64,000 nt of DNA. Origin: Aeromicrobium sp. 9AM. Its GTDB lineage: Bacteria > Actinomycetota > Actinomycetes > Propionibacteriales > Nocardioidaceae. Positions within the stretch are counted from its first letter, which is position 1, and every line of letters begins with the position of its first letter. Made by a program: the position numbers and the translations under genes. Positions 1 to 64,000 of this stretch are shown piece by piece. The notes below the pieces were generated by a model, which saw nothing but the letters and a program-made list of their open reading frames with translations, ran no database searches and had not been told where the DNA came from. The DNA is taken from the NCBI RefSeq assembly GCF_902506105.1, contig NZ_LR733304.1, positions 2,031,458 through 2,095,457 on the forward strand. The letters run 5' to 3'.

Positions 1-22
1 TCTGGTGCCCGCACTGCCAGAC

Positions 23-1075
23 CTAGAGCTTTGCGATCGCCGCGCGCTCGTCCTTGAGGTCCGCCAGCACCATCGCGCCCATGCGGGCGAGGAAGTGGTC
101 GGTCCACCACGGATAGTTGCGGACATCCTTGTCCTTGCGCAGCGCCGGGTCGAGCGCGAGCACGGCCTTCCTGATCTTCGGACCGTTGCTCTTCACCAGC
201 TTGTCGTACGTGTTGTTGTTCTTGTTGAGCTTGGGATTGTTGACCGAGGACTTCATGGTGCGGACGTACCGGTAGTTCTTGGCCTGCAGCCGGTTCTGTC
301 CGACGTACGCCTGGCGGAAGACCTTGCAGGCTGCGCCGTAGGACGTGCGCCCGCACGTGTCCGCCGAGAAGTACTTCAGGTTGCGGGCCGTGTACTGCTT
401 GATGGCCTTGAGCCGCAGGTCCGCGTACGTGTTCTTCTTCTTGGCGATCGAGGAGACGCACCCCTCCCTGCCCTTCCCGCAGAAGATTCCGCCCGGCTCG
501 GTGTCCCCCGGCTCCAGCGCGTACTTGTCGGAGGAGTCCCACAGCTTGTCCGGAGCGACACCTGAGGCGTTGTAGCCGATGTTCCACCGGCAGTCGCGCT
601 CGACCTGTGCCAACGCGCTGGTCGCTGCCTTGACGTACGCACGCACGGTCTTCTCCCGGCGGGCCGACTTGTCGCCGGCCTCGCTGTAGTCGGAGCTGAC
701 CTTGCTCAGGAAGCCGCCGGTCGCCATCTTCGGCAAGCCATCGGCCGCATCGGCGAGCTTCTTGCGTGAGTCGGCCACGGCGTCGCAGCCCTCCTTCTGG
801 GTGGCGAGCGCCTTGGGCGTGGATGCGTTCTTGCGCACGTACGTCCCGTGCGGCACGCTCGCCGTCGCGGCCAGCAGGATCGGCTTCTCCTTGGCCTTCC
901 ACGCCGCATAGTCGTCGTCGTAGTCCGAGGCCTTGCTGCCGGCGGCCGACGAGGCGTACAGGTACGAGCCCGCGATCAGGGCGATCACGACGACAGCGAT
1001 GATCGCCAGGATGATGAAGAGCCGCCGACGACTCTTCGGAGCCGGCGTGAGCTCGGGCGTTGCGGCGTCGGTCAT
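23..1075 (-). CDS. Membrane-anchored cysteine-containing extracytoplasmic protein, unknown function
   Basis: I do not recognise a family for this 350-aa protein. The start is the ATG at 1075 and the stop lies just inside the window. A short basic cytoplasmic N-terminus is followed by one hydrophobic segment (about residues 19-42); the rest is hydrophilic and Lys-rich, so it should face outside the membrane. Six cysteines lie in the outer part (contexts EGCD, RDCR, IFCG, EGCV, DTCG, AACK), an even number that suggests disulfides. It is divergent from a VKOR-type thiol oxidase gene that starts 168 bases away, which fits a disulfide-bonded exported protein, but that link is inference from position. 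Confidence 0.75.
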   Translation of the reverse strand: MTDAATPELTPAPKSRRRLFIILAIIAVVVIALIAGSYLYASSAAGSKASDYDDDYAAWKAKEKPILLAATASVPHGTYVRKNASTPKALATQKEGCDAVADSRKKLADAADGLPKMATGGFLSKVSSDYSEAGDKSARREKTVRAYVKAATSALAQVERDCRWNIGYNASGVAPDKLWDSSDKYALEPGDTEPGGIFCGKGREGCVSSIAKKKNTYADLRLKAIKQYTARNLKYFSADTCGRTSYGAACKVFRQAYVGQNRLQAKNYRYVRTMKSSVNNPKLNKNNNTYDKLVKSNGPKIRKAVLALDPALRKDKDVRNYPWWTDHFLARMGAMVLADLKDERAAIAKL

Positions 1076-1242
1076 TCAATCCCCCTGGGGCACCTGGTCA
1101 TCACGCCACGCCAGAGCAGGTGCGATCCCCCGACGCGCAGGTCCATCATGGACTGCGGCCGGACAGGCTGGCACCGCGCCCCCGCGCTGCGCTTGGAGGG
1201 TATGTCCGGCTCAACTTGCCGGTTGACTCTAGGATCACGGTT

Positions 1243-1851
1243 ATGACCGATCTGATCGACGATGTCGACACCACTGGCGACGACACCCTCGCGAGCCGCG
1301 GCCTCGGCCTCCTGCTGACGATCGGCGGCGCGATCGGGCTGCTCTCGGCTGCGATCCTCATCATCGACAAGATCGAGTTCCTCAAGCACCCGGACAAGCT
1401 GCTGAGCTGCGACCTCAATGCCTTCGTCAGCTGTGGTGGCGTCATCAACACCGACCAGGCGTCGGCATTCGGGTTCCCCAACCCCATCATCGGAGTCGCC
1501 GGCTTCGCGATCGTCGTGACGCTCGGCGTGCTGATGATCGCTCGCGTCGAGCTGCCCACCTTCGTCTGGCTGGGTCTGCAGGCCGGGGTCCTGTTCGGGA
1601 TCGGCTTCGTCACATGGCTGCAGAGCCAGAGCATCTACGAGATCCAGAAGCTGTGCCCCTGGTGCATGGTCGTGTGGGCCGTCACGATCCCGATCTTCGT
1701 GTGGGTGACCGCGCGCAACCTGCGGGCGTACGCACCGAACAACCCGGTGTCGCGCTTCGTGGGCGACTGGACGCTGCTGATCAACATCCTCTGGTACGTC
1801 GCCGTGATCGCCGCGATCTGGTTCAAGTTCGGCGAGAACCTCTGGGCCTGA
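1243..1851 (+). CDS. Vitamin K epoxide reductase (VKOR) family membrane thiol oxidoreductase
   Basis: 202 aa, four to five hydrophobic segments. The active-site pair is CPWC at residues 138-141, and a second pair sits in the preceding loop (Cys56 and Cys64, SCDLNAFVSC), the standard VKOR relay. Bacterial VKORs replace DsbB: they reoxidise a DsbA-like partner and pass electrons to menaquinone, driving disulfide formation outside the membrane. No thioredoxin domain is fused, so a separate DsbA-like partner is expected elsewhere. I chose the ATG at 1243 because the upstream in-frame sequence is not VKOR-like. Family assignment is firm; the substrate is not known. Confidence 0.9.
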   Translation: MTDLIDDVDTTGDDTLASRGLGLLLTIGGAIGLLSAAILIIDKIEFLKHPDKLLSCDLNAFVSCGGVINTDQASAFGFPNPIIGVAGFAIVVTLGVLMIARVELPTFVWLGLQAGVLFGIGFVTWLQSQSIYEIQKLCPWCMVVWAVTIPIFVWVTARNLRAYAPNNPVSRFVGDWTLLINILWYVAVIAAIWFKFGENLWA

Positions 1852-1870
1852 GCGGTGCTCGCAGAGGTTC
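1836..1870 (+). terminator. Hairpin at the end of the VKOR gene, possible terminator
   Basis: GAACCTCT at 1836-1843 pairs with AGAGGTTC at 1863-1870, with a smaller GAGC/GCTC stem inside. The left arm lies in the last codons and the stop is in the loop. It is followed by ATTCC rather than a U tract, so termination strength is uncertain. Confidence 0.45.
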
Positions 1871-1962
1871 ATTCCTAGCGTCATCCGCTCATGGACTTCT
1901 TCTGAGGTGTAACGCCAGCGCCTTTCGCGGCACTGATGGTGAACACCACCCGAGGAGAACCC

Positions 1963-2694
1963 ATGACAGAAGTCGCCACCGCGCCCTCGGCAACGAGCTT
2001 TGCCGACCTCAAGGCCCTGTTCATCAACTGCACCCTGAAGAGATCGCCGGAACCCAGCAACACCGACGGCCTGGTCGACATCAGTCGCCACATCATGGAG
2101 GCGCACGGCGTGCAGGTCGAGGTCGTGCGCGCCATCGACCACGACATCGCCACCGGCGTGTGGCCCGACATGACCGAGCACGGGTGGGAGACCGACGACT
2201 GGCCGGCGATCTTCGAGAAGGTCAAGGCTGCCGACATCCTGGTGCTCGCCGGGCCGATCTGGCTCGGCGACAACAGCTCGATCATGAAGCAGGTGCATGA
2301 GCGTCTCTACGGTGGCTCGCACCTGCTCAATGACCGCGGCCAGTACCTCTACTACGGACGGGTCGGCGGCTGCCTGATCACCGGGAACGAGGACGGTATC
2401 AAGCACTGCGCGCACAACGTCCTCTACACGCTGCAACACATCGGCTACACGATCCCGCCGCAGGCCGACGCCGGCTGGATCGGAGAGGCCGGACCCGGCC
2501 CGTCGTACCTCGATCCCGGCTCGGGCGGCCCCGAGAACGACTTCACCAACCGCAACACGACGTTCATGACGTGGAACCTGATGCACCTCGCCCGTCTGCT
2601 CAAGGACGCCGGAGGCGTCCCGGCATACGGCAACCAGCGCTCCGAATGGGACGCGGGCTGCCGGTTCGACTTCGAGAACCCGGAGTACCGATGA
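1963..2694 (+). CDS. NAD(P)H-dependent flavodoxin-fold oxidoreductase
   Basis: 243 aa with the flavodoxin-like FMN reductase fold. An N-terminal beta strand and phosphate loop (LFINCTLKRSPEPSNT, about residues 18-33) leads to the FMN-contacting segment AGPIWLGDNSSIMKQ near residue 100. Such enzymes reduce FMN-bound substrates such as quinones or nitro compounds with NAD(P)H. The ATG at 1963 follows GAGGAGAA; an in-frame ATG at 1936 lacks a ribosome site. No coupling to neighbours; it stands between VKOR and an ECF sigma gene. The substrate cannot be told from sequence. Confidence 0.75.
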   Translation: MTEVATAPSATSFADLKALFINCTLKRSPEPSNTDGLVDISRHIMEAHGVQVEVVRAIDHDIATGVWPDMTEHGWETDDWPAIFEKVKAADILVLAGPIWLGDNSSIMKQVHERLYGGSHLLNDRGQYLYYGRVGGCLITGNEDGIKHCAHNVLYTLQHIGYTIPPQADAGWIGEAGPGPSYLDPGSGGPENDFTNRNTTFMTWNLMHLARLLKDAGGVPAYGNQRSEWDAGCRFDFENPEYR

Positions 2695-2713
2695 CAGGCG
2701 ATACGCTCTGGCG

Positions 2714-3373
2714 GTGGTCAGTTCGAGCACCGACGACGCGATCGTGGCCGGTGTTCGCGCCGGTGACGAAGCCGTCTTCGCTCTCCTGCTGAGTGACTGG
2801 TCACGATCCATGCTCATGGTCGCGCGCACGTTCGTCTCGACGGAGGCCTCTGCCGAGGAAGTCGTTCAGGACACGTGGCTTGCCGTGATCCGCGGCATCG
2901 ACGGCTTCGAGGGCCGTTCCTCGCTGCGCACGTGGGTCTACAGGATCCTTGTGCACACCGCGAAACGGCGCGGCACGCGCGAGAGCCGCATCGTGCCGTG
3001 GGGCAACCTGACCGCGGAGGATCGCGGTTCGACGGTCGATCCGGCGCTCTTTCGCGCCGACGATGACCAATATCCGGGAGGTTGGCTCTCGTTCCCCCAG
3101 GAATGGCACTCGGCCGAGGGCAGCGTCCTCGCCGGTGAGGTGCGTGCCCACCTTCGCGCCGCGATCGACGCGCTGCCAGATCGCAAGCGAGTGGTCATCA
3201 CCTTGCGCGACGTGATGGGACACAGCTCCGACGAGGTGTGCGACATGCTCGAGATCTCGGCCGCGAACCAGCGGGTTCTTTTGCACCGAGCGAGGGCAGC
3301 CGTTCGCGCCCAGCTGGCGGACTTTCTCGTGGGCGATGACGGTCCGCGTGACGGTGGGGGTGAGCTGGGATGA
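2714..3373 (+). CDS. ECF RNA polymerase sigma factor
   Basis: 219 aa. Region 2 spans about residues 25-75 (VVQDTW followed by SSLRTWVYRILVHTAKRR) and region 4 is a C-terminal helix-turn-helix (LPDRKRVVITLRDVMGHSS to LLHRARAAVRAQL, about 155-205). The acidic linker between them is longer than in minimal ECF factors. It starts at GTG 2714 and its stop overlaps the next gene by four bases, which encodes a zinc anti-sigma-like protein, so the pair is cotranscribed and translationally coupled. Regulon unknown. Confidence 0.88.
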   Translation: MVSSSTDDAIVAGVRAGDEAVFALLLSDWSRSMLMVARTFVSTEASAEEVVQDTWLAVIRGIDGFEGRSSLRTWVYRILVHTAKRRGTRESRIVPWGNLTAEDRGSTVDPALFRADDDQYPGGWLSFPQEWHSAEGSVLAGEVRAHLRAAIDALPDRKRVVITLRDVMGHSSDEVCDMLEISAANQRVLLHRARAAVRAQLADFLVGDDGPRDGGGELG

Positions 3374-3630
3374 GCCATCTCACCTGCCAGGAGTTCGTCG
3401 AGCTGGTCACGGATTACTTCGAAGGCACCCTCGACGAGAACGTGCGAATCCGGTTCGACGAGCACCGTGCACTGTGCCCCGGCTGCGAGACCTACCTGGA
3501 GCAGATGCAGGAAACTGTGGCGAAGCTCGGTGAGATCCCCGTCGAGACCCTGTCGGACGAGATGCAGTCCGTCCTCCTCTCCGCCTTCCGCGACATCCAC
3601 CGCGGACCGCCGACCGATCGCACCACCTGA
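3370..3630 (+). CDS. Zinc-finger (ZAS-type) anti-sigma-like protein, soluble
   Basis: 86 aa. The N-terminal half carries the ZAS/zf-HC2 signature H-x3-C-x2-C (EHRALCPGCETY, around residues 32-43) with an upstream Cys in LTCQEF. There is no membrane segment, so it is probably a cytoplasmic thiol-responsive anti-sigma factor of the RsrA/ChrR-N type rather than a transmembrane sensor. The ATGA overlap with the ECF gene makes that sigma factor its likely partner. Expected control: oxidation of zinc ligands frees the sigma factor (family knowledge, not seen here). Confidence 0.82.
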   Translation: MSHLTCQEFVELVTDYFEGTLDENVRIRFDEHRALCPGCETYLEQMQETVAKLGEIPVETLSDEMQSVLLSAFRDIHRGPPTDRTT

Positions 3631-3642
3631 ATCGAGAAGCCC

Positions 3643-4845
3643 ATGCCCGACGTCGAGTTCACCAACCTGCTGATCGTCGTCGTCATCGCGCTGCTCGCCC
3701 CGTTGACACTCGGGCTGGCACCACGGCTCAGGCTCCCGGCCGTCGTGCTGGAGATCGTCACCGGCATCGTGGTCGGGCCGCAGGCCCTGGGCTGGGTCGA
3801 GGTGGACCTGCCAGTCTCCATCGTGTCGCTGCTCGGCTTGGCGTTCCTGCTCTTCCTCGCCGGTCTGGAGATCGACGTCCACCAGCTGCGAGGGCAGATG
3901 CTGCATCTCGCCCTCCTCGGGTATGCCGCGACGCTTGTCCTCGGGATCGCCGTCGGGACGGTCTTGGAGGCCGTCGGCTGGGTCAAGAGCCCGGGGCTGG
4001 TGGCCGTCACGCTCTCAGCCACCTCCCTGGGCCTGGTCGTGCCCGTGCTCAAGGACGCCGGCCGGGTGGACAGCCGTCTCGGTCAGATCGTCGTGGCGGC
4101 CGCCTCTGTTGCGGACTTCGCCGCAATCGTCCTGCTGTCGCTGTTGTTCTCCACCTCGGACGCGAGTACCGGGAGCCGGCTGGTCCTGCTTGTCTCGTTC
4201 GCCGCACTCATCGCAGCCACGGCCGTTGCCGCCACCGTGGTTGCCCGCTCCAAGCGCCTCACGACGACGTTGACCACGTTGCAGGACACGACGGCGCAGA
4301 TTCGCGTACGGGCCGCTGTGGTCCTCCTGGTGGCATTCGTGACACTGGCCGAGCAGTTCGGACTCGAGAGCATCCTCGGCGCGTTCATGGCCGGCGCAGT
4401 CGTGGGTCTGGTCGATCGGGACTCCGCATCTCATCCCCACTTCCGCACCAAGCTCGAGGCCATCGGATACGGATTCCTGATCCCGGTGTTCTTCGTCAGC
4501 AGCGGAATGAGGCTCGACCTCAGCGGACTGATGGAGAATCCAGCGGCCCTTGCCCGAGTCCCGCTGTTCCTCGCGGCGCTGCTCGCGGTTCGGGGCCTTC
4601 CGGCACTGTTGTTCAGCCGCCTGCTCGATCGTCGGACGGTGATCGCCGCTGGACTGCTCCAGGCGACCTCACTGCCGTTCGTGGTGACCGCTACGCAGAT
4701 CGGGGTCCTGACAGGGCTGATGAGCGGGGTCACCGCGGCCGGCCTCGTGTGCGCGGGCCTCCTGTCGGTGATGGTCTTCCCAGCGGTTGCGCTCCTGCTT
4801 CTCCGCTCGCCGCAAGGGGACCGTCCGGTCTCCGGGTCTAGCTGA
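3643..4845 (+). CDS. Monovalent cation/proton antiporter, CPA2 (Kef/NapA) type
   Basis: 400 aa, entirely membrane-embedded with about 11-12 hydrophobic segments starting at residue 7. Features of CPA2 exchangers include the early GLEID region after a LAFLLFLAGLEI helix and the duplicated inverted-repeat layout. No RCK/TrkA domain follows the membrane part, so nucleotide control is not expected. It begins 12 bases after the anti-sigma gene and could be part of that operon. Its last 8 bases overlap the convergent pterin dehydratase gene. The ion (Na+ or K+) cannot be decided from sequence. Confidence 0.82.
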   Translation: MPDVEFTNLLIVVVIALLAPLTLGLAPRLRLPAVVLEIVTGIVVGPQALGWVEVDLPVSIVSLLGLAFLLFLAGLEIDVHQLRGQMLHLALLGYAATLVLGIAVGTVLEAVGWVKSPGLVAVTLSATSLGLVVPVLKDAGRVDSRLGQIVVAAASVADFAAIVLLSLLFSTSDASTGSRLVLLVSFAALIAATAVAATVVARSKRLTTTLTTLQDTTAQIRVRAAVVLLVAFVTLAEQFGLESILGAFMAGAVVGLVDRDSASHPHFRTKLEAIGYGFLIPVFFVSSGMRLDLSGLMENPAALARVPLFLAALLAVRGLPALLFSRLLDRRTVIAAGLLQATSLPFVVTATQIGVLTGLMSGVTAAGLVCAGLLSVMVFPAVALLLLRSPQGDRPVSGSS

Positions 4846-5128
4846 CAGCGCCGGCGACCCTCTCGAGCACGCGCGCGAGCTGGATGTCGCGCCCCGTCAC
4901 CCCGCCGACGTCGTGGCTGGTCAGCCGGACGTCGACGCGGTTGTAGACGTTGGTCCACTCCGGATGGTGGTCCTGCTCCTCGATCGGCCCGGCGGCACGA
5001 TTCATGAAGTCGAGCGCGGCGCGGAAGTCGGCGAACTCGTACGTCCTCACGATCGCCTCGCCCTCCTGTGACCAGCCGGGCAGCGAGTCGAGGGCTTCTT
5101 CGATCTGGGCATCAGTGAAGGTCGACAT
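4838..5128 (-). CDS. Pterin-4-alpha-carbinolamine dehydratase
   Basis: 96 aa, the usual family length. The active-site signature is present: EEQDHHPEW around residues 50-58, then an aromatic (VYNRVDVRL) and the distal His in TSHDVGG. The enzyme dehydrates 4a-hydroxytetrahydrobiopterin after aromatic amino acid hydroxylation; bacterial copies may also act in molybdopterin or folate metabolism. No aromatic hydroxylase gene is next to it. It converges with the antiporter gene, overlapping by 8 bases. Start is ATG 5128. Confidence 0.9.
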   Translation of the reverse strand: MSTFTDAQIEEALDSLPGWSQEGEAIVRTYEFADFRAALDFMNRAAGPIEEQDHHPEWTNVYNRVDVRLTSHDVGGVTGRDIQLARVLERVAGAVS

Positions 5129-5158
5129 GTCTTCGACGATACGTCGCGCTCCCAGGCG

Positions 5159-5644
5159 TCAGTAACCCCCGCCGCCACCAGTCTCGGCGGCTGCCTGAAT
5201 CTTCTTGCCGGCCGGCGAGACGACCCACCAGATGTCACCGACGCCCTGGCCGTTGGTGTCGCCCGCCTTGCCGTCGTCGGCGTACGTGTAGAGCGGCATG
5301 CCCTCGAGCGTGACCTGCTTCGACCCGTCGGCCCCCGTGATCGTGCCGACCTCGCCCTTGACCCCGTCGACCTTGGGCTTCGCGGACGACGTCGTGATGG
5401 CCGGCCACTCCTCGGCGCACGCGCCGGTGCAGGAGCTCTTCCCAGAGCCGGGGGTGTCCTTGTCGAAGGCGTACGCGGTCATCCCCTTGCCGTCGACGAC
5501 GATCCTGCCCAGCGAGCTCGTTGAGGTGCCGATGTCGGAACCCTTGGCGGGGACATCCCCCGATGAGTCCGAGCCTCCGCACCCGGTCAGGGCCAGGACG
5601 GCCAGCGAGCTGCCGGCCAGCGCCAGCGTGAGCCTGCGATTCAT
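5159..5644 (-). CDS. Secreted-repeat lipoprotein
   Basis: 161 aa. A lipoprotein signal peptide (basic MNRR, hydrophobic stretch, lipobox LTGC near residue 24) is followed by two copies of the secreted-repeat domain: one near LGRIVVDGKGMTAYAFDKDTP with CTGACAEEWPA, and one near VTLEGMPLYTYADD with GVGDIWWVV. The motif Y-x-F/Y-x-D-x plus C-x3-C-x3-WP is typical of these repeats in putative extracytoplasmic electron-carrier or stress proteins. It ends in a Gly-rich tail. It is divergent from a SigL-like sigma operon and both share a matching promoter, so it is probably in that sigma regulon. Confidence 0.85.
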   Translation of the reverse strand: MNRRLTLALAGSSLAVLALTGCGGSDSSGDVPAKGSDIGTSTSSLGRIVVDGKGMTAYAFDKDTPGSGKSSCTGACAEEWPAITTSSAKPKVDGVKGEVGTITGADGSKQVTLEGMPLYTYADDGKAGDTNGQGVGDIWWVVSPAGKKIQAAAETGGGGGY

Positions 5645-5696
5645 GGCGATCAACTTCCTTCGATCTCGAGGTCGGGGCGGACATGCCCCCGAAGTG

Positions 5697-5724
5697 AGGA
5701 CGAGATCGCGGCACGGCGCGTTCA
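5697..5724 (-). promoter_or_regulatory. Candidate ECF sigma promoter for the secreted-repeat lipoprotein
   Basis: On the minus strand TGAACG (5724-5719) is followed after exactly 16 bases by CGTCCT (5702-5697), about 50 bases before the lipoprotein start. TGAAC/CGT is the usual shape of promoters read by SigL-type ECF factors. The same pair with the same spacing occurs on the plus strand for the sigma gene. Confidence 0.6.
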
Positions 5725-5738
5725 ATGGTGGGAAGGAT

Positions 5739-5766
5739 TGAACGATTCGGCTCTGCTTCCCGTTGT
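5739..5766 (+). promoter_or_regulatory. Candidate autoregulated ECF promoter of the sigma/anti-sigma operon
   Basis: TGAACG at 5739-5744, a 16-base spacer, then CGTTGT at 5761-5766. It lies 17 bases before the chosen ATG at 5783, leaving room for a short leader with GGAGG at 5774-5778. It mirrors the promoter on the other strand. Confidence 0.6.
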
Positions 5767-5782
5767 AGTGCCTGGAGGACTG

Positions 5783-6289
5783 ATGCCCGAGGACCAGGAC
5801 GAGCTGCTGCGTGCGCTGCACGACGCGCATGCGCCTGCCCTGCTCCGCTACGTCACCCGTTTGACGTACGACCCGGCGCTCGCGCAGGACGTCGTGCAGG
5901 AAGCCCTGTTCCGGGCCTGGAAACGGCCGGCGATCCTCGAACAGGGTGACGCGGCTTCGCGGGCCTGGCTGTTCACGGTGGCGCGCAACCTCGTCATCGA
6001 CGACCGCCGGAGCGCCCGGCACCTCCATGAGGTGCCGACCGAGCGGATGCCCGAGACCTCGCGAACGGACGGCACCGACGCAACCCTCGACCGGTGGCTG
6101 GTGTCCGACGCGCTGCGTTCACTGTCGACCGAGCACCGCCACGCGGTCGTCAGCGCCTACTACCTCGGCAAGTCGGCCGCCGAGATCGGCCGCGAGGAAG
6201 GGATTCCCGAGGGCACCGTGCGTTCACGGATGCACTACGCGCTCCGCGCCCTACGACTCGCGATGCAGGAAAGAGGTGTCACGCGATGA
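5783..6289 (+). CDS. ECF sigma factor, SigL/SigK-like group
   Basis: 168 aa. Region 2 covers about residues 10-75 (YDPALAQDVVQEALFRAWKRP, then SRAWLFTVARNLVIDDRR); region 4 covers about 110-160 (LSTEHRHAVVSAYYLGKSAAEIGREEGIPEGTVRSRMH). The ATG at 5783 is chosen because GGAGG stands 4 bases upstream; an in-frame ATG at 5738 would put the coding sequence over the predicted -35 element. The stop overlaps the anti-sigma start (ATGA). The pair resembles mycobacterial SigL with its membrane anti-sigma RslA. Confidence 0.88.
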   Translation: MPEDQDELLRALHDAHAPALLRYVTRLTYDPALAQDVVQEALFRAWKRPAILEQGDAASRAWLFTVARNLVIDDRRSARHLHEVPTERMPETSRTDGTDATLDRWLVSDALRSLSTEHRHAVVSAYYLGKSAAEIGREEGIPEGTVRSRMHYALRALRLAMQERGVTR

Positions 6290-6963
6290 ACGACGACCCG
6301 TTCCACGACTGGGACGCCGCCTATGTCCTCGGCCAGCTCGGCCCGGACGACCGGCGGGCGTACGAGCAGCACCTGAAGACCTGCGCCTCCTGCTCGGCGG
6401 CTGTCGCCGAGCTCGCCGGCATGCCCGGCATCCTGGCGACCCTGACCAAGGACGAAGCACTCGCACTCCTCGATCCCGAGCCGGTCGAGCCCGCCTCTGA
6501 CGGACTCGTGACCCGGCTCGCCGTGGCTGCCGGGCGACGTCGCCGCCGCGTGCGGCTTGCCATCGCGGGTGCGGGTGTCGCGGCCGCCCTCGGGCTCGGC
6601 GTAGGCGGATACGTCGTGGGGTCGGCCGACGACCCACCCTCAGGGCACTTCGTCGCAATGAGTGAGGTGCAGCCCGGCATCATGACCGCCAACGTGCGGG
6701 TCGAGAAGAAGGCCTGGGGCACCCGGATCGACTGGAACTGCCACTACGTCGCCACCGGTGGATACAGCGCCAGCCGCGTGTACGAGCTCGTCGTCACCGA
6801 CACGTCGGGGCACGAGACGGTCGCGGCGACCTGGACCGCGTCGAGCCCCAAGGCGGCTTCCCTCTCGGCCTCCAGCAGCGTGCCGAAGGCGCAGATCCGA
6901 CGCGTCGACATCCGCGTCGCCGGCTCGGACGAGCCGCTGACCGAGACGGAGCTAAACGGCTGA
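6286..6963 (+). CDS. Transmembrane zinc anti-sigma factor, RslA-like
   Basis: 225 aa. The cytoplasmic N-terminal anti-sigma domain has the H-x3-C-x2-C zinc motif (EQHLKTCASCSAA, about residues 26-38). One membrane helix follows at about residues 86-108 (LAIAGAGVAAALGLGVGGYVVG), then a roughly 115-residue extracytoplasmic domain. This layout matches RslA/RskA-type anti-sigma factors, which release the sigma factor on zinc-site oxidation or regulated proteolysis. Start ATG 6286 overlaps the sigma stop. Its end overlaps the convergent MFS gene by 12 bases. Confidence 0.88.
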   Translation: MNDDPFHDWDAAYVLGQLGPDDRRAYEQHLKTCASCSAAVAELAGMPGILATLTKDEALALLDPEPVEPASDGLVTRLAVAAGRRRRRVRLAIAGAGVAAALGLGVGGYVVGSADDPPSGHFVAMSEVQPGIMTANVRVEKKAWGTRIDWNCHYVATGGYSASRVYELVVTDTSGHETVAATWTASSPKAASLSASSSVPKAQIRRVDIRVAGSDEPLTETELNG

Positions 6964-8154
6964 CGGTCTGGGGTCTCGTGCACACGTGATGGCCGCAGCC
7001 AGCGCGATCGCCAGGGCAGCGACGGTCGTGGTTCCCAGCCAACCGATCCACGCGACCGCAGCCGTGCCAAAAGCCGTACCCAAGCTGCCGCCAACAAAGT
7101 AGACGACCATGTACGCGCTGTTGAAGCGGGCCGGCGCCTCGGGTTCTATCGCCAGAACGGTGCTCTGATTCGCGACTTGGGCGGAGAACAATCCGGCATC
7201 GAACGCCGCGAGACAGGCCACGACCAGACCTGGACTGTCGAGCACGAAGCCCAGCGCGGCGGCGGCAACCCCGGCAAACGACAACCCCGCCAGGATCACG
7301 ACCCGGTGTCCGTGCCGATCAGTGAGCAAGCCGGCTACCCGGGTCGCCATGATCCCGCTCAGCCCAGCAAGGGCGTACAGGCCGATCCGCTCCGCCGAAT
7401 AGCTGTACGGCGGCTCGGACAACGCGACCGCGAGACCGCCCCAGATCGCGCAGAACGCGAAGAACCATGCGGTGCCCCTCGCTGCGGCCAGGCGCAGAGG
7501 CGCGAACCGGGCGAACAAGCGCGGCATCGATCGAAGGGTCGCCAAGTATCCGTTCTGCCCATTGGCACGCACCTCGGGCAGCGCCTTGAGTGCGAGGCCT
7601 GCGATGACCAGGCACACAGCGGCGAAGATCACGAGCATCTCTCGCCAGCCCGCCGCGTCCGCGAGCCAGCCACCCACCATGCGGCCGACCAAGATGCCCG
7701 CTGAGATCCCCGCCGTGACGATGCCGAGCACGGTCGCTCGGCGCGCCGGGCTCGTCAGACGCCCGGCGACCGAGCTGAGGCCGGCGCCCACGGCGGAGCA
7801 CATCCCACTCAGGAGTACACACAGACCCAGCAGCCAAGTGTTGGGCACCGCCGCTGTCGCCGCGATCGAGATGCTCAGCACCGTGAGCTGTGTGGCCAGC
7901 ACGTATCGAGGCGGAAACCTGTCGACCAACGGCACCAGCAGGCCCAACCCGAGCAGATAGCCCGCAGGTCCACATGCCAGGGCAATCCCGACCACTGACG
8001 TCGACGATCCGAGTGCGGTCGCCACATCACCAATTGCGGGTTGCAAGACGTATATCGCCGCTGTCCCGAGGGCTGCCGCCATGGTCATGAACAGGATGAC
8101 CGGACGGCGAAGGTCGACGGTGGGTGCGGACTCATCCGCGGGCTGGGTTCTCAC
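6952..8154 (-). CDS. MFS transporter, 12-helix efflux type
   Basis: 400 aa with about 12 hydrophobic segments and a central loop near residue 200 (KALPEVRANGQNGY). The loop after helix 2 (LVDRFPPRYVLA) and the equivalent in the second half (LLTDRHGHRVVIL) match the MFS D-R-x-G/P-R motif. The layout resembles YnfM/arabinose-polymer type exporters. It is divergent from a LysR regulator across 92 bases, the classic arrangement in which the regulator controls an efflux or uptake gene. Substrate unknown. Confidence 0.85.
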   Translation of the reverse strand: MRTQPADESAPTVDLRRPVILFMTMAAALGTAAIYVLQPAIGDVATALGSSTSVVGIALACGPAGYLLGLGLLVPLVDRFPPRYVLATQLTVLSISIAATAAVPNTWLLGLCVLLSGMCSAVGAGLSSVAGRLTSPARRATVLGIVTAGISAGILVGRMVGGWLADAAGWREMLVIFAAVCLVIAGLALKALPEVRANGQNGYLATLRSMPRLFARFAPLRLAAARGTAWFFAFCAIWGGLAVALSEPPYSYSAERIGLYALAGLSGIMATRVAGLLTDRHGHRVVILAGLSFAGVAAAALGFVLDSPGLVVACLAAFDAGLFSAQVANQSTVLAIEPEAPARFNSAYMVVYFVGGSLGTAFGTAAVAWIGWLGTTTVAALAIALAAAITCARDPRPSAV

Positions 8155-8170
8155 TCCTCGACGGTATGAA

Positions 8171-8193
8171 CCGCCAGACCTACGTGCTGGCGG
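8171..8193. promoter_or_regulatory. Dyad between divergent MFS and LysR genes, possible LysR operator
   Basis: CCGCCAG, nine bases, then CTGGCGG: perfect 7-bp arms centred in the 92-base divergent intergenic space, 17 bases from the MFS start. LysR regulators bind dyads in this position. The T-N11-A core typical of the family is not obvious, so the assignment is tentative. Confidence 0.45.
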
Positions 8194-8215
8194 AAACCGG
8201 ACGGCAACGCGGCGT

Positions 8216-8235
8216 CCTGTCCCGGCACGGACAGG
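8216..8235. promoter_or_regulatory. Second dyad next to the lysR ribosome site
   Basis: CCTGTCC (8216-8222) and GGACAGG (8229-8235) form a 7-bp dyad with a 6-base loop. Its right arm overlaps the AGGAG ribosome-binding sequence (8233-8237) of the LysR gene. It could be an operator half or an RNA hairpin that limits translation. Confidence 0.4.
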
Positions 8236-8246
8236 AGTGACAGACT

Positions 8247-9149
8247 TTGCAGGTGGAGATCAGGCAGGTCGAGTGCTTCCTCGCGGTGTCGGAGTCGCTG
8301 AGCTTCCGGGTGGCCGCGGAGACCTTGGGCATCGGCCAACCGGCCGTGAGCGGACAGGTCGCCCGCCTCGAACGAGAGCTCGGCCAGAGACTGTTCGAAC
8401 GGACGTCCAGGGTCGTGAAGCTGACTGCGGCGGGCCAGCGGTTCCTGCCGGAGGCGAGATCGATCCTGGCCGCGGTCGAGCGCGCCCGCACGGTGGTCAC
8501 CCAACAGGGCGAGGCGCAGGTCCCGCTGAGGCTCGGAAGCAGCACCGGCCTGGGTCAACGGCTCGACCTGCTGCTGGAGACGTTGAAGCGGACCGATCCC
8601 GACATCGCCGTGGAGCTGGGAACGTACGCGACGGCCACCCGGTTCGACCGGGTCCGGACCGGCCAGCTGAACGCGGCGTTCGTCCGTGGGGTTGGCACCG
8701 CAGCCGACCTCGACGTCGTTCCGGTCTGGGACGACCCACTGGTGATCGCTGTCCCATCCACGCATCCGACAGCGGGTCAGGACGCGATCGACCTCGCCGA
8801 CCTCGCGTCGCTGCCGTTGTGGCTCGTGCCACGCAAGGCGAATGCGCCGCTGGTCGACCTCGTCATGTCGGCGTGCGCGGCCGCCGGGTTCGAGCCGACC
8901 CTCGGCCCGCACACGTCGAAGCTGCCGGAGACCTTGGCATCGATCGGCAACGGGGATGGCTGGACGATCCTGTACGAACCGCACGCCCAGCAGCTTCGGC
9001 ACACCCGGGTGGTGTTCCGCCCGGCTCTGCCTGAGCTCTCGATGACGACCTCTGTCGCGGTGCCGGCGGGATCACGCTCTCCCCTGCTGACCCGCCTGCT
9101 CGCGGCGTGCGCCGAGGTTCGTACGCACGGCAGCAATCATCGCGCGTGA
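8247..9149 (+). CDS. LysR-family transcriptional regulator
   Basis: 300 aa, the standard length. The N-terminal winged helix-turn-helix covers residues 1-62 (QVECFLAVSESLSFRVAAETLGIGQPAVSGQVARLE, then GQRLFERTSRVVKLTAAG), followed by a substrate-binding domain from about residue 90 (LRLGSSTGLGQRLDLLLE). I chose TTG 8247, nine bases after AGGAG; GTG 8253 is an alternative that shortens it by two residues. It is divergent from the MFS gene and probably controls it. Effector unknown. Confidence 0.88.
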   Translation: MQVEIRQVECFLAVSESLSFRVAAETLGIGQPAVSGQVARLERELGQRLFERTSRVVKLTAAGQRFLPEARSILAAVERARTVVTQQGEAQVPLRLGSSTGLGQRLDLLLETLKRTDPDIAVELGTYATATRFDRVRTGQLNAAFVRGVGTAADLDVVPVWDDPLVIAVPSTHPTAGQDAIDLADLASLPLWLVPRKANAPLVDLVMSACAAAGFEPTLGPHTSKLPETLASIGNGDGWTILYEPHAQQLRHTRVVFRPALPELSMTTSVAVPAGSRSPLLTRLLAACAEVRTHGSNHRA

Positions 9150-9238
9150 TCGTTGCGATCTGCTGATCGCCATTGATGGTCCTGCGGACCGCACGTGGAA
9201 TGGGTGGACACAAGAGTCACCCAACCCAAGGAGTCATC

Positions 9239-9421
9239 ATGCCGATCGTCACCGTCCTGCAAGGACCCCGCGCCGTCGAGCAGAAGCGCGCCCTCGTCAA
9301 GGACATCACCGACGCATTCGTCGACGGCTACGGGATCCCGGCCGAGACCGTCCAGGTCTGGATCCTCGACACCCCGACCGACAGCTGGGGTGTCGCCGGC
9401 ACCCTCACCGCGGATCGGTAG
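9239..9421 (+). CDS. Small tautomerase (4-oxalocrotonate tautomerase superfamily)
   Basis: 60 aa. After removal of Met the protein begins PIVTVLQGPRAVEQKRALVK, giving the N-terminal Pro1 that is the catalytic base in this superfamily. Length fits the single-domain members. The ATG at 9239 follows AAGGAG at 9228-9233. It is 8 bases upstream of an NTF2-like gene and the two are probably cotranscribed, with LysR upstream on the same strand. It acts on an enol/keto substrate that cannot be named. Confidence 0.82.
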   Translation: MPIVTVLQGPRAVEQKRALVKDITDAFVDGYGIPAETVQVWILDTPTDSWGVAGTLTADR

Positions 9422-9429
9422 GCCGCGAC

Positions 9430-9849
9430 ATGACAACCCGCACCTCCGATGCCCGAGCCGTCCTCGAGCGCTACCTCGACGCCCTGACCGAAGGCCGTCT
9501 CGACGCGATCGCGGACAGCTTCACCGAAGACGCCACCTGGTGCCTGCACGGCGACCTCCCGCTGTCCGGCATCAGGTGGGGCCGTGAGGACATCATGTCG
9601 TTCCTCGTCGGCGCCGGATCCCTGTACGAGCCAGGCACGCAGCAGTTCGACTTCGGCACGCTGATTGCCGAGGGCGACACCGCGGTCCTGGAGTGGCGAG
9701 TGCGTGGCATCGCCTCGGCCACGGGACTGCCGTACGACAACGAGTACTGCGGCATCTTCGAGATCGTCGACGGACGCATCTCGGCGGTCCGGGAGTACCT
9801 CGACTCGCTGCACGCGTCGGAGGTGCTGTTCACCCCTGAGCGGGTGTGA
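9430..9849 (+). CDS. NTF2-like (SnoaL / ketosteroid-isomerase-like) protein
   Basis: 139 aa with the cone-shaped NTF2-like fold pattern: helix ARAVLERYLDALTEGRLDAIADSFTEDATW, a mid strand GDTAVLEWRVRGIA, and the C-terminal NEYCGIFEIVDGRISAVREYLD. This superfamily includes isomerases, cyclases and hydratases as well as binding proteins. It follows the tautomerase by 8 bases, so the two likely act on one small-molecule pathway. No catalytic function is claimed. Confidence 0.75.
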   Translation: MTTRTSDARAVLERYLDALTEGRLDAIADSFTEDATWCLHGDLPLSGIRWGREDIMSFLVGAGSLYEPGTQQFDFGTLIAEGDTAVLEWRVRGIASATGLPYDNEYCGIFEIVDGRISAVREYLDSLHASEVLFTPERV

Positions 9850-9900
9850 GTCCCGACCACTGAGCCAACTTAGGCCACCCTTTGCTAGGCTGCGAGCGAA

Positions 9901-10053
9901 CCAGTCGTACCCAGTCGTTTGGGTCAGGGAATCCGGTGAGACTCCGGAGCTGACGCGCAGCGGTGAGGGGGACGGGGGTGGCATCGGCCACTGGATCGTG
10001 AGATCTGGGAAGGCGCCACCATCCGGTCGAACCCGAGTCCGAAAACCTGCTGG
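9901..10053 (+). promoter_or_regulatory. Cobalamin (adenosylcobalamin) riboswitch
   Basis: Conserved blocks appear in order: GGGAATCCGGTGAGACTCCGG around 9928-9947, CTGACGCGCAGCGGTGAG after it, GGCCACTGGATC near 9986-9997, TGGGAAGGCG at 10006-10015, and GAGTCCGAAAACCTGCTGG at 10035-10053. This is the classic B12 element core with its B12 box. It precedes a BtuFCD-type importer, the expected target. Ends are approximate because the P1 stem was judged by eye. Confidence 0.9.
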
Positions 10054-10057
10054 TTTG

Positions 10058-10077
10058 CGGCCGACATCTGTCGGCCG
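10058..10077 (+). promoter_or_regulatory. Hairpin after the B12 riboswitch, likely expression platform
   Basis: CGGCCGACA (10058-10066) pairs with TGTCGGCCG (10069-10077), a perfect 9-bp stem. No U tract follows, so it may act as an anti-antisequestor or a weak terminator. A second small stem, AGGCTC (10089-10094) with GAGCCT (10102-10107), stands just before the AGGA ribosome site of the next gene. Confidence 0.5.
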
Positions 10078-10125
10078 GATCATTCGTCAGGCTCCGCGCA
10101 AGAGCCTCAGATCACAGGACATCAG

Positions 10126-11187
10126 ATGCCCCTCCCTACCCTCCTACGCCCGGCCGCGTTCCTGGCCACTGCCATGCTGGCCGCCTCGGTCCTGGCCGCC
10201 TGCGGAACCAGCGACTCCCCCAGCACCGGGACCACCAAGCTCGCCGCCACCGAAGGCCGTACGACATACCCGCTGACGATCAAGAACAACTGCGGGATGG
10301 ACGTCACGATCGACAAGGCTCCGCGGCGGGCCGTCTCCGTCAACCAGGGCTCGACCGAGATCCTGCTGTCACTCGGCCTCGAGGACCGCATGGTCGGCAC
10401 GTCGACCTGGACCGACGCGATCCGCCCCAACCTGGCCAAGGCCAACGCCAAGGTTCCCCGCCTGGGTGACAATGCCGTGTCCTACGAGCGAGTGCTCCAG
10501 GAAGAGCCCGACATCGTGACGGCGTCGTTCGGCGGTTCGCTCAACGACGAGGACCCCGACCGCCGCCAGCAGTACGCCAAGCTGGGGGTACCGACGTACG
10601 TGGCGCCCTCGCACTGCGACGGCCGTACCGACGAGAGCGGTGACGGGCCCCGCGACCATCCCCTCCAGATGGACGTCATCTATCAGGAGATCACCGAGCT
10701 CGCCGAGATCTTCGACGTCCCGTCGCGCGGCGAGAAGCTCATCGCCGACCTGAAGGCCCGGATGACCAAGGCGGCGCAGAACGCACCTGACACCGACGTC
10801 TCGGTCGCGTACTGGTTCGCCAACACCGAGCTGCCCTACATGGCCGGCTGCTGCGGCTCGTCGGGCGTCATCTCCCGCACGGTCGGCGTGAAGAACGTCT
10901 TCGCCGACACGCACACCGAGTGGCCGCAGGTCAGCTGGGAGACCGTGCTCGACCGCGATCCGACCGTCATCGTGCTCGGCAACCTGCGGCGCAAGTCGCA
11001 GACCGGCGACAAGCTCGAGGACAAGATCCGGTTCCTCGAGTCCAACCCGGTCACCAAGCGCCTGACCGCGGTGCGCAAGAAGCGCTACGTCATCATGAAC
11101 GGCGCTGACATGAACCCCTCGATCCGCACCGTCGACGGCACCGAGAAGCTCGCCAAGGCGCTGGTCGCTCTTGGGCTCACGCGTTGA
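10126..11187 (+). CDS. btuF: Cobalamin-type ABC transporter substrate-binding lipoprotein
   Basis: 353 aa. A lipoprotein signal (hydrophobic residues 9-24, lipobox LAAC) precedes a two-lobed periplasmic-binding-protein-type III domain. Typical marks are the first strand RRAVSVNQGSTEILLSLGLEDRMVGT and the PDIV segment of lobe one. An odd MAGCCGSSGV cysteine pair occurs near residue 240. It would capture B12 or a related corrinoid outside the membrane. The upstream cobalamin riboswitch supports B12 over siderophore, although the protein family alone cannot decide. The permease start overlaps its stop. Confidence 0.85.
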   Translation: MPLPTLLRPAAFLATAMLAASVLAACGTSDSPSTGTTKLAATEGRTTYPLTIKNNCGMDVTIDKAPRRAVSVNQGSTEILLSLGLEDRMVGTSTWTDAIRPNLAKANAKVPRLGDNAVSYERVLQEEPDIVTASFGGSLNDEDPDRRQQYAKLGVPTYVAPSHCDGRTDESGDGPRDHPLQMDVIYQEITELAEIFDVPSRGEKLIADLKARMTKAAQNAPDTDVSVAYWFANTELPYMAGCCGSSGVISRTVGVKNVFADTHTEWPQVSWETVLDRDPTVIVLGNLRRKSQTGDKLEDKIRFLESNPVTKRLTAVRKKRYVIMNGADMNPSIRTVDGTEKLAKALVALGLTR

Positions 11188-12224
11188 GCCACGTCGTACG
11201 GGCCGCCACGGTCCGGGGTGCCCGAGGGGCGCTCTGGGCCGTGGGCCTGGCGGCGCTGACGCTGTCGGTCGCCGTCGCGATCACGATCGGACCAGCGCAG
11301 GTGTCGGTGCGCGACGTGTTCGGCGTCGTCGCGCAGCACCTCGGGTGGGGCGACGCCGGGGTCTCGCGCATACGTGACGGCATCGTGTGGGAGCTGCGCT
11401 TGCCGCGTACGCTCCTGGCTGCCGTGTGCGGGGCGGGCCTCGCGATCTGCGGCGCCATCATGCAGTCCCTGCTGCGCAACCCGCTCGCCGATCCGTTCGT
11501 GCTCGGCATCTCCTCGGGAGCATCCACTGGTGCCGTGCTCGTCGTGATCCTCGGTGTCGGCGGCGGGGTCATCTCGCTGTCGGCCGGCGCTTTCCTCGGC
11601 GCGGTCGTGGCGTTCACGATGGTGCTGCTGCTCGCCGCGGGAGCCGGCGGCACCCCCGACCGCGTCGTGCTCGCGGGAGTCGCCGCGACGCAGCTGTTCT
11701 CGGCCCTCACCTCGTTCATCGTCACCTCCTCGGCCGATGCCGAGCAGACCCGTGGCGTGCTGTTCTGGTTGCTCGGGTCGCTCAGCGGCGCCGGCTGGAC
11801 CGACGTGATCACCTGCGGGATCGTGTGCGGTGTCGGGCTCGTGGTCTGCATCGCCCTCGCGCCCGCACTCGACGCGTTCGCATTCGGCGAGGACGCCGCC
11901 GCATCGCTCGGCATCTCCGTGCGATGGGTGCGGCTCGTGCTCCTCGTGGTCACGGCGCTCATCACCGCGACGCTCGTCAGCGCCGCCGGCGCGATCGGCT
12001 TCGTGGGGCTCGTGCTGCCGCACGCCGCCCGCGCCGTCGTCGGCCCCGGTCACCGGCTGCTGCTCCCGGCGACAGCGCTCATCGGTGCGATCTTCCTGGT
12101 CTGGGTCGACACGGTGGCCCGAACGGTCTTCAGCCCGCAGGAGCTCCCGGTCGGCGTCGTCACCGCGCTGGTCGGAGTGCCCGCGTTCGCCGTGATCCTC
12201 TCTCGACGCAGGAGGCCCGTATGA
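11184..12224 (+). CDS. btuC: FecCD/BtuC-family ABC transporter permease
   Basis: 346 aa with about ten hydrophobic segments, matching BtuC/FecCD permeases. Family landmarks include the RLPRTLLAAVCGAGLAICGA segment (about residues 72-91), PLADPFVLGISSGAS, and the GxIxFVGLxxPH coupling region (GAIGFVGLVLPHAAR). It starts at TTG 11184, overlapping the btuF stop (TTGA), and its stop overlaps the ATPase start, so translation is coupled through the operon. It forms the membrane channel of the B12 importer. Confidence 0.87.
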   Translation: MSHVVRAATVRGARGALWAVGLAALTLSVAVAITIGPAQVSVRDVFGVVAQHLGWGDAGVSRIRDGIVWELRLPRTLLAAVCGAGLAICGAIMQSLLRNPLADPFVLGISSGASTGAVLVVILGVGGGVISLSAGAFLGAVVAFTMVLLLAAGAGGTPDRVVLAGVAATQLFSALTSFIVTSSADAEQTRGVLFWLLGSLSGAGWTDVITCGIVCGVGLVVCIALAPALDAFAFGEDAAASLGISVRWVRLVLLVVTALITATLVSAAGAIGFVGLVLPHAARAVVGPGHRLLLPATALIGAIFLVWVDTVARTVFSPQELPVGVVTALVGVPAFAVILSRRRRPV

Positions 12225-12991
12225 GTCTCGCAACGCGCCACGCATCGTGGAGCGTCGGCGGCCGCCAGGTCGTCCACGACGTCACGCTCGACGTCACACC
12301 CGGCACGACGCTGGGCCTGTTGGGGCCCAACGGCTCGGGCAAGTCGTCGCTGCTTCGGCTGCTTGCCGGTGTGCGCAAGCCTGCGAGTGGTCGCGTGCTG
12401 CTCGACGGCGCCGACCTGCACGGCATGCGCCGGCGAGACGTCGCCCGGCGGATCGCCGTCGTCGAGCAGCATGCGCAGACCGAGCTCGACCTCACGGTGT
12501 CCGATGTCGTGAAGCTCGGGCGCATCCCGCACCGATCGACGTGGGCGGCCGAGGACAGCGACGACCGGGCCGCGGTCGCCGAGGCACTCGCGCGCGTCGA
12601 GCTCACTGACCTGGCGGATCGCTCATGGCACACACTGTCCGGCGGCGAACGTCAACGCGTACACATCGCTCGCGCTCTGGCCCAGGCCCCACAGGAGCTG
12701 CTGCTCGACGAACCGACCAACCACCTCGACGTGCACCACCAGCTGGATCTCCTGGGCCTGGTGCGCCGTCTTCCGGTCACCTCTGTCGTCGCCCTCCACG
12801 ACCTCAACCTCGCGGCGATGTTCTGCGACCAGCTCGTCGTGCTGTCTGCTGGCGCGGTGGTGGCCATCGGCGCTCCTTCGGAGGTGCTGACGCCGGATCT
12901 GATCGCTGAGGTCTACCGGGTTCACGCCGTCGTCACCCCGGACGGGCCCGGCGGCGTCCCGGCGGTGCGTTTCCTGCCGGGAGCGGCGTAA
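12221..12991 (+). CDS. btuD: ABC transporter ATPase of the cobalamin importer
   Basis: 256 aa. Walker A GPNGSGKSS (about residues 37-45), Q-loop VEQHAQ, signature LSGGERQRV, Walker B ELLLDEPTNHLD, and H-loop ALHDLN are all intact. The ATG at 12221 follows GGAGG and overlaps the permease stop (ATGA). It powers the BtuCD-type transporter. A two-level hairpin at 13061-13100 probably ends the transcript. Confidence 0.9.
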   Translation: MSLATRHASWSVGGRQVVHDVTLDVTPGTTLGLLGPNGSGKSSLLRLLAGVRKPASGRVLLDGADLHGMRRRDVARRIAVVEQHAQTELDLTVSDVVKLGRIPHRSTWAAEDSDDRAAVAEALARVELTDLADRSWHTLSGGERQRVHIARALAQAPQELLLDEPTNHLDVHHQLDLLGLVRRLPVTSVVALHDLNLAAMFCDQLVVLSAGAVVAIGAPSEVLTPDLIAEVYRVHAVVTPDGPGGVPAVRFLPGAA

Positions 12992-13013
12992 GGGGCGTTC
13001 GGGGATCCCTCGG

Positions 13014-13053
13014 TGGAGCTGCGCGGATCCTCCGGTGGAGCTGCCGGGATCCC
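13014..13053 (+). repeat. Two tandem copies resembling the tmRNA 3' end
   Basis: TGGAGCTGCGCGGATCC starts at 13014 and TGGAGCTGCCGGGATCCC at 13036. The second shares its first 14 bases with the complement of the tmRNA acceptor/T-arm end at 13180-13193, in the same orientation. They lie between btuD and ssrA and may be decayed attachment-site duplications. Confidence 0.55.
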
Positions 13054-13060
13054 TTGTCCG

Positions 13061-13100
13061 GCGGCGCCTGACGGCGGCTTCGCCGCGAAAAAGGCGCCGC
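13061..13100 (+). terminator. Two-level hairpin, likely btuD terminator
   Basis: Outer stem GCGGCGCCT (13061-13069) pairs with AGGCGCCGC (13092-13100), 9 bp perfect. An inner GCGGC-TTC-GCCGC stem sits inside, followed by AAAAA. It lies 70 bases after the btuD stop. The A run before the right arm would be a U run on the opposite strand, so it could work in both directions. Confidence 0.6.
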
Positions 13101-13115
13101 GTGTCAGGGGCCCAC

Positions 13116-13198
13116 TCGATTCCCGGCAGCTCCACGACGAAGGACCTCCGCCCAGTGGGCGGAGGTCCTGTCTTCGTCGTGGAGCTGCCGGGAATCGA
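13116..13198. repeat. Mirrored copy of the tmRNA 3' end enclosing its terminator
   Basis: Arms of 27 bp (13116-13142 and 13172-13198) are perfect inverted repeats. The right arm is the tmRNA T-arm/acceptor 3' end itself. Inside them a 13-bp stem (13141-13153 with 13157-13169, loop AGT) forms the terminator. Together this makes a nearly continuous 38-bp palindrome with a 4-base bulge (13169-13172 region). Confidence 0.85.
13141..13169 (-). terminator. ssrA terminator hairpin
   Basis: AGGACCTCCGCCC at 13141-13153 pairs perfectly with 13157-13169 across a 3-base loop. It lies 11 bases beyond the tmRNA 3' end in the direction of transcription. It is followed on the minus strand by TTCGTCGT, a weak T-rich stretch. 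Confidence 0.75.
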
Positions 13199-13545
13199 AC
13201 CCGGGTCCTATGGCGCTGAGTCAGGGCTTCTCCGGGTGCAGTTCGTCTATCGCTTTTCTCGGCCCCGACGCTCGGACGAACGCGTCGCCGACAGGCCCAG
13301 TCGCAGAAAAGTCCCGATCACACGCTGCGACGCCGTGTGATCAGCAAGTCCCCTAAATGAGACTGGCGATCCGGAGCGGGAACGCCCCCGGGCCAGCCCT
13401 TCACCTATCGCTTAAGCAGCGAGGGCGAAGTCAGTGCGCTTTGAATCGGCACTTGTTGGTTTCCAGAGATCGTTTAAGAGATAACCCTGGATCCTCTACC
13501 CGCTTCACCTGAATCGAACGACCTTAGTCGAAACCGATCAGCCCC
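13180..13545 (-). ncRNA. ssrA: Transfer-messenger RNA (tmRNA)
   Basis: The 5' end GGGGCTGATCGGTTTCGAC (from 13545 downwards) and the 3' end GGACCCGGGTTCGATTCCCGGCAGCTCC plus A form the tRNA-like domain with a 7-bp acceptor stem (one G-U). The tag reading frame runs from 13450 to 13412 and encodes ADSKRTDFALAA followed by TAA, a normal actinobacterial tag ending in ALAA. CCA is not encoded (CGA follows). About 366 nt. The tmRNA rescues stalled ribosomes together with SmpB, encoded at 15991-16464. Upstream sequence to 13656 holds a possible -10 (TAGGAT, 13587-13582) but no clear -35. Confidence 0.95.
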
Positions 13546-13656
13546 TCTTGAGTTTTCAAACGCTGCCGAAGCAACGCCACCATCCTACCCCTGTACAACC
13601 TCCGGACCGTTCCAGGAATTCCGAAACCACCTGAACATCGGCTGTTCCAAGGCTCG

Positions 13657-15033
13657 TCAGTCCTCGGCGAGCAGGGCTTCTGGGGTGACGGCCTTGCCGT
13701 GGATCAGGGCCGCCGCGCAGGCGCCCGCCACCAGCAGCATGCCGACGCAGATCAGCGTGCCCATGCGGAAGCCCGGGTCGAACACATCCGGGTCAGCGAA
13801 GTCCTTGCCGGCGATCCCCGCGATCGGCGGGATCGCGGCGACAGCCAGGAGCGAGGCCGTGCGAGCCACGGCGTTGTTGATGCCCGACGCGATGCCGCTC
13901 TGCATGTCGGGCGCTGCCGCCAGCACGGCCGTCGTCAGCGGAGCGACAAGCAGCACCAGGCCGAGGCCGAACACGATCGCACCCGGCAGCACGTCGATCC
14001 AGAAGTTGGTGTGCTCGTCGACCATGAGCCAGAGGAGCAACCCGCCGGCCGACACGACAGGTCCGAACGTCATCGGCCAGCGAGGGCCGATCCGGGTGGC
14101 GAGCGCACCGGCCTTGGACGAGAACAGAAGCATCAGGATCGTTGCCGGGATCGTCGACAGACCCGCCTCGAGCGGCGAGAACCCGGCGACATACTGCAGC
14201 TCGAGCACGAGCAGGAAGCCCGACGCGGCCAAGGCGCCATAGATCGCGAACGTGCAGATGTTGGCGGCGGTGAACACCCGGTTCGCGAACAGTTCGAGCG
14301 GCACCAGCGCGTGCGGCGTCAGCTTCTGGTGAACGACGAACGCCGCCAGCACGACGAGCCCGCCGACCGACCACATCCACGACTTCTCAACCAGCCCGTA
14401 CGTCAGGAAAGCCAGGCCGGCCGCCGTCAGCGCCGCTCCGCCGAGATCGAGCTTCTTCTGCTCGCCGGTCGTCTCCGGCACGTGCTTGATCGACAGCCAG
14501 ACGACCACCGCGGCGAGCGGCACGTTGATCCAGAAGATCGACCGCCAGCCGACCATGTCGACCAGCCAGCCGCCGACCAGCGGCCCGATCGCCGTCGTCA
14601 CGCCCGCGAGGCCGGACCACACGCCGATCGCCGGGCCGCGGTCCTCCGGCACGAACGACGCCGAGATGATCGCCAGGCTGCCCGGCGTCAGCAGCGCGGC
14701 GCCTATGCCCTGCAGCCCGCGAGCAGCGACGAGCACCTCGATCGTCGGGGCCACGGCGCACAGCACCGACGCCATCGCGAACCAGGTGACCCCCACGACG
14801 AACACCTTGCGGCGACCAAGCTGGTCGCCGAGCGACCCGCCCACGAGGATCAGCGCAGCGAGGGTGAGCGTGTAGGCGTTGACCGTCCACTGCTGGCCCG
14901 GCAGGCCACCGCCGAGGTCGCGCGTGATCGCCGGCAGCGCGAGGCCGACGATCGAGCCGTCGAGGAACGCCATGCCGGAGCCGAGGATCATCGCGGCCAG
15001 CAGCCACTTGCCCTGCGCGCTCGCCAGTCTCAT
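13657..15033 (-). CDS. MFS drug transporter, DHA2 (14-helix, EmrB/QacA) type
   Basis: 458 aa with about 14 hydrophobic segments. Motif A after helix 2 is GSLGDQLGRRKVF (about residues 66-78); motif C is GLAGVTTAIGPLVGGWLVD, the antiporter signature, around residues 140-158; an early FLDGSIVGLALPAI matches the DHA2 helix-1 motif. It exports drugs or hydrophobic compounds in exchange for protons. It lies on the same strand between ssrA and the amidohydrolase-smpB pair, interrupting the usual smpB-ssrA neighbourhood. Substrate unknown. Confidence 0.9.
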   Translation of the reverse strand: MRLASAQGKWLLAAMILGSGMAFLDGSIVGLALPAITRDLGGGLPGQQWTVNAYTLTLAALILVGGSLGDQLGRRKVFVVGVTWFAMASVLCAVAPTIEVLVAARGLQGIGAALLTPGSLAIISASFVPEDRGPAIGVWSGLAGVTTAIGPLVGGWLVDMVGWRSIFWINVPLAAVVVWLSIKHVPETTGEQKKLDLGGAALTAAGLAFLTYGLVEKSWMWSVGGLVVLAAFVVHQKLTPHALVPLELFANRVFTAANICTFAIYGALAASGFLLVLELQYVAGFSPLEAGLSTIPATILMLLFSSKAGALATRIGPRWPMTFGPVVSAGGLLLWLMVDEHTNFWIDVLPGAIVFGLGLVLLVAPLTTAVLAAAPDMQSGIASGINNAVARTASLLAVAAIPPIAGIAGKDFADPDVFDPGFRMGTLICVGMLLVAGACAAALIHGKAVTPEALLAED

Positions 15034-15092
15034 GCCGCCACCCGCAAAAGAAGCTCACGATACGCAGGCGACGGCATGACTGCTGCCACATG

Positions 15093-15115
15093 ATTCCCTC
15101 GCTGGCGCTCGGTCA
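15093..15115 (-). repeat. Stop-codon-anchored repeat after the amidohydrolase gene
   Basis: Read on the minus strand, the TGA stop begins TGACCGAGCGCCAGCGAGGGAA. The same GAGCGC(C)AGCGAGCGAA sequence follows the stops near 25320 and 42295 and occurs again near 60368. Confidence 0.65.
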
Positions 15116-15988
15116 TGCGGCAACCCCGAACAGCTTCGCGCCGTTGTGCCACAGCACGTCCTTCATCCAGTCGTCACCGAGGTCGAGCCGCTCCAGCACC
15201 TCGACCTGGTGCGCATAGGCGTACGGGATGTTGGGGAAGTCCGTGCCGAACAGGATCTTGTCCTGCAGCGCCGCGAGGCGGGGCACGACGCCGTCGGGGA
15301 TCGGCAGCCCCCAGAAGTCGACGAATGCCATCGTGGTGTCGAGTCGCATGTTCGGGTAACTCTCTGCAAGGTCGAGGAATTCCGAGATCTCCGGCATGCC
15401 GAGGTGCGCGATGATCAGCGCAAGGCTCGGATGCCTCGACATGACGTCGGCAACCGGACTGGGGCCGGTGTGCGTGCCGGGCGCCGGTCCGGACCCGGCA
15501 TGCAGGACGATCGGCGTCCCGCTCTCGGCGAGCGCGCTCCACACCGGTTCGAGCAGAGGGTCGTTCGGCGCGAAGTCACCGACCTGCACGTGCGCCTTGA
15601 ACACCTCGACCCCGTCCGCGATGAGCTTGGGCACGTACGTCGCTGCCTCGGGCTCGGGATAGAACGTCGCCGAGCGCAGCGCGTCGGGCGTACGAGCCGC
15701 AAACTCGGTCGTCCAGTCGTTCATGAACCCGGCGATGCCGGGCTTGTGGGCGTACGACAGCGCCGAGAACTTCTTGACGCCGATCGCCCGCAGCTGCTCG
15801 ACGCGTTGGTCGTCGCTGCCCCGATAGGTCACCGGCCACGGCCGCCCGAGCAAGGGTCCGGCCGAGTCGAAGTAGGCCCACACCTTGGCGAGAATCGCCG
15901 GCGGCATGAAGTGCGTGTGGACGTCGACGATTCCGGGGATGCCAAGCCTCGCGGCGTACGCCGGCAGGTCGGCATCCTCCCAAGCCAC
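15113..15988 (-). CDS. Amidohydrolase family 2 (metal-dependent TIM-barrel hydrolase/decarboxylase)
   Basis: 291 aa. The metal-binding N-terminal motif is DVHTHFMPP (about residues 20-28). Further family motifs are VLHAGSGPAPG, HLGMPEISEFLDLA and the C-terminal GTDFPNIPY, all typical of the amidohydro_2 group (for example ACMSD-like decarboxylases and hydrolases). The first motif rules out the internal ATG; I take GTG 15988, two bases after the smpB stop, so it is probably cotranscribed with smpB. Substrate unknown. Confidence 0.83.
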   Translation of the reverse strand: MAWEDADLPAYAARLGIPGIVDVHTHFMPPAILAKVWAYFDSAGPLLGRPWPVTYRGSDDQRVEQLRAIGVKKFSALSYAHKPGIAGFMNDWTTEFAARTPDALRSATFYPEPEAATYVPKLIADGVEVFKAHVQVGDFAPNDPLLEPVWSALAESGTPIVLHAGSGPAPGTHTGPSPVADVMSRHPSLALIIAHLGMPEISEFLDLAESYPNMRLDTTMAFVDFWGLPIPDGVVPRLAALQDKILFGTDFPNIPYAYAHQVEVLERLDLGDDWMKDVLWHNGAKLFGVAA

Positions 15989-15990
15989 CG

Positions 15991-16464
15991 CTACATGCCC
16001 TTGAGCCGACGCCCGAGATCCCGTTCTGCCTCGCGGGTCGCGTCGCGCTCGGCGATGGCGTGCCGCTTGTCGTACGTCTTCTTGCCCTTGGCCAGCGCGA
16101 TCTCGACCTTGGCGCGACCATCCTTGAAGTAGAGCGACAGCGGGACGATCGTCAAGCCCTTCTCGGACGTACGCCGCTCGATGCGGTCGATCTCCTGCCG
16201 GTTGAGCAGCATCTTGCGCCGCCGGCGGGTCTCGTGATTGGTCCAGGTGCCCTGCGTGTACTCCGGGATGTGGACGTGCAGCAGCCATGCCTCGCCGCGC
16301 TCGATCTCGCCGAACCCGTCGACGAGGGATGCGCGACCGGCACGCAACGACTTCACCTCGGTGCCGCTGAGGACCAGTCCGGCCTCAAACGTGTCTTCGA
16401 TGTGGAAGTCGTGGCGCGCCTTCTTGTTCTGCGCAACGAGCTTGCGCCCGGTTTCCTTGGCCAC
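15991..16464 (-). CDS. smpB: SsrA-binding protein SmpB
   Basis: 157 aa, standard length. The start of the protein ([19 protein letters not shown]) and blocks [21 protein letters not shown] and [15 protein letters not shown] define SmpB, and the basic C-terminal tail ([21 protein letters not shown]) is the part that enters the mRNA channel. It binds tmRNA, encoded 2.4 kb downstream, and brings it to stalled ribosomes. The GTG at 16464 is the only start that gives the family N-terminus. The amidohydrolase begins just after its stop. Confidence 0.96.
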
Positions 16465-16493
16465 CCCACCATTGTGACACCCCGGTACGACGT

Positions 16494-16970
16494 TCAGGCG
16501 CGTACGGCCGCCAGCACCACCGGATCGGCACATCCGCGAGCGAATCCGGCGATGCGCCGGTCGATGTCGCGTTGCAGCACCCGCGCCCCGATGCGTTCGG
16601 CGATCGGGGCCAGCCACCTCGGCCTGCAGCGGATGTTGTAGCGCCACGTGGCGCGCGTCCCGCCACCCGGTTCGGGCGCGAACCGCCATCCGCCGGCGAA
16701 CGACTCGAAGAACCACGGCCCGTCGAGCATCTTCATGCCGACGTTGGTCGGCGGGTTGAACGACACGTACTCGCTGGTCATCCGCAACACCTTCAGGCGG
16801 TGCCGCGTCGCGGTCCGTACGCCCTTCGCAGGCGTCGTCGCACCGTCGAGCAGGTGCTGCTCGTGGATGAACGGGTCCCACCGCAGCCGGGTCTCACCGG
16901 TCGTCTGCGACACGGCGAACGCGGTGGCGTGGTCGACCGCCACGACGACGCTCGACTCGACGACCGGCAT
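16494..16970 (-). CDS. SRPBCC (START-like) family protein
   Basis: 158 aa with the helix-grip pattern of polyketide cyclase/dehydrase-like proteins: [15 protein letters not shown] at the N-terminus, the [12 protein letters not shown] loop, and a C-terminal long helix ([18 protein letters not shown]). These proteins bind hydrophobic ligands; function here is unknown. It lies 6 bases from the M23 peptidase gene and 29 from smpB on the same strand, suggesting a shared transcript. Confidence 0.72.
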
Positions 16971-16976
16971 GCGCTC

Positions 16977-18224
16977 CTACAGCCAGCCCATGGGGTTCAC
17001 GGTCGAGCCGTTGACGAGCACCATGAAGTGCAGGTGGCAGCCGGTCGAGTAGCCGGTCGTGCCGGAGTAGCCGATCGTCTGGCCGCGCTTGACGTGCTGA
17101 CCGGGGCTGACGATCCAGCGGGTCAGGTGGTTGTACGTCGTGACGACGCCCTTGCCGCGCATCCGGCCGTTGTTGAGGATGATCCGGTTGCCGTAGCCCC
17201 CGTTGTAGTACGTCTGCAGGACCGTGCCACCGGCAGCTGCGCGCACCGTCGTCCCGCAGGGGGCGCCGAAGTCGGTGCCGTCGTGGAGCTTCCAGACGTG
17301 CAGCACGGGGTGAAAGCGCATCCCGTACGGCGAGGTGATCGGGTATCCGCTGACGGGGTACGACAGCGTGCCGCCGCCGTCACCGCCGGCGTCCTTGACC
17401 TGCTTGGGGGTGAGGGCGCGGATGCGGGCCTCGAGGCTGTTGCGCTCGGACTCCAGCGAGGCGAGCTGCTTCTTGTCCTCGGCACGCAGTCTGGCAGCGG
17501 TGCTGCGGGCGCCCCGTCGCGCGGTGACGAGCTGCGCCACCTGGGCCCTCTGGGACTCGGCTGCCGCTTCGAGGTTCTGCTTGCGTACGAGGTTGGCGGC
17601 GGCGGCTTCGCGCTGCGCCTTGACCTGGTCGCGCAGCTTGGTCACCCGGTCGCGGTTGACCTCGAGGATCACGCGCGTGGCCGCGAGGGTCTGCATCGTC
17701 GCGAGCTGGTCGTCGCTGACCGCGTCGTTGAGGCTCATCTGCTCGGAGAACTGGTTGGGGTCCTCGCCCTGCAGGAGGCTGCTGAACGCCCGCATGCCGG
17801 GGTCGCCCTGCTCGATGTTCTGCACCGCGAACTGCTCGACCTTGGACTCCGAGCTGCGCAGCTCGGTCTTGCCCTTGCTGAGCCGCGCGACAGCGGCGTC
17901 GAGCTCGGCCTCGGTCGAGGTGAGCTTGGCCTGCATCTCGGTGTCGCGGGCCTTGGCCGTCGCGAGGGCACCGCGGGTGTTGCTGAGCTTCGACTGCGCG
18001 GCGTCGAGCTTGCCCTGGGCGAGCTTGAGGGCCGCGACGGCGTTGGCATACTTCTTGGTCGAGAGCTCGAGATCCTTCTTGGCGTCGCCGATCTTGCCGC
18101 TGACACCCTTCTTCTGCTTCTCGAGGTCGTCCTTCTTGTCGGCGAACGACGGGGTCGCCAATGCGGCGATCAGCGATGCCATCAACAGCACCGCCATGGC
18201 GGCCTTGCGGGTGGTGGAAAACAT
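16977..18224 (-). CDS. EnvC/RipC-like M23 (LytM) peptidoglycan hydrolase or activator
   Basis: 415 aa. A signal peptide (residues 1-28, ending ATPSFA) precedes a long Lys/Glu/Ala-rich coiled coil (about 30-280). The C-terminal M23 domain (about 300-415) has zinc and catalytic residues in HPVLHVWKLHDGTDFG and GCHLHFMV, so the domain looks enzymatically intact, unlike degenerate EnvC. Its position behind ftsE-ftsX fits the coiled-coil hydrolases that FtsEX activates by ATP-driven movement (RipC in mycobacteria, EnvC in E. coli). It probably cleaves septal cross-links in division. Confidence 0.9.
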   Translation of the reverse strand: MFSTTRKAAMAVLLMASLIAALATPSFADKKDDLEKQKKGVSGKIGDAKKDLELSTKKYANAVAALKLAQGKLDAAQSKLSNTRGALATAKARDTEMQAKLTSTEAELDAAVARLSKGKTELRSSESKVEQFAVQNIEQGDPGMRAFSSLLQGEDPNQFSEQMSLNDAVSDDQLATMQTLAATRVILEVNRDRVTKLRDQVKAQREAAAANLVRKQNLEAAAESQRAQVAQLVTARRGARSTAARLRAEDKKQLASLESERNSLEARIRALTPKQVKDAGGDGGGTLSYPVSGYPITSPYGMRFHPVLHVWKLHDGTDFGAPCGTTVRAAAGGTVLQTYYNGGYGNRIILNNGRMRGKGVVTTYNHLTRWIVSPGQHVKRGQTIGYSGTTGYSTGCHLHFMVLVNGSTVNPMGWL

Positions 18225-18232
18225 GAACTCGA

Positions 18233-18255
18233 CCTCGGGGAAGAGCCTCCCGAGG
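18233..18255 (-). promoter_or_regulatory. 5'-leader hairpin covering the M23 hydrolase ribosome site
   Basis: CCTCGGG (18233-18239) and CCCGAGG (18249-18255) form a 7-bp stem. On the minus strand the 3' arm contains GAGG, 8 bases before the ATG at 18224, so folding would hide the ribosome site. It might instead be an ftsX terminator remnant. Confidence 0.45.
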
Positions 18256-18332
18256 GAGGGCGCGTCGGTTGTCTCTTCCGCACCTTACGTCACATGAGTC
18301 ACACCAAGAAGCATTTCGCCTCCCGGGAGTGG

Positions 18333-19247
18333 CTAGACGTCGAGGTACTTGCGCGTCATCACGAGGGTCGGGATCAGGGCCAGCACCATGGCGAGCGCCG
18401 TCGTCCATCCGACGACGATCACTGCTTCGTGCCAGCCGACCCACGTCGTGAGCGACCCCAGGGTGTGCCGCAGGTACTGGTAGACGACGAAGTACATGAA
18501 GGCGGCGAGCCCGGCAGCTGCCAACATGGCCGAGAGCAGCGCCGCGATCAGCGACTCGAGGACGAACGGCAGCTGGATGTGCCAGCTCGATGCGCCGACG
18601 AGCCGCATGATGCCGATCTCGCGCCGTCGGGCGTACGCCGTCATGCGGACGGTGTTGGAGACCTGCAGGATCGCCGCGACGATCAGCAGGAGGGCGACAC
18701 CGATCGATGCCCACTTCATGTTGTTGAGGAAGTCGAACAACGGGCCGAGGAGCTTCTTGAGCGAGTTGACGTTGCCGACACCGTCCATGCCCGAGACCTG
18801 GCTGACGACACCGTCGTACTTGTCGGCGTCCTTGAGGGTCACGAAGTACGACTCGGGGAACGACTCGGGGCCGAGGGTCTCGAGCTGCTTGCGGCCGGTG
18901 TCGGACTGGCCGAGGAGCGCGCGCGCCCGCTCGTAGTTGTCGTTGGGCGTGCGTACGTCGAACGACTTGACCTCGGGGTTCTCCCGCAAGGCCTGCTGCA
19001 CGGCCTTCTTCTGGTCATCCGTGGCGACACCGCCGATGCAGTTGGAGCTCGGCGAGTTCTTGGTGCACAGGTTGACCTGCAGCTGGAGCTTGGAGCCGAA
19101 GTACTTCTCCGTGCGGTCGGCCTGCTGCTGGATCAGCAGACCCAACGCCACCAGCAGCAGCGAGACGGTCATCGTGACGACCAACGAGATCGTCATGGAC
19201 TTGTTGCGGGACAGGCTTTGGCGCAGCTCACTCAAGGTGCTTCGCAT
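18333..19247 (-). CDS. ftsX: Cell division protein FtsX
   Basis: 304 aa. One N-terminal membrane helix (about residues 18-40) is followed by an extracytoplasmic domain of some 130 residues with a Cys pair (LCTKNSPSSNCIGG), then three C-terminal helices with the FtsX/MacB-type cytoplasmic RRREIGIMRLVGAS loop. It couples FtsE ATP hydrolysis to the periplasmic hydrolase encoded next. It lies 9 bases after ftsE on the same strand. Length is normal for actinobacterial FtsX. Confidence 0.95.
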   Translation of the reverse strand: MRSTLSELRQSLSRNKSMTISLVVTMTVSLLLVALGLLIQQQADRTEKYFGSKLQLQVNLCTKNSPSSNCIGGVATDDQKKAVQQALRENPEVKSFDVRTPNDNYERARALLGQSDTGRKQLETLGPESFPESYFVTLKDADKYDGVVSQVSGMDGVGNVNSLKKLLGPLFDFLNNMKWASIGVALLLIVAAILQVSNTVRMTAYARRREIGIMRLVGASSWHIQLPFVLESLIAALLSAMLAAAGLAAFMYFVVYQYLRHTLGSLTTWVGWHEAVIVVGWTTALAMVLALIPTLVMTRKYLDV

Positions 19248-19256
19248 CGACGTCTC

Positions 19257-19946
19257 CTAGTTCTGGTAACCGTAGATGCCGCGGGCCTCGTCACGGACGA
19301 TGAGTCCGTTGTCGAGCTCGATGACGCGCTTGCGCATCTGGTCGACGATCGACGAGTCGTGCGTGGCCATGACCACGGTGGTGTCGGTGCGGTTGATCCG
19401 GTCGAGCAGCTTCATGATGCCGACGCTGGTGGCGGGGTCGAGGTTTCCGGTCGGCTCGTCGGCGATGAGGATCATCGGCCGGTTGACGAACGCGCGAGCC
19501 ACGGCGACGCGCTGCTGCTCGCCACCCGACAGCTCGTCGGGCATGCGGTGCCCCTTGCCCTCGAGGCCGACCATCTCGAGCGTCTCGGGGACGAGCTTGT
19601 TGATCTCGCTGCGCGACTTGCCGATGACCTGCAGCGCGAACGCGACGTTCTCGGTCACGGTCTTGTTGGGCAGCAGGCGGAAGTCCTGGAACACCGTGCC
19701 GACCTGGCGGCGCAGCTTGGGCACCTTCCAGCTCGACAGCTTGTTGATCTCCTTGCCTGCGACGTAGACGCGCCCGGTCGTGGGGCGGGCCTCGCGGAGG
19801 ATCAGGCGCAGGAACGTCGACTTGCCCGAACCGGAGGAGCCGACAAGGAAGACGAACTCGCCCTTCTCGATCTCCAGGTCGACGGCGTCGAGCGCAGCGC
19901 GCTTCTGGCCGGGGTAGGTCTTGGTGACCTTGTCGAATCGAATCAC
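19257..19946 (-). CDS. ftsE: Cell division ATP-binding protein FtsE
   Basis: 229 aa. Walker [11 protein letters not shown]-loop FQDFRLL, signature [14 protein letters not shown], Walker [13 protein letters not shown] and H-loop ATHD are intact, and the N-terminus [12 protein letters not shown] is typical FtsE. The GTG at 19946 gives the family length; longer upstream in-frame sequence runs into a long inverted repeat and is rejected. First gene of the ftsE-ftsX-M23 hydrolase set. Confidence 0.95.
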
Positions 19947-19991
19947 CCGTCGAGTGTAGGTGGGTGGACCCACCGGGCGTCGGACCCGGCT

Positions 19992-20252
19992 GCCTAGGTG
20001 TACCCGGTCAGGACGTTGGTAGCGGGAATGGCTTGACGTGAACGAGAACCTCCGGGTGGGGTGTGGCTTGTCGAAGGCCCACATCCACCACGGAGGTTCT
20101 CGTGTCCCACGGTAATGCTCGCACCGCATTACCGTGGGACACGAGAACCTCCGTGGTGGATGTGGGCCTTCGACAAGCCACACCCCACCCGGAGGTTCTC
20201 GTTCACGTCAAGCCATTCCCGCTACCAACGTCCTGACCGGGTACACCTAGGC
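19992..20252. repeat. Perfect 127-bp inverted repeat (261-bp palindrome with 7-base loop)
   Basis: Arms 19992-20118 and 20126-20252 are exact reverse complements, checked base by base; the loop is TCGCACC. Each arm also contains its own 13-bp inverted pair, ACGAGAACCTCCG at 20042 and 20141 with its complement at 20091 and 20190, and a GGCTTGTCGAAGGCC core. The right end includes the stop codon of the upstream clpP gene. No transposase and no flanking direct repeat are seen. This covers the whole ftsE upstream gap; the remainder holds no gene. Confidence 0.97.
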
Positions 20253-20849
20253 CGCCACAGCCGTACGCCGTTGCAGCACCTCGTCGGCCAGCCCGTACGC
20301 GATGGCCGCCTCAGCGGCGAACACGCGATCGCGGTCTGTGTCGGCACGCAGCGCCTCGACTGTCTGGCCCGTGTGGCTCGACAGGATCGACTCGATCGCG
20401 GCGCGGATGCGGACGACCTCGTCGGCTTGCAGGATGAGGTCGGGGATCGCGCCGCGGCCCTGGACCGCAGGCTGGTGGAGGACGACCCTGCTGTGCGGCA
20501 GCACCGAGCGGCGCCCGGGCTCACCGGCGGCGAGCAGCACGGCGCCGGCGGCGATGGCCTGACCGACGCAGGTCGTGGCCACCGGAGCCTGGATGAACTG
20601 CATCGTGTCGTAGATCGCCAGCATCGCGGTCTCGTCGCCGCCCTCGCAGTTGATGTAGAGGTTGATCTCCTGGCCGGGGCCGTCCGCCTCGAGGTGCAGC
20701 AGCTGGGCGATCAAAGCATTGGCGACGCCCGAGTCGATGCCGGTGCCGAGGTAGATGATGCGCTCCGCGAGCAGGTGCGAGTAGACGTCCATGACCCGCT
20801 CACCCCGCGGGTGCTGCGCGATGACGTTGGGGATCGTGTAGCTGCTCAT
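20247..20849 (-). CDS. ClpP-family subunit with Ala at the catalytic Ser position
   Basis: 200 aa, ClpP fold throughout. His125 (VVLHQP) and Asp174 (TDRDRVF) are in place, but the residue expected to be the nucleophile, 25 before the His, is Ala100 in [11 protein letters not shown] where active ClpP has GQAxSMG. The codon is GCC. It should be catalytically inactive, like plastid ClpR or some secondary actinobacterial ClpP paralogues, and would act only in a mixed ring with its partner. Start ATG 20849 overlaps the partner stop (ATGA). Its stop lies inside the long inverted repeat. Confidence 0.9.
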
Positions 20850-21457
20850 GCGTTGACCCCCATCGCGAGGTGCTTCCGGGTCGGCATGACCTGCTCGAAG
20901 TTGTCGACGATGGCGTCGACGAAGCCGTAGTCGACAGCCTCCTGGGCGGTGTACCACCGGTCGCGCAGGGAGTCCTCGAAGATCCGCTCGACCGGTTGCC
21001 CGGTGTCCTCGGCGATGATCCCGAGCACCGTGTCGCGGGTGTAGCGCAGGTCCTCGGCCTGCAGCTCGACGTCGACCGCGGATCCACCGATGCCGGCCGA
21101 CCCCTGGTGCATGAGGATCCGCGAGTGCGGCAGGGCGTATCGCTTGCCCTTCGTCCCTGACGACAGCAGGAACTGTCCGGCGCTGCACGCGAGGCCCAGC
21201 GCCAGGGTCGCGACGTCGCACGGCACCAGCTTCATGACGTCGCGGATCGCGAGCATCGACGGCACGGAGCCGCCCGGCGAGTGGATCCAGAGCACCGCAT
21301 CCGCGACCGGGTCCTCAGCCGCCAGCGAGAGCAGCTGGGTCGCCAGGAGCGTGCCGTTGTCGTCGTCGAGGGCCCCATCGAGCACAAGGACGCGTCGGTG
21401 CAGCAGCTGTTGCCGCATCTGTCCGGAGAAGAGAGTGGTCTTGTCGTTGTCAGCCAT
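20846..21457 (-). CDS. clpP: ATP-dependent Clp protease proteolytic subunit
   Basis: 203 aa. The full triad is present with the same spacing as E. coli ClpP: Ser92 (ACSAGQF), His117 (ILMHQG) and Asp166 (LRDRW). HSPGGSV supplies the oxyanion hole. With the overlapping downstream gene it makes a ClpP pair; Streptomyces has both a main clpP1P2 and a secondary clpP3P4 pair, and this one, not beside tig or clpX, looks more like a secondary pair. Start ATG 21457; promoter not identified. Confidence 0.92.
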
Positions 21458-21532
21458 GTGACCATCGTGCGGACCCGCGAGACCCGGCAAAAGGTTTGCT
21501 GCTGCAGGCGGATCAGCCCAGAGCAGACGCCG

Positions 21533-22291
21533 TCAGGGGGCGGCGATGAAGCCGCGGTCGCTCAGCAGCGGGACCGTGCGGCTCGAGCCGACCTCGGCGG
21601 CCACCGCGACGTCGGCGGCGAAGCCCGCGCCGACCAGCTCCTGCCCGCCGGCGCAGGCCATCAGGTGCGACTCCTCGCGACCCGCGATCAACCGGTAGGC
21701 GTCGGCCGCCTGCGCCGCCTCGGGCGACAGGCCTGGCCAGTCGTGGTCCTCGAGCGCGGCGAGGACCGCACCGGCGCCCCACAGGTCCTCGACGGCCGGG
21801 CGCAAGGAGCCGTCGGGCCACCGTTCGCCGGCAGCGACCACCGCGATCGACGCCGACTCGGCGTCGTGCTCGCGGGCGATCCAGTCAGCGACCGCGGCGG
21901 CGTTGCGCAACGACGCCCCCACGACCGTAGTGACGGCCGACGCCAGGTCGACCGAGATGGCCGAGCCGTTGGGCGACGGCAGCACGAGCCGCTCCATGGG
22001 TGCGGCCGCTCGTATGCTGGCCGGCGAGAGGCTCACCTCCCCCGGCTGCGCGACGCTGCGACCCACCGCCAGCGTCGCGCGATGCTGTGCGGCGTAGGTC
22101 GGCGCGTCCTCGGCCTCCCAGGGATAGGCCAGCACGACGATGCCGAGGTCAGCGGCGACGCTGAGTGAGGTCGAGAACGACAGCACGTCGACCACGACCG
22201 CGACGTCAGCTCCATCGGCGATCGCCCGGCCGCCCGTCGCACCCCAGTCGAACCTGACTCCGTGCGAGGACTGGTGGAGGACAGAGTTCAC
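21533..22291 (-). CDS. ComB-like 2-phosphosulfolactate phosphatase family protein
   Basis: 252 aa. Family blocks include VVVDVLSFSTSLSVAADLG (metal-binding Asp), LPSPNGSAIS and the VAAGERWPDGSLRPAVEDLWGAG segment. ComB hydrolyses 2-phosphosulfolactate in coenzyme M synthesis in archaea; many actinobacteria carry a homologue without that pathway, so the real substrate is uncertain. I take GTG 22291, which gives the usual length; a longer ATG form (22372) overlaps the PAP2 gene and is Arg/Ser-rich. It sits 13 bases after the PAP2 gene. Confidence 0.78.
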   Translation of the reverse strand: MNSVLHQSSHGVRFDWGATGGRAIADGADVAVVVDVLSFSTSLSVAADLGIVVLAYPWEAEDAPTYAAQHRATLAVGRSVAQPGEVSLSPASIRAAAPMERLVLPSPNGSAISVDLASAVTTVVGASLRNAAAVADWIAREHDAESASIAVVAAGERWPDGSLRPAVEDLWGAGAVLAALEDHDWPGLSPEAAQAADAYRLIAGREESHLMACAGGQELVGAGFAADVAVAAEVGSSRTVPLLSDRGFIAAP

Positions 22292-22304
22292 AGGGTCGAC
22301 TGTG

Positions 22305-23108
22305 TCAGACCGGGATGTGTGCGTCCTCGTGGGCGACGACCGGACTTCGTCTCTCCCATGCGATGACGCCACCGAAGGCAGCGAGGACGACGATCCAGCC
22401 GACGATCGCGTCGAGGACCCAGTGGTTGCCGGTGCCGACGATCACGATCGTCATGATGCCGGCGTAGGCCAGCCCGAGGGCCTGGATGATCTTGTGGACG
22501 TTGGCGCGGATCAGCACGATCGCGACCCACAACGCCCAGCCGGCGTGCAGCGAGGGGAATGCCGCGAGCTCGTTGGTCATGCCGCCGAGTCCCTTGGGCG
22601 CCGATGCGTCGGTGCTCCACCAACCGGCCGCCGAGTGCAGGCTGAGCACGTCGACGTACATGCCGCTGATCATGCGCGGCGGCGCTGTCGGCATCACGAG
22701 GTAGAACGACAGGCCCATGATCGTCGCGAACACCAGAGCACGGCGAGCCGTGACGTATTCCGAGGCGCTGCGGCGGTAGATCCAGATCAGGACCACGGCG
22801 GTGACGATGTAGTGCGTCGTGGCGTACCAGTAGCTGCCGAACAGGCCGAGCCAGTCATATTGCACGAACTTGTCGTTGAGCCACGACTCGGCGTCGATGC
22901 GCCACGACTTCTCGAACGCGAGCACGTCGAGCGCACGGCCGCGGGCCGGGGCAAAGTCGTTGGAGGCAAGCAGTCGCGAGGCGCTGTAGCCGACGTAGAG
23001 GATCGCAAGGAACGTCAGCTCGATCGCGCCGCGCTTGAGGCCGAGGGGCAGACCAGATCGGCGCACGACTTCGGTACGCCCTGTCTGCTGTGACGACTGC
23101 GTCATCAC
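22305..23108 (-). CDS. PAP2-superfamily integral membrane phosphatase/transferase
   Basis: 267 aa with about six hydrophobic segments. The PAP2 catalytic blocks are FPSLHAGWAL (His nucleophile region) and GTGNHWVLDAIVG. The layout resembles the PAP2_3 group, which includes inositol phosphoryl-ceramide synthase-like enzymes and lipid phosphatases. It acts on a phospho- or polyprenyl-lipid at the membrane; substrate not determinable. The ComB-like gene follows closely. Confidence 0.85.
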   Translation of the reverse strand: MMTQSSQQTGRTEVVRRSGLPLGLKRGAIELTFLAILYVGYSASRLLASNDFAPARGRALDVLAFEKSWRIDAESWLNDKFVQYDWLGLFGSYWYATTHYIVTAVVLIWIYRRSASEYVTARRALVFATIMGLSFYLVMPTAPPRMISGMYVDVLSLHSAAGWWSTDASAPKGLGGMTNELAAFPSLHAGWALWVAIVLIRANVHKIIQALGLAYAGIMTIVIVGTGNHWVLDAIVGWIVVLAAFGGVIAWERRSPVVAHEDAHIPV

Positions 23109-23144
23109 GCCTCCTGCACCTCTTTGCCCGGCCTGAGCCCGGCA

Positions 23145-23166
23145 GAAGGCGCCCAGGTGCGCCTTC
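23145..23166. terminator. Hairpin between the HerA-like gene and the PAP2 gene
   Basis: GAAGGCGC (23145-23152), loop CCAGGT, GCGCCTTC (23159-23166), an 8-bp perfect stem followed on the plus strand by GTTTATT. It lies about 80 bases past the end of the HerA-like gene. The T-rich side favours plus-strand termination, so its role for minus-strand transcripts is uncertain. Confidence 0.55.
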
Positions 23167-23244
23167 GTTTATTCACTCTGTATGTCTGCTGTCACCTGTG
23201 GCAACCAGAGACAACCCTGATTTCTTCCCTGAGACTACCGTCGA

Positions 23245-24972
23245 TCACCGACGTTTTTTGAACAAGTTCTTGATGAGCTCGCGGGCCAACGTGCGGCTCG
23301 CCTCGCCCACGGCGCGATCCACGGGCGACATCCGCCGCGATCTGGGCCTGCTCGGAGCCTTCTGCCTCGCCAGGCGATCGGCCTCCTTCTGAAGGCGCTC
23401 GGCCTCCTTCTGCTCCCACTGCTTGCTGGTCTCCTCCGCCGAGGCGGCCACCTCCGCGTCAGCCTTCGCGCCGAGAATCTCGCTGGCCGACTGAGGATTG
23501 ACTGCCGTGCCGTACTTGGCCAGCAGGGGTGATGCCGTGACGGCGGCCTGAATCTGGTCGGCCGGCGTCGGGTCCATCGAACCCTGTGGCGCCCTGAGCC
23601 GCGTCCACGCGACGGGAGTCGGCGCACCCTTGTCGCTCATCACGGTCACGATCGCCTCACCGATGCCGAGGGACGTCAAGACCTCCTCGAGGTCGTACGT
23701 CGTGTTCGGATACGTCGAGACGGTCGCCTTGAGCGCCTTCGCGGCATCGGGGGTGTGCGCCCGCAGCTGGTGCTGCACCCGCGATCCCAGCTGCGCCAAC
23801 ACGTCGCTGGGTACGTCCTTGGGGGTCTGCGTGACGAAGAAGATGCCGACGCCCTTGGACCGGATCAGGCGTACGGTCTGCGTGATCGTCTCCAGGAAGT
23901 CGTCCGACGCATCGGCGAACAGCAGGTGCGCCTCGTCGAAGAAGAAGACCAGCCTGGGCTTGTCGGCGTCGCCGACCTCGGGCAGCTCGGTGAACAGCTG
24001 CTTGAGCAGATACATGAGGAACGTCGAGAACAGCGCCGGCTTGTCCTGCACCCCGGGCACCTCGAGGAGCGACACGATGCCGCGGCCGTCGGGCGCCGTG
24101 CGCAGGAAGTCGGACACGACGATCTCCGGCTGGCCGAAGAACTGGTCGGCGCCCTCGTCGGCGAATGCGATCAGCTCGCGGAGGATCACGCCGACCGTGG
24201 CGGCGGACAGGCCCCCGAGGTTCTTGAGCTCGGCCTTGCCCTCGTCGCCCGTGAGGTGCGTCAGGACGTCGCGCAGGTCGTTGAGGTCGACCAGCGGCAG
24301 CGAGGCGTTGCGGGCGTAGTGGAACACCAGTCCCAGGGACGACTCCTGGGTGGCGTTGAGGCCCAGCACCTTCGACAGCAGGGTCGGGCCGAACCCGTCG
24401 ATCGTGGCGCGCACGGGCAGGCCCATGCCGATGCCGCCGAGGGCGAAGTACTCCGTCGGGGTGGCGACGGACTGCCAGTCCTGGCCGATGCTCCTGGTCC
24501 GTTCGAGCAGCTTGTCGTTCGACGTTCCGGGCGTCGCGATGCCGGACAGGTCACCCTTGATGTCGGCCGCGAACACCGGTACGCCGTTGGCGGCGATCTG
24601 CTCGGCGAGCACCTGCAGCGTCTTGGTCTTGCCCGTGCCGGTGGCGCCAGCGACGAGTCCGTGCCGGTTGAGCATGGCGAGCGGTATGCATACCTGGGCC
24701 TCGGGGACTGGGGTGCCGTCGACCAGGGCGCCCATCTCGATCGCGGTGCCCTCGAAGGCGTAGCCGGCCTTGATGATCTCGACGATCTCGCTGGCTGCGG
24801 GACTCGCCTTGGGCTCCTCGGCCTCGGCCTCGCTCGCCACAGCCTCGCGCGCTGCGGCCGCGAGCTCGTCGGCCTTCTTCTGCGCCGCGTCCGCCTCGGC
24901 CTGGGCCTCCTGAGCCGCCTTCGCAGCCTCTGCGGCGGCCGTCTGAGCGTCGTCGTCGGTCGTCATGGCCAT
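23245..24972 (-). CDS. HerA-like helicase/ATPase (DUF853 family)
   Basis: 575 aa. An Ala/Glu-rich N-terminal coiled coil (about residues 8-60) precedes a RecA-like ATPase core: Walker A AGATGTGKTKT (about 97-107), IKGDLSGI, and Walker B RLVFFFDEAHLLF near residue 345, with KGVGIFFVTQTPKDVP as sensor region. The C-terminus is very basic. DUF853 proteins are HerA/FtsK-related and widespread in actinobacteria; the DNA-processing role is inferred. It is divergent from the small gene at 25015. Confidence 0.87.
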   Translation of the reverse strand: MAMTTDDDAQTAAAEAAKAAQEAQAEADAAQKKADELAAAAREAVASEAEAEEPKASPAASEIVEIIKAGYAFEGTAIEMGALVDGTPVPEAQVCIPLAMLNRHGLVAGATGTGKTKTLQVLAEQIAANGVPVFAADIKGDLSGIATPGTSNDKLLERTRSIGQDWQSVATPTEYFALGGIGMGLPVRATIDGFGPTLLSKVLGLNATQESSLGLVFHYARNASLPLVDLNDLRDVLTHLTGDEGKAELKNLGGLSAATVGVILRELIAFADEGADQFFGQPEIVVSDFLRTAPDGRGIVSLLEVPGVQDKPALFSTFLMYLLKQLFTELPEVGDADKPRLVFFFDEAHLLFADASDDFLETITQTVRLIRSKGVGIFFVTQTPKDVPSDVLAQLGSRVQHQLRAHTPDAAKALKATVSTYPNTTYDLEEVLTSLGIGEAIVTVMSDKGAPTPVAWTRLRAPQGSMDPTPADQIQAAVTASPLLAKYGTAVNPQSASEILGAKADAEVAASAEETSKQWEQKEAERLQKEADRLARQKAPSRPRSRRMSPVDRAVGEASRTLARELIKNLFKKRR

Positions 24973-25001
24973 ACGCTACCTCCGGCCATCGGGCAGCCTG
25001 T

Positions 25002-25014
25002 CTACACTGACCGG
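25002..25014 (+). promoter_or_regulatory. -10 element for a probable leaderless transcript
   Basis: TACACT at 25002-25007 stands 7 bases before the GTG at 25015, and no ribosome-binding sequence lies between. This is the spacing of leaderless actinobacterial mRNAs. No clear -35 was seen. Confidence 0.5.
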
Positions 25015-25320
25015 GTGATCTTCAGGAGGGTGAGCGAGGGACGCCCCTATCCGGACCACGGGCTGACTCAGAGCACGTGGGCCGAGATCTCGCCTTCGCA
25101 GGTGCGGCTCGACGATCTGACGACCACCAAGACCCAGCTCGACCTCGAGCACCTGCTGGATGACGACTCGACCTACTTCGGCGACCTGTTCGCCCACGTC
25201 GTGAGCTGGCGGGGCGAGCTGTTCCTCGAGGATGGCCTGCACCGCGCGCTGCGCGCCGCCCTCCAGCAGCGCAACATGCTGCATGCCCGCGTCCACTCGA
25301 TCGACAAGTCGGCGACCTGA
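25015..25320 (+). CDS. Small conserved actinobacterial protein, often labelled VapB-like antitoxin
   Basis: 101 aa, GTG start: IFRRVSEGRPYPDHGLTQ at the N-terminus, then DLTTTKTQLDLEHLLDDDSTYFGDLFAHVVSWRG and LEDGLHRALRAALQQR. I recognise the family as one often annotated as a type II VapB-like antitoxin. No PIN-domain toxin gene is adjacent, so an antitoxin role is doubtful. It precedes the LytR C-terminal-domain gene by 79 bases, a pairing I believe recurs in related genomes. Confidence 0.75.
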   Translation: MIFRRVSEGRPYPDHGLTQSTWAEISPSQVRLDDLTTTKTQLDLEHLLDDDSTYFGDLFAHVVSWRGELFLEDGLHRALRAALQQRNMLHARVHSIDKSAT

Positions 25321-25343
25321 TGAGCGAGCGCAGCGAGCGAAGC
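25321..25343 (+). repeat. Stop-anchored repeat after the small VapB-like gene
   Basis: TGAGCGAGCGCAGCGAGCGA begins on the base after the TGA stop (25318-25320). Same family as the copies near 15113, 42295 and 60368. Confidence 0.65.
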
Positions 25344-25399
25344 AACAGCGCACTCATGACGGCACCTCCGTATCGTGGCTTTTTCACGGAGGTGACGCC

Positions 25400-25915
25400 A
25401 TGAGCCGCGCATACCGGGTGCTGACGCTGGTCGTCGCCGCTGGCATCTTCGCCTTCGGCGGCATCACGGGCTTCCGTCTCCTGACGTCGAGCGCCGACAC
25501 TGTCGATGCGGCCCCCACCTGCACCAACAAGACGGTCAAGAAGGGCGAGAAGCTCGACAGCAACCTCGTCACGGTCAACGTCTTCAACTCGTCGACCCGC
25601 TCGGGCCTGGCCAACCGCGTCACGATCAACCTGCAGACCAACGGCTTCCTCGGCGGCGTGATCGGCAACAACGAGAGCGCCACCAAGCCGAGCCGCGTGG
25701 CGATCCTGACCGACGACCCGAGGGATCCGCGCGTACGCCTGGTGGCGAGCCAGTTCAAGGACAAGGTCGCCTATCGCAAGCCCGACGTGACGGTCGACGG
25801 CGGCGTCGTCGTCATCGTGGGCGACGACTACGCGGGCCTGCGCAAGAAGGCCCCGACCCGCATCACGTCAGACCGCGAGATCACGGCCTGCGTCCCCACG
25901 ACGCCCCTGCCGTAG
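25400..25915 (+). CDS. LytR C-terminal-domain protein, membrane anchored
   Basis: 171 aa. One N-terminal hydrophobic helix (about residues 9-28) anchors the protein; the outside part has the LytR_C pattern: VTVNVFNSSTRSGLANRVTINLQTNGFLGG, then AILTDDPRDPRVRLVASQF and VVVIVGDDYAGL. This domain is found on or beside LytR-CpsA-Psr cell-wall ligases; here no catalytic LCP domain is present. ATG 25400 follows a strong GGAGGTGA ribosome site. Role at the envelope is inferred. Confidence 0.83.
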   Translation: MSRAYRVLTLVVAAGIFAFGGITGFRLLTSSADTVDAAPTCTNKTVKKGEKLDSNLVTVNVFNSSTRSGLANRVTINLQTNGFLGGVIGNNESATKPSRVAILTDDPRDPRVRLVASQFKDKVAYRKPDVTVDGGVVVIVGDDYAGLRKKAPTRITSDREITACVPTTPLP

Positions 25916-26021
25916 GAACCCTCCCCACGTCAGCGGGTCGACTCACGAGGTTTCGTCATCGGGCGGCTTCGCCGCGATCGCTCAACCTGGGTTCGGCGCT
26001 CGGCCGCGGGCGGCCTCGACC

Positions 26022-27512
26022 TCACCCACCCTCGATGCCCCAGCCGGCCAGCCGGCCGTGGCGGCCGACAGCCCGCAGGCGGTTCTCGGCCTGCTCGCGT
26101 ACGGCTCGGTCGGCGACGATCAGCAGGTCGTCGTGGATCGCGATCCGGTCGGTGCGATGCGGTACGAACGTCGCCCCGTCACGGACCACCAACGACACCG
26201 AGGCGCCCACCGGCAGCCGCAGCTCGCCGATCTCGACGCCGGCGAGCTTGGAGCCGCTCGGCACCCGGATCTGGAGCAGGTCGGCCGAGACGCGCTCGAG
26301 CGGCGCCGCCTCGACCTCGACGTCGCGCGCCTCGTCACTGAGCACCCCGCACCAGGCGGCCAGCCGGGCGAGCGGAGCGGCCTGCACCAGCGTGTAGACG
26401 ACGACCGCGACGAAGACCACGTTGAACAGGTCGCGCGATCCGTCCACGTCGGCCGCGAGCGGGATCGTGGCGAGCACGATCGGCACGGCGCCGCGCAGGC
26501 CGGCCCAACCGATGAACAGCTGCTCGCGGAGATCGCGTTTGAACCACACCGCGCAGGCGAAGACCGACAGCGGACGCGCGACGAACGTGACGATCGCCCC
26601 GGCCGCGAGCCCGTGCCAGACGTGCCACCAGCGCAGCTCGTCCGGCGTGGCCAGCAGGCCGAGCATCACGAACAGGCCGATCTGGGCGAGCCAGCCGATG
26701 CCCTCGACGAACGACCGCGTGGCGACGCGGTGCGGGAGCTCGGTATTGCCGAGCACGAGCGCCGCGACGTAGACCGCCGCGAACCCGCTGGCGTGCAGGT
26801 AGGCGGCCGAGCCGTACGCCAGCACTGCGAACGCGAACACCACGAGGGGATAGAGGCCGGATGCCGGCAGGGCGACTCGGCGCAGGCCGTTGGCGCCGAT
26901 CCAGCCGATCGCGAAGCCGATGAGACCGCCGGCGATGAGCTCGAAGACGATCAGCCCGATCAGGGCCAGCACCCCGTGATCGAGCGCATCGTGGGCGCTG
27001 ATCGCGACGACCAGCACCACGATGGGGGCGTCGTTGAGGCCGGACTCGGCCTCGAGCGTGCCGGTCACCGAGTGGCGCAAGGGGACCGTGCGCAGGACCG
27101 AGAACACCGCCGCGGCATCCGTCGGTGTCAGCACCGCCGCCAGCAGGATCGAGAGCTCCCAGTCGAGGTCGAGCAGGAAGTGCGCGCCTGTGGCGACCAC
27201 CGTGACGCTGATGACCGAGCCGAGAGTCGCCAGCAGCAGGCCGTAGCCGAGGTTGGGTCTGACGTGCTCCCACTTGGTCGTCAGACCACCCTCGGCGAGG
27301 ATCAGCACCAGCCCGCCGAATCCCAGCGCGTGCGCGAGGTCGGCATCCGCGAACTGGATGCCGAATCCGGAGCTGCCGAGCAGCAGGCCGAGGAACAGGT
27401 AGACGAGCAGCGACGGGAGCCCGGCCGTGACCGAGACGCGCACCGCGAGAATCGCCAGCACCAGGACGCCGGAACCGATCAGGAGGACCTGGTCGAGCTG
27501 GTCGGCATCCAC
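26022..27512 (-). CDS. CPA1 K+/H+ (or Na+/H+) antiporter with C-terminal RCK_C domain
   Basis: 496 aa. About 12 membrane segments (residues 8-390) include the CPA1 signature ESGLNDAPIVV near residue 155 and TPTDAAAVFSVL before it. A cytoplasmic RCK/TrkA-C domain fills residues about 405-480 (ISADLLQIRVPSGSKLAGVEIGELRLP). This is the NhaP2/CvrA arrangement, a potassium/proton antiporter whose RCK_C domain may sense a nucleotide such as c-di-AMP. It converges with the LytR_C gene. Confidence 0.88.
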   Translation of the reverse strand: MDADQLDQVLLIGSGVLVLAILAVRVSVTAGLPSLLVYLFLGLLLGSSGFGIQFADADLAHALGFGGLVLILAEGGLTTKWEHVRPNLGYGLLLATLGSVISVTVVATGAHFLLDLDWELSILLAAVLTPTDAAAVFSVLRTVPLRHSVTGTLEAESGLNDAPIVVLVVAISAHDALDHGVLALIGLIVFELIAGGLIGFAIGWIGANGLRRVALPASGLYPLVVFAFAVLAYGSAAYLHASGFAAVYVAALVLGNTELPHRVATRSFVEGIGWLAQIGLFVMLGLLATPDELRWWHVWHGLAAGAIVTFVARPLSVFACAVWFKRDLREQLFIGWAGLRGAVPIVLATIPLAADVDGSRDLFNVVFVAVVVYTLVQAAPLARLAAWCGVLSDEARDVEVEAAPLERVSADLLQIRVPSGSKLAGVEIGELRLPVGASVSLVVRDGATFVPHRTDRIAIHDDLLIVADRAVREQAENRLRAVGRHGRLAGWGIEGG

Positions 27513-27612
27513 GAAAGGTTCCTCCCAGGGTGTCGACGGACCCTGATTCTATCGGTCCTCGAGCGTGCACCTGACCGCTCGCATACGATGCGGGACGACG
27601 AAGGAGGCCGGC

Positions 27613-28332
27613 GTGGAACACGTCCGCTACGGCGACGATGACTCACAGTTCGGCGAGCTGACCCGTGCCGCCGGCCCGGCCAAGGGAGTCGTCGTCGTGA
27701 TCCACGGCGGATTCTGGCGGGCCGCGTACGACCTGGCGCTCGGCCGCCCGCTTGTCGCGTCACTCGTGGAGCACGGCTGGACGGCGTACAACCTGGAGTA
27801 CCGCCGCGTCGGCAACGGCGGCGGCTACCCGCAGACACTCGACGACGTCGCGGCCGGCATCGACGCGCTCGCGACCGTCGCGGGCCTCGACACCACGACG
27901 GTGATCACGCTCGGGCACTCCGCCGGCGGGCATCTCGCCGTCTGGGCCGCCGGCCGGCCGAAGCTGACCGGTACGTCGTGGGCAGACCCGGCGGTGCCGG
28001 TGACCGCGGCGATCTCGCAGGCGGGCGTCCTCGACTTCCACACCGCCGTGCATCTCGGTAGCGGGGCCGCAGCGGCATTCATGGGCGACCACGACGAGAT
28101 CGCGTATGCCGATCCGACCGCCCAGATCCCCCTCGACGTACCGGTGCGCTGTGTCCACGCCGCCGACGACGACACCGTGCCGATCAGCCAGTCGATCGAG
28201 TACGCCGACCGCACCAACGCGACCGGCGGCGACGCAGAGCTGGTGGAGGTCACGGGAGGTCACTTCGACGGGATCGACCCCTCGTCGGCCGCATGGGCCC
28301 GGACCTTGCAGGTCGTGGACGACCTGCGCTGA
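27613..28332 (+). CDS. Alpha/beta hydrolase, kynurenine-formamidase-like
   Basis: 239 aa. The oxyanion-hole motif HGGFW (about residues 35-39) is characteristic of kynurenine formamidase/BD-FAE hydrolases; the nucleophile elbow is GHSAGG, with the acid near HAADDDTVP and the catalytic His in TGGHFDGIDP. It would hydrolyse an ester or amide in the cytoplasm. GTG 27613 has AAGGAGG six bases upstream. No tryptophan-degradation genes are nearby, so kynurenine formamide as substrate is only possible. Confidence 0.83.
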   Translation: MEHVRYGDDDSQFGELTRAAGPAKGVVVVIHGGFWRAAYDLALGRPLVASLVEHGWTAYNLEYRRVGNGGGYPQTLDDVAAGIDALATVAGLDTTTVITLGHSAGGHLAVWAAGRPKLTGTSWADPAVPVTAAISQAGVLDFHTAVHLGSGAAAAFMGDHDEIAYADPTAQIPLDVPVRCVHAADDDTVPISQSIEYADRTNATGGDAELVEVTGGHFDGIDPSSAAWARTLQVVDDLR

Positions 28333-28333
28333 C

Positions 28334-28378
28334 ACACAGAAGGAGTGCCCCGACCGATGGTCGAGGCACTCCCTGTGT
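28334..28378. terminator. Bidirectional terminator between convergent genes
   Basis: ACACAG ... CTGTGT flank a longer stem GGAGTGCC-x-CGACC / GGTCG-x-GGCACTCC with a GAT loop. It lies directly between the hydrolase stop (28332) and the csbD stop (28389), so it can end both transcripts. Confidence 0.8.
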
Positions 28379-28388
28379 GAGCGGGTGC

Positions 28389-28562
28389 TCAGTGCTTGAA
28401 GGCGTCCTTGACGTTCTCGGCCGCATCCTTGAGATCGGCCTTCGCCTGGTCGCCCTTGCCTTGGCGCTCCAGCTCTTCGTCGTCTGTGGCTCCGCCGACG
28501 GCCTCCTTGGCCTTGCCCTTGGCGTCCTCGGCGGCGTTGCTCAGCTTGTCATCCAGTCCCAT
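28389..28562 (-). CDS. CsbD-family stress protein
   Basis: 57 aa, translated by hand: it begins MGLDDKLSNAAEDAKGKAKE and ends DAAENVKDAFKH. The repeated AxDxKGKxKE...GDQAKADLKDA pattern, small size and high charge are typical of CsbD-like proteins, which are induced by general stress and are often intrinsically helical; their molecular role is not established. AAAGGAG stands upstream of the ATG at 28562. Downstream is the shared terminator at 28334-28378. Confidence 0.88.
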   Translation of the reverse strand: MGLDDKLSNAAEDAKGKAKEAVGGATDDEELERQGKGDQAKADLKDAAENVKDAFKH

Positions 28563-28621
28563 GAGGAACTCCTTTCATCGGCTACCGGTCGACGTACCCG
28601 GTTCGCGGCGTCGTAACCACC

Positions 28622-29053
28622 TCAGTCGGGTGTCGCCTCGTGGTGCCGGCGGCCGTGCGTACGGCGCTCCTCCTTCATCTCCGCCTCGAACAGGTGCGTG
28701 CGGCCGTCCGCGAGGGCCTCGCGTGCTGAGCGCTCGTGCTCCCGGAACGCGGCGTAGTAGCCCGCGTCGTACTCCTCGATGACCTGGAACGTCCAGCGAC
28801 CCTCCAGCACGTTGCGGCCGATGAGCTCGGTGTCGAGGCGGTCGGCGATCTCGTCATGACCAGCCTTGCGGAACAGGTCGACGGCCCCGTCGAGCGCCAG
28901 GTCGGCTTCGCCCGTACGGCGGTGGAACGTGTAGAGCTGGCCGCGCGCCTCCTCGATGATCTCGAGTGCCTCGCTGAGCTTGCCGAGCGCCTCGACCGTG
29001 ACATCGTCGACGCCGTCGGGCCGCGTGTGCTCAGGCTTCGGTTGATCTCCCAT
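28622..29053 (-). CDS. Conserved hypothetical actinobacterial protein
   Basis: 143 aa, soluble, helical and charged: VTVEALGKLSEALEIIEEARGQLYTFHRRTGEADLALDGAVDLFRKAGHDEIADRL, then IGRNVLEGRWTFQVIEEYDAGYY and a His/Arg-rich tail. I recognise it as a recurring actinobacterial protein of unknown function but cannot assign a domain. It lies between the CsbD gene and a MalY-like gene on the same strand. Confidence 0.75.
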   Translation of the reverse strand: MGDQPKPEHTRPDGVDDVTVEALGKLSEALEIIEEARGQLYTFHRRTGEADLALDGAVDLFRKAGHDEIADRLDTELIGRNVLEGRWTFQVIEEYDAGYYAAFREHERSAREALADGRTHLFEAEMKEERRTHGRRHHEATPD

Positions 29054-29096
29054 GGAGCCACGCTAGAACGGCGGCCCGACCTCGGCACGTCGAGCG

Positions 29097-30239
29097 CTAC
29101 GCCCTCCCGACGACCCGGCCCATCCGCTCCAGCGCCTCCGCGAGTATCTCCGGGGTCGTACCGAAGTTGAGCCGTACGTGCCCCTCGCCATGGTGGAACG
29201 GCAGGCCGGAGTTGACCGCGACCCGGCCGTGCTCGAGGAAGGCGGCCGCGGGGTCGTCGCCGAGCCCCAGCTCGCGGCAGTCGATCCAGGCCAGGAACGT
29301 CCCGGGACCGCCGCCCCAACGGGCGTCGGGCAGGTGCTTCGCCAGCAGGTCGGCCAGCAGGACCCGATTGGCCGCGAGGTCGGTGTGCAGCGCGTCGAGC
29401 CATGCTCCGCCCTCGCGGTACGCCGTGGTGTGTGCCAGGACGCCGAAGTGGCTGGGCCCGTGACCCACGACCTCGGGCAGTCGAGCGAGGTCAGCAGCCG
29501 CATCCTCACCGGCCACGAGCAGCGCAGCCTTCATGCCGGCGAGGTTCCACGCCTTCGACGCCGAGACCAAGGCGAACGCGTTTCCCGTCCCGTCGAGGCT
29601 CAGATAGGGCACGAACCCGTCCGCCACCAGCGGGCCGTGGATCTCGTCGACCACGACCCTCACGTCGTACGTCTGCGCGAGGGCCGCGACACCACGGAGC
29701 TCCTCGGTCGTGTGGACGATCGCGGTCGGGTTCTGCGGGTTGCACAGCAGGTACGTCACCGGGCGGCCGCCGGAACGGGCGTGGATGAAGGCAGCCTCCA
29801 GCGCGTCGAGATCGAGTCGGCCACCCTCACCGAGCGGCGCCTCGACGACCTCACGGCCGGCGTGCTCGACGAACCCGAAGAACGGGGGGTAGACCGGTGG
29901 GTTGACCACGACCGGATCGCCGGGCGAGGACACCACGCCGAGCGCCTCGACGATGCCCGTCATGACGTCGGCGACCAAGGACGTACGGCTCGGGTCGACG
30001 CCGCCCCACGACCACCGCTCGGCGGCGAACGCAGCGAAGGCCTCGGCATAAGCCGTGCCGTGCGGATAGCCGGTGTCGCCCTCGGCCACCGCTTGCGACA
30101 CCGCACGCGCGATGGGGTCGGCGAGGCGTACGTCCATCTCAGCCACCCACAGGGGCAGCACATCCGGGTCGTGCTCCCGCCACTTGATGCTCGTGCGGCG
30201 CCGCAGGTCCTCGAGGGTCAGCTCACGGAGGGGATGCAT
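29097..30239 (-). CDS. PLP-dependent MalY/PatB-type cystathionine beta-lyase
   Basis: 380 aa, fold-type I aminotransferase. The PLP lysine is in [12 protein letters not shown] (about residue 225); the N-terminal [16 protein letters not shown] and DTGYPHGTA motifs identify the MalY/PatB group, which cleaves cystathionine or cysteine conjugates to thiol, pyruvate and ammonia. I chose ATG 30239 (MHPLREL), which gives the usual N-terminus, over an upstream ATG at 30266. Start region faces the divergent ferredoxin-reductase gene. Confidence 0.88.
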
Positions 30240-30323
30240 GTAGCCATCATGGTCGGCTGCACGCAATGCGCATCACACGGCCGTATCCCTTGCGGGTTCA
30301 GTGAACACGTGTGACCCTAGAAA

Positions 30324-30340
30324 TGTAACCCAGAGTTACA
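30324..30340. promoter_or_regulatory. TGTAAC-N5-GTTACA dyad upstream of the desaturase operon
   Basis: TGTAAC (30324-30329), spacer CCAGA, GTTACA (30335-30340): perfect 6-bp arms, 22 bases before the ATG at 30362. Size and symmetry fit a TetR-type operator, as expected for acyl-CoA desaturase genes. The regulator is not in this window. Confidence 0.55.
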
Positions 30341-30361
30341 CCCTCGATCCGGAGAGTCCCG

Positions 30362-31450
30362 ATGCCCGAGCCACTCACCGAACGAACCCCCGCGCTGCAA
30401 CGTCTGCGCAGGGTCGCCGCGACCCTCACCACGCCGCTGGCCCCCGACGACTACCTCAAGCTGATCAACCCGCTGTGGTCCCAGCGCGAGCTGCGCGGCC
30501 GGGTCGAGAAGGTCATCCCGGAGACCGAGCGCGCCGCCACCTTGGTGATCAAGCCCGGATGGGGCTGGTCCTGGGATCATCACCCCGGCCAGTACATCGG
30601 CATCGGCGTCGAGCTCGACGGCCGCTTCCACTGGCGGTCGTACTCGCTGTCGTCGGTCCCGCTCAAGGAGAACGGCACGGTCAGCATCACCGTCAAGGCC
30701 ATGCCGGAGGGATTCCTCTCCGAGCACCTGGTCAACGGCCTCGCGCCGGGCACGATCGTGCGCCTCGCGGCGCCGCAGGGCGACTTCGTGCTGCCCGACC
30801 CGCCACCGGAGAAGGCCCTGTTCCTCGTCGGAGGCAGCGGCATCACCCCGGTCATGTCGATCATCCGGACCCTCGACCGTCGTGGCTCGATGCCTGATGT
30901 CGTGCTGGCCTACTCCGCGGTGCACCCCGAGGACATGATGTTCCGCGACGAGCTGCGACAGCTCGCCGAGACCCACGAGAGCTTCGCCCTGTACGAGCGG
31001 TTCACCGACACCGACGGCATCCTCACCCCGGAGCAGCTCGACGACGTGTGCCACGACTGGATGGACCGCGAGACCTGGGCCTGCGGCCCCGGCCCGATGC
31101 TCGACGCGTTCACCGATCACTACAAGCGCCTCGGCCGCGACGAGCACATCCACGTCGAGCGCTTCACCCTCAACACCGCCGGCGGCGAGGCCTCGGGCGG
31201 CACCGTGACGTTCGGCGTCGGCGGGCCCTCGATCGAGGTCGACGGCGCCACCACATTGCTCGAGGCGGGCGAGCAGGCCGGCGTCAACATGCTGTTCGGC
31301 TGCCGCATGGGCATCTGCCACACGTGCGACGTCCCCCTGGCCTCCGGCCGCATCCGCGACCTGCGCAGCGGCGAGGAGCACGACAACCCCAACGAGTACA
31401 TCCAGACCTGCATCTCGGTCGCCGCCGGCGACTGCACCCTGACCCTCTAG
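30362..31450 (+). CDS. Ferredoxin reductase partner of the DesA3-type desaturase (Rv3230c-like)
   Basis: 362 aa in three modules: an FAD domain (about 40-140, HWRSYSLSSVP), an NAD domain (about 145-260, LFLVGGSGITPVMS and WACGPGPML), and a C-terminal plant-type [2Fe-2S] ferredoxin (about 275-362) with CRMGICHTC and a distal Cys in QTCIS. It passes electrons from NAD(P)H to the membrane desaturase encoded 32 bases downstream, as in mycobacterial Rv3230c-DesA3. GGAGAG precedes ATG 30362. Confidence 0.92.
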   Translation: MPEPLTERTPALQRLRRVAATLTTPLAPDDYLKLINPLWSQRELRGRVEKVIPETERAATLVIKPGWGWSWDHHPGQYIGIGVELDGRFHWRSYSLSSVPLKENGTVSITVKAMPEGFLSEHLVNGLAPGTIVRLAAPQGDFVLPDPPPEKALFLVGGSGITPVMSIIRTLDRRGSMPDVVLAYSAVHPEDMMFRDELRQLAETHESFALYERFTDTDGILTPEQLDDVCHDWMDRETWACGPGPMLDAFTDHYKRLGRDEHIHVERFTLNTAGGEASGGTVTFGVGGPSIEVDGATTLLEAGEQAGVNMLFGCRMGICHTCDVPLASGRIRDLRSGEEHDNPNEYIQTCISVAAGDCTLTL

Positions 31451-31482
31451 CCGGCCCACCCTCCACACAGAAGGAGAGACAC

Positions 31483-32670
31483 ATGGCATTCGCAGACGTA
31501 CGTGAGTACACCCACCTGACCGACGAGGAGATCGAGGCCATCGGCCGCGAGCTCGACGAGATCCGCGCCGAGGTCGAGGCCGACCGCGGCCAGGCCGACC
31601 GTGACTACGTCACCCGCATCATCACGCTCCAGCGGCGCCTGGCCGCCGCAGGCCGCATCACGCTGTTCGCGAGCTTCTTCCCGCCGGCCTGGCTCCTCGG
31701 CACTGCGATGCTCGGCTCGGCCAAGATCCTGGAGAACATGGAGATCGGCCACAACACGATGCACGGCCAGTGGGACTGGATGAACGACCCCGAGATCCAC
31801 TCCAGCAACTGGGAGTGGGACACCACCCAGCCCGCCGAGCAGTGGAAGCACTCGCACAACTACATCCACCACCAGTTCACCAACGTGCTGGGCCACGACA
31901 ACGACATCGGGTACGGCATCCTGCGGATGTCGCGCGACCAGAAGTGGACGCCCTACAACCTGGGCCAGCCGGTCTACAACTTCCTGCTCGCCGCGTTCTT
32001 CGAGTGGGGCGTCGCCCTGCACGACCTCGACATCGAGGCGATCCGCAAGGGCAAGAAGGACCCCAAGCTGCTCAAGAAGCAGCTCAAGCAGATCGGCGAG
32101 AAGGTCGGCAAGCAGGGCTTCAAGGACTACCTCATGTATCCCCTGCTTACGGGTCCGTCGTTCTTCAGCACGCTGAGCGCCAACTTCACGGCCAACCTCA
32201 TGCGCAACTTCTGGTCGTACATGATCATCTTCTGCGGCCACTTCCCCGACGGGGCGGTGCACTTCACCGAGGAGGAGCTCGAGGACGAGACCCGCGCGGA
32301 GTGGTACCTGCGCCAGATGCTCGGCTCGGCCAACTTCGAGGGCGGCAAGCTCCTGCACGTCATGAGCGGACAGCTCGGCTACCAGATCGAGCACCACCTG
32401 TTCCCCGACCTGCCCAGCAACCGCTACGCCCACATCGCCGTCAAGGTGCGCGACATCTGCAAGCGGTACGACATCCCCTACACGACCGGTCCGCTCCACA
32501 AGCAGTACGGACAGACGCTGCGGACGATCATGAAGCTGTCACTGCCCAACCGGCGCACGAGCGACAACCCGGCCCCGCTGTCGCCCCGCAAGCGTCGTCG
32601 GCTCGACGATGCCGAGCGCCCGGTACGCCGCACGGAGCTCGGCAAGTGGTCGGGCGCGGCCTCGGCATGA
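31483..32670 (+). CDS. Acyl-CoA delta-9 desaturase, DesA3-like integral membrane enzyme
   Basis: 395 aa. The di-iron His boxes are GHNTMH (about residue 90), HSHNYIHHQ (about 123-131) and QIEHHLFPDLP (about 305). Hydrophobic helices lie between. It introduces a double bond into stearoyl- or palmitoyl-CoA using the upstream reductase. AAGGAGAG at 31471-31478 precedes ATG 31483. A basic Pro-rich C-terminal extension follows the catalytic core. The next gene overlaps its stop. Confidence 0.93.
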   Translation: MAFADVREYTHLTDEEIEAIGRELDEIRAEVEADRGQADRDYVTRIITLQRRLAAAGRITLFASFFPPAWLLGTAMLGSAKILENMEIGHNTMHGQWDWMNDPEIHSSNWEWDTTQPAEQWKHSHNYIHHQFTNVLGHDNDIGYGILRMSRDQKWTPYNLGQPVYNFLLAAFFEWGVALHDLDIEAIRKGKKDPKLLKKQLKQIGEKVGKQGFKDYLMYPLLTGPSFFSTLSANFTANLMRNFWSYMIIFCGHFPDGAVHFTEEELEDETRAEWYLRQMLGSANFEGGKLLHVMSGQLGYQIEHHLFPDLPSNRYAHIAVKVRDICKRYDIPYTTGPLHKQYGQTLRTIMKLSLPNRRTSDNPAPLSPRKRRRLDDAERPVRRTELGKWSGAASA

Positions 32671-33086
32671 GCACGCTGCTCGACGGCCGCCCGAAGGCCG
32701 GCGGGCTGCCCGTGCCGTTCGCGTGCGAGGACGACGGCGGGGCGCTCGACCACTCCCGGGTGGTCAAGCGCCGCGCCATCCGCTGTGCACTGAGCCGGAT
32801 CTGCGGGATCTGCGGCGAGACCCTGTCCCGGCCCGTCACGTTCATCGGTCCGGAGGCAGAGGCGGCCGACGGGTTCTTCACCTTCCCGCCGACCCACCTC
32901 GCGTGCGCCGAGGCCGCGCTGGCGCTGTTCGTGCCGATCGGAGGACGCCACCTGGGTCAGTCCGAGGTGCCGCTGCGGTGGTCGCTCGTCACGACCGGCG
33001 GCTTCGACCTGGTCAGGCCCGACGACCGCGGGGGCGTCGTGCGGTTCCGTCCCAACTCCGTGCTGGAGACCAGGACGTACGACTGA
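32667..33086 (+). CDS. Hypothetical protein with a CxxC pair, coupled to the desaturase
   Basis: 139 aa, family not recognised. It contains one RICGICGET motif (about residues 49-57) and a further Cys in HLACAEAALALF, so it may bind a metal. No membrane segment. It starts at ATG 32667, overlapping the desaturase stop (ATGA), so it is made with the desaturase and may be an accessory of that system. Confidence 0.75.
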   Translation: MSTLLDGRPKAGGLPVPFACEDDGGALDHSRVVKRRAIRCALSRICGICGETLSRPVTFIGPEAEAADGFFTFPPTHLACAEAALALFVPIGGRHLGQSEVPLRWSLVTTGGFDLVRPDDRGGVVRFRPNSVLETRTYD

Positions 33087-33097
33087 CGCCCGCCGCG

Positions 33098-33961
33098 TCA
33101 GACGGCGTCGGACAGGGCGCGGAACTGCTCGTCGGTCAGCTCGATGCCGGCGGCACCGACGTTGTCCTCGAGGTGCGAGACGGTCGACGTGCCGGGGATC
33201 GGCAGCACGACCGGGGAACGCTTGAGCAGCCAGGCGAGCGCGAGCTGCGACGGAGTCGCACCCTGCTCCTTGGCGATCTCGGCAAGCGGTCCGCCGTCCT
33301 CGACGAGGCCACCGGTCGCGAGCGGGAACCACGGGATGAAGCCGATGCCCTTCGCCTCGGCGTGGTCGAGGAGCGCCTCGGCCCGGCGGTCGGCGAGGTT
33401 GTAGAGGTTCTGGACCGACACGATCTCGGCGGTCTTCTGCGCCTCCTTGAGCTCGTCGACGGTGACCTCGCTCAGGCCGATGTGGCGCACCTTGCCCTGC
33501 TTCTGGAGGTCCGCGAACGCGCCGACCTGCTCGGCCACCGGCACCTGCGGGTCGATGCGGTGCAGCTGGATCAGGTCGATGCGCTCGACACCGAGGCGGC
33601 GGAGGCTGAGCTCGACCTGCTGCTTGAGGTACGCGGGCCGGCCGACCGAGATCCACGCTCCCGGACCGGTGCGCACGAGGCCCGCCTTCGTCGCGACGAC
33701 GACGTCATCGGCGTACGGGTGGAGGGCCTCGCGGATGATCTCCTCGGACACGTTGGGGCCGTAGGAGTCCGCCGTGTCGATGAACGTCACGCCGAGCTCG
33801 ACCGCCCGGCGCAGCACGCGGATCGCCTCGTCGCGGTCGCGTGGCTCACCCCACACCCCGGTCCCGGTGATCTGCATGGCGCCGTAGCCGAGGCGGGTGA
33901 CGGGCAGGTCGCCGCCGATCTGGAACGTGCCGGACGTGGTTGCGGAGAGTGAGGAAGTCAT
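33098..33961 (-). CDS. Aldo/keto reductase
   Basis: 287 aa TIM barrel. The catalytic tetrad regions are IDTADSYGP (Asp, Tyr), VVATKAG (Lys) and IQLHRID (His); NADPH-binding end [27 protein letters not shown] is typical. It reduces carbonyls with NADPH. Start ATG 33961, 84 bases from the divergent SDR start at 34046. Substrate unknown. Confidence 0.88.
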
Positions 33962-34045
33962 GCCGTGATCAAGGAGCGCCGATGCCGGCTTATTCCGCTC
34001 ACCATCCGTGGGGGGCCGTTGTCGTGGCGTGCCAGAGTGGTTCGC

Positions 34046-34840
34046 ATGCAGATCGACCTCGGCGGACGCACCGCTCTCGTGACCGGATCGACGCAGGGCA
34101 TCGGCCTGGCGATCGCCACTGCCCTCGCCAGTGCCGGAGCGCGGGTGGGGGTGAACGGTCGCAGCGACGAGTCCGTCTCCCGCGCCGTCGCCGAGATCCG
34201 CGAGTCGTTGCCGGACGCCGATCTCGTCGGCGTCGCCGCCGACGTCACCACGGAGGCCGGTGTGGCCCACGTCGTCTCGCTGCTGCCCGAGATCGACATC
34301 CTCACCAACAACCTCGGCATCTTCGAGGCCCGCCCGGCGCTCGAGATCACCGACGAGGAGTGGCAGCGCTACTTCGACGTCAACGTCATGAGCGCGGTCC
34401 GCCTCATCCGTACCTATCTGCCCGGCATGATGGCGCGAGGCTGGGGACGCGTGCAGAACATCGCCAGCGACTCCGCCGTCGTGATCCCGGTCGAGATGGT
34501 GCACTACGGGATGTCCAAGACCGCGCTCCTGGCCGTCTCGCGTGGGTTCGCCAAGGAGGCGGCCGGCTCCGGCGTCACGGTCAACTCCGTCATCGCCGGG
34601 CCGACGCACACGGGCGGCGTCGAGGACTTCGTCCGGTCCCTGGTCGGCGACGACCTGCCATGGGACGAGGCGCAGGCCGAGTTCATGCGGGTCCACCGCC
34701 CGCAGTCACTGCTGCAGCGTCTGATCGAGCCCGAGGAGATCGGCAACCTCGTCGCCTACCTCAGCTCGCCGCTGGCATCGGCGACCACGGGTGCTGCCGT
34801 ACGCGTCGACGGTGGCTACGTCGACTCGATCGTGCCCTGA
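34046..34840 (+). CDS. Short-chain dehydrogenase/reductase
   Basis: 264 aa. Rossmann motif TGSTQGIG at residues about 13-20, NNLG in place of the usual NNAG, and catalytic Ser/Tyr/Lys (NIASDS, then YGMSK). Shift from NNAG to NNLG is tolerated in some SDRs. ATG 34046 was chosen because the upstream in-frame stretch is not SDR-like. Divergent from the aldo/keto reductase; end meets the convergent Ddn-like gene one base apart. Confidence 0.86.
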
Positions 34841-34841
34841 C

Positions 34842-35279
34842 TCAGTCCACCGGGGTGAGCAGGATGACGGGGATGAGCCGCTCGGTCCTGGTCTGGTAGT
34901 CCGCATAGTCCGGCCAGGTCTCGACGGCCCGCTTCCACCAGATCTCGCGCTCCTCGCCGCTGAGCTCGCGCGGCGCGTAGTCCTTGCGCACCGGGCCGTC
35001 CTGGAGCTCGACGAACGGTGCGCCGACGACGTTGTGATACCAGGTCGGGTGCTTCGGCGCCCCGCCGCGCGACGCGACGATGGCGTACTCGCCGTTGTGC
35101 TCGACCCGCATCAGCGGGGTCTTGCGGAGCTTGCCCGACGAGGCGCCGATCGACGTCATCAGGACGATCGGCCGACCCTCCAGGGTGTTGCCCTCCGCGC
35201 CGTTGGTTCGTTCGAACAGCTCGGCCTGCTCGCGGGCCCAGTCGGACTGGCTTGGTGCGTACTCTCCGGTCAATGGCAT
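34842..35279 (-). CDS. Deazaflavin (F420)-dependent nitroreductase-family protein, Ddn-like
   Basis: 145 aa. Family blocks are [35 protein letters not shown] and [21 protein letters not shown], typical of Ddn/FDOR-A split-barrel enzymes that use reduced coenzyme F420, or of related F420/FMN binders. Implies F420 metabolism in the host. It converges with the SDR gene. The physiological substrate (possibly a quinone) is not known. Confidence 0.85.
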
Positions 35280-35340
35280 GCCTCAAGCCTGTCAGAGACC
35301 TCCCAGCCCTCCGCGTGCCGTCTCACGGCATGATCGAGTC

Positions 35341-36318
35341 ATGGACCACGTGAAGCTGGGCACCAGCGATCTCGACGTCTCGGCGATCATCCTCGGCTGC
35401 ATGAGCTACGGCGACCCGGACCGCGGCACGCATCCATGGACGCTCCCGGAGGAGCAGAGCCGGCCGTTCATCCAGCAGGCCATCGAGGCCGGCATCACGA
35501 CGTTCGACACCGCCAACATGTACTCCGACGGCAGCAGCGAGGAGATCATCGGCCGCGCGCTCTCCGACTTCGCCCGACGCGAGGACGTGGTCATCGCGAC
35601 CAAGCTGTTCTACCCGATGGGCGACGATCCGCAGAGCGGTGGCCTGTCGCGCGGAGCCGTACGCACGCAGATCGACGCGAGCCTCCGCCGGCTCGGCACG
35701 GACTACGTCGATCTCTACCAGATCCACCGCTGGGACCCGGACGTCCCGATCGAGGAGACGATGGAGGCGCTCGACGAGGTGGTCCAGGCCGGCAAGGCGC
35801 GCTTCATCGGCGCGTCCTCGATGTATGCCTGGCAGCTCGCGCAGGCGCAGCACGCGGCCGACCTCAACGGCTGGACGCCGTTCATCTCGATGCAGGACCA
35901 GTACAACCTCGTCCAGCGCGAGGAGGAGCGCGAGATGCACCCGTTCTGCCTCGACGAGGGCATCGGCGTCATCCCGTGGAGCCCGCTCGCCCGCGGCCGC
36001 CTGACCCGCGACTGGGACGACCTGAGCACGAGCCGCAGCGCCGGCGATGCCGTCGCCAAGGGCTACTACCAGCAGGCCGAGGACTCCGACCGTGCCATCT
36101 CCGCGGCGGTCGGCGAGATCGCCACCGAACGCGGGGTGTCACGCGCGCAGGTCGCCCTCGCGTGGGTGCGTCAGCACGAGGTCGTCACCGCGCCGATCGT
36201 CGGCGCCACGAAGGCCCTGCACCTCACGGACGCGGTCGCCTCGCTCGAGATCACCCTCAGCGACGACGAGATCGCCAGGCTCGAGGCCCCGTACGTCCCC
36301 CGGCAGCCCGAGTTCTGA
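35341..36318 (+). CDS. Aldo/keto reductase (YajO/IolS-like)
   Basis: 325 aa. N-terminal VKLGTSDLDVSAIILGCMSYGDP, catalytic DTANMYSDGSSEE, ATKLF and YQIHRWDPD, and cofactor-binding PIVGATKALHLTDAV. The long form with inserted loop (RLTRDWDDLSTSRSAGD) fits the YajO/potassium-channel-beta-like group. Cytoplasmic NADPH-dependent carbonyl reductase; substrate unknown. Start ATG 35341, 61 bases from the divergent Ddn-like gene. Confidence 0.87.
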   Translation: MDHVKLGTSDLDVSAIILGCMSYGDPDRGTHPWTLPEEQSRPFIQQAIEAGITTFDTANMYSDGSSEEIIGRALSDFARREDVVIATKLFYPMGDDPQSGGLSRGAVRTQIDASLRRLGTDYVDLYQIHRWDPDVPIEETMEALDEVVQAGKARFIGASSMYAWQLAQAQHAADLNGWTPFISMQDQYNLVQREEEREMHPFCLDEGIGVIPWSPLARGRLTRDWDDLSTSRSAGDAVAKGYYQQAEDSDRAISAAVGEIATERGVSRAQVALAWVRQHEVVTAPIVGATKALHLTDAVASLEITLSDDEIARLEAPYVPRQPEF

Positions 36319-36469
36319 CGATCGTCACCCTGCGACCCCGTCCGTTGGTGTGATCTTCGGCCCAAGTTCGGCAGTCCGCCTCCATGGACGGGCAGCATGA
36401 AGCACACTTGTGCCGGGAGGGTTTGAAGGGGCGAGCCATGCTTGCAGTCGTGACACCTGGCGGTCGACG

Positions 36470-38437
<1,968 letters not shown>

Positions 38438-38438
<1 letters not shown>

Positions 38439-39181
38439 CAAGCGTCGTCTCCGGGCGGCACCATCGGCTTGCGGAGGTAGAGCACCATGCTCTTGCCGAT
38501 CAGCGGGTTCAGCGCGCGCTCGGCCAGCCGCGTCGCGGTGCTGTAGCCACGGGTCTTCATGATGTCCCAGACCAGGACCTGGTGGTACGCCTTGACGAGC
38601 GGGTTGTCGTCGTTCTTGACGCCAACAGCGCACTTGAGCCACCAGTAGGGCGAGTGCAGGCCGTGTGCGTAGTCGATGCCGTCGAACGTCATGCCGGCGT
38701 TCTCGAGCTTGCCGATCAGCTCCTTGTCGGAGTAGATCCTGATGTGGCCGCCCGGCGTGTTGTGGTAGTCGTCGGACAGCTTCCAGCACACGATCTCCGG
38801 CAGCCAGCGAGGCACCGTGACCGCCATCGTGCCGCCGGGACGCAGGACCCGGACGAGCTCGTTGATCGCCTGGATGTCGGCCGGTATGTGCTCCAGCACC
38901 TCCGACGCGACGACGCGGTCGAACTCGCCGTCGGCGAACGGCAGCGCGAGGGCGTCGCCCTCCTTGATGTCGGCGGAGGCACCCTCGGGGACCTCGCCGG
39001 CCTCCTTCATCGCGCCGAACAGGTCCAGCACGTTGGAGAGCTCGTCGGCGTCCTGGTCGAACGCGATGACGTCGGCGCCGCGGCGGTACATCTCGAACGC
39101 GTGCCGGCCGGCGCCGCAGCCCATGTCGATGACCCGGTCGCCGGGACGCAGTCCCAACCGGTCGAAATCAACGGTCAGCAT
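38438..39181 (-). CDS. Class I SAM-dependent methyltransferase
   Basis: 247 aa. Motif I VIDMGCGAGRHAFEMYRRGADVIAFD (about residues 18-43), then FDRVVASEVLEHIPADIQAINELVRVLRPGG. The C-terminal half has a PYWWLKC segment and a membrane-associating look. ATG 39181 lies inside the end of the glycosyltransferase gene (14-base overlap), and the next gene overlaps its stop, so the three genes are coupled. Probably methylates a glycolipid or isoprenoid-linked intermediate; inference from context. Confidence 0.87.
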
Positions 39182-40433
39182 GGTTCTTCTCCTCTGGTGC
39201 GGACGCCGCACTCGCAGCGATCACTTCTTCGTACGCCGCGGCGGTGGCAGCCGCCACCGCACGCCAGCTGAACATCTCCAGGACTCGCTGACGGCCGGCG
39301 CGGCCCATCGCGGTGCGCCGCTCCGGGTCGTCCAGCAGCTCCACGATCGCGGCCTCGAGCTCGCCGACGTCGCCGGGCGGCACGAGGATCGCGCACGCGC
39401 CGTCGTCGCCGACGACCTCGGGGATCGCGCCGGCCCGGCTGACGACCAGGGGGGTCTCGCAGGCCATGAGCTCGGCGGTCGGGAGCGAGAAGCCTTCGTA
39501 CAGCGACGGCACGCAGGCGACCTCGGCCGAACCCATGACGTCGACGAGCTCGGCGTCGCTGATGCCGTTGACGAACCTGACGTCGTCGGCGATGCCCAAC
39601 TCGTCGATGAGCCGCTCGGTGCGGCCACCGGGCTTGAGCGTCGTGACGAGCAGCAGCTCGACGTCGCGCTCGGTTCGCAGCTTGGCGAACGCCTCCAGCA
39701 ACGTGGCGATGCCCTTCATCGGGGCATCGGCGCTGGCCATCGCGACGATCCGTCCGGGCACGCGAGGGGCGGTCGGCGGGACGAACACGTCGTCGACGCC
39801 CAGCGTGATGACCTCGAGCCGCGACGGGTCGACCCCGAAGTCGGTGATGATGTCGCGCCGGCTGGACTCCGACACCGTGAGGATCTTGGGGAGCTGCCGG
39901 GCGACCTTCTTCTGCATGCCCAGGAAGCCGTACCAGCGACGCAGGCTGAGCTTCTTGCGCAGCGTCGGCGCGTTGGCGATGTCGATGCGGCGGTCGAACG
40001 TGATCGGGTGATGGATCGTGGTGATCAGCGGGAAGCCCTGCTCGGCGATGTCGAGCATGCCGAAGCCGACGGTCTGGTTGTCGTGCACGATGTCGAAGTC
40101 GCCGCGGCGGCCCTTGAGGAGTCGCGCCACGCGCTTGCTGAACGTCTTGGGCTCGGGGAAGCCGGCGGTCCACATCGTCAGGACCTCTTCGACGTCGATG
40201 AGGTCGCGGAACTCCTTGGGTCGCGGCGTGCGGAACGGATCGGGCTCGCGGTAGAGGTCCAGCGAGGGGACCTTGGTCAGCGCGACCCCTTCGTCGAGCT
40301 CCGGATAGGGCTGGCCGGAGAACACCTCGACGGTATGACCGAGGGCCACCAGCTCACGACTGAGGTGGCGGACGTAGACGCCCTGACCGCCGCAGTGTGG
40401 CTTGCTGCGGTAGGACATGAGTGCGATGCGCAA
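39168..40433 (-). CDS. GT4-family glycosyltransferase
   Basis: 421 aa, GT-B fold. N-terminal MSYRSKPHCGGQGVYVRHLSREL binds the acceptor side; C-terminal SLYEGFSLPTAELMACETPLV has the E-x7-E donor-binding motif, after GRIVAMASADAPMKG. It transfers a sugar from a nucleotide donor, probably to a lipid or polysaccharide. I take TTG 40433, which has GGAGG six bases upstream; the longer in-frame start has no ribosome site. First gene of a three-gene operon. Confidence 0.9.
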   Translation of the reverse strand: MRIALMSYRSKPHCGGQGVYVRHLSRELVALGHTVEVFSGQPYPELDEGVALTKVPSLDLYREPDPFRTPRPKEFRDLIDVEEVLTMWTAGFPEPKTFSKRVARLLKGRRGDFDIVHDNQTVGFGMLDIAEQGFPLITTIHHPITFDRRIDIANAPTLRKKLSLRRWYGFLGMQKKVARQLPKILTVSESSRRDIITDFGVDPSRLEVITLGVDDVFVPPTAPRVPGRIVAMASADAPMKGIATLLEAFAKLRTERDVELLLVTTLKPGGRTERLIDELGIADDVRFVNGISDAELVDVMGSAEVACVPSLYEGFSLPTAELMACETPLVVSRAGAIPEVVGDDGACAILVPPGDVGELEAAIVELLDDPERRTAMGRAGRQRVLEMFSWRAVAAATAAAYEEVIAASAASAPEEKNHADR

Positions 40434-40521
40434 GTGCCGCCTCCGGTTACTGGCTGGTAGTGAAGTTGTATCACCCGGCGCCGCATCAGCGATGACGCGC
40501 CTTGTCGAGGACGCCGTCATC

Positions 40522-41301
40522 TCACGAGCGAGCGCCCTGGCCGCTGTTGCCGGGATAGAAGGAGTGGGTCGCGGTGACGCCGCCGTCGACCGCGAACTCG
40601 CCGCCGGTGGTGTAGCCGCTCTCGTCGCCGGCCAGGTAGACGTACAGCGGCGCGACGTCGTCGGGGGTGCCGACCCGCTCGAGCGGGACTCGGGTCGCGC
40701 CCCACTGCATCGCGGCCTCGCCGCCGACCTCGCGGGTCATGCCCGTGTCGATCATGCCGGGGTGCACCGAGTTGACCCGCACGCCGTACGCCCCGAGCTC
40801 GACCGCGGCCGCCTTGGTCATGCCGCGGATCGCGAACTTCGTCCCGGTGTATGCCGTGAGGGACGCCATGCCGGCCAGGCCCTCGACCGACGAGCAGTTG
40901 ATGATCGACCCCTGCCGGTGCTGCTTCATCGACGCCGCTACAGCCCGCATGCCGAGGAAGCAGCCGCGCATGTTGACGTTGATCAGCAGGTCGAGATCGT
41001 CGAGCGGCATCGTGTCGACCTCGCCGAAGCGCAGGACGCCGGCGTTGTTGACGAGCACGTTTATCGGCGCGCCGAGCTGCGCCTCGGCCTCGGCTACCAG
41101 CCGGTCCCACGACGCCGGGTCGCTGACGTCGTGGTGGCTGTACGACGCCGCGTCGCCCAGCTCGTCGGCGAGGGCAGATCCGTCCGCGACGTCGGCGATG
41201 ACGACCCGCGCACCCTCGGCGACGAACGCGCGGGCGATCGCCGCGCCCTGTCCTTGGGCGGCGCCCGTGATGATGGCGTGCTTGTCCTTGAGGCGAGACA
41301 T
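40522..41301 (-). CDS. SDR, 3-alpha/20-beta-hydroxysteroid-dehydrogenase-like
   Basis: 259 aa. NAD motif TGAAQGQG, NNAG, and catalytic Ser (NCSSVEG) with YTGTK. Overall it resembles mycobacterial FabG3 (Rv2002), a 3-alpha/20-beta-hydroxysteroid dehydrogenase: the SIINCSSVEGLAG and SVHPGMIDTGMT segments are close. It lies 23 bases after another SDR in a KstR-box-controlled unit starting with a ferredoxin, which supports a steroid substrate. The exact position oxidised is not determined. Confidence 0.82.
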   Translation of the reverse strand: MSRLKDKHAIITGAAQGQGAAIARAFVAEGARVVIADVADGSALADELGDAASYSHHDVSDPASWDRLVAEAEAQLGAPINVLVNNAGVLRFGEVDTMPLDDLDLLINVNMRGCFLGMRAVAASMKQHRQGSIINCSSVEGLAGMASLTAYTGTKFAIRGMTKAAAVELGAYGVRVNSVHPGMIDTGMTREVGGEAAMQWGATRVPLERVGTPDDVAPLYVYLAGDESGYTTGGEFAVDGGVTATHSFYPGNSGQGARS

Positions 41302-41324
41302 CGTTCTCCTTGTGCGTACGGGGG

Positions 41325-42218
41325 TCAGAGCGTGAGGATCGAGTCGGCAGCGAACGAGACCTCTGGATCGCGGCCGGCGAAGAAGTCGCCGAGGGACCGG
41401 TCGAGCTCGGCGGTCGACCAGACATCGGCCTCGGTGTCGAACCGGCGCTCGACGACCGGAGCGGCCAGGACCGCCACCATCCCGCCGTAGACGACGAACA
41501 CCTGTCCGCTGATGCGCGCCGCAGCCGGCGAGGCGAGGTAGGCGACCAGGGGCGCCACGTGGTCGGGGCTGTAGGGATCGATCGCGCTGCCGGACTCGTC
41601 GGGGCCGAACACGTCGGCGGTCATCGCCGTGCGGGCTCGCGGGCAGATGGCGTTGGCGCGTACGCCGATGCGGGACAGCCCGCGTGCGGTCGACAGGGTC
41701 AGCGCGGTGATGCCGCCCTTGGCCGCCGCGTAGTTGGCCTGACCGGGCGAGCCGGTGAGGAACGCCTCGGAGGCGGTGTTGACCACGCTTGCGTCGACGC
41801 TCGTGCCGGTCTCCTTGGCGACCTGGCGCCAGTGCGCTGCGGCGTTGCGCGAGAGCAGGAAGTGACCGCGCAGGTGGATGCGGATGACGAGGTCGAACTC
41901 CTCGTCCGACATGTTGAACAGCATCCGGTCACGAGTGACGCCGGCGTTGTTGACGAGGATGTCGATGGCCCCATACGTCTCGAGGGCGGTCTGCATGATC
42001 AGGTCCGCGGTCGACCGCTCGCCGACGTCACCTGCTGCGACGGCCACCTCGGCGCCCAGCGCCTTGATCTCCGCAGCGGTCTCGTCAGCGGCGCCCGGCA
42101 GGTCGTTCAGCACGATCCGGGCACCCGCCCCGGCGAGCGCGAGGGCCTCGGCACGGCCGAGTCCTGCACCTGCGCCGGTGACGACGGCGACCTTGCCGTC
42201 GAGCGACGTCGAAGTCAT
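41325..42218 (-). CDS. SDR of the steroid cluster (Rv3502c-like)
   Basis: 297 aa. TGAGAGLG cofactor motif, NNAG, and SEAFLTGSPGQANYAAAK with catalytic Tyr/Lys. A C-terminal extension of some 50 residues beyond the SDR core (VVERRFDTEADVWSTAELDR) is shared with Rv3502c-type enzymes, which sit beside the ferredoxin FdxD at the mycobacterial mce4 locus; the same neighbour is present here. Likely oxidises a hydroxyacyl-CoA or hydroxysteroid in sterol breakdown. Confidence 0.82.
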   Translation of the reverse strand: MTSTSLDGKVAVVTGAGAGLGRAEALALAGAGARIVLNDLPGAADETAAEIKALGAEVAVAAGDVGERSTADLIMQTALETYGAIDILVNNAGVTRDRMLFNMSDEEFDLVIRIHLRGHFLLSRNAAAHWRQVAKETGTSVDASVVNTASEAFLTGSPGQANYAAAKGGITALTLSTARGLSRIGVRANAICPRARTAMTADVFGPDESGSAIDPYSPDHVAPLVAYLASPAAARISGQVFVVYGGMVAVLAAPVVERRFDTEADVWSTAELDRSLGDFFAGRDPEVSFAADSILTL

Positions 42219-42268
42219 GCCGTCACCTCCGTCAAAAAGGCACCGTACGGACGCAACGGCATGACAGC

Positions 42269-42297
42269 CTCTCGTTTCGCTCGCTGGCGCTCGCTCA
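42269..42297 (-). repeat. Stop-anchored repeat after the ferredoxin gene
   Basis: On the minus strand the TGA stop (42297-42295) opens TGAGCGAGCGCCAGCGAGCG, followed by AAACGAGA. It occupies the gap between the ferredoxin gene and the SDR gene; same family as copies near 15113, 25321 and 60368. Confidence 0.65.
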
Positions 42298-42495
42298 TGC
42301 GCCGTCGGCGATGCGCAGGGCCGACTTCGGGCACGACGCGACTGCCCGCTCGACGCGTGAGCGGTTCTCGTCGGTCACCGTCGGGTCCTCGACCTGCAGC
42401 TGGTCGTCGTCATCGACGAAGAACATGTCCGGTGCCGTCGCCTCGCACAAGGCGTTCGCCTCGCAGACGTCGTAGTCGACCTCAACCCTTGCCAT
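42295..42495 (-). CDS. fdxD: [3Fe-4S]-type ferredoxin, FdxD-like
   Basis: 66 aa. Cys11 and Cys17 (VCEANALCEA) and Cys55 (ASCPKSAL) give the three-cysteine pattern of single-cluster [3Fe-4S] ferredoxins that serve cytochromes P450 and other oxygenases. It equals mycobacterial FdxD (Rv3503c) in size and neighbours. GGAGG precedes ATG 42495 by ten bases, and a KstR-type site lies 35 bases upstream. Redox partner not in this unit; a steroid P450 is plausible. Confidence 0.88.
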   Translation of the reverse strand: MARVEVDYDVCEANALCEATAPDMFFVDDDDQLQVEDPTVTDENRSRVERAVASCPKSALRIADGA

Positions 42496-42520
42496 CAGTG
42501 ACCCGCCTCCTCGCTCGCTG

Positions 42521-42526
42521 AGCGTA
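42521..42526 (-). promoter_or_regulatory. Candidate -10 element of the fdxD unit
   Basis: Minus-strand TACGCT, just downstream of the KstR-type site and upstream of the fdxD ribosome site. The identical hexamer occurs in the echA19 promoter at 63257-63262, also next to a KstR-type site. Confidence 0.45.
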
Positions 42527-42529
42527 GAA

Positions 42530-42545
42530 CTAGAACGTGTTCTAG
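42530..42545. promoter_or_regulatory. KstR-type operator upstream of fdxD
   Basis: CTAGAACGTGTTCTAG: 7-bp arms CTAGAAC/GTTCTAG around GT. Positions 42531-42544 match TNNAACNNGTTNNA, the published KstR consensus, at every fixed base. It sits one base from the end of the Mce-associated gene and controls the fdxD-SDR-SDR unit. Confidence 0.85.
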
Positions 42546-42546
42546 C

Positions 42547-43338
42547 CTAGCCCAGGGCGGTGAGTTTGGATATGGCCCAGTCGCCATCTCCCCTGGTGAG
42601 CGTGACGACCAGGCTGTTGCGGCTCGTCTGCTGGTTGGCCTTCTTGCCCGTCCCGGCCGTCGTCGTCTGGTTGAGGAACACCAGGACCTTGGCCCGGTGC
42701 TCGGTCGCCTTGATGATCGCCGAGGACACCGCGACGGCCTGAAGCACGATCTTGTTCTTGGTCGTGTTGGCCCGCACCTGGCTCATCGTGGAGTCGTACT
42801 GCTTGCGGAACGTCGGTGTCATCCGGGCGCGCGCGACCTCCATGTCGTTCGCGAGCGTCTTGTAGTCGTACGAGAGGGTCCGCTGCGCGAGATCGGCGGC
42901 GGTGACCAGCACCTCGGTGCGGGCGTCCTCGCCGACCAGGACGCCGCCCGGAGCGACCGACGCCGAACCCTGCTCGGCGTGCCACCACGCCAGGCCGACG
43001 CCCGCTCCGGCGAGCAGGACCAGCACCGCCAGCACCAAGGTCAGCCGGCGCAGCACGAACGAGCGGACGTCGCCGAGGCTCGGCACGGCCACGCCCCGGC
43101 GACCGGTGGACTCCTCGACGAGCTCGGTCTCAGGTTCGGTCTCGAGCTCGTCCGGCTCCGACACGGGCTCGGGCTGCGCGGGGGCCTTCGAGCGGACCTT
43201 CGGCTCGGGCCGGGCCTCCGGCTCGGGCCGCAGGACCGGGGTCACGTTCGAGTGGCAGAACCGGCAGCGTGTGGCGGCAGCCTTGATCGTCTCGGCACAA
43301 AAGGGGCAGACGCGCTCGTCGCGCTTCAGCTTCGCCAT
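42547..43338 (-). CDS. Mce-associated membrane protein with N-terminal zinc ribbon
   Basis: 263 aa. Residues 11-28 form a double-CxxC zinc ribbon (CPFC, CRFC); a Pro/Glu-rich linker follows, then one membrane helix (about 98-120) and an Mce-associated domain outside (LSYDYKTLANDMEVARARMTPTFRKQY). Mce-associated (Mas) proteins stabilise or load the Mce transporter; the zinc ribbon on the cytoplasmic side is an unusual addition. Last gene of the mce operon, two bases after the previous stop; a KstR-type site follows. Confidence 0.83.
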   Translation of the reverse strand: MAKLKRDERVCPFCAETIKAAATRCRFCHSNVTPVLRPEPEARPEPKVRSKAPAQPEPVSEPDELETEPETELVEESTGRRGVAVPSLGDVRSFVLRRLTLVLAVLVLLAGAGVGLAWWHAEQGSASVAPGGVLVGEDARTEVLVTAADLAQRTLSYDYKTLANDMEVARARMTPTFRKQYDSTMSQVRANTTKNKIVLQAVAVSSAIIKATEHRAKVLVFLNQTTTAGTGKKANQQTSRNSLVVTLTRGDGDWAISKLTALG

Positions 43339-43340
43339 GA

Positions 43341-43847
43341 TCAGCCCACGAACTCGAGCTGGGAGATGAGCCAACGGCTGCCTTGTTTGACCATGGTCAG
43401 CTTGATGCGCCAGAACCGGTCCTCGACCTTGCCCTTGGTGCCCTTGTTCTGCACCTTGCTGCCCGCCGCCACGAACACGGTCGCCGAGCTCGGCTCGACC
43501 TCGCTCAATCCGATCTCGTCGACCCGCCCCTTGGAGATCGACTCCTGGCTGACCGCGGTCTCCTTGAGCGACTTGAGCGAGGCCTTGTACTGCTTCTTGA
43601 AGGTCCCCGTCGCGCCGGACAGCACCCGATCGGTCAGCTCGTCCATCTTGGTGTGGTCGACCGCCAGGAACGCCAGCGTCTCGGCGCGCGCCGCGCGGGT
43701 GACATCGGAGTAGCGGCCGGCAAGCTCCTCGGTCGGCGTGCTGCCGGGCGCGGCCTCGCTGCCTCGTACGGCGAAGAGCACCAGCCACGCCAGCAGGCCC
43801 ACGAGGGCGACCCCGAGCGCAGCGTTGATCGCGGACGTACGGTTCAC
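43341..43847 (-). CDS. Mce-associated membrane protein
   Basis: 168 aa. One N-terminal membrane helix (about residues 8-28) and an outside domain with the Mas pattern RYSDVTRAARAETLAFLAVDHTKMDELTDRVLSGATGTFKKQY. It is the counterpart of the Mas4 proteins behind mycobacterial mce4F. GTG 43847 overlaps the mce4F stop (GTGA). Role: assembly or activity of the Mce4 complex, from family knowledge. Confidence 0.85.
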   Translation of the reverse strand: MNRTSAINAALGVALVGLLAWLVLFAVRGSEAAPGSTPTEELAGRYSDVTRAARAETLAFLAVDHTKMDELTDRVLSGATGTFKKQYKASLKSLKETAVSQESISKGRVDEIGLSEVEPSSATVFVAAGSKVQNKGTKGKVEDRFWRIKLTMVKQGSRWLISQLEFVG

Positions 43848-44977
43848 GAGTTCCCTCCGGCCGACGCGCCCCTCCAGTCGTAGAGCGGCGGCGCATACTT
43901 CATACCACGCATGTTCACGGGTGATCCGGACGTGCACTCGGCGGGGTAGTACGGCACGAAGCTCTCCTGTGTGGTGGGGCGCCACTGCCCGGGCGGCAGG
44001 TAGCCCTCGGTGCAGGCGGGCGGGGTCTGGTTCAGGTTGAGGTGGACCCGGCCGAACTTCTGGTCGCCCGGTGTCAGGGCCGACGGGCCGGCCGAGATCA
44101 GTCGCGGGAACGTGACCAGCAGCTGTTCGAGGGCCGGCAGACGCGCGTCGAGGACCTCGGTCACGTTGACGAGGTGCAGCAGCATCGGCGGCAGCACGGT
44201 GCGCAGCGTGCTGACCAGCTTCGTCAGCTCATGGGCCGCAGGGCCGGCGCGGTCGAGGATGCGCTCGACGTCGGCGTTCGAGTCGGCCAGCGTGCCGGTC
44301 ACGTCGGCGAGGTCGCGGGCGAAGCCGCGGATGTTCGCGGCGTTGTCCTGCTGGGTCTGCAGGACCGTCTTGGCGTTGTCGAGCAGGGCGATCGTCGACG
44401 ACTCGTTGGCGGCGGCCGCATCGACGAACTTCTGCGTGCTATCGACCATCGAGCGCAGCGGGTTCGCGTTGTCGCGGAACATCGTGCCGAGCTCGCTCAC
44501 GACGGTGTTGAGCTCGGTGCCGTCCAGGCTCGAGACGAAGCGGCTGAGATCCTGCAGGAGCACGTCCTCCCCGAGCGGGATGCTGTCCTTGTTGCCGCGG
44601 ACGGTGTCGCCGTCCTTGAGCATCGGGCCCTTCTTGGAGCCGGGCTCGAACGAGATGTACTGCTCGCCCACGACGCTGAGGTTGTGCACGAAGACCGGTG
44701 AGTCCGCCGGTACGTGGGTGTCGTCCTCGAGCGCGACGTCGACCCGCAGGCCATCGGCGTCGACGTCCATCGCGGACACCTTGCCGATCTTGACGCCGCG
44801 ATAGGTGACCTCGCTGCCCTGGTAGAGACCGCCGGACTCCGGCAGGAGCACGTGGACCGTGTAGCCACGGCCCAGCGCCTGGTCGACGAACCCGAGGTAG
44901 GACGCACCGACGTAGACCATGCCCATGGCGCTCAGGATCACGAAGGCGAGCAGCCTGACCTTGATTCCGCGCCTCAT
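43844..44977 (-). CDS. mce4F: Mce-family protein, F position
   Basis: 377 aa. N-terminal membrane helix (about 9-28), MlaD/MCE domain (about 36-120: GYTVHVLLPESGGLYQGSEVTYRGVKIGKV), then a long helical region rich in DLAD and LDRA repeats, ending in a Pro/Tyr/Asn-rich tail with Cys residues. MCE proteins form a hexameric lipid tunnel that crosses the cell envelope; the six different paralogues here form one hetero-hexamer. ATG 44977 overlaps the mce4E stop. Confidence 0.9.
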   Translation of the reverse strand: MRRGIKVRLLAFVILSAMGMVYVGASYLGFVDQALGRGYTVHVLLPESGGLYQGSEVTYRGVKIGKVSAMDVDADGLRVDVALEDDTHVPADSPVFVHNLSVVGEQYISFEPGSKKGPMLKDGDTVRGNKDSIPLGEDVLLQDLSRFVSSLDGTELNTVVSELGTMFRDNANPLRSMVDSTQKFVDAAAANESSTIALLDNAKTVLQTQQDNAANIRGFARDLADVTGTLADSNADVERILDRAGPAAHELTKLVSTLRTVLPPMLLHLVNVTEVLDARLPALEQLLVTFPRLISAGPSALTPGDQKFGRVHLNLNQTPPACTEGYLPPGQWRPTTQESFVPYYPAECTSGSPVNMRGMKYAPPLYDWRGASAGGNS

Positions 44978-46299
44978 GACGAGCCACCCCCCAGCAGACC
45001 CGTGAGCAGCTGGACCAGCGGATCGTCCGATCCGCTGCCCGTCGCATCGGGCGGTGGTGTGGTCGTGGCGTCCTTGTCAGGTGTGGACGGCGGGGTCGTC
45101 GAGCCGCCCGGCGTCTCGAGCTTGCCGAGGGTGTCGGCCACCTCGTCGACGGTCGACTCCTTGCACAACGGCAACGTGCCGAGCAGGGCACAGATCTGCT
45201 CGACCGCATCGCCAGCAGGTGAGCAGATGGGCGCCGCCGGTGTTGCCTTGCACAGCGTTACGAGGTCCTGCAGCGTCGTCGGCAGGAGTCCGCCCTGGCT
45301 GACCGGCGTGAGCTTGATCTGCAGCTTGAAGATGACGTTGGCGAAGTCGCCCTTGATGGCATCCGCCGCGTCGATCGGGAACGGGTAGCTGGCCGCCGCG
45401 ACCAGGCCGGGCACCAACGAGTCGCCGCTGTCGGACAGCTCGCGGAGCACGGGCTCGAGGTGGCGCAGCTCGGCGATCAGGTCGTCCTTGGTCTCGTTGA
45501 CGACCCGCGTGCCGACGCTTCCCAGCTTGTCGAGCTCCGACAGCATGCCGACGAGCTGCGTGTGCTGGTCGCGCAGCACGGTGATCGCGGGGCCGGCGGC
45601 ATCCAGCGCGTCGCCGATGGTCTTCTTCTCCGCGACGAGCGTCCCGGTCAGCCCGTTGAGGGACTCCAGCGCCTGCACGATGTCGCCCTTCTGGGAGTCG
45701 AGCGTGCTCACGAGGGTGTTGACCTGGCTGAGGACGTCACGGATCTTGCCGGTACGCCCGTCCATCATCTCGTTGAGCTCGTGCGTGATGGTCTGGATCT
45801 GGCCGACGCCGCCGCCGGTCAGCACGAGTGACAAGGCGCCGAGAACCTCTTCGACCTCTGGGTTGCGGCCCGTGCGGTCCATCGGGATCACGTCGCCGGG
45901 TCCGAGTCGCCCGGTGCCGGCGGTCTTGGTGCTCGCACTCGTGGCGCCGGCGGTCGCCGTCGGCGCCGACAGCTCGACGTACTTCTCACCGAGCAGGCTG
46001 GTCTGGCGGATCTCGGCCTTGGCGTCGGCCGGCAGCACCACGTCCTTGCGGATGAGCATCTTGATCCGGGCGTGCCAGCCGACACGGGTCACGGACACGA
46101 CCTGCCCGACGGGCACGTCGGCCACCATGACCGAGGAGCGCGGCACCAGGTTGAGGGCGTCGGCGAAGTCGGCACTGACCTCGAAGCCGTTGTCGGCACT
46201 GACCTTGTTGCCGGGCAGCGGCAGGTCGTAGACGCCGTTGAACGTGCAGCCGCTCACCAGGAGCAGCAGCACCGTCCCGACCACCATGCGGAGCCGCAT
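44974..46299 (-). CDS. mce4E: Mce-family lipoprotein, E position (LprN-like)
   Basis: 441 aa. The signal sequence ends in the lipobox LVSGC (Cys near residue 18), as in mycobacterial E-position Mce lipoproteins. The MCE domain covers about residues 38-120, followed by a helical region (EVEEVLGALSLVLTGGGVGQ and onwards) and a Thr/Pro-rich acidic tail. The lipid anchor probably fixes the tunnel in the membrane. ATG 46299 shares a base with the mce4D stop (TGATG). Confidence 0.9.
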   Translation of the reverse strand: MRLRMVVGTVLLLLVSGCTFNGVYDLPLPGNKVSADNGFEVSADFADALNLVPRSSVMVADVPVGQVVSVTRVGWHARIKMLIRKDVVLPADAKAEIRQTSLLGEKYVELSAPTATAGATSASTKTAGTGRLGPGDVIPMDRTGRNPEVEEVLGALSLVLTGGGVGQIQTITHELNEMMDGRTGKIRDVLSQVNTLVSTLDSQKGDIVQALESLNGLTGTLVAEKKTIGDALDAAGPAITVLRDQHTQLVGMLSELDKLGSVGTRVVNETKDDLIAELRHLEPVLRELSDSGDSLVPGLVAAASYPFPIDAADAIKGDFANVIFKLQIKLTPVSQGGLLPTTLQDLVTLCKATPAAPICSPAGDAVEQICALLGTLPLCKESTVDEVADTLGKLETPGGSTTPPSTPDKDATTTPPPDATGSGSDDPLVQLLTGLLGGGSS

Positions 46300-47501
46300 C
46301 ACAGCGCACCACCGCCGAGCAGGTCGAGAAGGGTCGGCAGCTTGCCCGTCTCGCCGGACGGCGCCGGGTTGGCGGAGGTCTCCGGCACGACGGGAGCGGT
46401 CGTGCCCGGCTGCGGCACGCTGGCGGCCGGGGCCGACGACGCGGGCAGCAACGGCTTGAGCAGGTCGGTGAGCATCGTGCAGGCCGCCTCCGGGGTGCCG
46501 ATGCTGACCAGCGTCTGGCACAGGAACTGATCCGGACGGAACTGGAGGCCCGGGGTGATCTGCACGCGCGACCCGTACGTGCCGGTGCTCGAGTCGAACG
46601 CCAGGGCGAGGTTGCCCATCGCGAGCGAGCCCTTCTGGACGATCAGGCCGAGGGCGTCCTTCTGGTTGTCGACCCGCTCGAGCAGGCTGCTCAGCAGCTT
46701 GACATCCTTGCCGAGGACCGCCCGGTTCTCGTGCACGAAGCCCTTGACCGTGCCGAGCACCTTCGCCAGGGAGGCGAGCACGTCGCGCAGCTCGTCACGC
46801 TCTCCCGCGAACTGGCCGGACACCGAGGACAGCTCCTTGAGGAACGCCTGGACGGTCTTGTCGTTCTCCGCCAGCGTGTCGGTGATGTTGGCGAGCGAAC
46901 GGACGTTGTCGAACAGCGGGCCGCGGTTGTCCGCGAACACCTCCGCCGCCTGCGACAGGTCTCGGATCACCCTGGACCCCGCCTCGCCGTTGCCGCCGAG
47001 GGCCTTCGCGCTCGCCGAGAGCAGGTTGTCCAGCGCGCCGCTGGTGGAGCCTGCCTTGGGGCCGAGCGTCGTGGCGAGGTCGTCGAGCGACTTGAACATG
47101 CGGTCCAGCTCGATGGGTGTCTTGGTGCGCGACATCGGGATGTCGGCGTGGTCCCGCATGACCGGGCCCGTGGAGTACGCCGGGAAGATCTGCACGTAGC
47201 GGTCCGCCACCAGCGTGGGCGTGACGACCGCGGCGCCGGCATCGGCCGGCAGCTTGTACTCCTTGTCGTACGTCATCTCGACGCGAACGCTGTCGCCTTC
47301 GGGCACGACCGAGGTGACCTCGCCGACGCGGACTCCCATGACTCTGAGGTGGGTGCCGGGATAGACCGCGACGGCCCGGTCGAAGTGCGCCGTGACGGTC
47401 TGCGACCCGCCCTCGCGGGGATAGACCAGGAAGGTCAGCAGCAACAGCGCGACGGGCACGGCCGCCGCGATCCATTGAGCCCTTCTGCTCCAGCCGGTCA
47501 T
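46299..47501 (-). CDS. mce4D: Mce-family protein, D position
   Basis: 400 aa. N-terminal helix (about 10-27), MCE domain from about residue 35 (VTAHFDRAVAVYPGTHLRVMGVRVGEV), a long coiled helical part (DNLLSASAKALGGNGEAG to FVHENRAVLG) and a Pro/Ala-rich C-terminus, normal for D-position proteins. ATG 47501 overlaps the mce4C stop (ATGA). Part of the hetero-hexameric sterol conduit. Confidence 0.9.
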   Translation of the reverse strand: MTGWSRRAQWIAAAVPVALLLLTFLVYPREGGSQTVTAHFDRAVAVYPGTHLRVMGVRVGEVTSVVPEGDSVRVEMTYDKEYKLPADAGAAVVTPTLVADRYVQIFPAYSTGPVMRDHADIPMSRTKTPIELDRMFKSLDDLATTLGPKAGSTSGALDNLLSASAKALGGNGEAGSRVIRDLSQAAEVFADNRGPLFDNVRSLANITDTLAENDKTVQAFLKELSSVSGQFAGERDELRDVLASLAKVLGTVKGFVHENRAVLGKDVKLLSSLLERVDNQKDALGLIVQKGSLAMGNLALAFDSSTGTYGSRVQITPGLQFRPDQFLCQTLVSIGTPEAACTMLTDLLKPLLPASSAPAASVPQPGTTAPVVPETSANPAPSGETGKLPTLLDLLGGGAL

Positions 47502-48484
47502 CCGCCACCTCCCGGCTTGTTGAGGCCGAACTCGCCCGTGAAGACACCGGTGATGTTGGGGACGTAGGCGTCGAACCATGGCCCGCTGCCCACGATGTTG
47601 CCGAGGATGCTGACGTACGGGCCGTAGTTGTGCAGGAGCGTCTCGATCTGGTCCTCCCGCGCGTGCAGGAAGGACAGCACGTTCTCGAGCTTGTCCAGCG
47701 TCGGGCGCAGCTGCTCGCGGTTGTCCTTGACCACGCCCTGGAGCTCGACCGCCAGCTTGTTGGCGTTGACCAGGAGCTCGTGGATCGTCTGCTTGCGCTG
47801 GTTGAGCTCCTGGAAAATCAGGTCGGCCTTCTTCATCAAAGTCACCAGGTCGCCCTTGCGCTCGTCGAGCAGCTGGGTGACGTTGCTGGAGCGCCGCAGC
47901 AGCTTCTCGATCTCCTCGTCGCGCGAGGCGATCGTCGTCGACAGGCGGGACAGTCCGCTGAAGCTCGAGCGCACCTCGGGCGCGGCCGAGTCGACGACCT
48001 CGGCCAGCGAGTCGAGCGCCTTGGTGAGATTGGCCTTGTTGGTCTCCTCGGTCTGCGTCGTCAGCTCGCCGAGCGTCCCGACGATGTCGAACGTGACGTC
48101 GGTGCGGGACATCGGAATCGTGGCACCGGCCGCCATCGTGCCGGAGCCTTCCGGCTTGATGTTGAGGAACTTCTCGCCCAGGAGGCTCTTGACCTCGACG
48201 CTGGCGCGGGTCGAGCGGCCGAGGGTCGCGCCGGAGACGTCGAAGTCCGCGATGACCTTGGTCTTGCCGATCCGCAGCTTGTTGACCCGGCCAACCCGGA
48301 CGCCCGCGACCTGGACCTCACTCCCGGTGCGCAGGCCGCTCGCGTCGCTCAGCTCGGCGTGATAGGTCGTGCCGCGGAGCCAGGGCAGCTTCTGGATGTT
48401 GAACGAGCCGACCATCACGAGCAGCAGCAACGCCAGCGAGATGATGCCCATCTGCAGGATCTGCGAGTCGCTTCGACGTGCCAT
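47498..48484 (-). CDS. mce4C: Mce-family protein, C position
   Basis: 328 aa. N-terminal helix (about 10-27), MCE domain (about 40-120, SDASGLRTGSEVQVAGVRVGRVNKL), then helices including RDEEIEKLLRRSSNVTQLLDERKGDLVTLM. It ends in Gly-rich LNKPGGGG, without a long tail. ATG 48484 shares one base with the mce4B stop; an alternative start three codons upstream lies inside mce4B. Confidence 0.9.
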   Translation of the reverse strand: MARRSDSQILQMGIISLALLLLVMVGSFNIQKLPWLRGTTYHAELSDASGLRTGSEVQVAGVRVGRVNKLRIGKTKVIADFDVSGATLGRSTRASVEVKSLLGEKFLNIKPEGSGTMAAGATIPMSRTDVTFDIVGTLGELTTQTEETNKANLTKALDSLAEVVDSAAPEVRSSFSGLSRLSTTIASRDEEIEKLLRRSSNVTQLLDERKGDLVTLMKKADLIFQELNQRKQTIHELLVNANKLAVELQGVVKDNREQLRPTLDKLENVLSFLHAREDQIETLLHNYGPYVSILGNIVGSGPWFDAYVPNITGVFTGEFGLNKPGGGG

Positions 48485-49551
48485 CAGCGGCACCTCTTGG
48501 CATTGCTGTAGAGCGTGAAGTCCGACATCTGCTTCTGGACGTCCGCCGGCAGGGTGTCCATCAGTGCGCTGGGCAGCACGACGCCGCCGTGGAACTCGCA
48601 GAGGTAGTAGTTGTACCAGGAGCCGTAGACGCCGATCCGGGTCTGCTTGGCGAGCATCGACGGGAGCAGGTCGAGCGTCTCGTCGAGGTACGCCTTGTTC
48701 TCCGGCTTGGCCAGGACCGTGAACAGGCGCCGCAGCTGGGCGACGTCCGCCTTCAGCAGCGGGCGGCCCTCGGTCAGCAGGTCGGCGACCGACTTGGTGA
48801 CCTGGGAGATGTTGGTGAGGGACGAGCCGATGACCTTGCGGTCCTTGGCCAGATCGCCGAACCAGGACCGCATGCTCGTGAGCAATTCGTCGAGCTGCTG
48901 GTGGTGGTCGTCGACCGTCGTCATCAGCGAGGTGAGGTTGGTGATGACGTCGCCGATGAGCTCGTCGCGATCGGCGAGCGTGCTGGTGAGGGAAGCGGTG
49001 TGGGAGAGCAGCTCCTGCACCGTGCCGCCTTCGCCCTGGAGCACCTGGATCAGGTTGAGCGAGAGCTTGTTGACGTCCTCGGGCCGCAGCGCCGCGAACA
49101 ACGGCTGGAAGCCCTGGAACAGCTCGGTCAGGTTGAGCGCCGGGGTCGTGCGGTTGAGCTGCAGGGTCGAGCCGGGCTTGAGCCGTGGCGAACCTTCCTT
49201 GCCCTGCTCCAAGGACATGTAGCGGTCACCGATCAGGTTGAGGAAGCGGATGCTCGCCCGGGAGTCCTGCGTGAGCGGCACCCCGTCCTTGACCTTGAAG
49301 GTCACCATGGCCTCGGTGCGGTGGTGGATCTTGACGTCCTTGACCTTGCCGACCACCACACCCGCGATGCGTACCTGGTCGCCGGCCGTCAGCTCCGACG
49401 CGCTGGAGAACACGGCCTTGTACTCGGTCTGGGAGCCGAGCCCGAACCCGCCCATGATCACGACGAGCATGCCCGTCACGATCACCGAGACGAGGGTGAA
49501 GATGCCGAGCTTGATGGCCGCGACGGTGAACGCGGTGTCCCGAGAGTTCAT
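48484..49551 (-). CDS. mce4B: Mce-family protein, B position
   Basis: 355 aa. N-terminal helix (about 12-34), MCE domain (about 45-125: FSSASELTAGDQVRIAGVVVGKVKDVKI), helical region with RPEDVNKLSLNLIQVLQGEGG, and a C-terminal Tyr/Cys-rich segment ending in CR. ATG 49551 overlaps the mce4A stop (ATGA). Confidence 0.9.
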   Translation of the reverse strand: MNSRDTAFTVAAIKLGIFTLVSVIVTGMLVVIMGGFGLGSQTEYKAVFSSASELTAGDQVRIAGVVVGKVKDVKIHHRTEAMVTFKVKDGVPLTQDSRASIRFLNLIGDRYMSLEQGKEGSPRLKPGSTLQLNRTTPALNLTELFQGFQPLFAALRPEDVNKLSLNLIQVLQGEGGTVQELLSHTASLTSTLADRDELIGDVITNLTSLMTTVDDHHQQLDELLTSMRSWFGDLAKDRKVIGSSLTNISQVTKSVADLLTEGRPLLKADVAQLRRLFTVLAKPENKAYLDETLDLLPSMLAKQTRIGVYGSWYNYYLCEFHGGVVLPSALMDTLPADVQKQMSDFTLYSNAKRCR

Positions 49552-50690
49552 CCGAGACCGCCGTCGGGATCGTCCTTGTCGGACCCGTCCTTCAAGGGCT
49601 CGAACGGGGCCGGTACGTCGTAGTTGTCCGGCAGACCGAGGCACCAGGGTCCGTGGCCGACCTCGCCGAACTCGGGGGCGTCCGCCTCGGTGTAGGCGCC
49701 GCGCTGGGGCGCGCCGAGCTCGAGGGTCTGGTGGATGATGCCGCCGTTGAAGACGTTGCTGGCATTGGGTCGCTGCCGGTCGAGGCCGACCAGCACGCAC
49801 TTGAGCTCCGGCGAGTACGTGTCGAGGAGCGACAGCAGCGGCCGGCCCGACCGGGTCTGGGCGATCAACGCGTCCTCGTTCTCCGACAGGGTCACGCGGG
49901 TCGTGCGCGCCAGGCCGGTCAGGCTGCCGAGCGCCCGGTTGAGGTCACCCTGCTTCTGGGTGAGGGTGCGCGCGGTGACCGTGGCGTTGCGCAACAGCCG
50001 GATCAGGTCGGGGGCGGCCATGTCGTACGTGTTCGCGACCTGCGACAACAGCTTGAGGTCGGTGCGCAGCGTCGGCAGCTCGACATTCATCCGGTTGAGG
50101 TAGTCGTCCAGCGTCTCGAGGGTGTCGCCGAGCTGCTTGCCCTTGCCCTGGAGGGCGTGCGAGAGCGCGTACAGCGTGGAGTTGAGGTCGGCGGGACGCA
50201 CCGAGCGCAGCAGCGGGAACAAATTGGCGAGGATGCTCTGCAGCTCGACGTTGGTCGTGACCCGGTTCGCCGGGATGATCGAGCCGTCGCGCAGGGTGCC
50301 GCCGGCGGACACCCCGGACTTGGGCGGGACCAGCTCGAGGTAGTTCTGGCCGAAGAGCGTCGTCGGCAGGATCTGCACCGCGACGTCGCCGGGGATCGTC
50401 CGGGCCGCGTCCGGCTTGAGCGACAGCGTGATCCTGGCCCGCTTGCCGTCGCTCTCGATGCCCTTGACGTAGCCCACCAGCGCGCCGTGGAGCCGCACGT
50501 CGCCGAACCGGGCCAGCTGAAGGCCCGCGCGATCGGCCATGACCGTGACATCGGTGCTCGACGTGAACTTCTTCTCGTACATCGCGATGCACAGCCAGAT
50601 CAGCAGGCTGACCGACAGGAGGTACGCGATCCCGGCGAACCACAGTCGGTGATGTTCGCGCGGGGTGTCGTGGACGAGGCTCGCGAGCAT
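49548..50690 (-). CDS. mce4A: Mce-family protein, A position
   Basis: 380 aa. N-terminal helix (about 18-38), MCE domain (about 45-130: VTVMADRAGLQLARFGDVRLHGALVGYVKG), helical barrel segment (IRPADLNSTLYALSHALQGKGKQLG type repeat) and a Cys-containing Pro/Asp-rich end. It opens the six-gene mce series right after yrbE4B (3-base gap). Assigned to the Mce4 (sterol) class from the surrounding kshA/kshB, fadE26/27 and fadD17/19 genes rather than from the Mce sequence alone. Confidence 0.9.
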   Translation of the reverse strand: MLASLVHDTPREHHRLWFAGIAYLLSVSLLIWLCIAMYEKKFTSSTDVTVMADRAGLQLARFGDVRLHGALVGYVKGIESDGKRARITLSLKPDAARTIPGDVAVQILPTTLFGQNYLELVPPKSGVSAGGTLRDGSIIPANRVTTNVELQSILANLFPLLRSVRPADLNSTLYALSHALQGKGKQLGDTLETLDDYLNRMNVELPTLRTDLKLLSQVANTYDMAAPDLIRLLRNATVTARTLTQKQGDLNRALGSLTGLARTTRVTLSENEDALIAQTRSGRPLLSLLDTYSPELKCVLVGLDRQRPNASNVFNGGIIHQTLELGAPQRGAYTEADAPEFGEVGHGPWCLGLPDNYDVPAPFEPLKDGSDKDDPDGGLG

Positions 50691-50693
50691 CGG

Positions 50694-51533
50694 CTACCCC
50701 GTGATCCGCACGGTGGTCGTCGATCCCCAGATGGCGAAGCTCAGGAAGAAGTTGACGACGACGACCGTGACGATCGATGAGCGGATGGCGCGCCCGACGG
50801 CGACGCCCACGCCGGCCGGGCCGCCGGAAGCGGTGTAGCCGTAGTAGCAGTGGATCAAGATGATCAGGACCGCCAGGACGATCATCTTGCCGAACGACCA
50901 GAGGATGTCGACGGGCGGCAGGAACTGGCGGAAGTAGTGGTCGTACGTGCCGACGGACTCGCCGTAGACCATCGTGGTGATGAGTCGTGGCGAGAGGTAG
51001 GACGCGAGCAGCGCGACCGTGTAGAGCGGGATCACCGAGACGAATCCCGCGATCATCCGCGTCGTCACCAGGAACGGGATCGAGGGCACGCCCATGACCT
51101 CGAGGGCGTCGATCTCCTCGGAGATCCGCATGGCGCCGAGCCGCGCGGTGTAGCCGCAGCCGACCGTGGCGGCCAGCGCGATCGAGGACACCAGGGGCGC
51201 CACCTCGCGGGTGTTGAAGTACGCCGAGATGAACGCCGTGAACTTCGCGACGCCGATCTGGCTCAGCGAGGCGTAGCCCTGCAGCCCGACCTCGGTGCCG
51301 GCGAAGAACGCGAGGAAGGCGATGACGCCGACCGTGCCGGCGATGACGGAGAGGGCACCGACACCGAACACGACCTCCGCGAGGGTCTTGGCGACCTCCT
51401 TGCGGTAGCTGCGCAGCACGTGCGGGATCGACCCCAGTGCCTTGGCGTAGAACAGCAGCTGGTCGCCCATCGTCTCCAGGCGGGTGCGCCCGGACTTGAC
51501 GGCCGAGGTGCCGAGCTCGGTAAGGACGCTCAT
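50694..51533 (-). CDS. yrbE4B: YrbE-family (MlaE-like) permease, B subunit
   Basis: 279 aa, about five to six hydrophobic segments. The MlaE coupling motif is EEIDALEVMGVPSIPFLVTTR (about residues 150-170), with GPAGVGVAVGRAIRSSIV near the C-terminus. With YrbE4A it forms the membrane part of the Mce4 importer; the ATPase (Mkl/MceG) is normally encoded elsewhere and is not in this window. ATG 51533 shares a base with the yrbE4A stop. Confidence 0.93.
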   Translation of the reverse strand: MSVLTELGTSAVKSGRTRLETMGDQLLFYAKALGSIPHVLRSYRKEVAKTLAEVVFGVGALSVIAGTVGVIAFLAFFAGTEVGLQGYASLSQIGVAKFTAFISAYFNTREVAPLVSSIALAATVGCGYTARLGAMRISEEIDALEVMGVPSIPFLVTTRMIAGFVSVIPLYTVALLASYLSPRLITTMVYGESVGTYDHYFRQFLPPVDILWSFGKMIVLAVLIILIHCYYGYTASGGPAGVGVAVGRAIRSSIVTVVVVNFFLSFAIWGSTTTVRITG

Positions 51534-52306
51534 CACAGGCCTGCCTGGGGGACGAACTGGAAGTAGAGCGCCGTGATGATCGAGTTGAGCAGGAACAGCA
51601 GCATGAACGAGAGGATGACCGACTCGTTGACCGCGCGGCCGACACCGGCGGGGCCGCCGCCTGCGCTGAGTCCCTTGTAGGACCCGACGATCGCCGCGAG
51701 GAAGCCGAACGTCGCAGCCTTGATCATCGAGACGTAGATGTCGGGCAGGGTCGCCAGCGCGGTGAACGAGGCGAGGAAGGCACCGGCGGAGCCGCCCTGC
51801 ACGATCACCGTGAAGTAGTAGCCGCCCGCGATGCCGGCCGTGATGACGATGCCGTTCATCAGCATCGCCACCGTGACGGTCGCCAGTGCGCGCGGCACGA
51901 CGAGTCGCGCGATCGGGTCGATGCCCAACGTCTCCATCGCATCGATCTCCTCGCGCATCTTGCGTGCGCCGAGGTCCGAGCAGATCGCCGAGCCGGCCGC
52001 GCCCGCGATGATGAGGGCCGCGGCGATCGGTGCCGCCTCTCGCACCGTAGCGAGCACCGCGGTGGCACCGGCGAACGACTGGGCACCGAGCTGACCAGTG
52101 AGGTTGCCGACCTGCAGCGCGATGACCGCGCCGAACGGGATCGACACCAGGATCGTCGGCATCAGCGTGACGCTGGCGACGAACCAGGCCTGCTCGACGA
52201 ACTCGCGCAGCTGGAAGCGGGTCGTGAAGGTGAGCTTCGCGACGTCCCACGACATCGCGGCGACCTGACCGGGGCCGCGCACCACCGAGGCAAGACTCAG
52301 GCCCAT
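51533..52306 (-). CDS. yrbE4A: YrbE-family (MlaE-like) permease, A subunit
   Basis: 257 aa. Conserved MREEIDAMETLGIDPIARLVVPR motif (about residues 115-140) and GPAGVGRAVNESVILSF near the end. Partner of YrbE4B in the ABC-type Mce4 steroid importer. Its ATG 52306 lies inside the last codons of the FAD dehydrogenase gene (10-base overlap), tying import to the Ksh genes in one transcript. Confidence 0.93.
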   Translation of the reverse strand: MGLSLASVVRGPGQVAAMSWDVAKLTFTTRFQLREFVEQAWFVASVTLMPTILVSIPFGAVIALQVGNLTGQLGAQSFAGATAVLATVREAAPIAAALIIAGAAGSAICSDLGARKMREEIDAMETLGIDPIARLVVPRALATVTVAMLMNGIVITAGIAGGYYFTVIVQGGSAGAFLASFTALATLPDIYVSMIKAATFGFLAAIVGSYKGLSAGGGPAGVGRAVNESVILSFMLLFLLNSIITALYFQFVPQAGL

Positions 52307-53892
52307 GTCTCCTCCTGGTGGCCATCGACTCCGCTGCGACGGGACCCTGGCGGGGCAACGTGTGTCTTTTCGGCGGCCGGCGTGACTTCAGAAGAGTAAC
52401 GACCCGGTGTGATCTGCGTTACGTTTTCAGGGGTTCTGGTGGCGGCATGCCGCCCGGCACGACGGCCGAAGAACGACGCCTCCCCGAGCTGGGTGCCCGA
52501 GGCGTAGCCACGCCCGTCGACCGCGATGTTGGAGGCGCAGGCGCCCGCGGCGTACAGGCCGTCGACGGCCGAGCGGTCCTCGCGCAGCACGCGACCATCG
52601 GGGTCGACGGCGAGTCCACCGCACGTGAACCCCGAGTAGAAAGCGTGGCCGGGGGTCAGGTCGTACGCGCCGTAGGGCGGGACGTCGAGCGGCACGACGT
52701 ACTCCGCGGCCTTGCGGAACGCCGGGTCGGCACCGTCGCGGGCTGCCGCGTTGTAGTCGTCGAGCGTGCGGGCCAGCGATCCGGCCGGCACGCCGAGCCC
52801 GACCTCCATCTCGGCGACCGTCTCCCACCCGTCGACCAGTGGCTGCAGCCCGTATGCCGGCTCGGCCATCTGCACCGAGTCCAGGATCAGCCACGCCTTC
52901 TGGCCGGGCTGGTCGAAGACGAAGGCCGACGTGCGGGAGTGGTAGGAGTCCTCCGCGACGAACCGCTCGCCGTGGCTGTTGACGCAGATCCCCGAGACGA
53001 GATGACCGGGCGGGTAGAACGGGGCGGTCAGGAACGCGCCGTCCATGTGCTCGGTCGCGGCACCGACCGACTCGCCGAGCCGGATCCCGAGCCCGTCGTC
53101 GTACGTGTTGCCGAGCGCCATGCCCCGGGCCAGCAAGGCCTCGAGGGGCGACGCGAACGCATGCACCATCTCCGGGTTCATGACGAAGCCCCCGGCGGCG
53201 ATGACCACGGCTCCCGCACGAACGGCGCCGGTCTCGCTGAAGCGCTTCCAGGTCACCCCGACCACCCGGTCACCGTCGGTCACGAGCGCCGTCGCGCCGG
53301 TGTCGAAGCGGACCTCGACGCCGAGCTCGTCGAGCCGCTTCAGGGCCAGGTCGAGCACGAGCGCACCGCCGCCGGAGTCACCCACGACAGGTGGCTGGTG
53401 GCCACGGGGCGCCGGCTTCGCGATGTCGTGGAACGGCCACACCTTCTCGTTGCCGGTGAACATCACGCCCTGCGTGCCCGGCGCCATGACGCTCTTGTCC
53501 GGGTAGAACGAGCGCTCGAACTCGAAGCCGAGCGACTCGAGCCAGCCGAAGTGCTCGACGCTGCCCTCGCTGTAGAGCCGGATCTTCTCCGGGTCGCACT
53601 CGGGCGAGACGGCCTGGAGATACTTCGCCATCTCCTCGGGGGTGTCCTCGTAGCCGCTGACCTCCTGGCAGGGCGTGCCACCGCCGAGGTAGAAGTGTCC
53701 TCCGGCCATCGCGCTGGTGGCCGACAGTCGGCCACCGCGGTCGACGACCAGCACCCGCGCGCCCGCAGTCGCCGCCTCGATCGCAGCGGCTGTGCCGGCC
53801 ATGCCGGCGCCGATGACGAGCACGTCGACCTCGTCGGACCACGAGGCGACCTCGTCGGCCGGCACCTGATCCGGGATGTCCATCGCGGTCAT
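52297..53892 (-). CDS. FAD-dependent dehydrogenase, KstD/fumarate-reductase-like
   Basis: 531 aa. The N-terminal FAD site is VDVLVIGAGMAGTAAAIEAATAGARVLVVDR (about residues 17-47). The substrate half includes HGERFVAEDSYHSRTSAFV and the C-terminal FAD site GLYAAGACASNIAVDGRGYASGTQLGEA. It belongs to the fumarate reductase/3-ketosteroid-delta1-dehydrogenase superfamily; the usual KstD GGSTARSGG segment is replaced by LSATSAMAGGHFYLGGG. Coupled to kshB (ATGA) and yrbE4A, so a steroid substrate is likely, but whether it is delta1, 5-alpha or another desaturation is open. Confidence 0.8.
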   Translation of the reverse strand: MTAMDIPDQVPADEVASWSDEVDVLVIGAGMAGTAAAIEAATAGARVLVVDRGGRLSATSAMAGGHFYLGGGTPCQEVSGYEDTPEEMAKYLQAVSPECDPEKIRLYSEGSVEHFGWLESLGFEFERSFYPDKSVMAPGTQGVMFTGNEKVWPFHDIAKPAPRGHQPPVVGDSGGGALVLDLALKRLDELGVEVRFDTGATALVTDGDRVVGVTWKRFSETGAVRAGAVVIAAGGFVMNPEMVHAFASPLEALLARGMALGNTYDDGLGIRLGESVGAATEHMDGAFLTAPFYPPGHLVSGICVNSHGERFVAEDSYHSRTSAFVFDQPGQKAWLILDSVQMAEPAYGLQPLVDGWETVAEMEVGLGVPAGSLARTLDDYNAAARDGADPAFRKAAEYVVPLDVPPYGAYDLTPGHAFYSGFTCGGLAVDPDGRVLREDRSAVDGLYAAGACASNIAVDGRGYASGTQLGEASFFGRRAGRHAATRTPENVTQITPGRYSSEVTPAAEKTHVAPPGSRRSGVDGHQEETWA

Positions 53893-54947
53893 GAGTACGT
53901 CACCCGGACCTTCTCGGACGCCGGCTCGCTCTGGCACCCCAGACGTATGCCGTCGGCCAGGTCCTCGTCCTCGAGCACGTCGTTGGCGCGCATCGTGACC
54001 TCGCCCTCGAGCAGGCGGATCGCGCAGGCCGAGCACTCGCCCTCGCGGCAGGAGTATGGCGCCTTCACGCCTTTGCTCTCCAGGTGCTCCAGCAGGGTCG
54101 TGCCGGGCCGCCAGTCGTCGTACTCGTAGTCGACACCATCGAGCTCGACCTGCAGGTGCACCGAGGGACCCGCCGGAGCGGCGGCCGGCTCGTCCTCGTC
54201 GGCGCCGGGCTCGCGCTCGGCGGCCGTCTCGAACGGGTTGCCGCCCAGCGATACGAACTTCTCCTGGTGACGGCGGTCCCGGGGGAACTCGAGCTCCTTC
54301 AGTGCGGCCACGGTTGCCGCCATGAACGGCGCCGGTCCGCAGACGAATGCGTCGCGCTCGACGTACTGGGCGGCGAACGCACGCAGCTGGTCCTGCGAGG
54401 GCAACCCCTGCACCGACTCGAGCCAGTGGACGACCTGCAGGCGGTCGGGGTGCTCGGCCGCGAGCTCCTTGAGCGCTGCGCCGAAGATCACCGAGCGCTC
54501 GTCGCGGTTGGCGTAGAACAGCACGATCCGGCCCGACCCGCGGGCCAGGGACGTACGGATGATCGACATGACAGGCGTGATGCCGCTGCCGCCGGCGAAC
54601 AGCAGCAGGTCGGCGTCGAGGTCCTTGGGCGTGAAGATGCCGCTCGGCGGTAGCACCCGGAGCCGGTCGCCCGGCCGCAGCTCGGAGCAGATCCAGCCCG
54701 AGGCGTAGCCGTCGGGTGTGCGCTTGACCGTGATCGTCAGGGGTCCGTCGTCGACCGGCGTCGAGGAGAGCGAATAGCTGCGCGCCACCAGGCCCGTACG
54801 GTCGCTCGGCACGGCGACGGTGAGGAACTGTCCCGGCGTGTAGGCGAAGTGCTCCCGGTGCTCGCCCGGGTCGAGGACGACCGAGCGCGCGTCGCCGGTC
54901 TCCTCGATGACGTCGAGCACCTCGAGCTCGAAGGAACTCTCACTCAT
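53889..54947 (-). CDS. kshB: 3-ketosteroid 9-alpha-monooxygenase reductase KshB
   Basis: 352 aa. FAD domain (about 1-105, ARSYSLSSTP), NAD domain (about 110-230, LLFAGGSGITPVMS and FVCGPAPFM), an acidic Ala/Pro linker, and a C-terminal [2Fe-2S] ferredoxin (about 265-352) with CREGECSAC and a distal Cys in GCQ. It supplies electrons from NADH to KshA. The acidic linker is longer than the reductase part strictly needs. ATG 54947 overlaps the small Cys-protein gene by 8 bases. Confidence 0.92.
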   Translation of the reverse strand: MSESSFELEVLDVIEETGDARSVVLDPGEHREHFAYTPGQFLTVAVPSDRTGLVARSYSLSSTPVDDGPLTITVKRTPDGYASGWICSELRPGDRLRVLPPSGIFTPKDLDADLLLFAGGSGITPVMSIIRTSLARGSGRIVLFYANRDERSVIFGAALKELAAEHPDRLQVVHWLESVQGLPSQDQLRAFAAQYVERDAFVCGPAPFMAATVAALKELEFPRDRRHQEKFVSLGGNPFETAAEREPGADEDEPAAAPAGPSVHLQVELDGVDYEYDDWRPGTTLLEHLESKGVKAPYSCREGECSACAIRLLEGEVTMRANDVLEDEDLADGIRLGCQSEPASEKVRVTYS

Positions 54948-55275
54948 GGGAGTTGCGGTCCCGGTCCAGTCCGACCGGATCGACTCCTGCGCCGACCGTG
55001 ACCATGCCTTCACTGACGGCGTACTCGATCGACGCCAGCAGCTGGGGGCAGGCCGAGTGGACCGGCCGGCCGTCGTCCTGCTGGTCGAGCTCGGAGAAGA
55101 CCGCACAGGTCTCGACGGCTTCCCGCGTCCACTGGATCGACGTGTGGTGCTCGCTGTTCTTGCGCACCATGACCTGTGCCTGGCACTGCCGGCAGGTCAC
55201 GTCCGACAGGTTGCCCTGCGTGTAGAGCTCGCGGTCATCGAGCGTCTCCGCCCGCGTCGGGACGATGTACGCCAT
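54940..55275 (-). CDS. Small four-cysteine protein between kshA and kshB, function unknown
   Basis: 111 aa, no family I can name. Cys28 and Cys31 (TCRQCQ), Cys57 (ETCAVF) and Cys76 (SACPQL) plus His43, His44 and His73 could hold a metal or cluster. Acidic C-terminal half, no membrane segment. Its ATG overlaps the kshA stop (ATGA) and its end overlaps kshB, so it is made in step with both parts of the 9-alpha-hydroxylase. An accessory role for KshAB is inferred from this position. Confidence 0.82.
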   Translation of the reverse strand: MAYIVPTRAETLDDRELYTQGNLSDVTCRQCQAQVMVRKNSEHHTSIQWTREAVETCAVFSELDQQDDGRPVHSACPQLLASIEYAVSEGMVTVGAGVDPVGLDRDRNSHE

Positions 55276-56420
55276 CAGGCGTCCGCCGTCTCGGCCTGGC
55301 GGTCCTCCGCCGCCTTGCGGGCAAGGTTCTCGGCGACCTCGGCGCGCCAGTTCTCGTTGGCCTTGGTCGTGTCGACCTCGAACTCGAACCGTTCGACCAT
55401 CTCGGGCTCGACGTCGGCCTTGTCGACGTAGAACTGCTCGTACCAGCGGCGCAGCTGGTAGACCGGGCCGTCCTCCTCGCACAGCAGGGGGTTCTGCACC
55501 GGCGCCTTGTTCTGCCAGATCGCGACATCCTGCAGGAAGCCCTGCTCGAACGTCTCGGCGTACTTGTCGCCGATGTACTTCGCCGTGGCCTCGTCGACGC
55601 CCTCCGGCTTCTCGACGCACAGGCCGTACTGCAGGTTGAACGAGTTGGGGCCGGTCGGGATGTGGCAGTTGATCAAGATGACCTTGGTCAGGAAGCCCTT
55701 GTAGTCGGTGTCGAGCCAGTTGATCATGTACGACGGCCCGAAGTACGTCGCCTCGGACTTGAGCACGAGGTCCTCGTCGCCGTAGCCCTCGGCCTTCATG
55801 TCCGGGCGCCCGGTGGACTCCATGAACTGGGTCGCCTTGTCGCCCTCGAAGACATTGCGGAAGTTGGTGGGGAACGCGAAGTGGATGTAGAAGAAGTGCG
55901 CCATGTCGACGACGTTGTCGATGATCTCGCGGCAGTGGGCGTTGTCGACCTCGATGACGTTCCAGGTCCACTCGGTGTACTTGTCGGTGCCGACGCCCTC
56001 GAGCTCGGGCGGCAACGCGTCCAGGTCGGCCGGGCTGCCCTCGGGGTCGTGCCAGATCATCAGCATGCCGTTGCGGACGACGCTCTCGTAGCGCTGAGTG
56101 CGGGCTCGCAACGGGACGCGCTTGGCGTACGGGATGGCCTTGCACTTGCCGTCGCCGCCCCAGCGCCAGTCGTGGAACGGGCAGGCGATCTCGTCGCCCT
56201 TGACGGTGCCCTGCGTCAGGTCGCCGCCCATGTGCCGGCAGTAGCCGTCGAGCACGTGCAGCGCACCCTCCGAGTCGCTCCACACCACGAGCTTGCCGCC
56301 GAACGCCTGCACCGAGTGTGGCTTGCCGTCGGTGAAGTCCCGCTCGAGGCCGAGGCAGTGCCAGCCACGGGCGAATCGCTCCGGGACGGTGCCGATGTCG
56401 AGAACGCGGGTCTCACTCAC
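55275..56420 (-). CDS. kshA: 3-ketosteroid 9-alpha-monooxygenase oxygenase KshA
   Basis: 381 aa. Rieske [2Fe-2S] ligands Cys61-x-His63 and Cys80-x2-His83 (YCRHMGG, ACPFHDW). The mononuclear iron site is DMAHFFYIH with Asp172, His175 and His180, matching KshA closely. It hydroxylates C9 of 4-androstene-3,17-dione or its acyl-CoA side-chain forms, which with delta1-dehydrogenation opens ring B. GTG 56420 has GGAGG five bases upstream. First gene of the long ksh-mce4 operon. Confidence 0.94.
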   Translation of the reverse strand: MSETRVLDIGTVPERFARGWHCLGLERDFTDGKPHSVQAFGGKLVVWSDSEGALHVLDGYCRHMGGDLTQGTVKGDEIACPFHDWRWGGDGKCKAIPYAKRVPLRARTQRYESVVRNGMLMIWHDPEGSPADLDALPPELEGVGTDKYTEWTWNVIEVDNAHCREIIDNVVDMAHFFYIHFAFPTNFRNVFEGDKATQFMESTGRPDMKAEGYGDEDLVLKSEATYFGPSYMINWLDTDYKGFLTKVILINCHIPTGPNSFNLQYGLCVEKPEGVDEATAKYIGDKYAETFEQGFLQDVAIWQNKAPVQNPLLCEEDGPVYQLRRWYEQFYVDKADVEPEMVERFEFEVDTTKANENWRAEVAENLARKAAEDRQAETADA

Positions 56421-56436
56421 GATTGCCTCCGATTGC

Positions 56437-56451
56437 GGTCCATGGTGGACC
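56437..56451. promoter_or_regulatory. Second dyad in the kshA/fadE26 divergent promoter
   Basis: GGTCCA-TGG-TGGACC, perfect 6-bp arms, between the kshA start and the KstR-type site. It does not match the KstR consensus and may be a site for another regulator or part of the kshA promoter. Confidence 0.45.
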
Positions 56452-56456
56452 AAAAC

Positions 56457-56470
56457 GAGAACACGTTATA
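56457..56470. promoter_or_regulatory. KstR-type operator in the kshA/fadE26 divergent promoter
   Basis: GAGAACACGTTATA keeps AAC, GTT and the final A of TNNAACNNGTTNNA; only the first T is G. AAAAC and GTTTT flank it symmetrically (56452-56475). It overlaps the fadE26 -10 element TATAGT (56467-56472), so binding would block fadE26 and probably kshA. Confidence 0.82.
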
Positions 56471-56480
56471 GTTTTACCAC
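56467..56480 (+). promoter_or_regulatory. fadE26 -10 element, probable leaderless start
   Basis: TATAGT at 56467-56472, eight bases before ATG 56481. The intervening TTTACCAC holds no ribosome site, so the mRNA probably begins at or next to the ATG. The element is inside the KstR-type operator. Confidence 0.6.
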
Positions 56481-57665
56481 ATGTACGTCGCCCTGACAGC
56501 CGACCAGCTTCGCCTTCGTGACGAGCTGAAGGGCTACTTCTCCGAGCTGGTCACCCCCGAGCGCCGGGCCGCCCTCGCCGCCTCCTCCGGGGAGTTCGGC
56601 GACGCCACGGTCTACAAGGACGTGATCCGCCAGCTCGGCGCCGACGGCTGGCTCGGCATGGGCTGGCCCGAGGAGTGGGGCGGGCAGAACCGCTCGATGG
56701 TCGACGAGCTGATCTTCACCAATGTCGCGGCCGTCGCCGGGGTGCCGATCCCCTACCTGACGCTCAACACCGTCGGCCCGACGATCATGAAGTACGGCAC
56801 CCAGGAGCAGAAGGAGTACTTCCTCCCCCGGATCGTCCAGGGCGAGCTGCACTTCTCGATCGGCTACTCGGAGCCGGGGTCCGGCACCGACCTGGCCTCG
56901 TTGCGTACGCGCGCCGAGCTCGACGAGTCGACCGGCGAGTGGGTCGTCAACGGCCAGAAGATGTGGACCTCCCTGATCCAGTACGCCGACTGGATCTGGA
57001 TGGCGTGCCGCACCGACCCCGACCTGCCCCGGCACAAGGGCCTGTCGATGATCCTCGTCCCGGCCGACGCCGAGGGCTTCTCCTACACGCCGGTGCACAC
57101 GATCGCGGGCGTCGGCACGAGCGCGACCTACTACGACAACGTCCGGGTGCCGGCCGACAACCTCATCGGCGGTCGCGGCGGCGGCTGGGCGCTGATCACC
57201 AACCAGCTCAACCGCGAGCGGGTCGCGCTGACCTCGTCGGCGCCGCTCGTCCACTCGATCGAGCTCGTCACCGACTGGGCGCGGCAGACCAAGGACGCCA
57301 ACGGCGTACGCGTGATCGACCAGCAGTGGGTGCAGATCCTGCTCGGCCGGGCGCAGGCCCGTACCGAGGCGCTGACCCTCATGGGCTGGAAGCTCGCCAC
57401 CGAGATCGACACCCTCTCGCCCGCCGATGCGTCGGCCATCAAGGTCTACGGATCCGAGCTGGCGATCGAGGTCTACCGATCATTGATGGAGGTCGTCGGG
57501 CCCGCAGCCGGCATCGCGGCGGACTCGGCCGGCGCCGTGCTCGCCGGCCGGCTGGAGCGTTACTTCCGCTCGTCGCTCGTCATGACGTTCGGCGGCGGCA
57601 CGAACGAGATCCAGCGGGACATCATCGGCTACGTCGGGCTCGGCCTGCCGGCAGCGAAGCGTTAG
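56481..57665 (+). CDS. fadE26: Acyl-CoA dehydrogenase FadE26-like (ChsE4)
   Basis: 394 aa, ACAD fold. Substrate/FAD motifs SIGYSEPGSGTDLASLRTRA (about residues 127-146) and C-terminal FGGGTNEIQRDIIGYVGLG. In mycobacteria FadE26 and FadE27 (ChsE4-ChsE5) form a heterotetramer that dehydrogenates steroid side-chain acyl-CoA; the same pair is adjacent here with fadD17. Divergent from kshA. Confidence 0.9.
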   Translation: MYVALTADQLRLRDELKGYFSELVTPERRAALAASSGEFGDATVYKDVIRQLGADGWLGMGWPEEWGGQNRSMVDELIFTNVAAVAGVPIPYLTLNTVGPTIMKYGTQEQKEYFLPRIVQGELHFSIGYSEPGSGTDLASLRTRAELDESTGEWVVNGQKMWTSLIQYADWIWMACRTDPDLPRHKGLSMILVPADAEGFSYTPVHTIAGVGTSATYYDNVRVPADNLIGGRGGGWALITNQLNRERVALTSSAPLVHSIELVTDWARQTKDANGVRVIDQQWVQILLGRAQARTEALTLMGWKLATEIDTLSPADASAIKVYGSELAIEVYRSLMEVVGPAAGIAADSAGAVLAGRLERYFRSSLVMTFGGGTNEIQRDIIGYVGLGLPAAKR

Positions 57666-57673
57666 GGACTGCC

Positions 57674-58759
57674 ATGGACTTCACGTTCTCCCCCGAGGCC
57701 GACGACGCCGCTGCCCTGGCGGCGACGATCCTGGGCGACCACACCAAGCCGGCCCGGCTGGCAGAGGTCGAGGCCGCAGGCAACCGCTTCGATCCCGAGC
57801 TCTGGGCCGCGCTGCGCAGTGCGGGGCTGTTGACCCTGACGACGCTCGAGGCGCACGACGGCGCGGGCCTCGGCTTCGTCGAGCTGTGCCGCGTGCTGGT
57901 CGAGGCCGGCCGCACGGTCGCTCCGGTGCCGCTGGCCGCGGACTCCGTCGCACGTCTGTGGCTCGGCGAGCACGGCAGCGACGAGCAGCAGCGCATCGGG
58001 TTCGCCTCCGACGTGCTGAGCTGTGCGATCGCCGAGGAGCACGAGCACGCCCCGACCACACCGACGACCACCGCGGCCGACGACGGCGGCACGTACGTGC
58101 TGACCGGCACCAAGTACCTCGTCCCAGCCGCCACGGTCGCCACCGCCTTCCTGGTGACCGCGACGACGACCGCCGGGACCGCCGTCTTCCTCGTCGACGT
58201 CAACGAGGTGGGCGTTCGCGAGCAACGCCTCAGTGACGGCGACGTCACCGGCATGATCGAGCTCGAGGGCGTACGGGTGGCCGCGGACCGGCGCGTCGGC
58301 GATTCCGCTGCGGCGCAGCGACTGCTGGACCTGCTGACCGTGGCCTCGTGCGCCGTGCAGCTCGGCATCACCGAAGGCGCCGTCGCGCTGACGGCGGAGT
58401 ACGCCAAGACGCGCGAGCAGTTCGACCGGCCCGTCGCCACGTTCCAGGCCGTCTCGCAGCGCCTCGCCGACGGCTACATCGACACCCGCTTCCTGGCGCT
58501 GACGGTCTGGCAGGCGGCATGGCGACTCGCCGAGCACCTGCCGGCGGAGGAGGCCGTCGCCACGGCCAAGCTCTGGGCCGCCGATGCCGGCCACCGCATC
58601 GCGCACACGACGGTGCACATCCACGGTGGTGTCGGCGTCGACCTCGACGGGGTGGCGCACCGCTACTTCACCGCGGCCACGCGCTACGAGTTCCAGTACG
58701 GCGGCGCGACGGAGCAGGCGCTGCGCCTCGGCCGGCGCCTCGCAGCAGAACCCGCGTGA
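57674..58759 (+). CDS. fadE27: Acyl-CoA dehydrogenase FadE27-like (ChsE5)
   Basis: 361 aa, ACAD fold shorter than FadE26. C-terminal helices include AKTREQFDRPVATFQAVSQRLADGYID and HIHGGVGVDLDGVAHRYF. The partial FAD-binding pattern (no GGGTNEI end) fits the second subunit of an alpha2beta2 steroid ACAD in which each heterodimer makes one active site. ATG 57674 is 8 bases after fadE26; the stop overlaps fadD17 (GTGA). Confidence 0.88.
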   Translation: MDFTFSPEADDAAALAATILGDHTKPARLAEVEAAGNRFDPELWAALRSAGLLTLTTLEAHDGAGLGFVELCRVLVEAGRTVAPVPLAADSVARLWLGEHGSDEQQRIGFASDVLSCAIAEEHEHAPTTPTTTAADDGGTYVLTGTKYLVPAATVATAFLVTATTTAGTAVFLVDVNEVGVREQRLSDGDVTGMIELEGVRVAADRRVGDSAAAQRLLDLLTVASCAVQLGITEGAVALTAEYAKTREQFDRPVATFQAVSQRLADGYIDTRFLALTVWQAAWRLAEHLPAEEAVATAKLWAADAGHRIAHTTVHIHGGVGVDLDGVAHRYFTAATRYEFQYGGATEQALRLGRRLAAEPA

Positions 58760-60309
58760 CGATCCGGGACCTCCTCCTGGCCCGCGCCGAGCAGGACACG
58801 CCGGCACTGCTGACCCACGGGCGTACGTGGTCATGGCGCGAGCTCGTCGCCGACGCGTCGGCCCGCGCTGCCGCGGTCGGTCGTCTGCTGGACCCGGAGC
58901 GGCCGCCGCACGTCGGGCTGCTGATGGACAACACCGCCGAGATGCTGCTCGGGCTCGCCGCCGCGGGCCTCGGCGGGCACGTCGCGGTCGGCGTCAACAG
59001 CACCCGCCGCGGTGAGGCACTCGTGGCAGACCTGCGCCGCGCCGATGTTCAGGTGCTGCTGACCGACGCGACGCAGCATGGGCTGCTGGAGGGCCTCGAC
59101 CTGACGGGCATACAGGTCGTCGACGCTGATGACCTTTCGACAAGCTCAAGGACCGACATGGCCGGTGAGGCTCCTGACGCGTCGCTGGCTGACGACTCTC
59201 TCTTCATGCTGATCTTCACCTCGGGGACGAGCGGCCGGCCCAAGGCCGTGCGCATCACCCACGAGAAGGTGACCTACCCCGGCGCGTACCTCAGCGAGCG
59301 CTTCGGCCTCACGGGCGACGACGTGCACTACGTCGCGATGCCGCTGTTCCACTCCAACGCCGTGATGGCGGGGTGGGCGCCGGCGCTCGTGACCGGTGCC
59401 GCAGTGGCGCTGCGCGAGAAGTTCTCGGCGTCGGAGTTCCTGTCGGACGTACGCCGGTTCGGTGCGACGTATGCGTCATACGTCGGCAAGCCGCTGACGT
59501 ACGTCCTGGCCACGCCCGAGCTTCCCGACGACGCGGACAACCCGCTGAGACTCGTCTTCGGCAACGAGGCCGGCGACCGCGACATCCGCGCATTCGCGGA
59601 GCGCTTCGGCTGCACCGTGATCGACGGGTTCGGCTCGACCGAGAACGCTGTCGTCGTCAGCAAGCTCCCCGGCACGCCGTCCGGCGCCCTGGGCTGGCCG
59701 GCCGACGGGGTTGCCGTGCACGACCCCGAGACCGGTGCGGAGTGCGTACGCGCTGAGGTCGACGCGGCCGGGCGGGTGGTCAACCTCGACGAGTGCGTCG
59801 GCGAGCTCGTCAACACCACCGGCGCAGGGCAGTTCGCCGGCTACTACAACGATGACGAGGCAACCGCGGAGCGCATGCGCGGCGGCATGTACTGGTCCGG
59901 CGACCTCGCCTACCGGGATGCCGAGGGGTGGGTCTGGTTCGCCGGGCGTACGGCCGCCTGGCTTCGCGTCGACGGCGAGAACCTCGCCTGCGCGCCGATC
60001 GAGCAGATCCTGCTGCGGCATCCCGCGATCGACCAGGTCGCGGTCTACGCGGTGCCCGACGAGCGCTCCGGCGACCAGGTCGCGGCCGCGCTGGTGCTGC
60101 GGGACGAGCTGGGGCCGGACGACCTCGAGCGCTTCCTCGACGAGCAGGCCGACCTGTCGCCCAAGGCGCGGCCGCGCTATGTCCGCATCGTCGATGCGCT
60201 GCCCCGCACGGCGACGCACAAGGTGCTCCACCGCGAGCTCACGGCAGCCAGCATCGCCGACGCCACCTGGACAAGAGCAGAACGCGGAACGGCCTATTCC
60301 GCTCCCTAG
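58756..60309 (+). CDS. fadD17: Acyl-CoA synthetase FadD17-like
   Basis: 517 aa, ANL superfamily. AMP motif TSGTSGRPKAV (about residues 156-166), GFGSTENA, and hinge GRTAAWLRVDGEN. The final PRTATHKVLHREL carries the adenylating Lys near residue 493. With fadE26-fadE27 it activates the steroid side-chain acid to its CoA ester. A short Ser/Thr linker at residues 126-133 is encoded by a REP-like repeat (59133-59151). GTG 58756 overlaps fadE27. Confidence 0.88.
   Translation: MTIRDLLLARAEQDTPALLTHGRTWSWRELVADASARAAAVGRLLDPERPPHVGLLMDNTAEMLLGLAAAGLGGHVAVGVNSTRRGEALVADLRRADVQVLLTDATQHGLLEGLDLTGIQVVDADDLSTSSRTDMAGEAPDASLADDSLFMLIFTSGTSGRPKAVRITHEKVTYPGAYLSERFGLTGDDVHYVAMPLFHSNAVMAGWAPALVTGAAVALREKFSASEFLSDVRRFGATYASYVGKPLTYVLATPELPDDADNPLRLVFGNEAGDRDIRAFAERFGCTVIDGFGSTENAVVVSKLPGTPSGALGWPADGVAVHDPETGAECVRAEVDAAGRVVNLDECVGELVNTTGAGQFAGYYNDDEATAERMRGGMYWSGDLAYRDAEGWVWFAGRTAAWLRVDGENLACAPIEQILLRHPAIDQVAVYAVPDERSGDQVAAALVLRDELGPDDLERFLDEQADLSPKARPRYVRIVDALPRTATHKVLHRELTAASIADATWTRAERGTAYSAP
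59133..59151. repeat. REP-like TTCGACAAGC repeat inside fadD17
   Basis: CCTTTCGACAAGCTCAAGG with CCTT/AAGG ends. The TTCGACAAGC core also occurs in both arms of the palindrome at 19992-20252. It keeps the fadD17 frame open and encodes a low-complexity linker. Confidence 0.6.
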
Positions 60310-60336
60310 CGACGAGCTCTGCTGGGGGTCCCCCCA

Positions 60337-60448
60337 CGAGCTCTGCGAGTAGGGGGCGGAGCGGGAGGGAGCGCCAGCGACCGAAGGGGCGTGCGACGAG
60401 AGGCTCGAGCGATCCTGCAACCTCACTACCCTTCGCTCGCAGAGCTCG
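60337..60448. repeat. Imperfect inverted repeat between convergent fadD17 and the nitronate monooxygenase-like gene
   Basis: CGAGCTCTGCGAG (60337-60349) pairs with CTCGCAGAGCTCG (60436-60448). Inside is GGAGCGCCAGCGACCGAA (about 60368), a relative of the stop-anchored repeat. The 185-base gap holds no gene; this structure is a likely two-way terminator. Confidence 0.6.
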
Positions 60449-60494
60449 CTCCCGGTCGGCCGCTGGCGGCCTCCCTAGGGGGCGGGTTCCCTCG

Positions 60495-61598
60495 TTACAG
60501 CGACGACAGGCGCTTCACGGTTTCTTCGTATTCGTTGATCAGGTCGGCCATGACGTCGGCGACGGGGCGCACGGAGTTCATCGAGCCGACGATCTGGCCC
60601 ACCGGCATCGAGATGACGTCGGGGTTGCCGGCTGAGTTCATCCGGCTGTGCGCGTCGGCCACGAGCAGGTTCTGCAACGGCATCGGCAGCGGCGAGGGCG
60701 CCTCCTCGGTGTCCCAGGCCTGGGTCCACTTGGTCTTGAGCAGCCGCGCCGGCTTGCCCGTATATATACGTGTCCGCACGGTGTCCGCGCTGGATGCCCG
60801 GAGGAACGCCTCGGTCATGCCGGCGTTGGTGTTGAGCTCCTGGTACTCCTCGGTCGTCAGCCACACCGAACCGGTCCAGACTCCTTGCGCGCCGAGGGCG
60901 AGAGACGCGGCGACCTGCCGGCCGCGACCGATCCCACCGGCACCCAGCACGGCGACGTCGGGTCCGACCGCGTCCACGATCTCCGGGGTCAGCACCATGC
61001 TGGCGATCTCGCCCGTGTGACCGCCGGCCTCGTAGCCCTGCGCGATGATGATGTCGACGCCGTTGGCGACGTGCGACAGCGCGTGCTTCGCCGCTCCGGC
61101 CAGCGCGGCGACCTGCACACCTGCTTCGTGGGCCTGGTCGATGATGTCCTTCGGCGGCGAGCCGAGGGCGTTGGCGATCAGCACCGGCCGGTGCTTGCCG
61201 CTCAGCGCCACGTCGACGTGCGAGCGGGCGACCGAGTGCAGCCAGCCCAGGACGCCGGCGCGACCCTCTCCCTCGGGCAGCGGCGGTACGCCGAGCTGCT
61301 GCAGGGTCCGCTCCACGAACGAGACGTGCTCCTCGGGGATCATCGCCTGCAAGTCGATGGCCTTGCCCTCGGTCGGCACCTTCATCGGCATCACGACGTC
61401 GACGCCGTACGGCTTGCCGTCCGTGTTGTCGTCGAGCCAGTCGAGGGTGCGGTCGAGCTCGTCGGCCTCGTTGAACCGGACGCAGCCCAGCACGCCCAGA
61501 CCGCCGGCGCGCGAGACCGCGGCGGCGACGTGCTCGGACGGGGTGAACGCGAAGATCGGGTACTGGATCCCGAACCGGTCGCAGAGCTCAGTGTGCAT
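60495..61598 (-). CDS. Nitronate monooxygenase-family FMN enzyme (possibly IpdC-like)
   Basis: 367 aa TIM barrel. N-terminal RFGIQYPIFAFTPSEHVAAAVSRAGGLGVLG, the IIIAQGYEAGGHTG motif with the catalytic-region His, and GAGGIGRGRQVAASLALGAQGVWTGS for FMN phosphate. Such enzymes oxidise nitronates, but mycobacterial IpdC, of the same family, acts in steroid C/D-ring breakdown. Location 11 bases inside fadD19's end and within a KstR locus makes a steroid role plausible; sequence does not prove it. Confidence 0.78.
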   Translation of the reverse strand: MHTELCDRFGIQYPIFAFTPSEHVAAAVSRAGGLGVLGCVRFNEADELDRTLDWLDDNTDGKPYGVDVVMPMKVPTEGKAIDLQAMIPEEHVSFVERTLQQLGVPPLPEGEGRAGVLGWLHSVARSHVDVALSGKHRPVLIANALGSPPKDIIDQAHEAGVQVAALAGAAKHALSHVANGVDIIIAQGYEAGGHTGEIASMVLTPEIVDAVGPDVAVLGAGGIGRGRQVAASLALGAQGVWTGSVWLTTEEYQELNTNAGMTEAFLRASSADTVRTRIYTGKPARLLKTKWTQAWDTEEAPSPLPMPLQNLLVADAHSRMNSAGNPDVISMPVGQIVGSMNSVRPVADVMADLINEYEETVKRLSSL

Positions 61599-63222
61599 CG
61601 GCGACGGCTCCCCGGTGAGTGGCTTCGGCGATCTCCTTGGCGGCGGGGTAGTTCGCCTTGCCCGTCGCGGTGCGCGGGATCTCGTCGACGTACGCGACGG
61701 AGCGCGGCAGCTTGTAGCCCGAGAGCAGCTTGCGCAGGTGCGTCTGCAGGTCCTCGAGGGTCGGCGGCTCGGTGGACCGCGACTGGATCACGGCCGAGAC
61801 GTGGTGGCCCCACTTCTCGTCGGGCAGGCCGACGACGAGCGCGTCATAGACGTCGGGATGGCTCTTGAGCGCCATCTCGACCTCCTCGGGGTAGACCTTC
61901 TCACCGCCGGTGTTGATGCAGTTGGAGCCTCGGCCCAGCAGCGTCACCTTGTTGTCCTGCTCGATGCGCGCGTAGTCGCCCGGCACCGAGTAGCGCTTGC
62001 CGTCGACCTCGAGGAACGTACGCGCCGACTTCTCGGGATCGCGGTAGTAGCCGATCGGCACGCTGCCGGAGCGGGCGAGCCGGCCGATCGCGCCGACGTT
62101 GGCCGAGTCGATGACCTGGTTGTGGTCGTCGAGCACCACGGTCTCGGCGCCGAGCGCGACGACGGGGCCCTGGCCCTGGATGTTCTCGCTGTCCTGCAGG
62201 CCGGTGCCGGAGAACCCGGTCTCCGACGAGCCGATCGAGTCGGTGAAGAACGCGTTGGGGAACGCCTTCATCCAGACCTCCTTGACCGGGCGGCTGAAGA
62301 TCGCGGCGCTGCTGGCGACGGCGACGAGTGAGCTGCCGTCGTAGCTGCCGGTCTCGTACGCCTCGATCAGCGGTCGCGCCATCGCATCGCCGGTCATGAA
62401 GATCAGCTGGACCTTCTCGCGGTCGATGATGCGCCACGTCTCCTCGGGGTTGAACCCGGGCTCGAGGATCGTCAGGTGCCCGGCGAACAGGTGCATCAGC
62501 ATCGCCGCCTGTGCGCCGCCGTGCATCAGCGGGCTGAGCGGGAACGTCACCATCGGGTCGGTGGTCTTGGCGGTCTCGGACTGCGTGAACTCCTCGATGC
62601 GGTTGCCCGTCATGAAGTCGATGCCACCGCCGAGCACGCGCCAGAAGTCCTCATGGCGCCACATCACGCCCTTGGGGAAGCCGGTCGTGCCGCCGGTGTA
62701 GACGATGTAGAGGTCGTCGCCGCTGCGTGCGCCGAAGTCGCGCTCGGCACTCTGCCCGGCCAGCGCCTCGTCCCAGGTCATCCCGCCGAACAGCGAGAGG
62801 TCGGCGTCGCTGTCGGGCGCCGTCGGGTCGGGCATCGCCACGATCGTCTTGAGCGCCGGGTGCTGCGGGGCGGTGGCCGCGACCATCTCGGCGTACGGGC
62901 GCTCGTGCAGCAGCGCGACCATGTCGGAGTTCTCGATGAGGTAGCTGAGCTCGGCCTCGACGTACCGGTAGTTCACGTTGATCGCGACGGCCCGGATTTT
63001 GAAGATCGCGAGCAGCGCCACGACGTGCTCGATGCTGTTCTTGGCGTAGATCCCGACGTGGTCGCCGGCCCCGATGCCCCGCCAGGCGAGGAAGTGCGCG
63101 AGCTGGTTGGACTGCGCCTCCAGCTCGGCGTATGTCATCTTGCGGCTCCCGACCTGGAGGATCGGGCGGTCGGGTACGGCATCGACGGCGTGCTCGAACA
63201 AGTCGGCAATGTTCAGTGGCAT
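61588..63222 (-). CDS. fadD19: Steroid side-chain acyl-CoA synthetase FadD19-like
   Basis: 544 aa, ANL superfamily. AMP motif [14 protein letters not shown] (about residues 170-183), [10 protein letters not shown], and hinge [21 protein letters not shown]-terminal [15 protein letters not shown] has the catalytic Lys near residue 524. Divergent placement next to an echA19-like gene reproduces the mycobacterial Rv3515c/Rv3516 pair. FadD19 activates 3-oxocholest-4-en-26-oate. ATG 63222, near the KstR-type site. Confidence 0.9.
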
Positions 63223-63233
63223 GCGCCCAAGAC

Positions 63234-63247
63234 TAGAACACGTTCTC
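63234..63247. promoter_or_regulatory. KstR-type operator between fadD19 and echA19
   Basis: TAGAACACGTTCTC matches TNNAACNNGTTNNA except for the last base; AGAAC/GTTCT is a perfect 5-bp dyad. It lies 11 bases from the fadD19 start and 21 from echA19, so one site can serve both. Confidence 0.82.
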
Positions 63248-63256
63248 GTTTTTGAC

Positions 63257-63262
63257 TACGCT
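63257..63262 (+). promoter_or_regulatory. Candidate -10 element of echA19
   Basis: TACGCT, six bases before ATG 63269, with CTCCTC between and no ribosome site. This suggests another leaderless transcript. Confidence 0.45.
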
Positions 63263-63268
63263 CTCCTC

Positions 63269-64000
63269 ATGTCCACCAACGCTGCCCACTGCCTCGTCGA
63301 GCTCCACGGCAACACTCTCGTCGTCACGATGAACCGGCCCGAGGCGCGCAACGCCCTGTCCGGCGAGATGCTCGGGATCATGGGCGAGGCCTGGGACCGG
63401 ACCAACTCCGACCCCGATGTCAAGGTCGTGATCCTGACCGGGGCGGGCGGCTACTTCTGCGCCGGCGCCGACCTCAAGTCGATGTCGTCCTCCTCGCCCT
63501 CGGACAAGTTCGAGTCCGGCGAGTTCGACCCCACGATCATCAAGCCGCTGCTCAAGGGCTTCCGGCTGACCAAGCCGCTCATCGCGGCCGTCGAGGGACC
63601 GGCGATCGCCGGTGGCACCGAGATCCTGCAGGCCACCGACATCCGCGTCGCGGGCGAGTCCGCCCGGTTCGGCGTCTCCGAGCCGAAGTGGGGCCTCTAT
63701 CCCCTGGGCGGTTCGGCCGTACGCCTGCCGCGCCAGCTCCCGTACACCGTGGCGGCCGACCTGCTGCTGACCGGCCGGCACATCAAGGCGCCGGAGGCCA
63801 AGGAGATCGGGCTCATCGGACACGTCGTGCCGGACGGCGAAGCGCTCGCCAAGGCGCACGAGATCGCCGACCTGATCGCCGCCAACGGACCGCTCGCGGT
63901 GCAGGCCGTGCTCAAGACGATCCGCGACTCCGAGGGCAAGCACGAGGACGACTGCTGGAAGGCCGATGCCGAGGTCGGCGCCGCGGTGTTCGCGTCCGAG
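63269..64000 (+). CDS. echA19: Enoyl-CoA hydratase EchA19-like (cut by window end)
   Basis: 244 codons seen, no stop before the edge. Crotonase fold: [16 protein letters not shown] at the N-terminus, oxyanion-hole segments [10 protein letters not shown] and [11 protein letters not shown] (about residues 65-75 and 110-120), then the [21 protein letters not shown] helix. In mycobacteria EchA19 hydrates the steroid enoyl-CoA in side-chain beta-oxidation. Divergent from fadD19 with a KstR-type site between, as in Rv3515c/Rv3516. Confidence 0.88.

Follow-up and report, generated by a model that had tools for sequence, protein, structure and literature searches.

The perfect 127-bp palindrome between a clpP-like gene and ftsE in the assembly of Aeromicrobium sp. 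9AM is very probably an assembly artifact: by sequence comparison, it would be the head-to-head join of two left ends of an IS481-family insertion sequence (IS) that belong to separate chromosomal insertions. Most likely, the palindrome is not a real genomic feature, and its pieces are ordinary IS481 left ends. Such an origin removes a stable palindrome that would otherwise seem “impossible,” and it yields a simple test for recognizing a palindrome as a join: the arm equals the assembler’s k, the arm is an IS end, and the flanks lie apart in relatives. It would also mean that the 2.98-Mb scaffold is misjoined at several IS copies and that its gene order, for instance clpP beside ftsE, should not be trusted.

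We refer to the whole stretch of DNA analyzed, 64,000 nucleotides, as the window. A sequence-only reading of it had described an inverted repeat without a single mismatch and with a 7-base loop, and this description is accurate: the arms pair at 127 of 127 positions, the first mismatch is the 128th pair, and the loop has the length given (Table 1). The chance expectation for a 127-bp inverted repeat, computed from the base composition of the window, is about 10^-63 in the window, and the palindrome is the longest of the nine inverted repeats found there (at least 24 nt, spacing up to 1.5 kb). Another perfect inverted repeat in the window has arms of 27 nt (13116-13142 and 13172-13198) and a loop of 29 nt. 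The hairpins described inside the two arms are present, as is the clpP stop codon in the right end, a TAG on the minus strand (20247-20249) at the right outer edge of the repeat. The location between clpP and ftsE is correct for the assembly but probably not for the chromosome, since the flanks lie apart in relatives and their native neighbors are elsewhere.

Table 1. Coordinates of the palindrome, its assigned components, and the flanking genes in the window
Feature	Position	Strand	Basis
Left arm of inverted repeat, 127 nt	19992..20118	+	pairing
Loop TCGCACC, 7 nt, corresponding to bases 121-127 of the assigned IS left end; ftsE-side copy only	20119..20125	.	end comparison
Right arm of inverted repeat, 127 nt	20126..20252	-	pairing
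ftsE	19257..19946	-	TIGR02673
clpP-like gene, Clp protease family, Ala at the catalytic-Ser position	20247..20903	-	PF00574
Assigned IS481-family left end, ftsE side, exactly 127 nt; same break base as C7:2195361 (L007), which is followed by N	19999..20125	+	own-genome comparison
Assigned copy of the same left end, clpP side, 120 nt (127 with 7 shared outer bases, GCCTAGG)	20126..20245	-	own-genome comparison
CCTAGG, NCTAGN-type target repeat of the ftsE-side insertion; partner at C7 ~1,015,960 (L063)	19993..19998	.	
CCTAGG, target repeat of the clpP-side insertion; partner at C7:121-126 (L064); contains the clpP stop codon	20246..20251	.	
GTG start and first 8 codons of a predicted truncated IS481 transposase (MSHGNART); mirror copy from 20142 on the minus strand	20102..20125	+	
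Predicted IS leader hairpin, ftsE-side copy	20042..20103	+	folding, conservation
Predicted IS leader hairpin, clpP-side copy	20141..20202	-	conservation
GGAGG, Shine-Dalgarno-like, in the hairpin's 3' strand; mirrored at 20148-20152 on the minus strand	20092..20096	+	

Each arm is identified by its sequence as the left end of an IS481-family insertion sequence, on the basis of the ends, CTAG flanks, and transposase frames of copies in relatives and of the IS481 score of one full-length product. The arm was matched in 57 of 294 genomes of the family, and 13 of the relatives’ copies were inspected in their surroundings. Both element ends were found in 12 of these 13, with lengths of 1072-1090 bp, tips of the form TGT.../...ACA, and CTAG flanks. 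Seven copies have identical flanking hexamers, four have hexamers that differ by one base, and one has hexamers that differ by two, with CTAG retained in all 12. The start-codon pattern is fitted by 10 of the 13 copies, eight of which carry open frames of 318-324 aa beginning GTG-TCC-CAC (the other two are shorter, at 188 and 148 aa). The full-length product, L022, scores above the cut-off of the NCBI IS481 model NF033577 (E = 8.6e-93) and also matches Pfam PF13011 (IS481 leucine-zipper) and rve_3 (integrase-core). In both arms, the CTAG target lies outside the tip and the first transposase codons lie inside it; from the tip at 19999 (20245 on the other strand), the layout runs through the leader hairpin to the GTG at 20102, eight codons, and the break. 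The terminal inverted repeats, TGT...ACA, have the left tip TGTACCCGGTCAGG and the right tip TGTACTCGGCCATCAGG in the strain’s own genome, and CCTAGG, a target duplication of the NCTAGN type, is found at the left and right ends of both the ftsE and the clpP insertions. At full length, this element (IS-A) is absent from the strain’s assembly, and its length of ~1.1 kb is taken from the relatives.

These features are shared with described members of the IS481 family, namely ISLxc2 of Leifsonia xyli, ISRe46 of Rhodococcus equi, and IS481 of Bordetella pertussis, which are alike in their NCTAGN repeats, a length of ~1.1 kb, and a single transposase; NCTAGN target repeats appear in passages of PMC2516522, PMC6794481, and PMC3053399, respectively. 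Passages of PMC2516522 give ISLxc2 as 1,105 bp with tips ending CAGGGACGTTGGT, and its tip TGTGTTTCTCAGGGACGTTGGT is resembled by the tips TGT...CAGGACGTTGG here. Unlike these elements, the window has only two left ends of 120-127 nt and lacks both the transposase body and the right end.

A search of the strain’s own genome with one arm returned six matches: the two arms, a 127-nt copy at C7:2195361-2195487 (L007), and three weak matches that represent an internal repeat of the arm itself. We then compared 12 IS ends in this genome, drawn from two related elements, IS-A and IS-B, and measured break length from the first base at which copies become identical. Two of the 12 ends are those of a complete IS-B copy (C7:1,596,226), and the remaining 10 are broken. 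Exactly 127 shared bases are present at seven of the 10 broken ends: both arms, the L007 copy (followed by N), the 127 bases at either end of contig C7, and both halves of a junction at C6:121,408. This junction (L065, 1409-1662) comprises 254 nt, 127 + 127, in which an IS-B left end meets an IS-A right end with no N, and it is likely a second misjoin, made independently, end to end and again without N. From the constant 127 at unrelated contig ends, we infer a de Bruijn assembly run with k = 127. The value 127 is the largest k offered by a common assembler. Outside the IS tip, the palindrome flanks share GCCTAGG, which the third copy lacks. These two copies thus become identical 7 bases before the third joins them, and the arms accordingly measure 127 and the loop 7.

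A joint search for the two halves of the window, one with ftsE and one with clpP, covered 49 genomes of the genus, the strain’s own included. Both halves matched at 88-95% identity in three relatives: ftsE and clpP lie at 3,613,794 and 2,676,464 in G112, at 2,652,896 and 1,095,252 in G109, and on contigs 1 and 3 in G115. Two further relatives, G106 and G157, carry the clpP half (76% and 73%) on a different contig from ftsE; the remaining clpP-half matches, among those listed, have at most 70% identity, look like paralogues, and were not counted. No relative with a good match to both flanks has ftsE next to clpP. The neighbor of ftsE across the CTAG in G112 and G109 corresponds to C7 ~1,014,500-1,015,960 of the strain’s own genome, and that of clpP corresponds to C7:128 onward. 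Both of these native neighbors adjoin, in the strain’s own genome, the IS right end TGTACTCGGCC (right tip TGTACTCGGCCATCAGG), with CCTAGG in between, and uninterrupted (empty) sites are seen in G112 and G109, the ftsE site of G112 reading CCTAGT. The recurrence of CCTAGG alone is weak evidence, as this hexamer is its own reverse complement and a usual target; it is the native neighbors that carry the argument.

Markers along the scaffold bear on the order of these pieces. The marker at C7:250,000 falls inside the clpP-ftsE interval of G112, those at C7:1,500,000 and C7:2,700,000 fall outside it, and those at C7:500,000 and C7:750,000 have no orthologous match in G112. Based on two segment ends and one marker, the true order is likely clpP - IS - (segment now C7:1-1,016,000) - IS - ftsE. 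The flanks of the third copy, that of the L007 left end and that of the right end on C6, are not brought together by position in G112 and G109. Both carry CCTAGT, and they face each other across 250 kb in G112 and 361 kb in G109; either they are wrongly paired or the region is different.

The ClpP-like protein encoded at the right edge of the palindrome reads GQAIAAGA, with Ala at the position of the usual catalytic Ser. This Ala is no error of the strain’s own assembly, because the same residue is found in G112 and G109, where the Ala-form protein adjoins a ClpP that keeps Ser (LACSAGQ).

The origin that we propose draws on the observed arm identity, break lengths, native neighbors, repeats, and empty sites. 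On this view, an ordinary IS481-family insertion lies upstream of ftsE, and another, separate from it, at the stop codon of clpP, both in CCTAGG targets. A short-read assembly on de Bruijn graphs, with a k of presumably 127, would have collapsed the two, and each contig entering the multicopy IS would have stopped after one k-mer of shared sequence. In a putative later joining step, the ftsE-side end, with its 127 IS bases, would have been abutted head to head and without overlap to the clpP-side end, whose 127 shared bases include 120 of the IS. Since the same IS end terminates both contigs, their join would resemble a perfect palindrome of 127 bp around a 7-nt loop. An assembly artifact was among the options of the sequence-only reading, and it is supported by the break lengths and native neighbors; the strand switching invoked there is not, as k-mer-length contig ends at IS copies would instead have been joined end to end. 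A case study of Porphyromonas gingivalis (PMC5771137) concerns short-read repeat-induced misassembly with joins at collapsed insertion-sequence copies, as here, but the present join differs in being head to head and in mimicking a perfect palindrome. Besides the third-copy flanks, two observations count against this origin. Three of the 10 broken ends (the right ends of L007, L009, and the ftsE side) extend to 227 bases, 100 beyond 127, before an N, the ftsE-side right end reaching 227 with its 5 shared outer bases included. The palindrome join also has no N, unlike the L007 break. Neither these 100 extra bases, nor the missing N, nor the third-copy flanks favor a real palindrome.

A real palindrome could have formed if an IS-mediated rearrangement in this strain, by recombination or breakage of two inverted IS copies on either side of a long segment, had fused two left ends and moved the remainder elsewhere. 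Both flanks are genuine IS insertion sites whose left ends point at each other, and IS481 copies drive rearrangements in Bordetella, according to the abstract of PMC11774165. However, the breakpoints would need exactly 127 shared bases, just as at the unrelated C7 start, C7 end, C6 junction, and L007, and homologous recombination of inverted copies leaves every left end with a right end. We consider such a rearrangement very improbable.

Far smaller still, and close to nil, is the probability of a MITE-like nonautonomous element made of two left ends, for all that inverted ends with CTAG targets at the flanks would suit one. A MITE is expected in several copies, but the strain’s own genome has no second palindromic copy: the left end occurs at three places, two being the arms, and the palindromic form occurs at one. 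Moreover, the flanks are two different loci in relatives, which leaves no single target site. The suggestion of a nonautonomous mobile element was right in that the arms are mobile-element ends, but the element itself appears to be an autonomous IS481-type IS that was shortened by assembly. Strong hairpin potential and an intergenic position would suit a terminator or cruciform insulator acting between the two genes. We discount this reading just as nearly completely, since clpP and ftsE are not neighbors in relatives, the structure between them is not seen elsewhere among the matches listed from the 49 genus genomes, and the arms are fully explained as left ends of the IS, start codons of the transposase included.

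Comparison of left-end sequences indicates that the inner hairpin is real and part of the IS, that it pairs with the transposase Shine-Dalgarno sequence, and that it is conserved, showing compensatory changes at two pairs. The RNA of positions 20038-20112 folds at -48.8 kcal/mol (z = -5.85; none of 200 shuffles as low), and the GGAGG in the 3' strand of the stem stands 5 bases ahead of the GTG start. Our data set began with 59 loci with a left-end match, 50 of them long enough and 46 distinct, or 47 sequences with the window copy. The hairpin pattern was fitted by 44 of the 47, in 31 distinct forms, and 30 of these were aligned, the exception being the L018 form, which has one base different at its end. 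Outside the pattern are L087, with the same hairpin and a TTG start, and L084 and L096, in which no transposase start was seen. The pattern demanded a GGAGG-like 3' strand, and the invariance of those columns is partly due to this selection. Across the 30 aligned forms, 95.0% of cells in the 12-bp outer stem are paired, compared to 37-56% in slid controls. Two-sided changes at two pairs, G-C/A-U and the next A-U/G-C, account for 17 cells versus a shuffled mean of 5.8 (none of 500 as high), although a small number of events passed on to many sequences may lie behind the changed cells. The covariation score is 0.148 versus 0.085, and two of the five measures are not above the shuffles: pairs with two-sided changes (2 versus 2.1) and further pair types (4 versus 6.1). 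IS-B has its own version of the hairpin, GAAGACCTCC...GGAGGTCTTC.

The leader hairpins of IS10 and IS50 pair the transposase ribosome-binding site and guard its translation. The hairpin described here likewise pairs that site within the leader RNA; it differs in that the element is of the IS481 type and the guard function is predicted. By this analogy, the leader hairpin is plausibly a translation guard that would be expected to keep transposase translation low. We tentatively suggest, with some doubt outweighing our confidence, that a leader hairpin is conserved in this IS481-family group, sequesters the Shine-Dalgarno sequence of the transposase, and would make transcripts from outside the element untranslatable. 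Our literature searches turned up no description of a Shine-Dalgarno-burying leader hairpin for IS481, and the passages of PMC5006887 concern Hfq and IS10.

Two further observations concern IS-B. Its complete copy (G000 C7:1,596,226-1,597,357; L010, L052) lies between an N and 100 N; ~100 nt of its left flank are also present at C6:121,408, and the sequence on either side of it shares CCCATCGACCC, as if a contig had been placed where no IS exists. At C7:2,305,830 of the same genome (L009, 1735), an IS-B right end is followed by an N and then, as read by eye, by the apparent start of another transposase (MPAAKRYTTEQIVAKLR on the minus strand).
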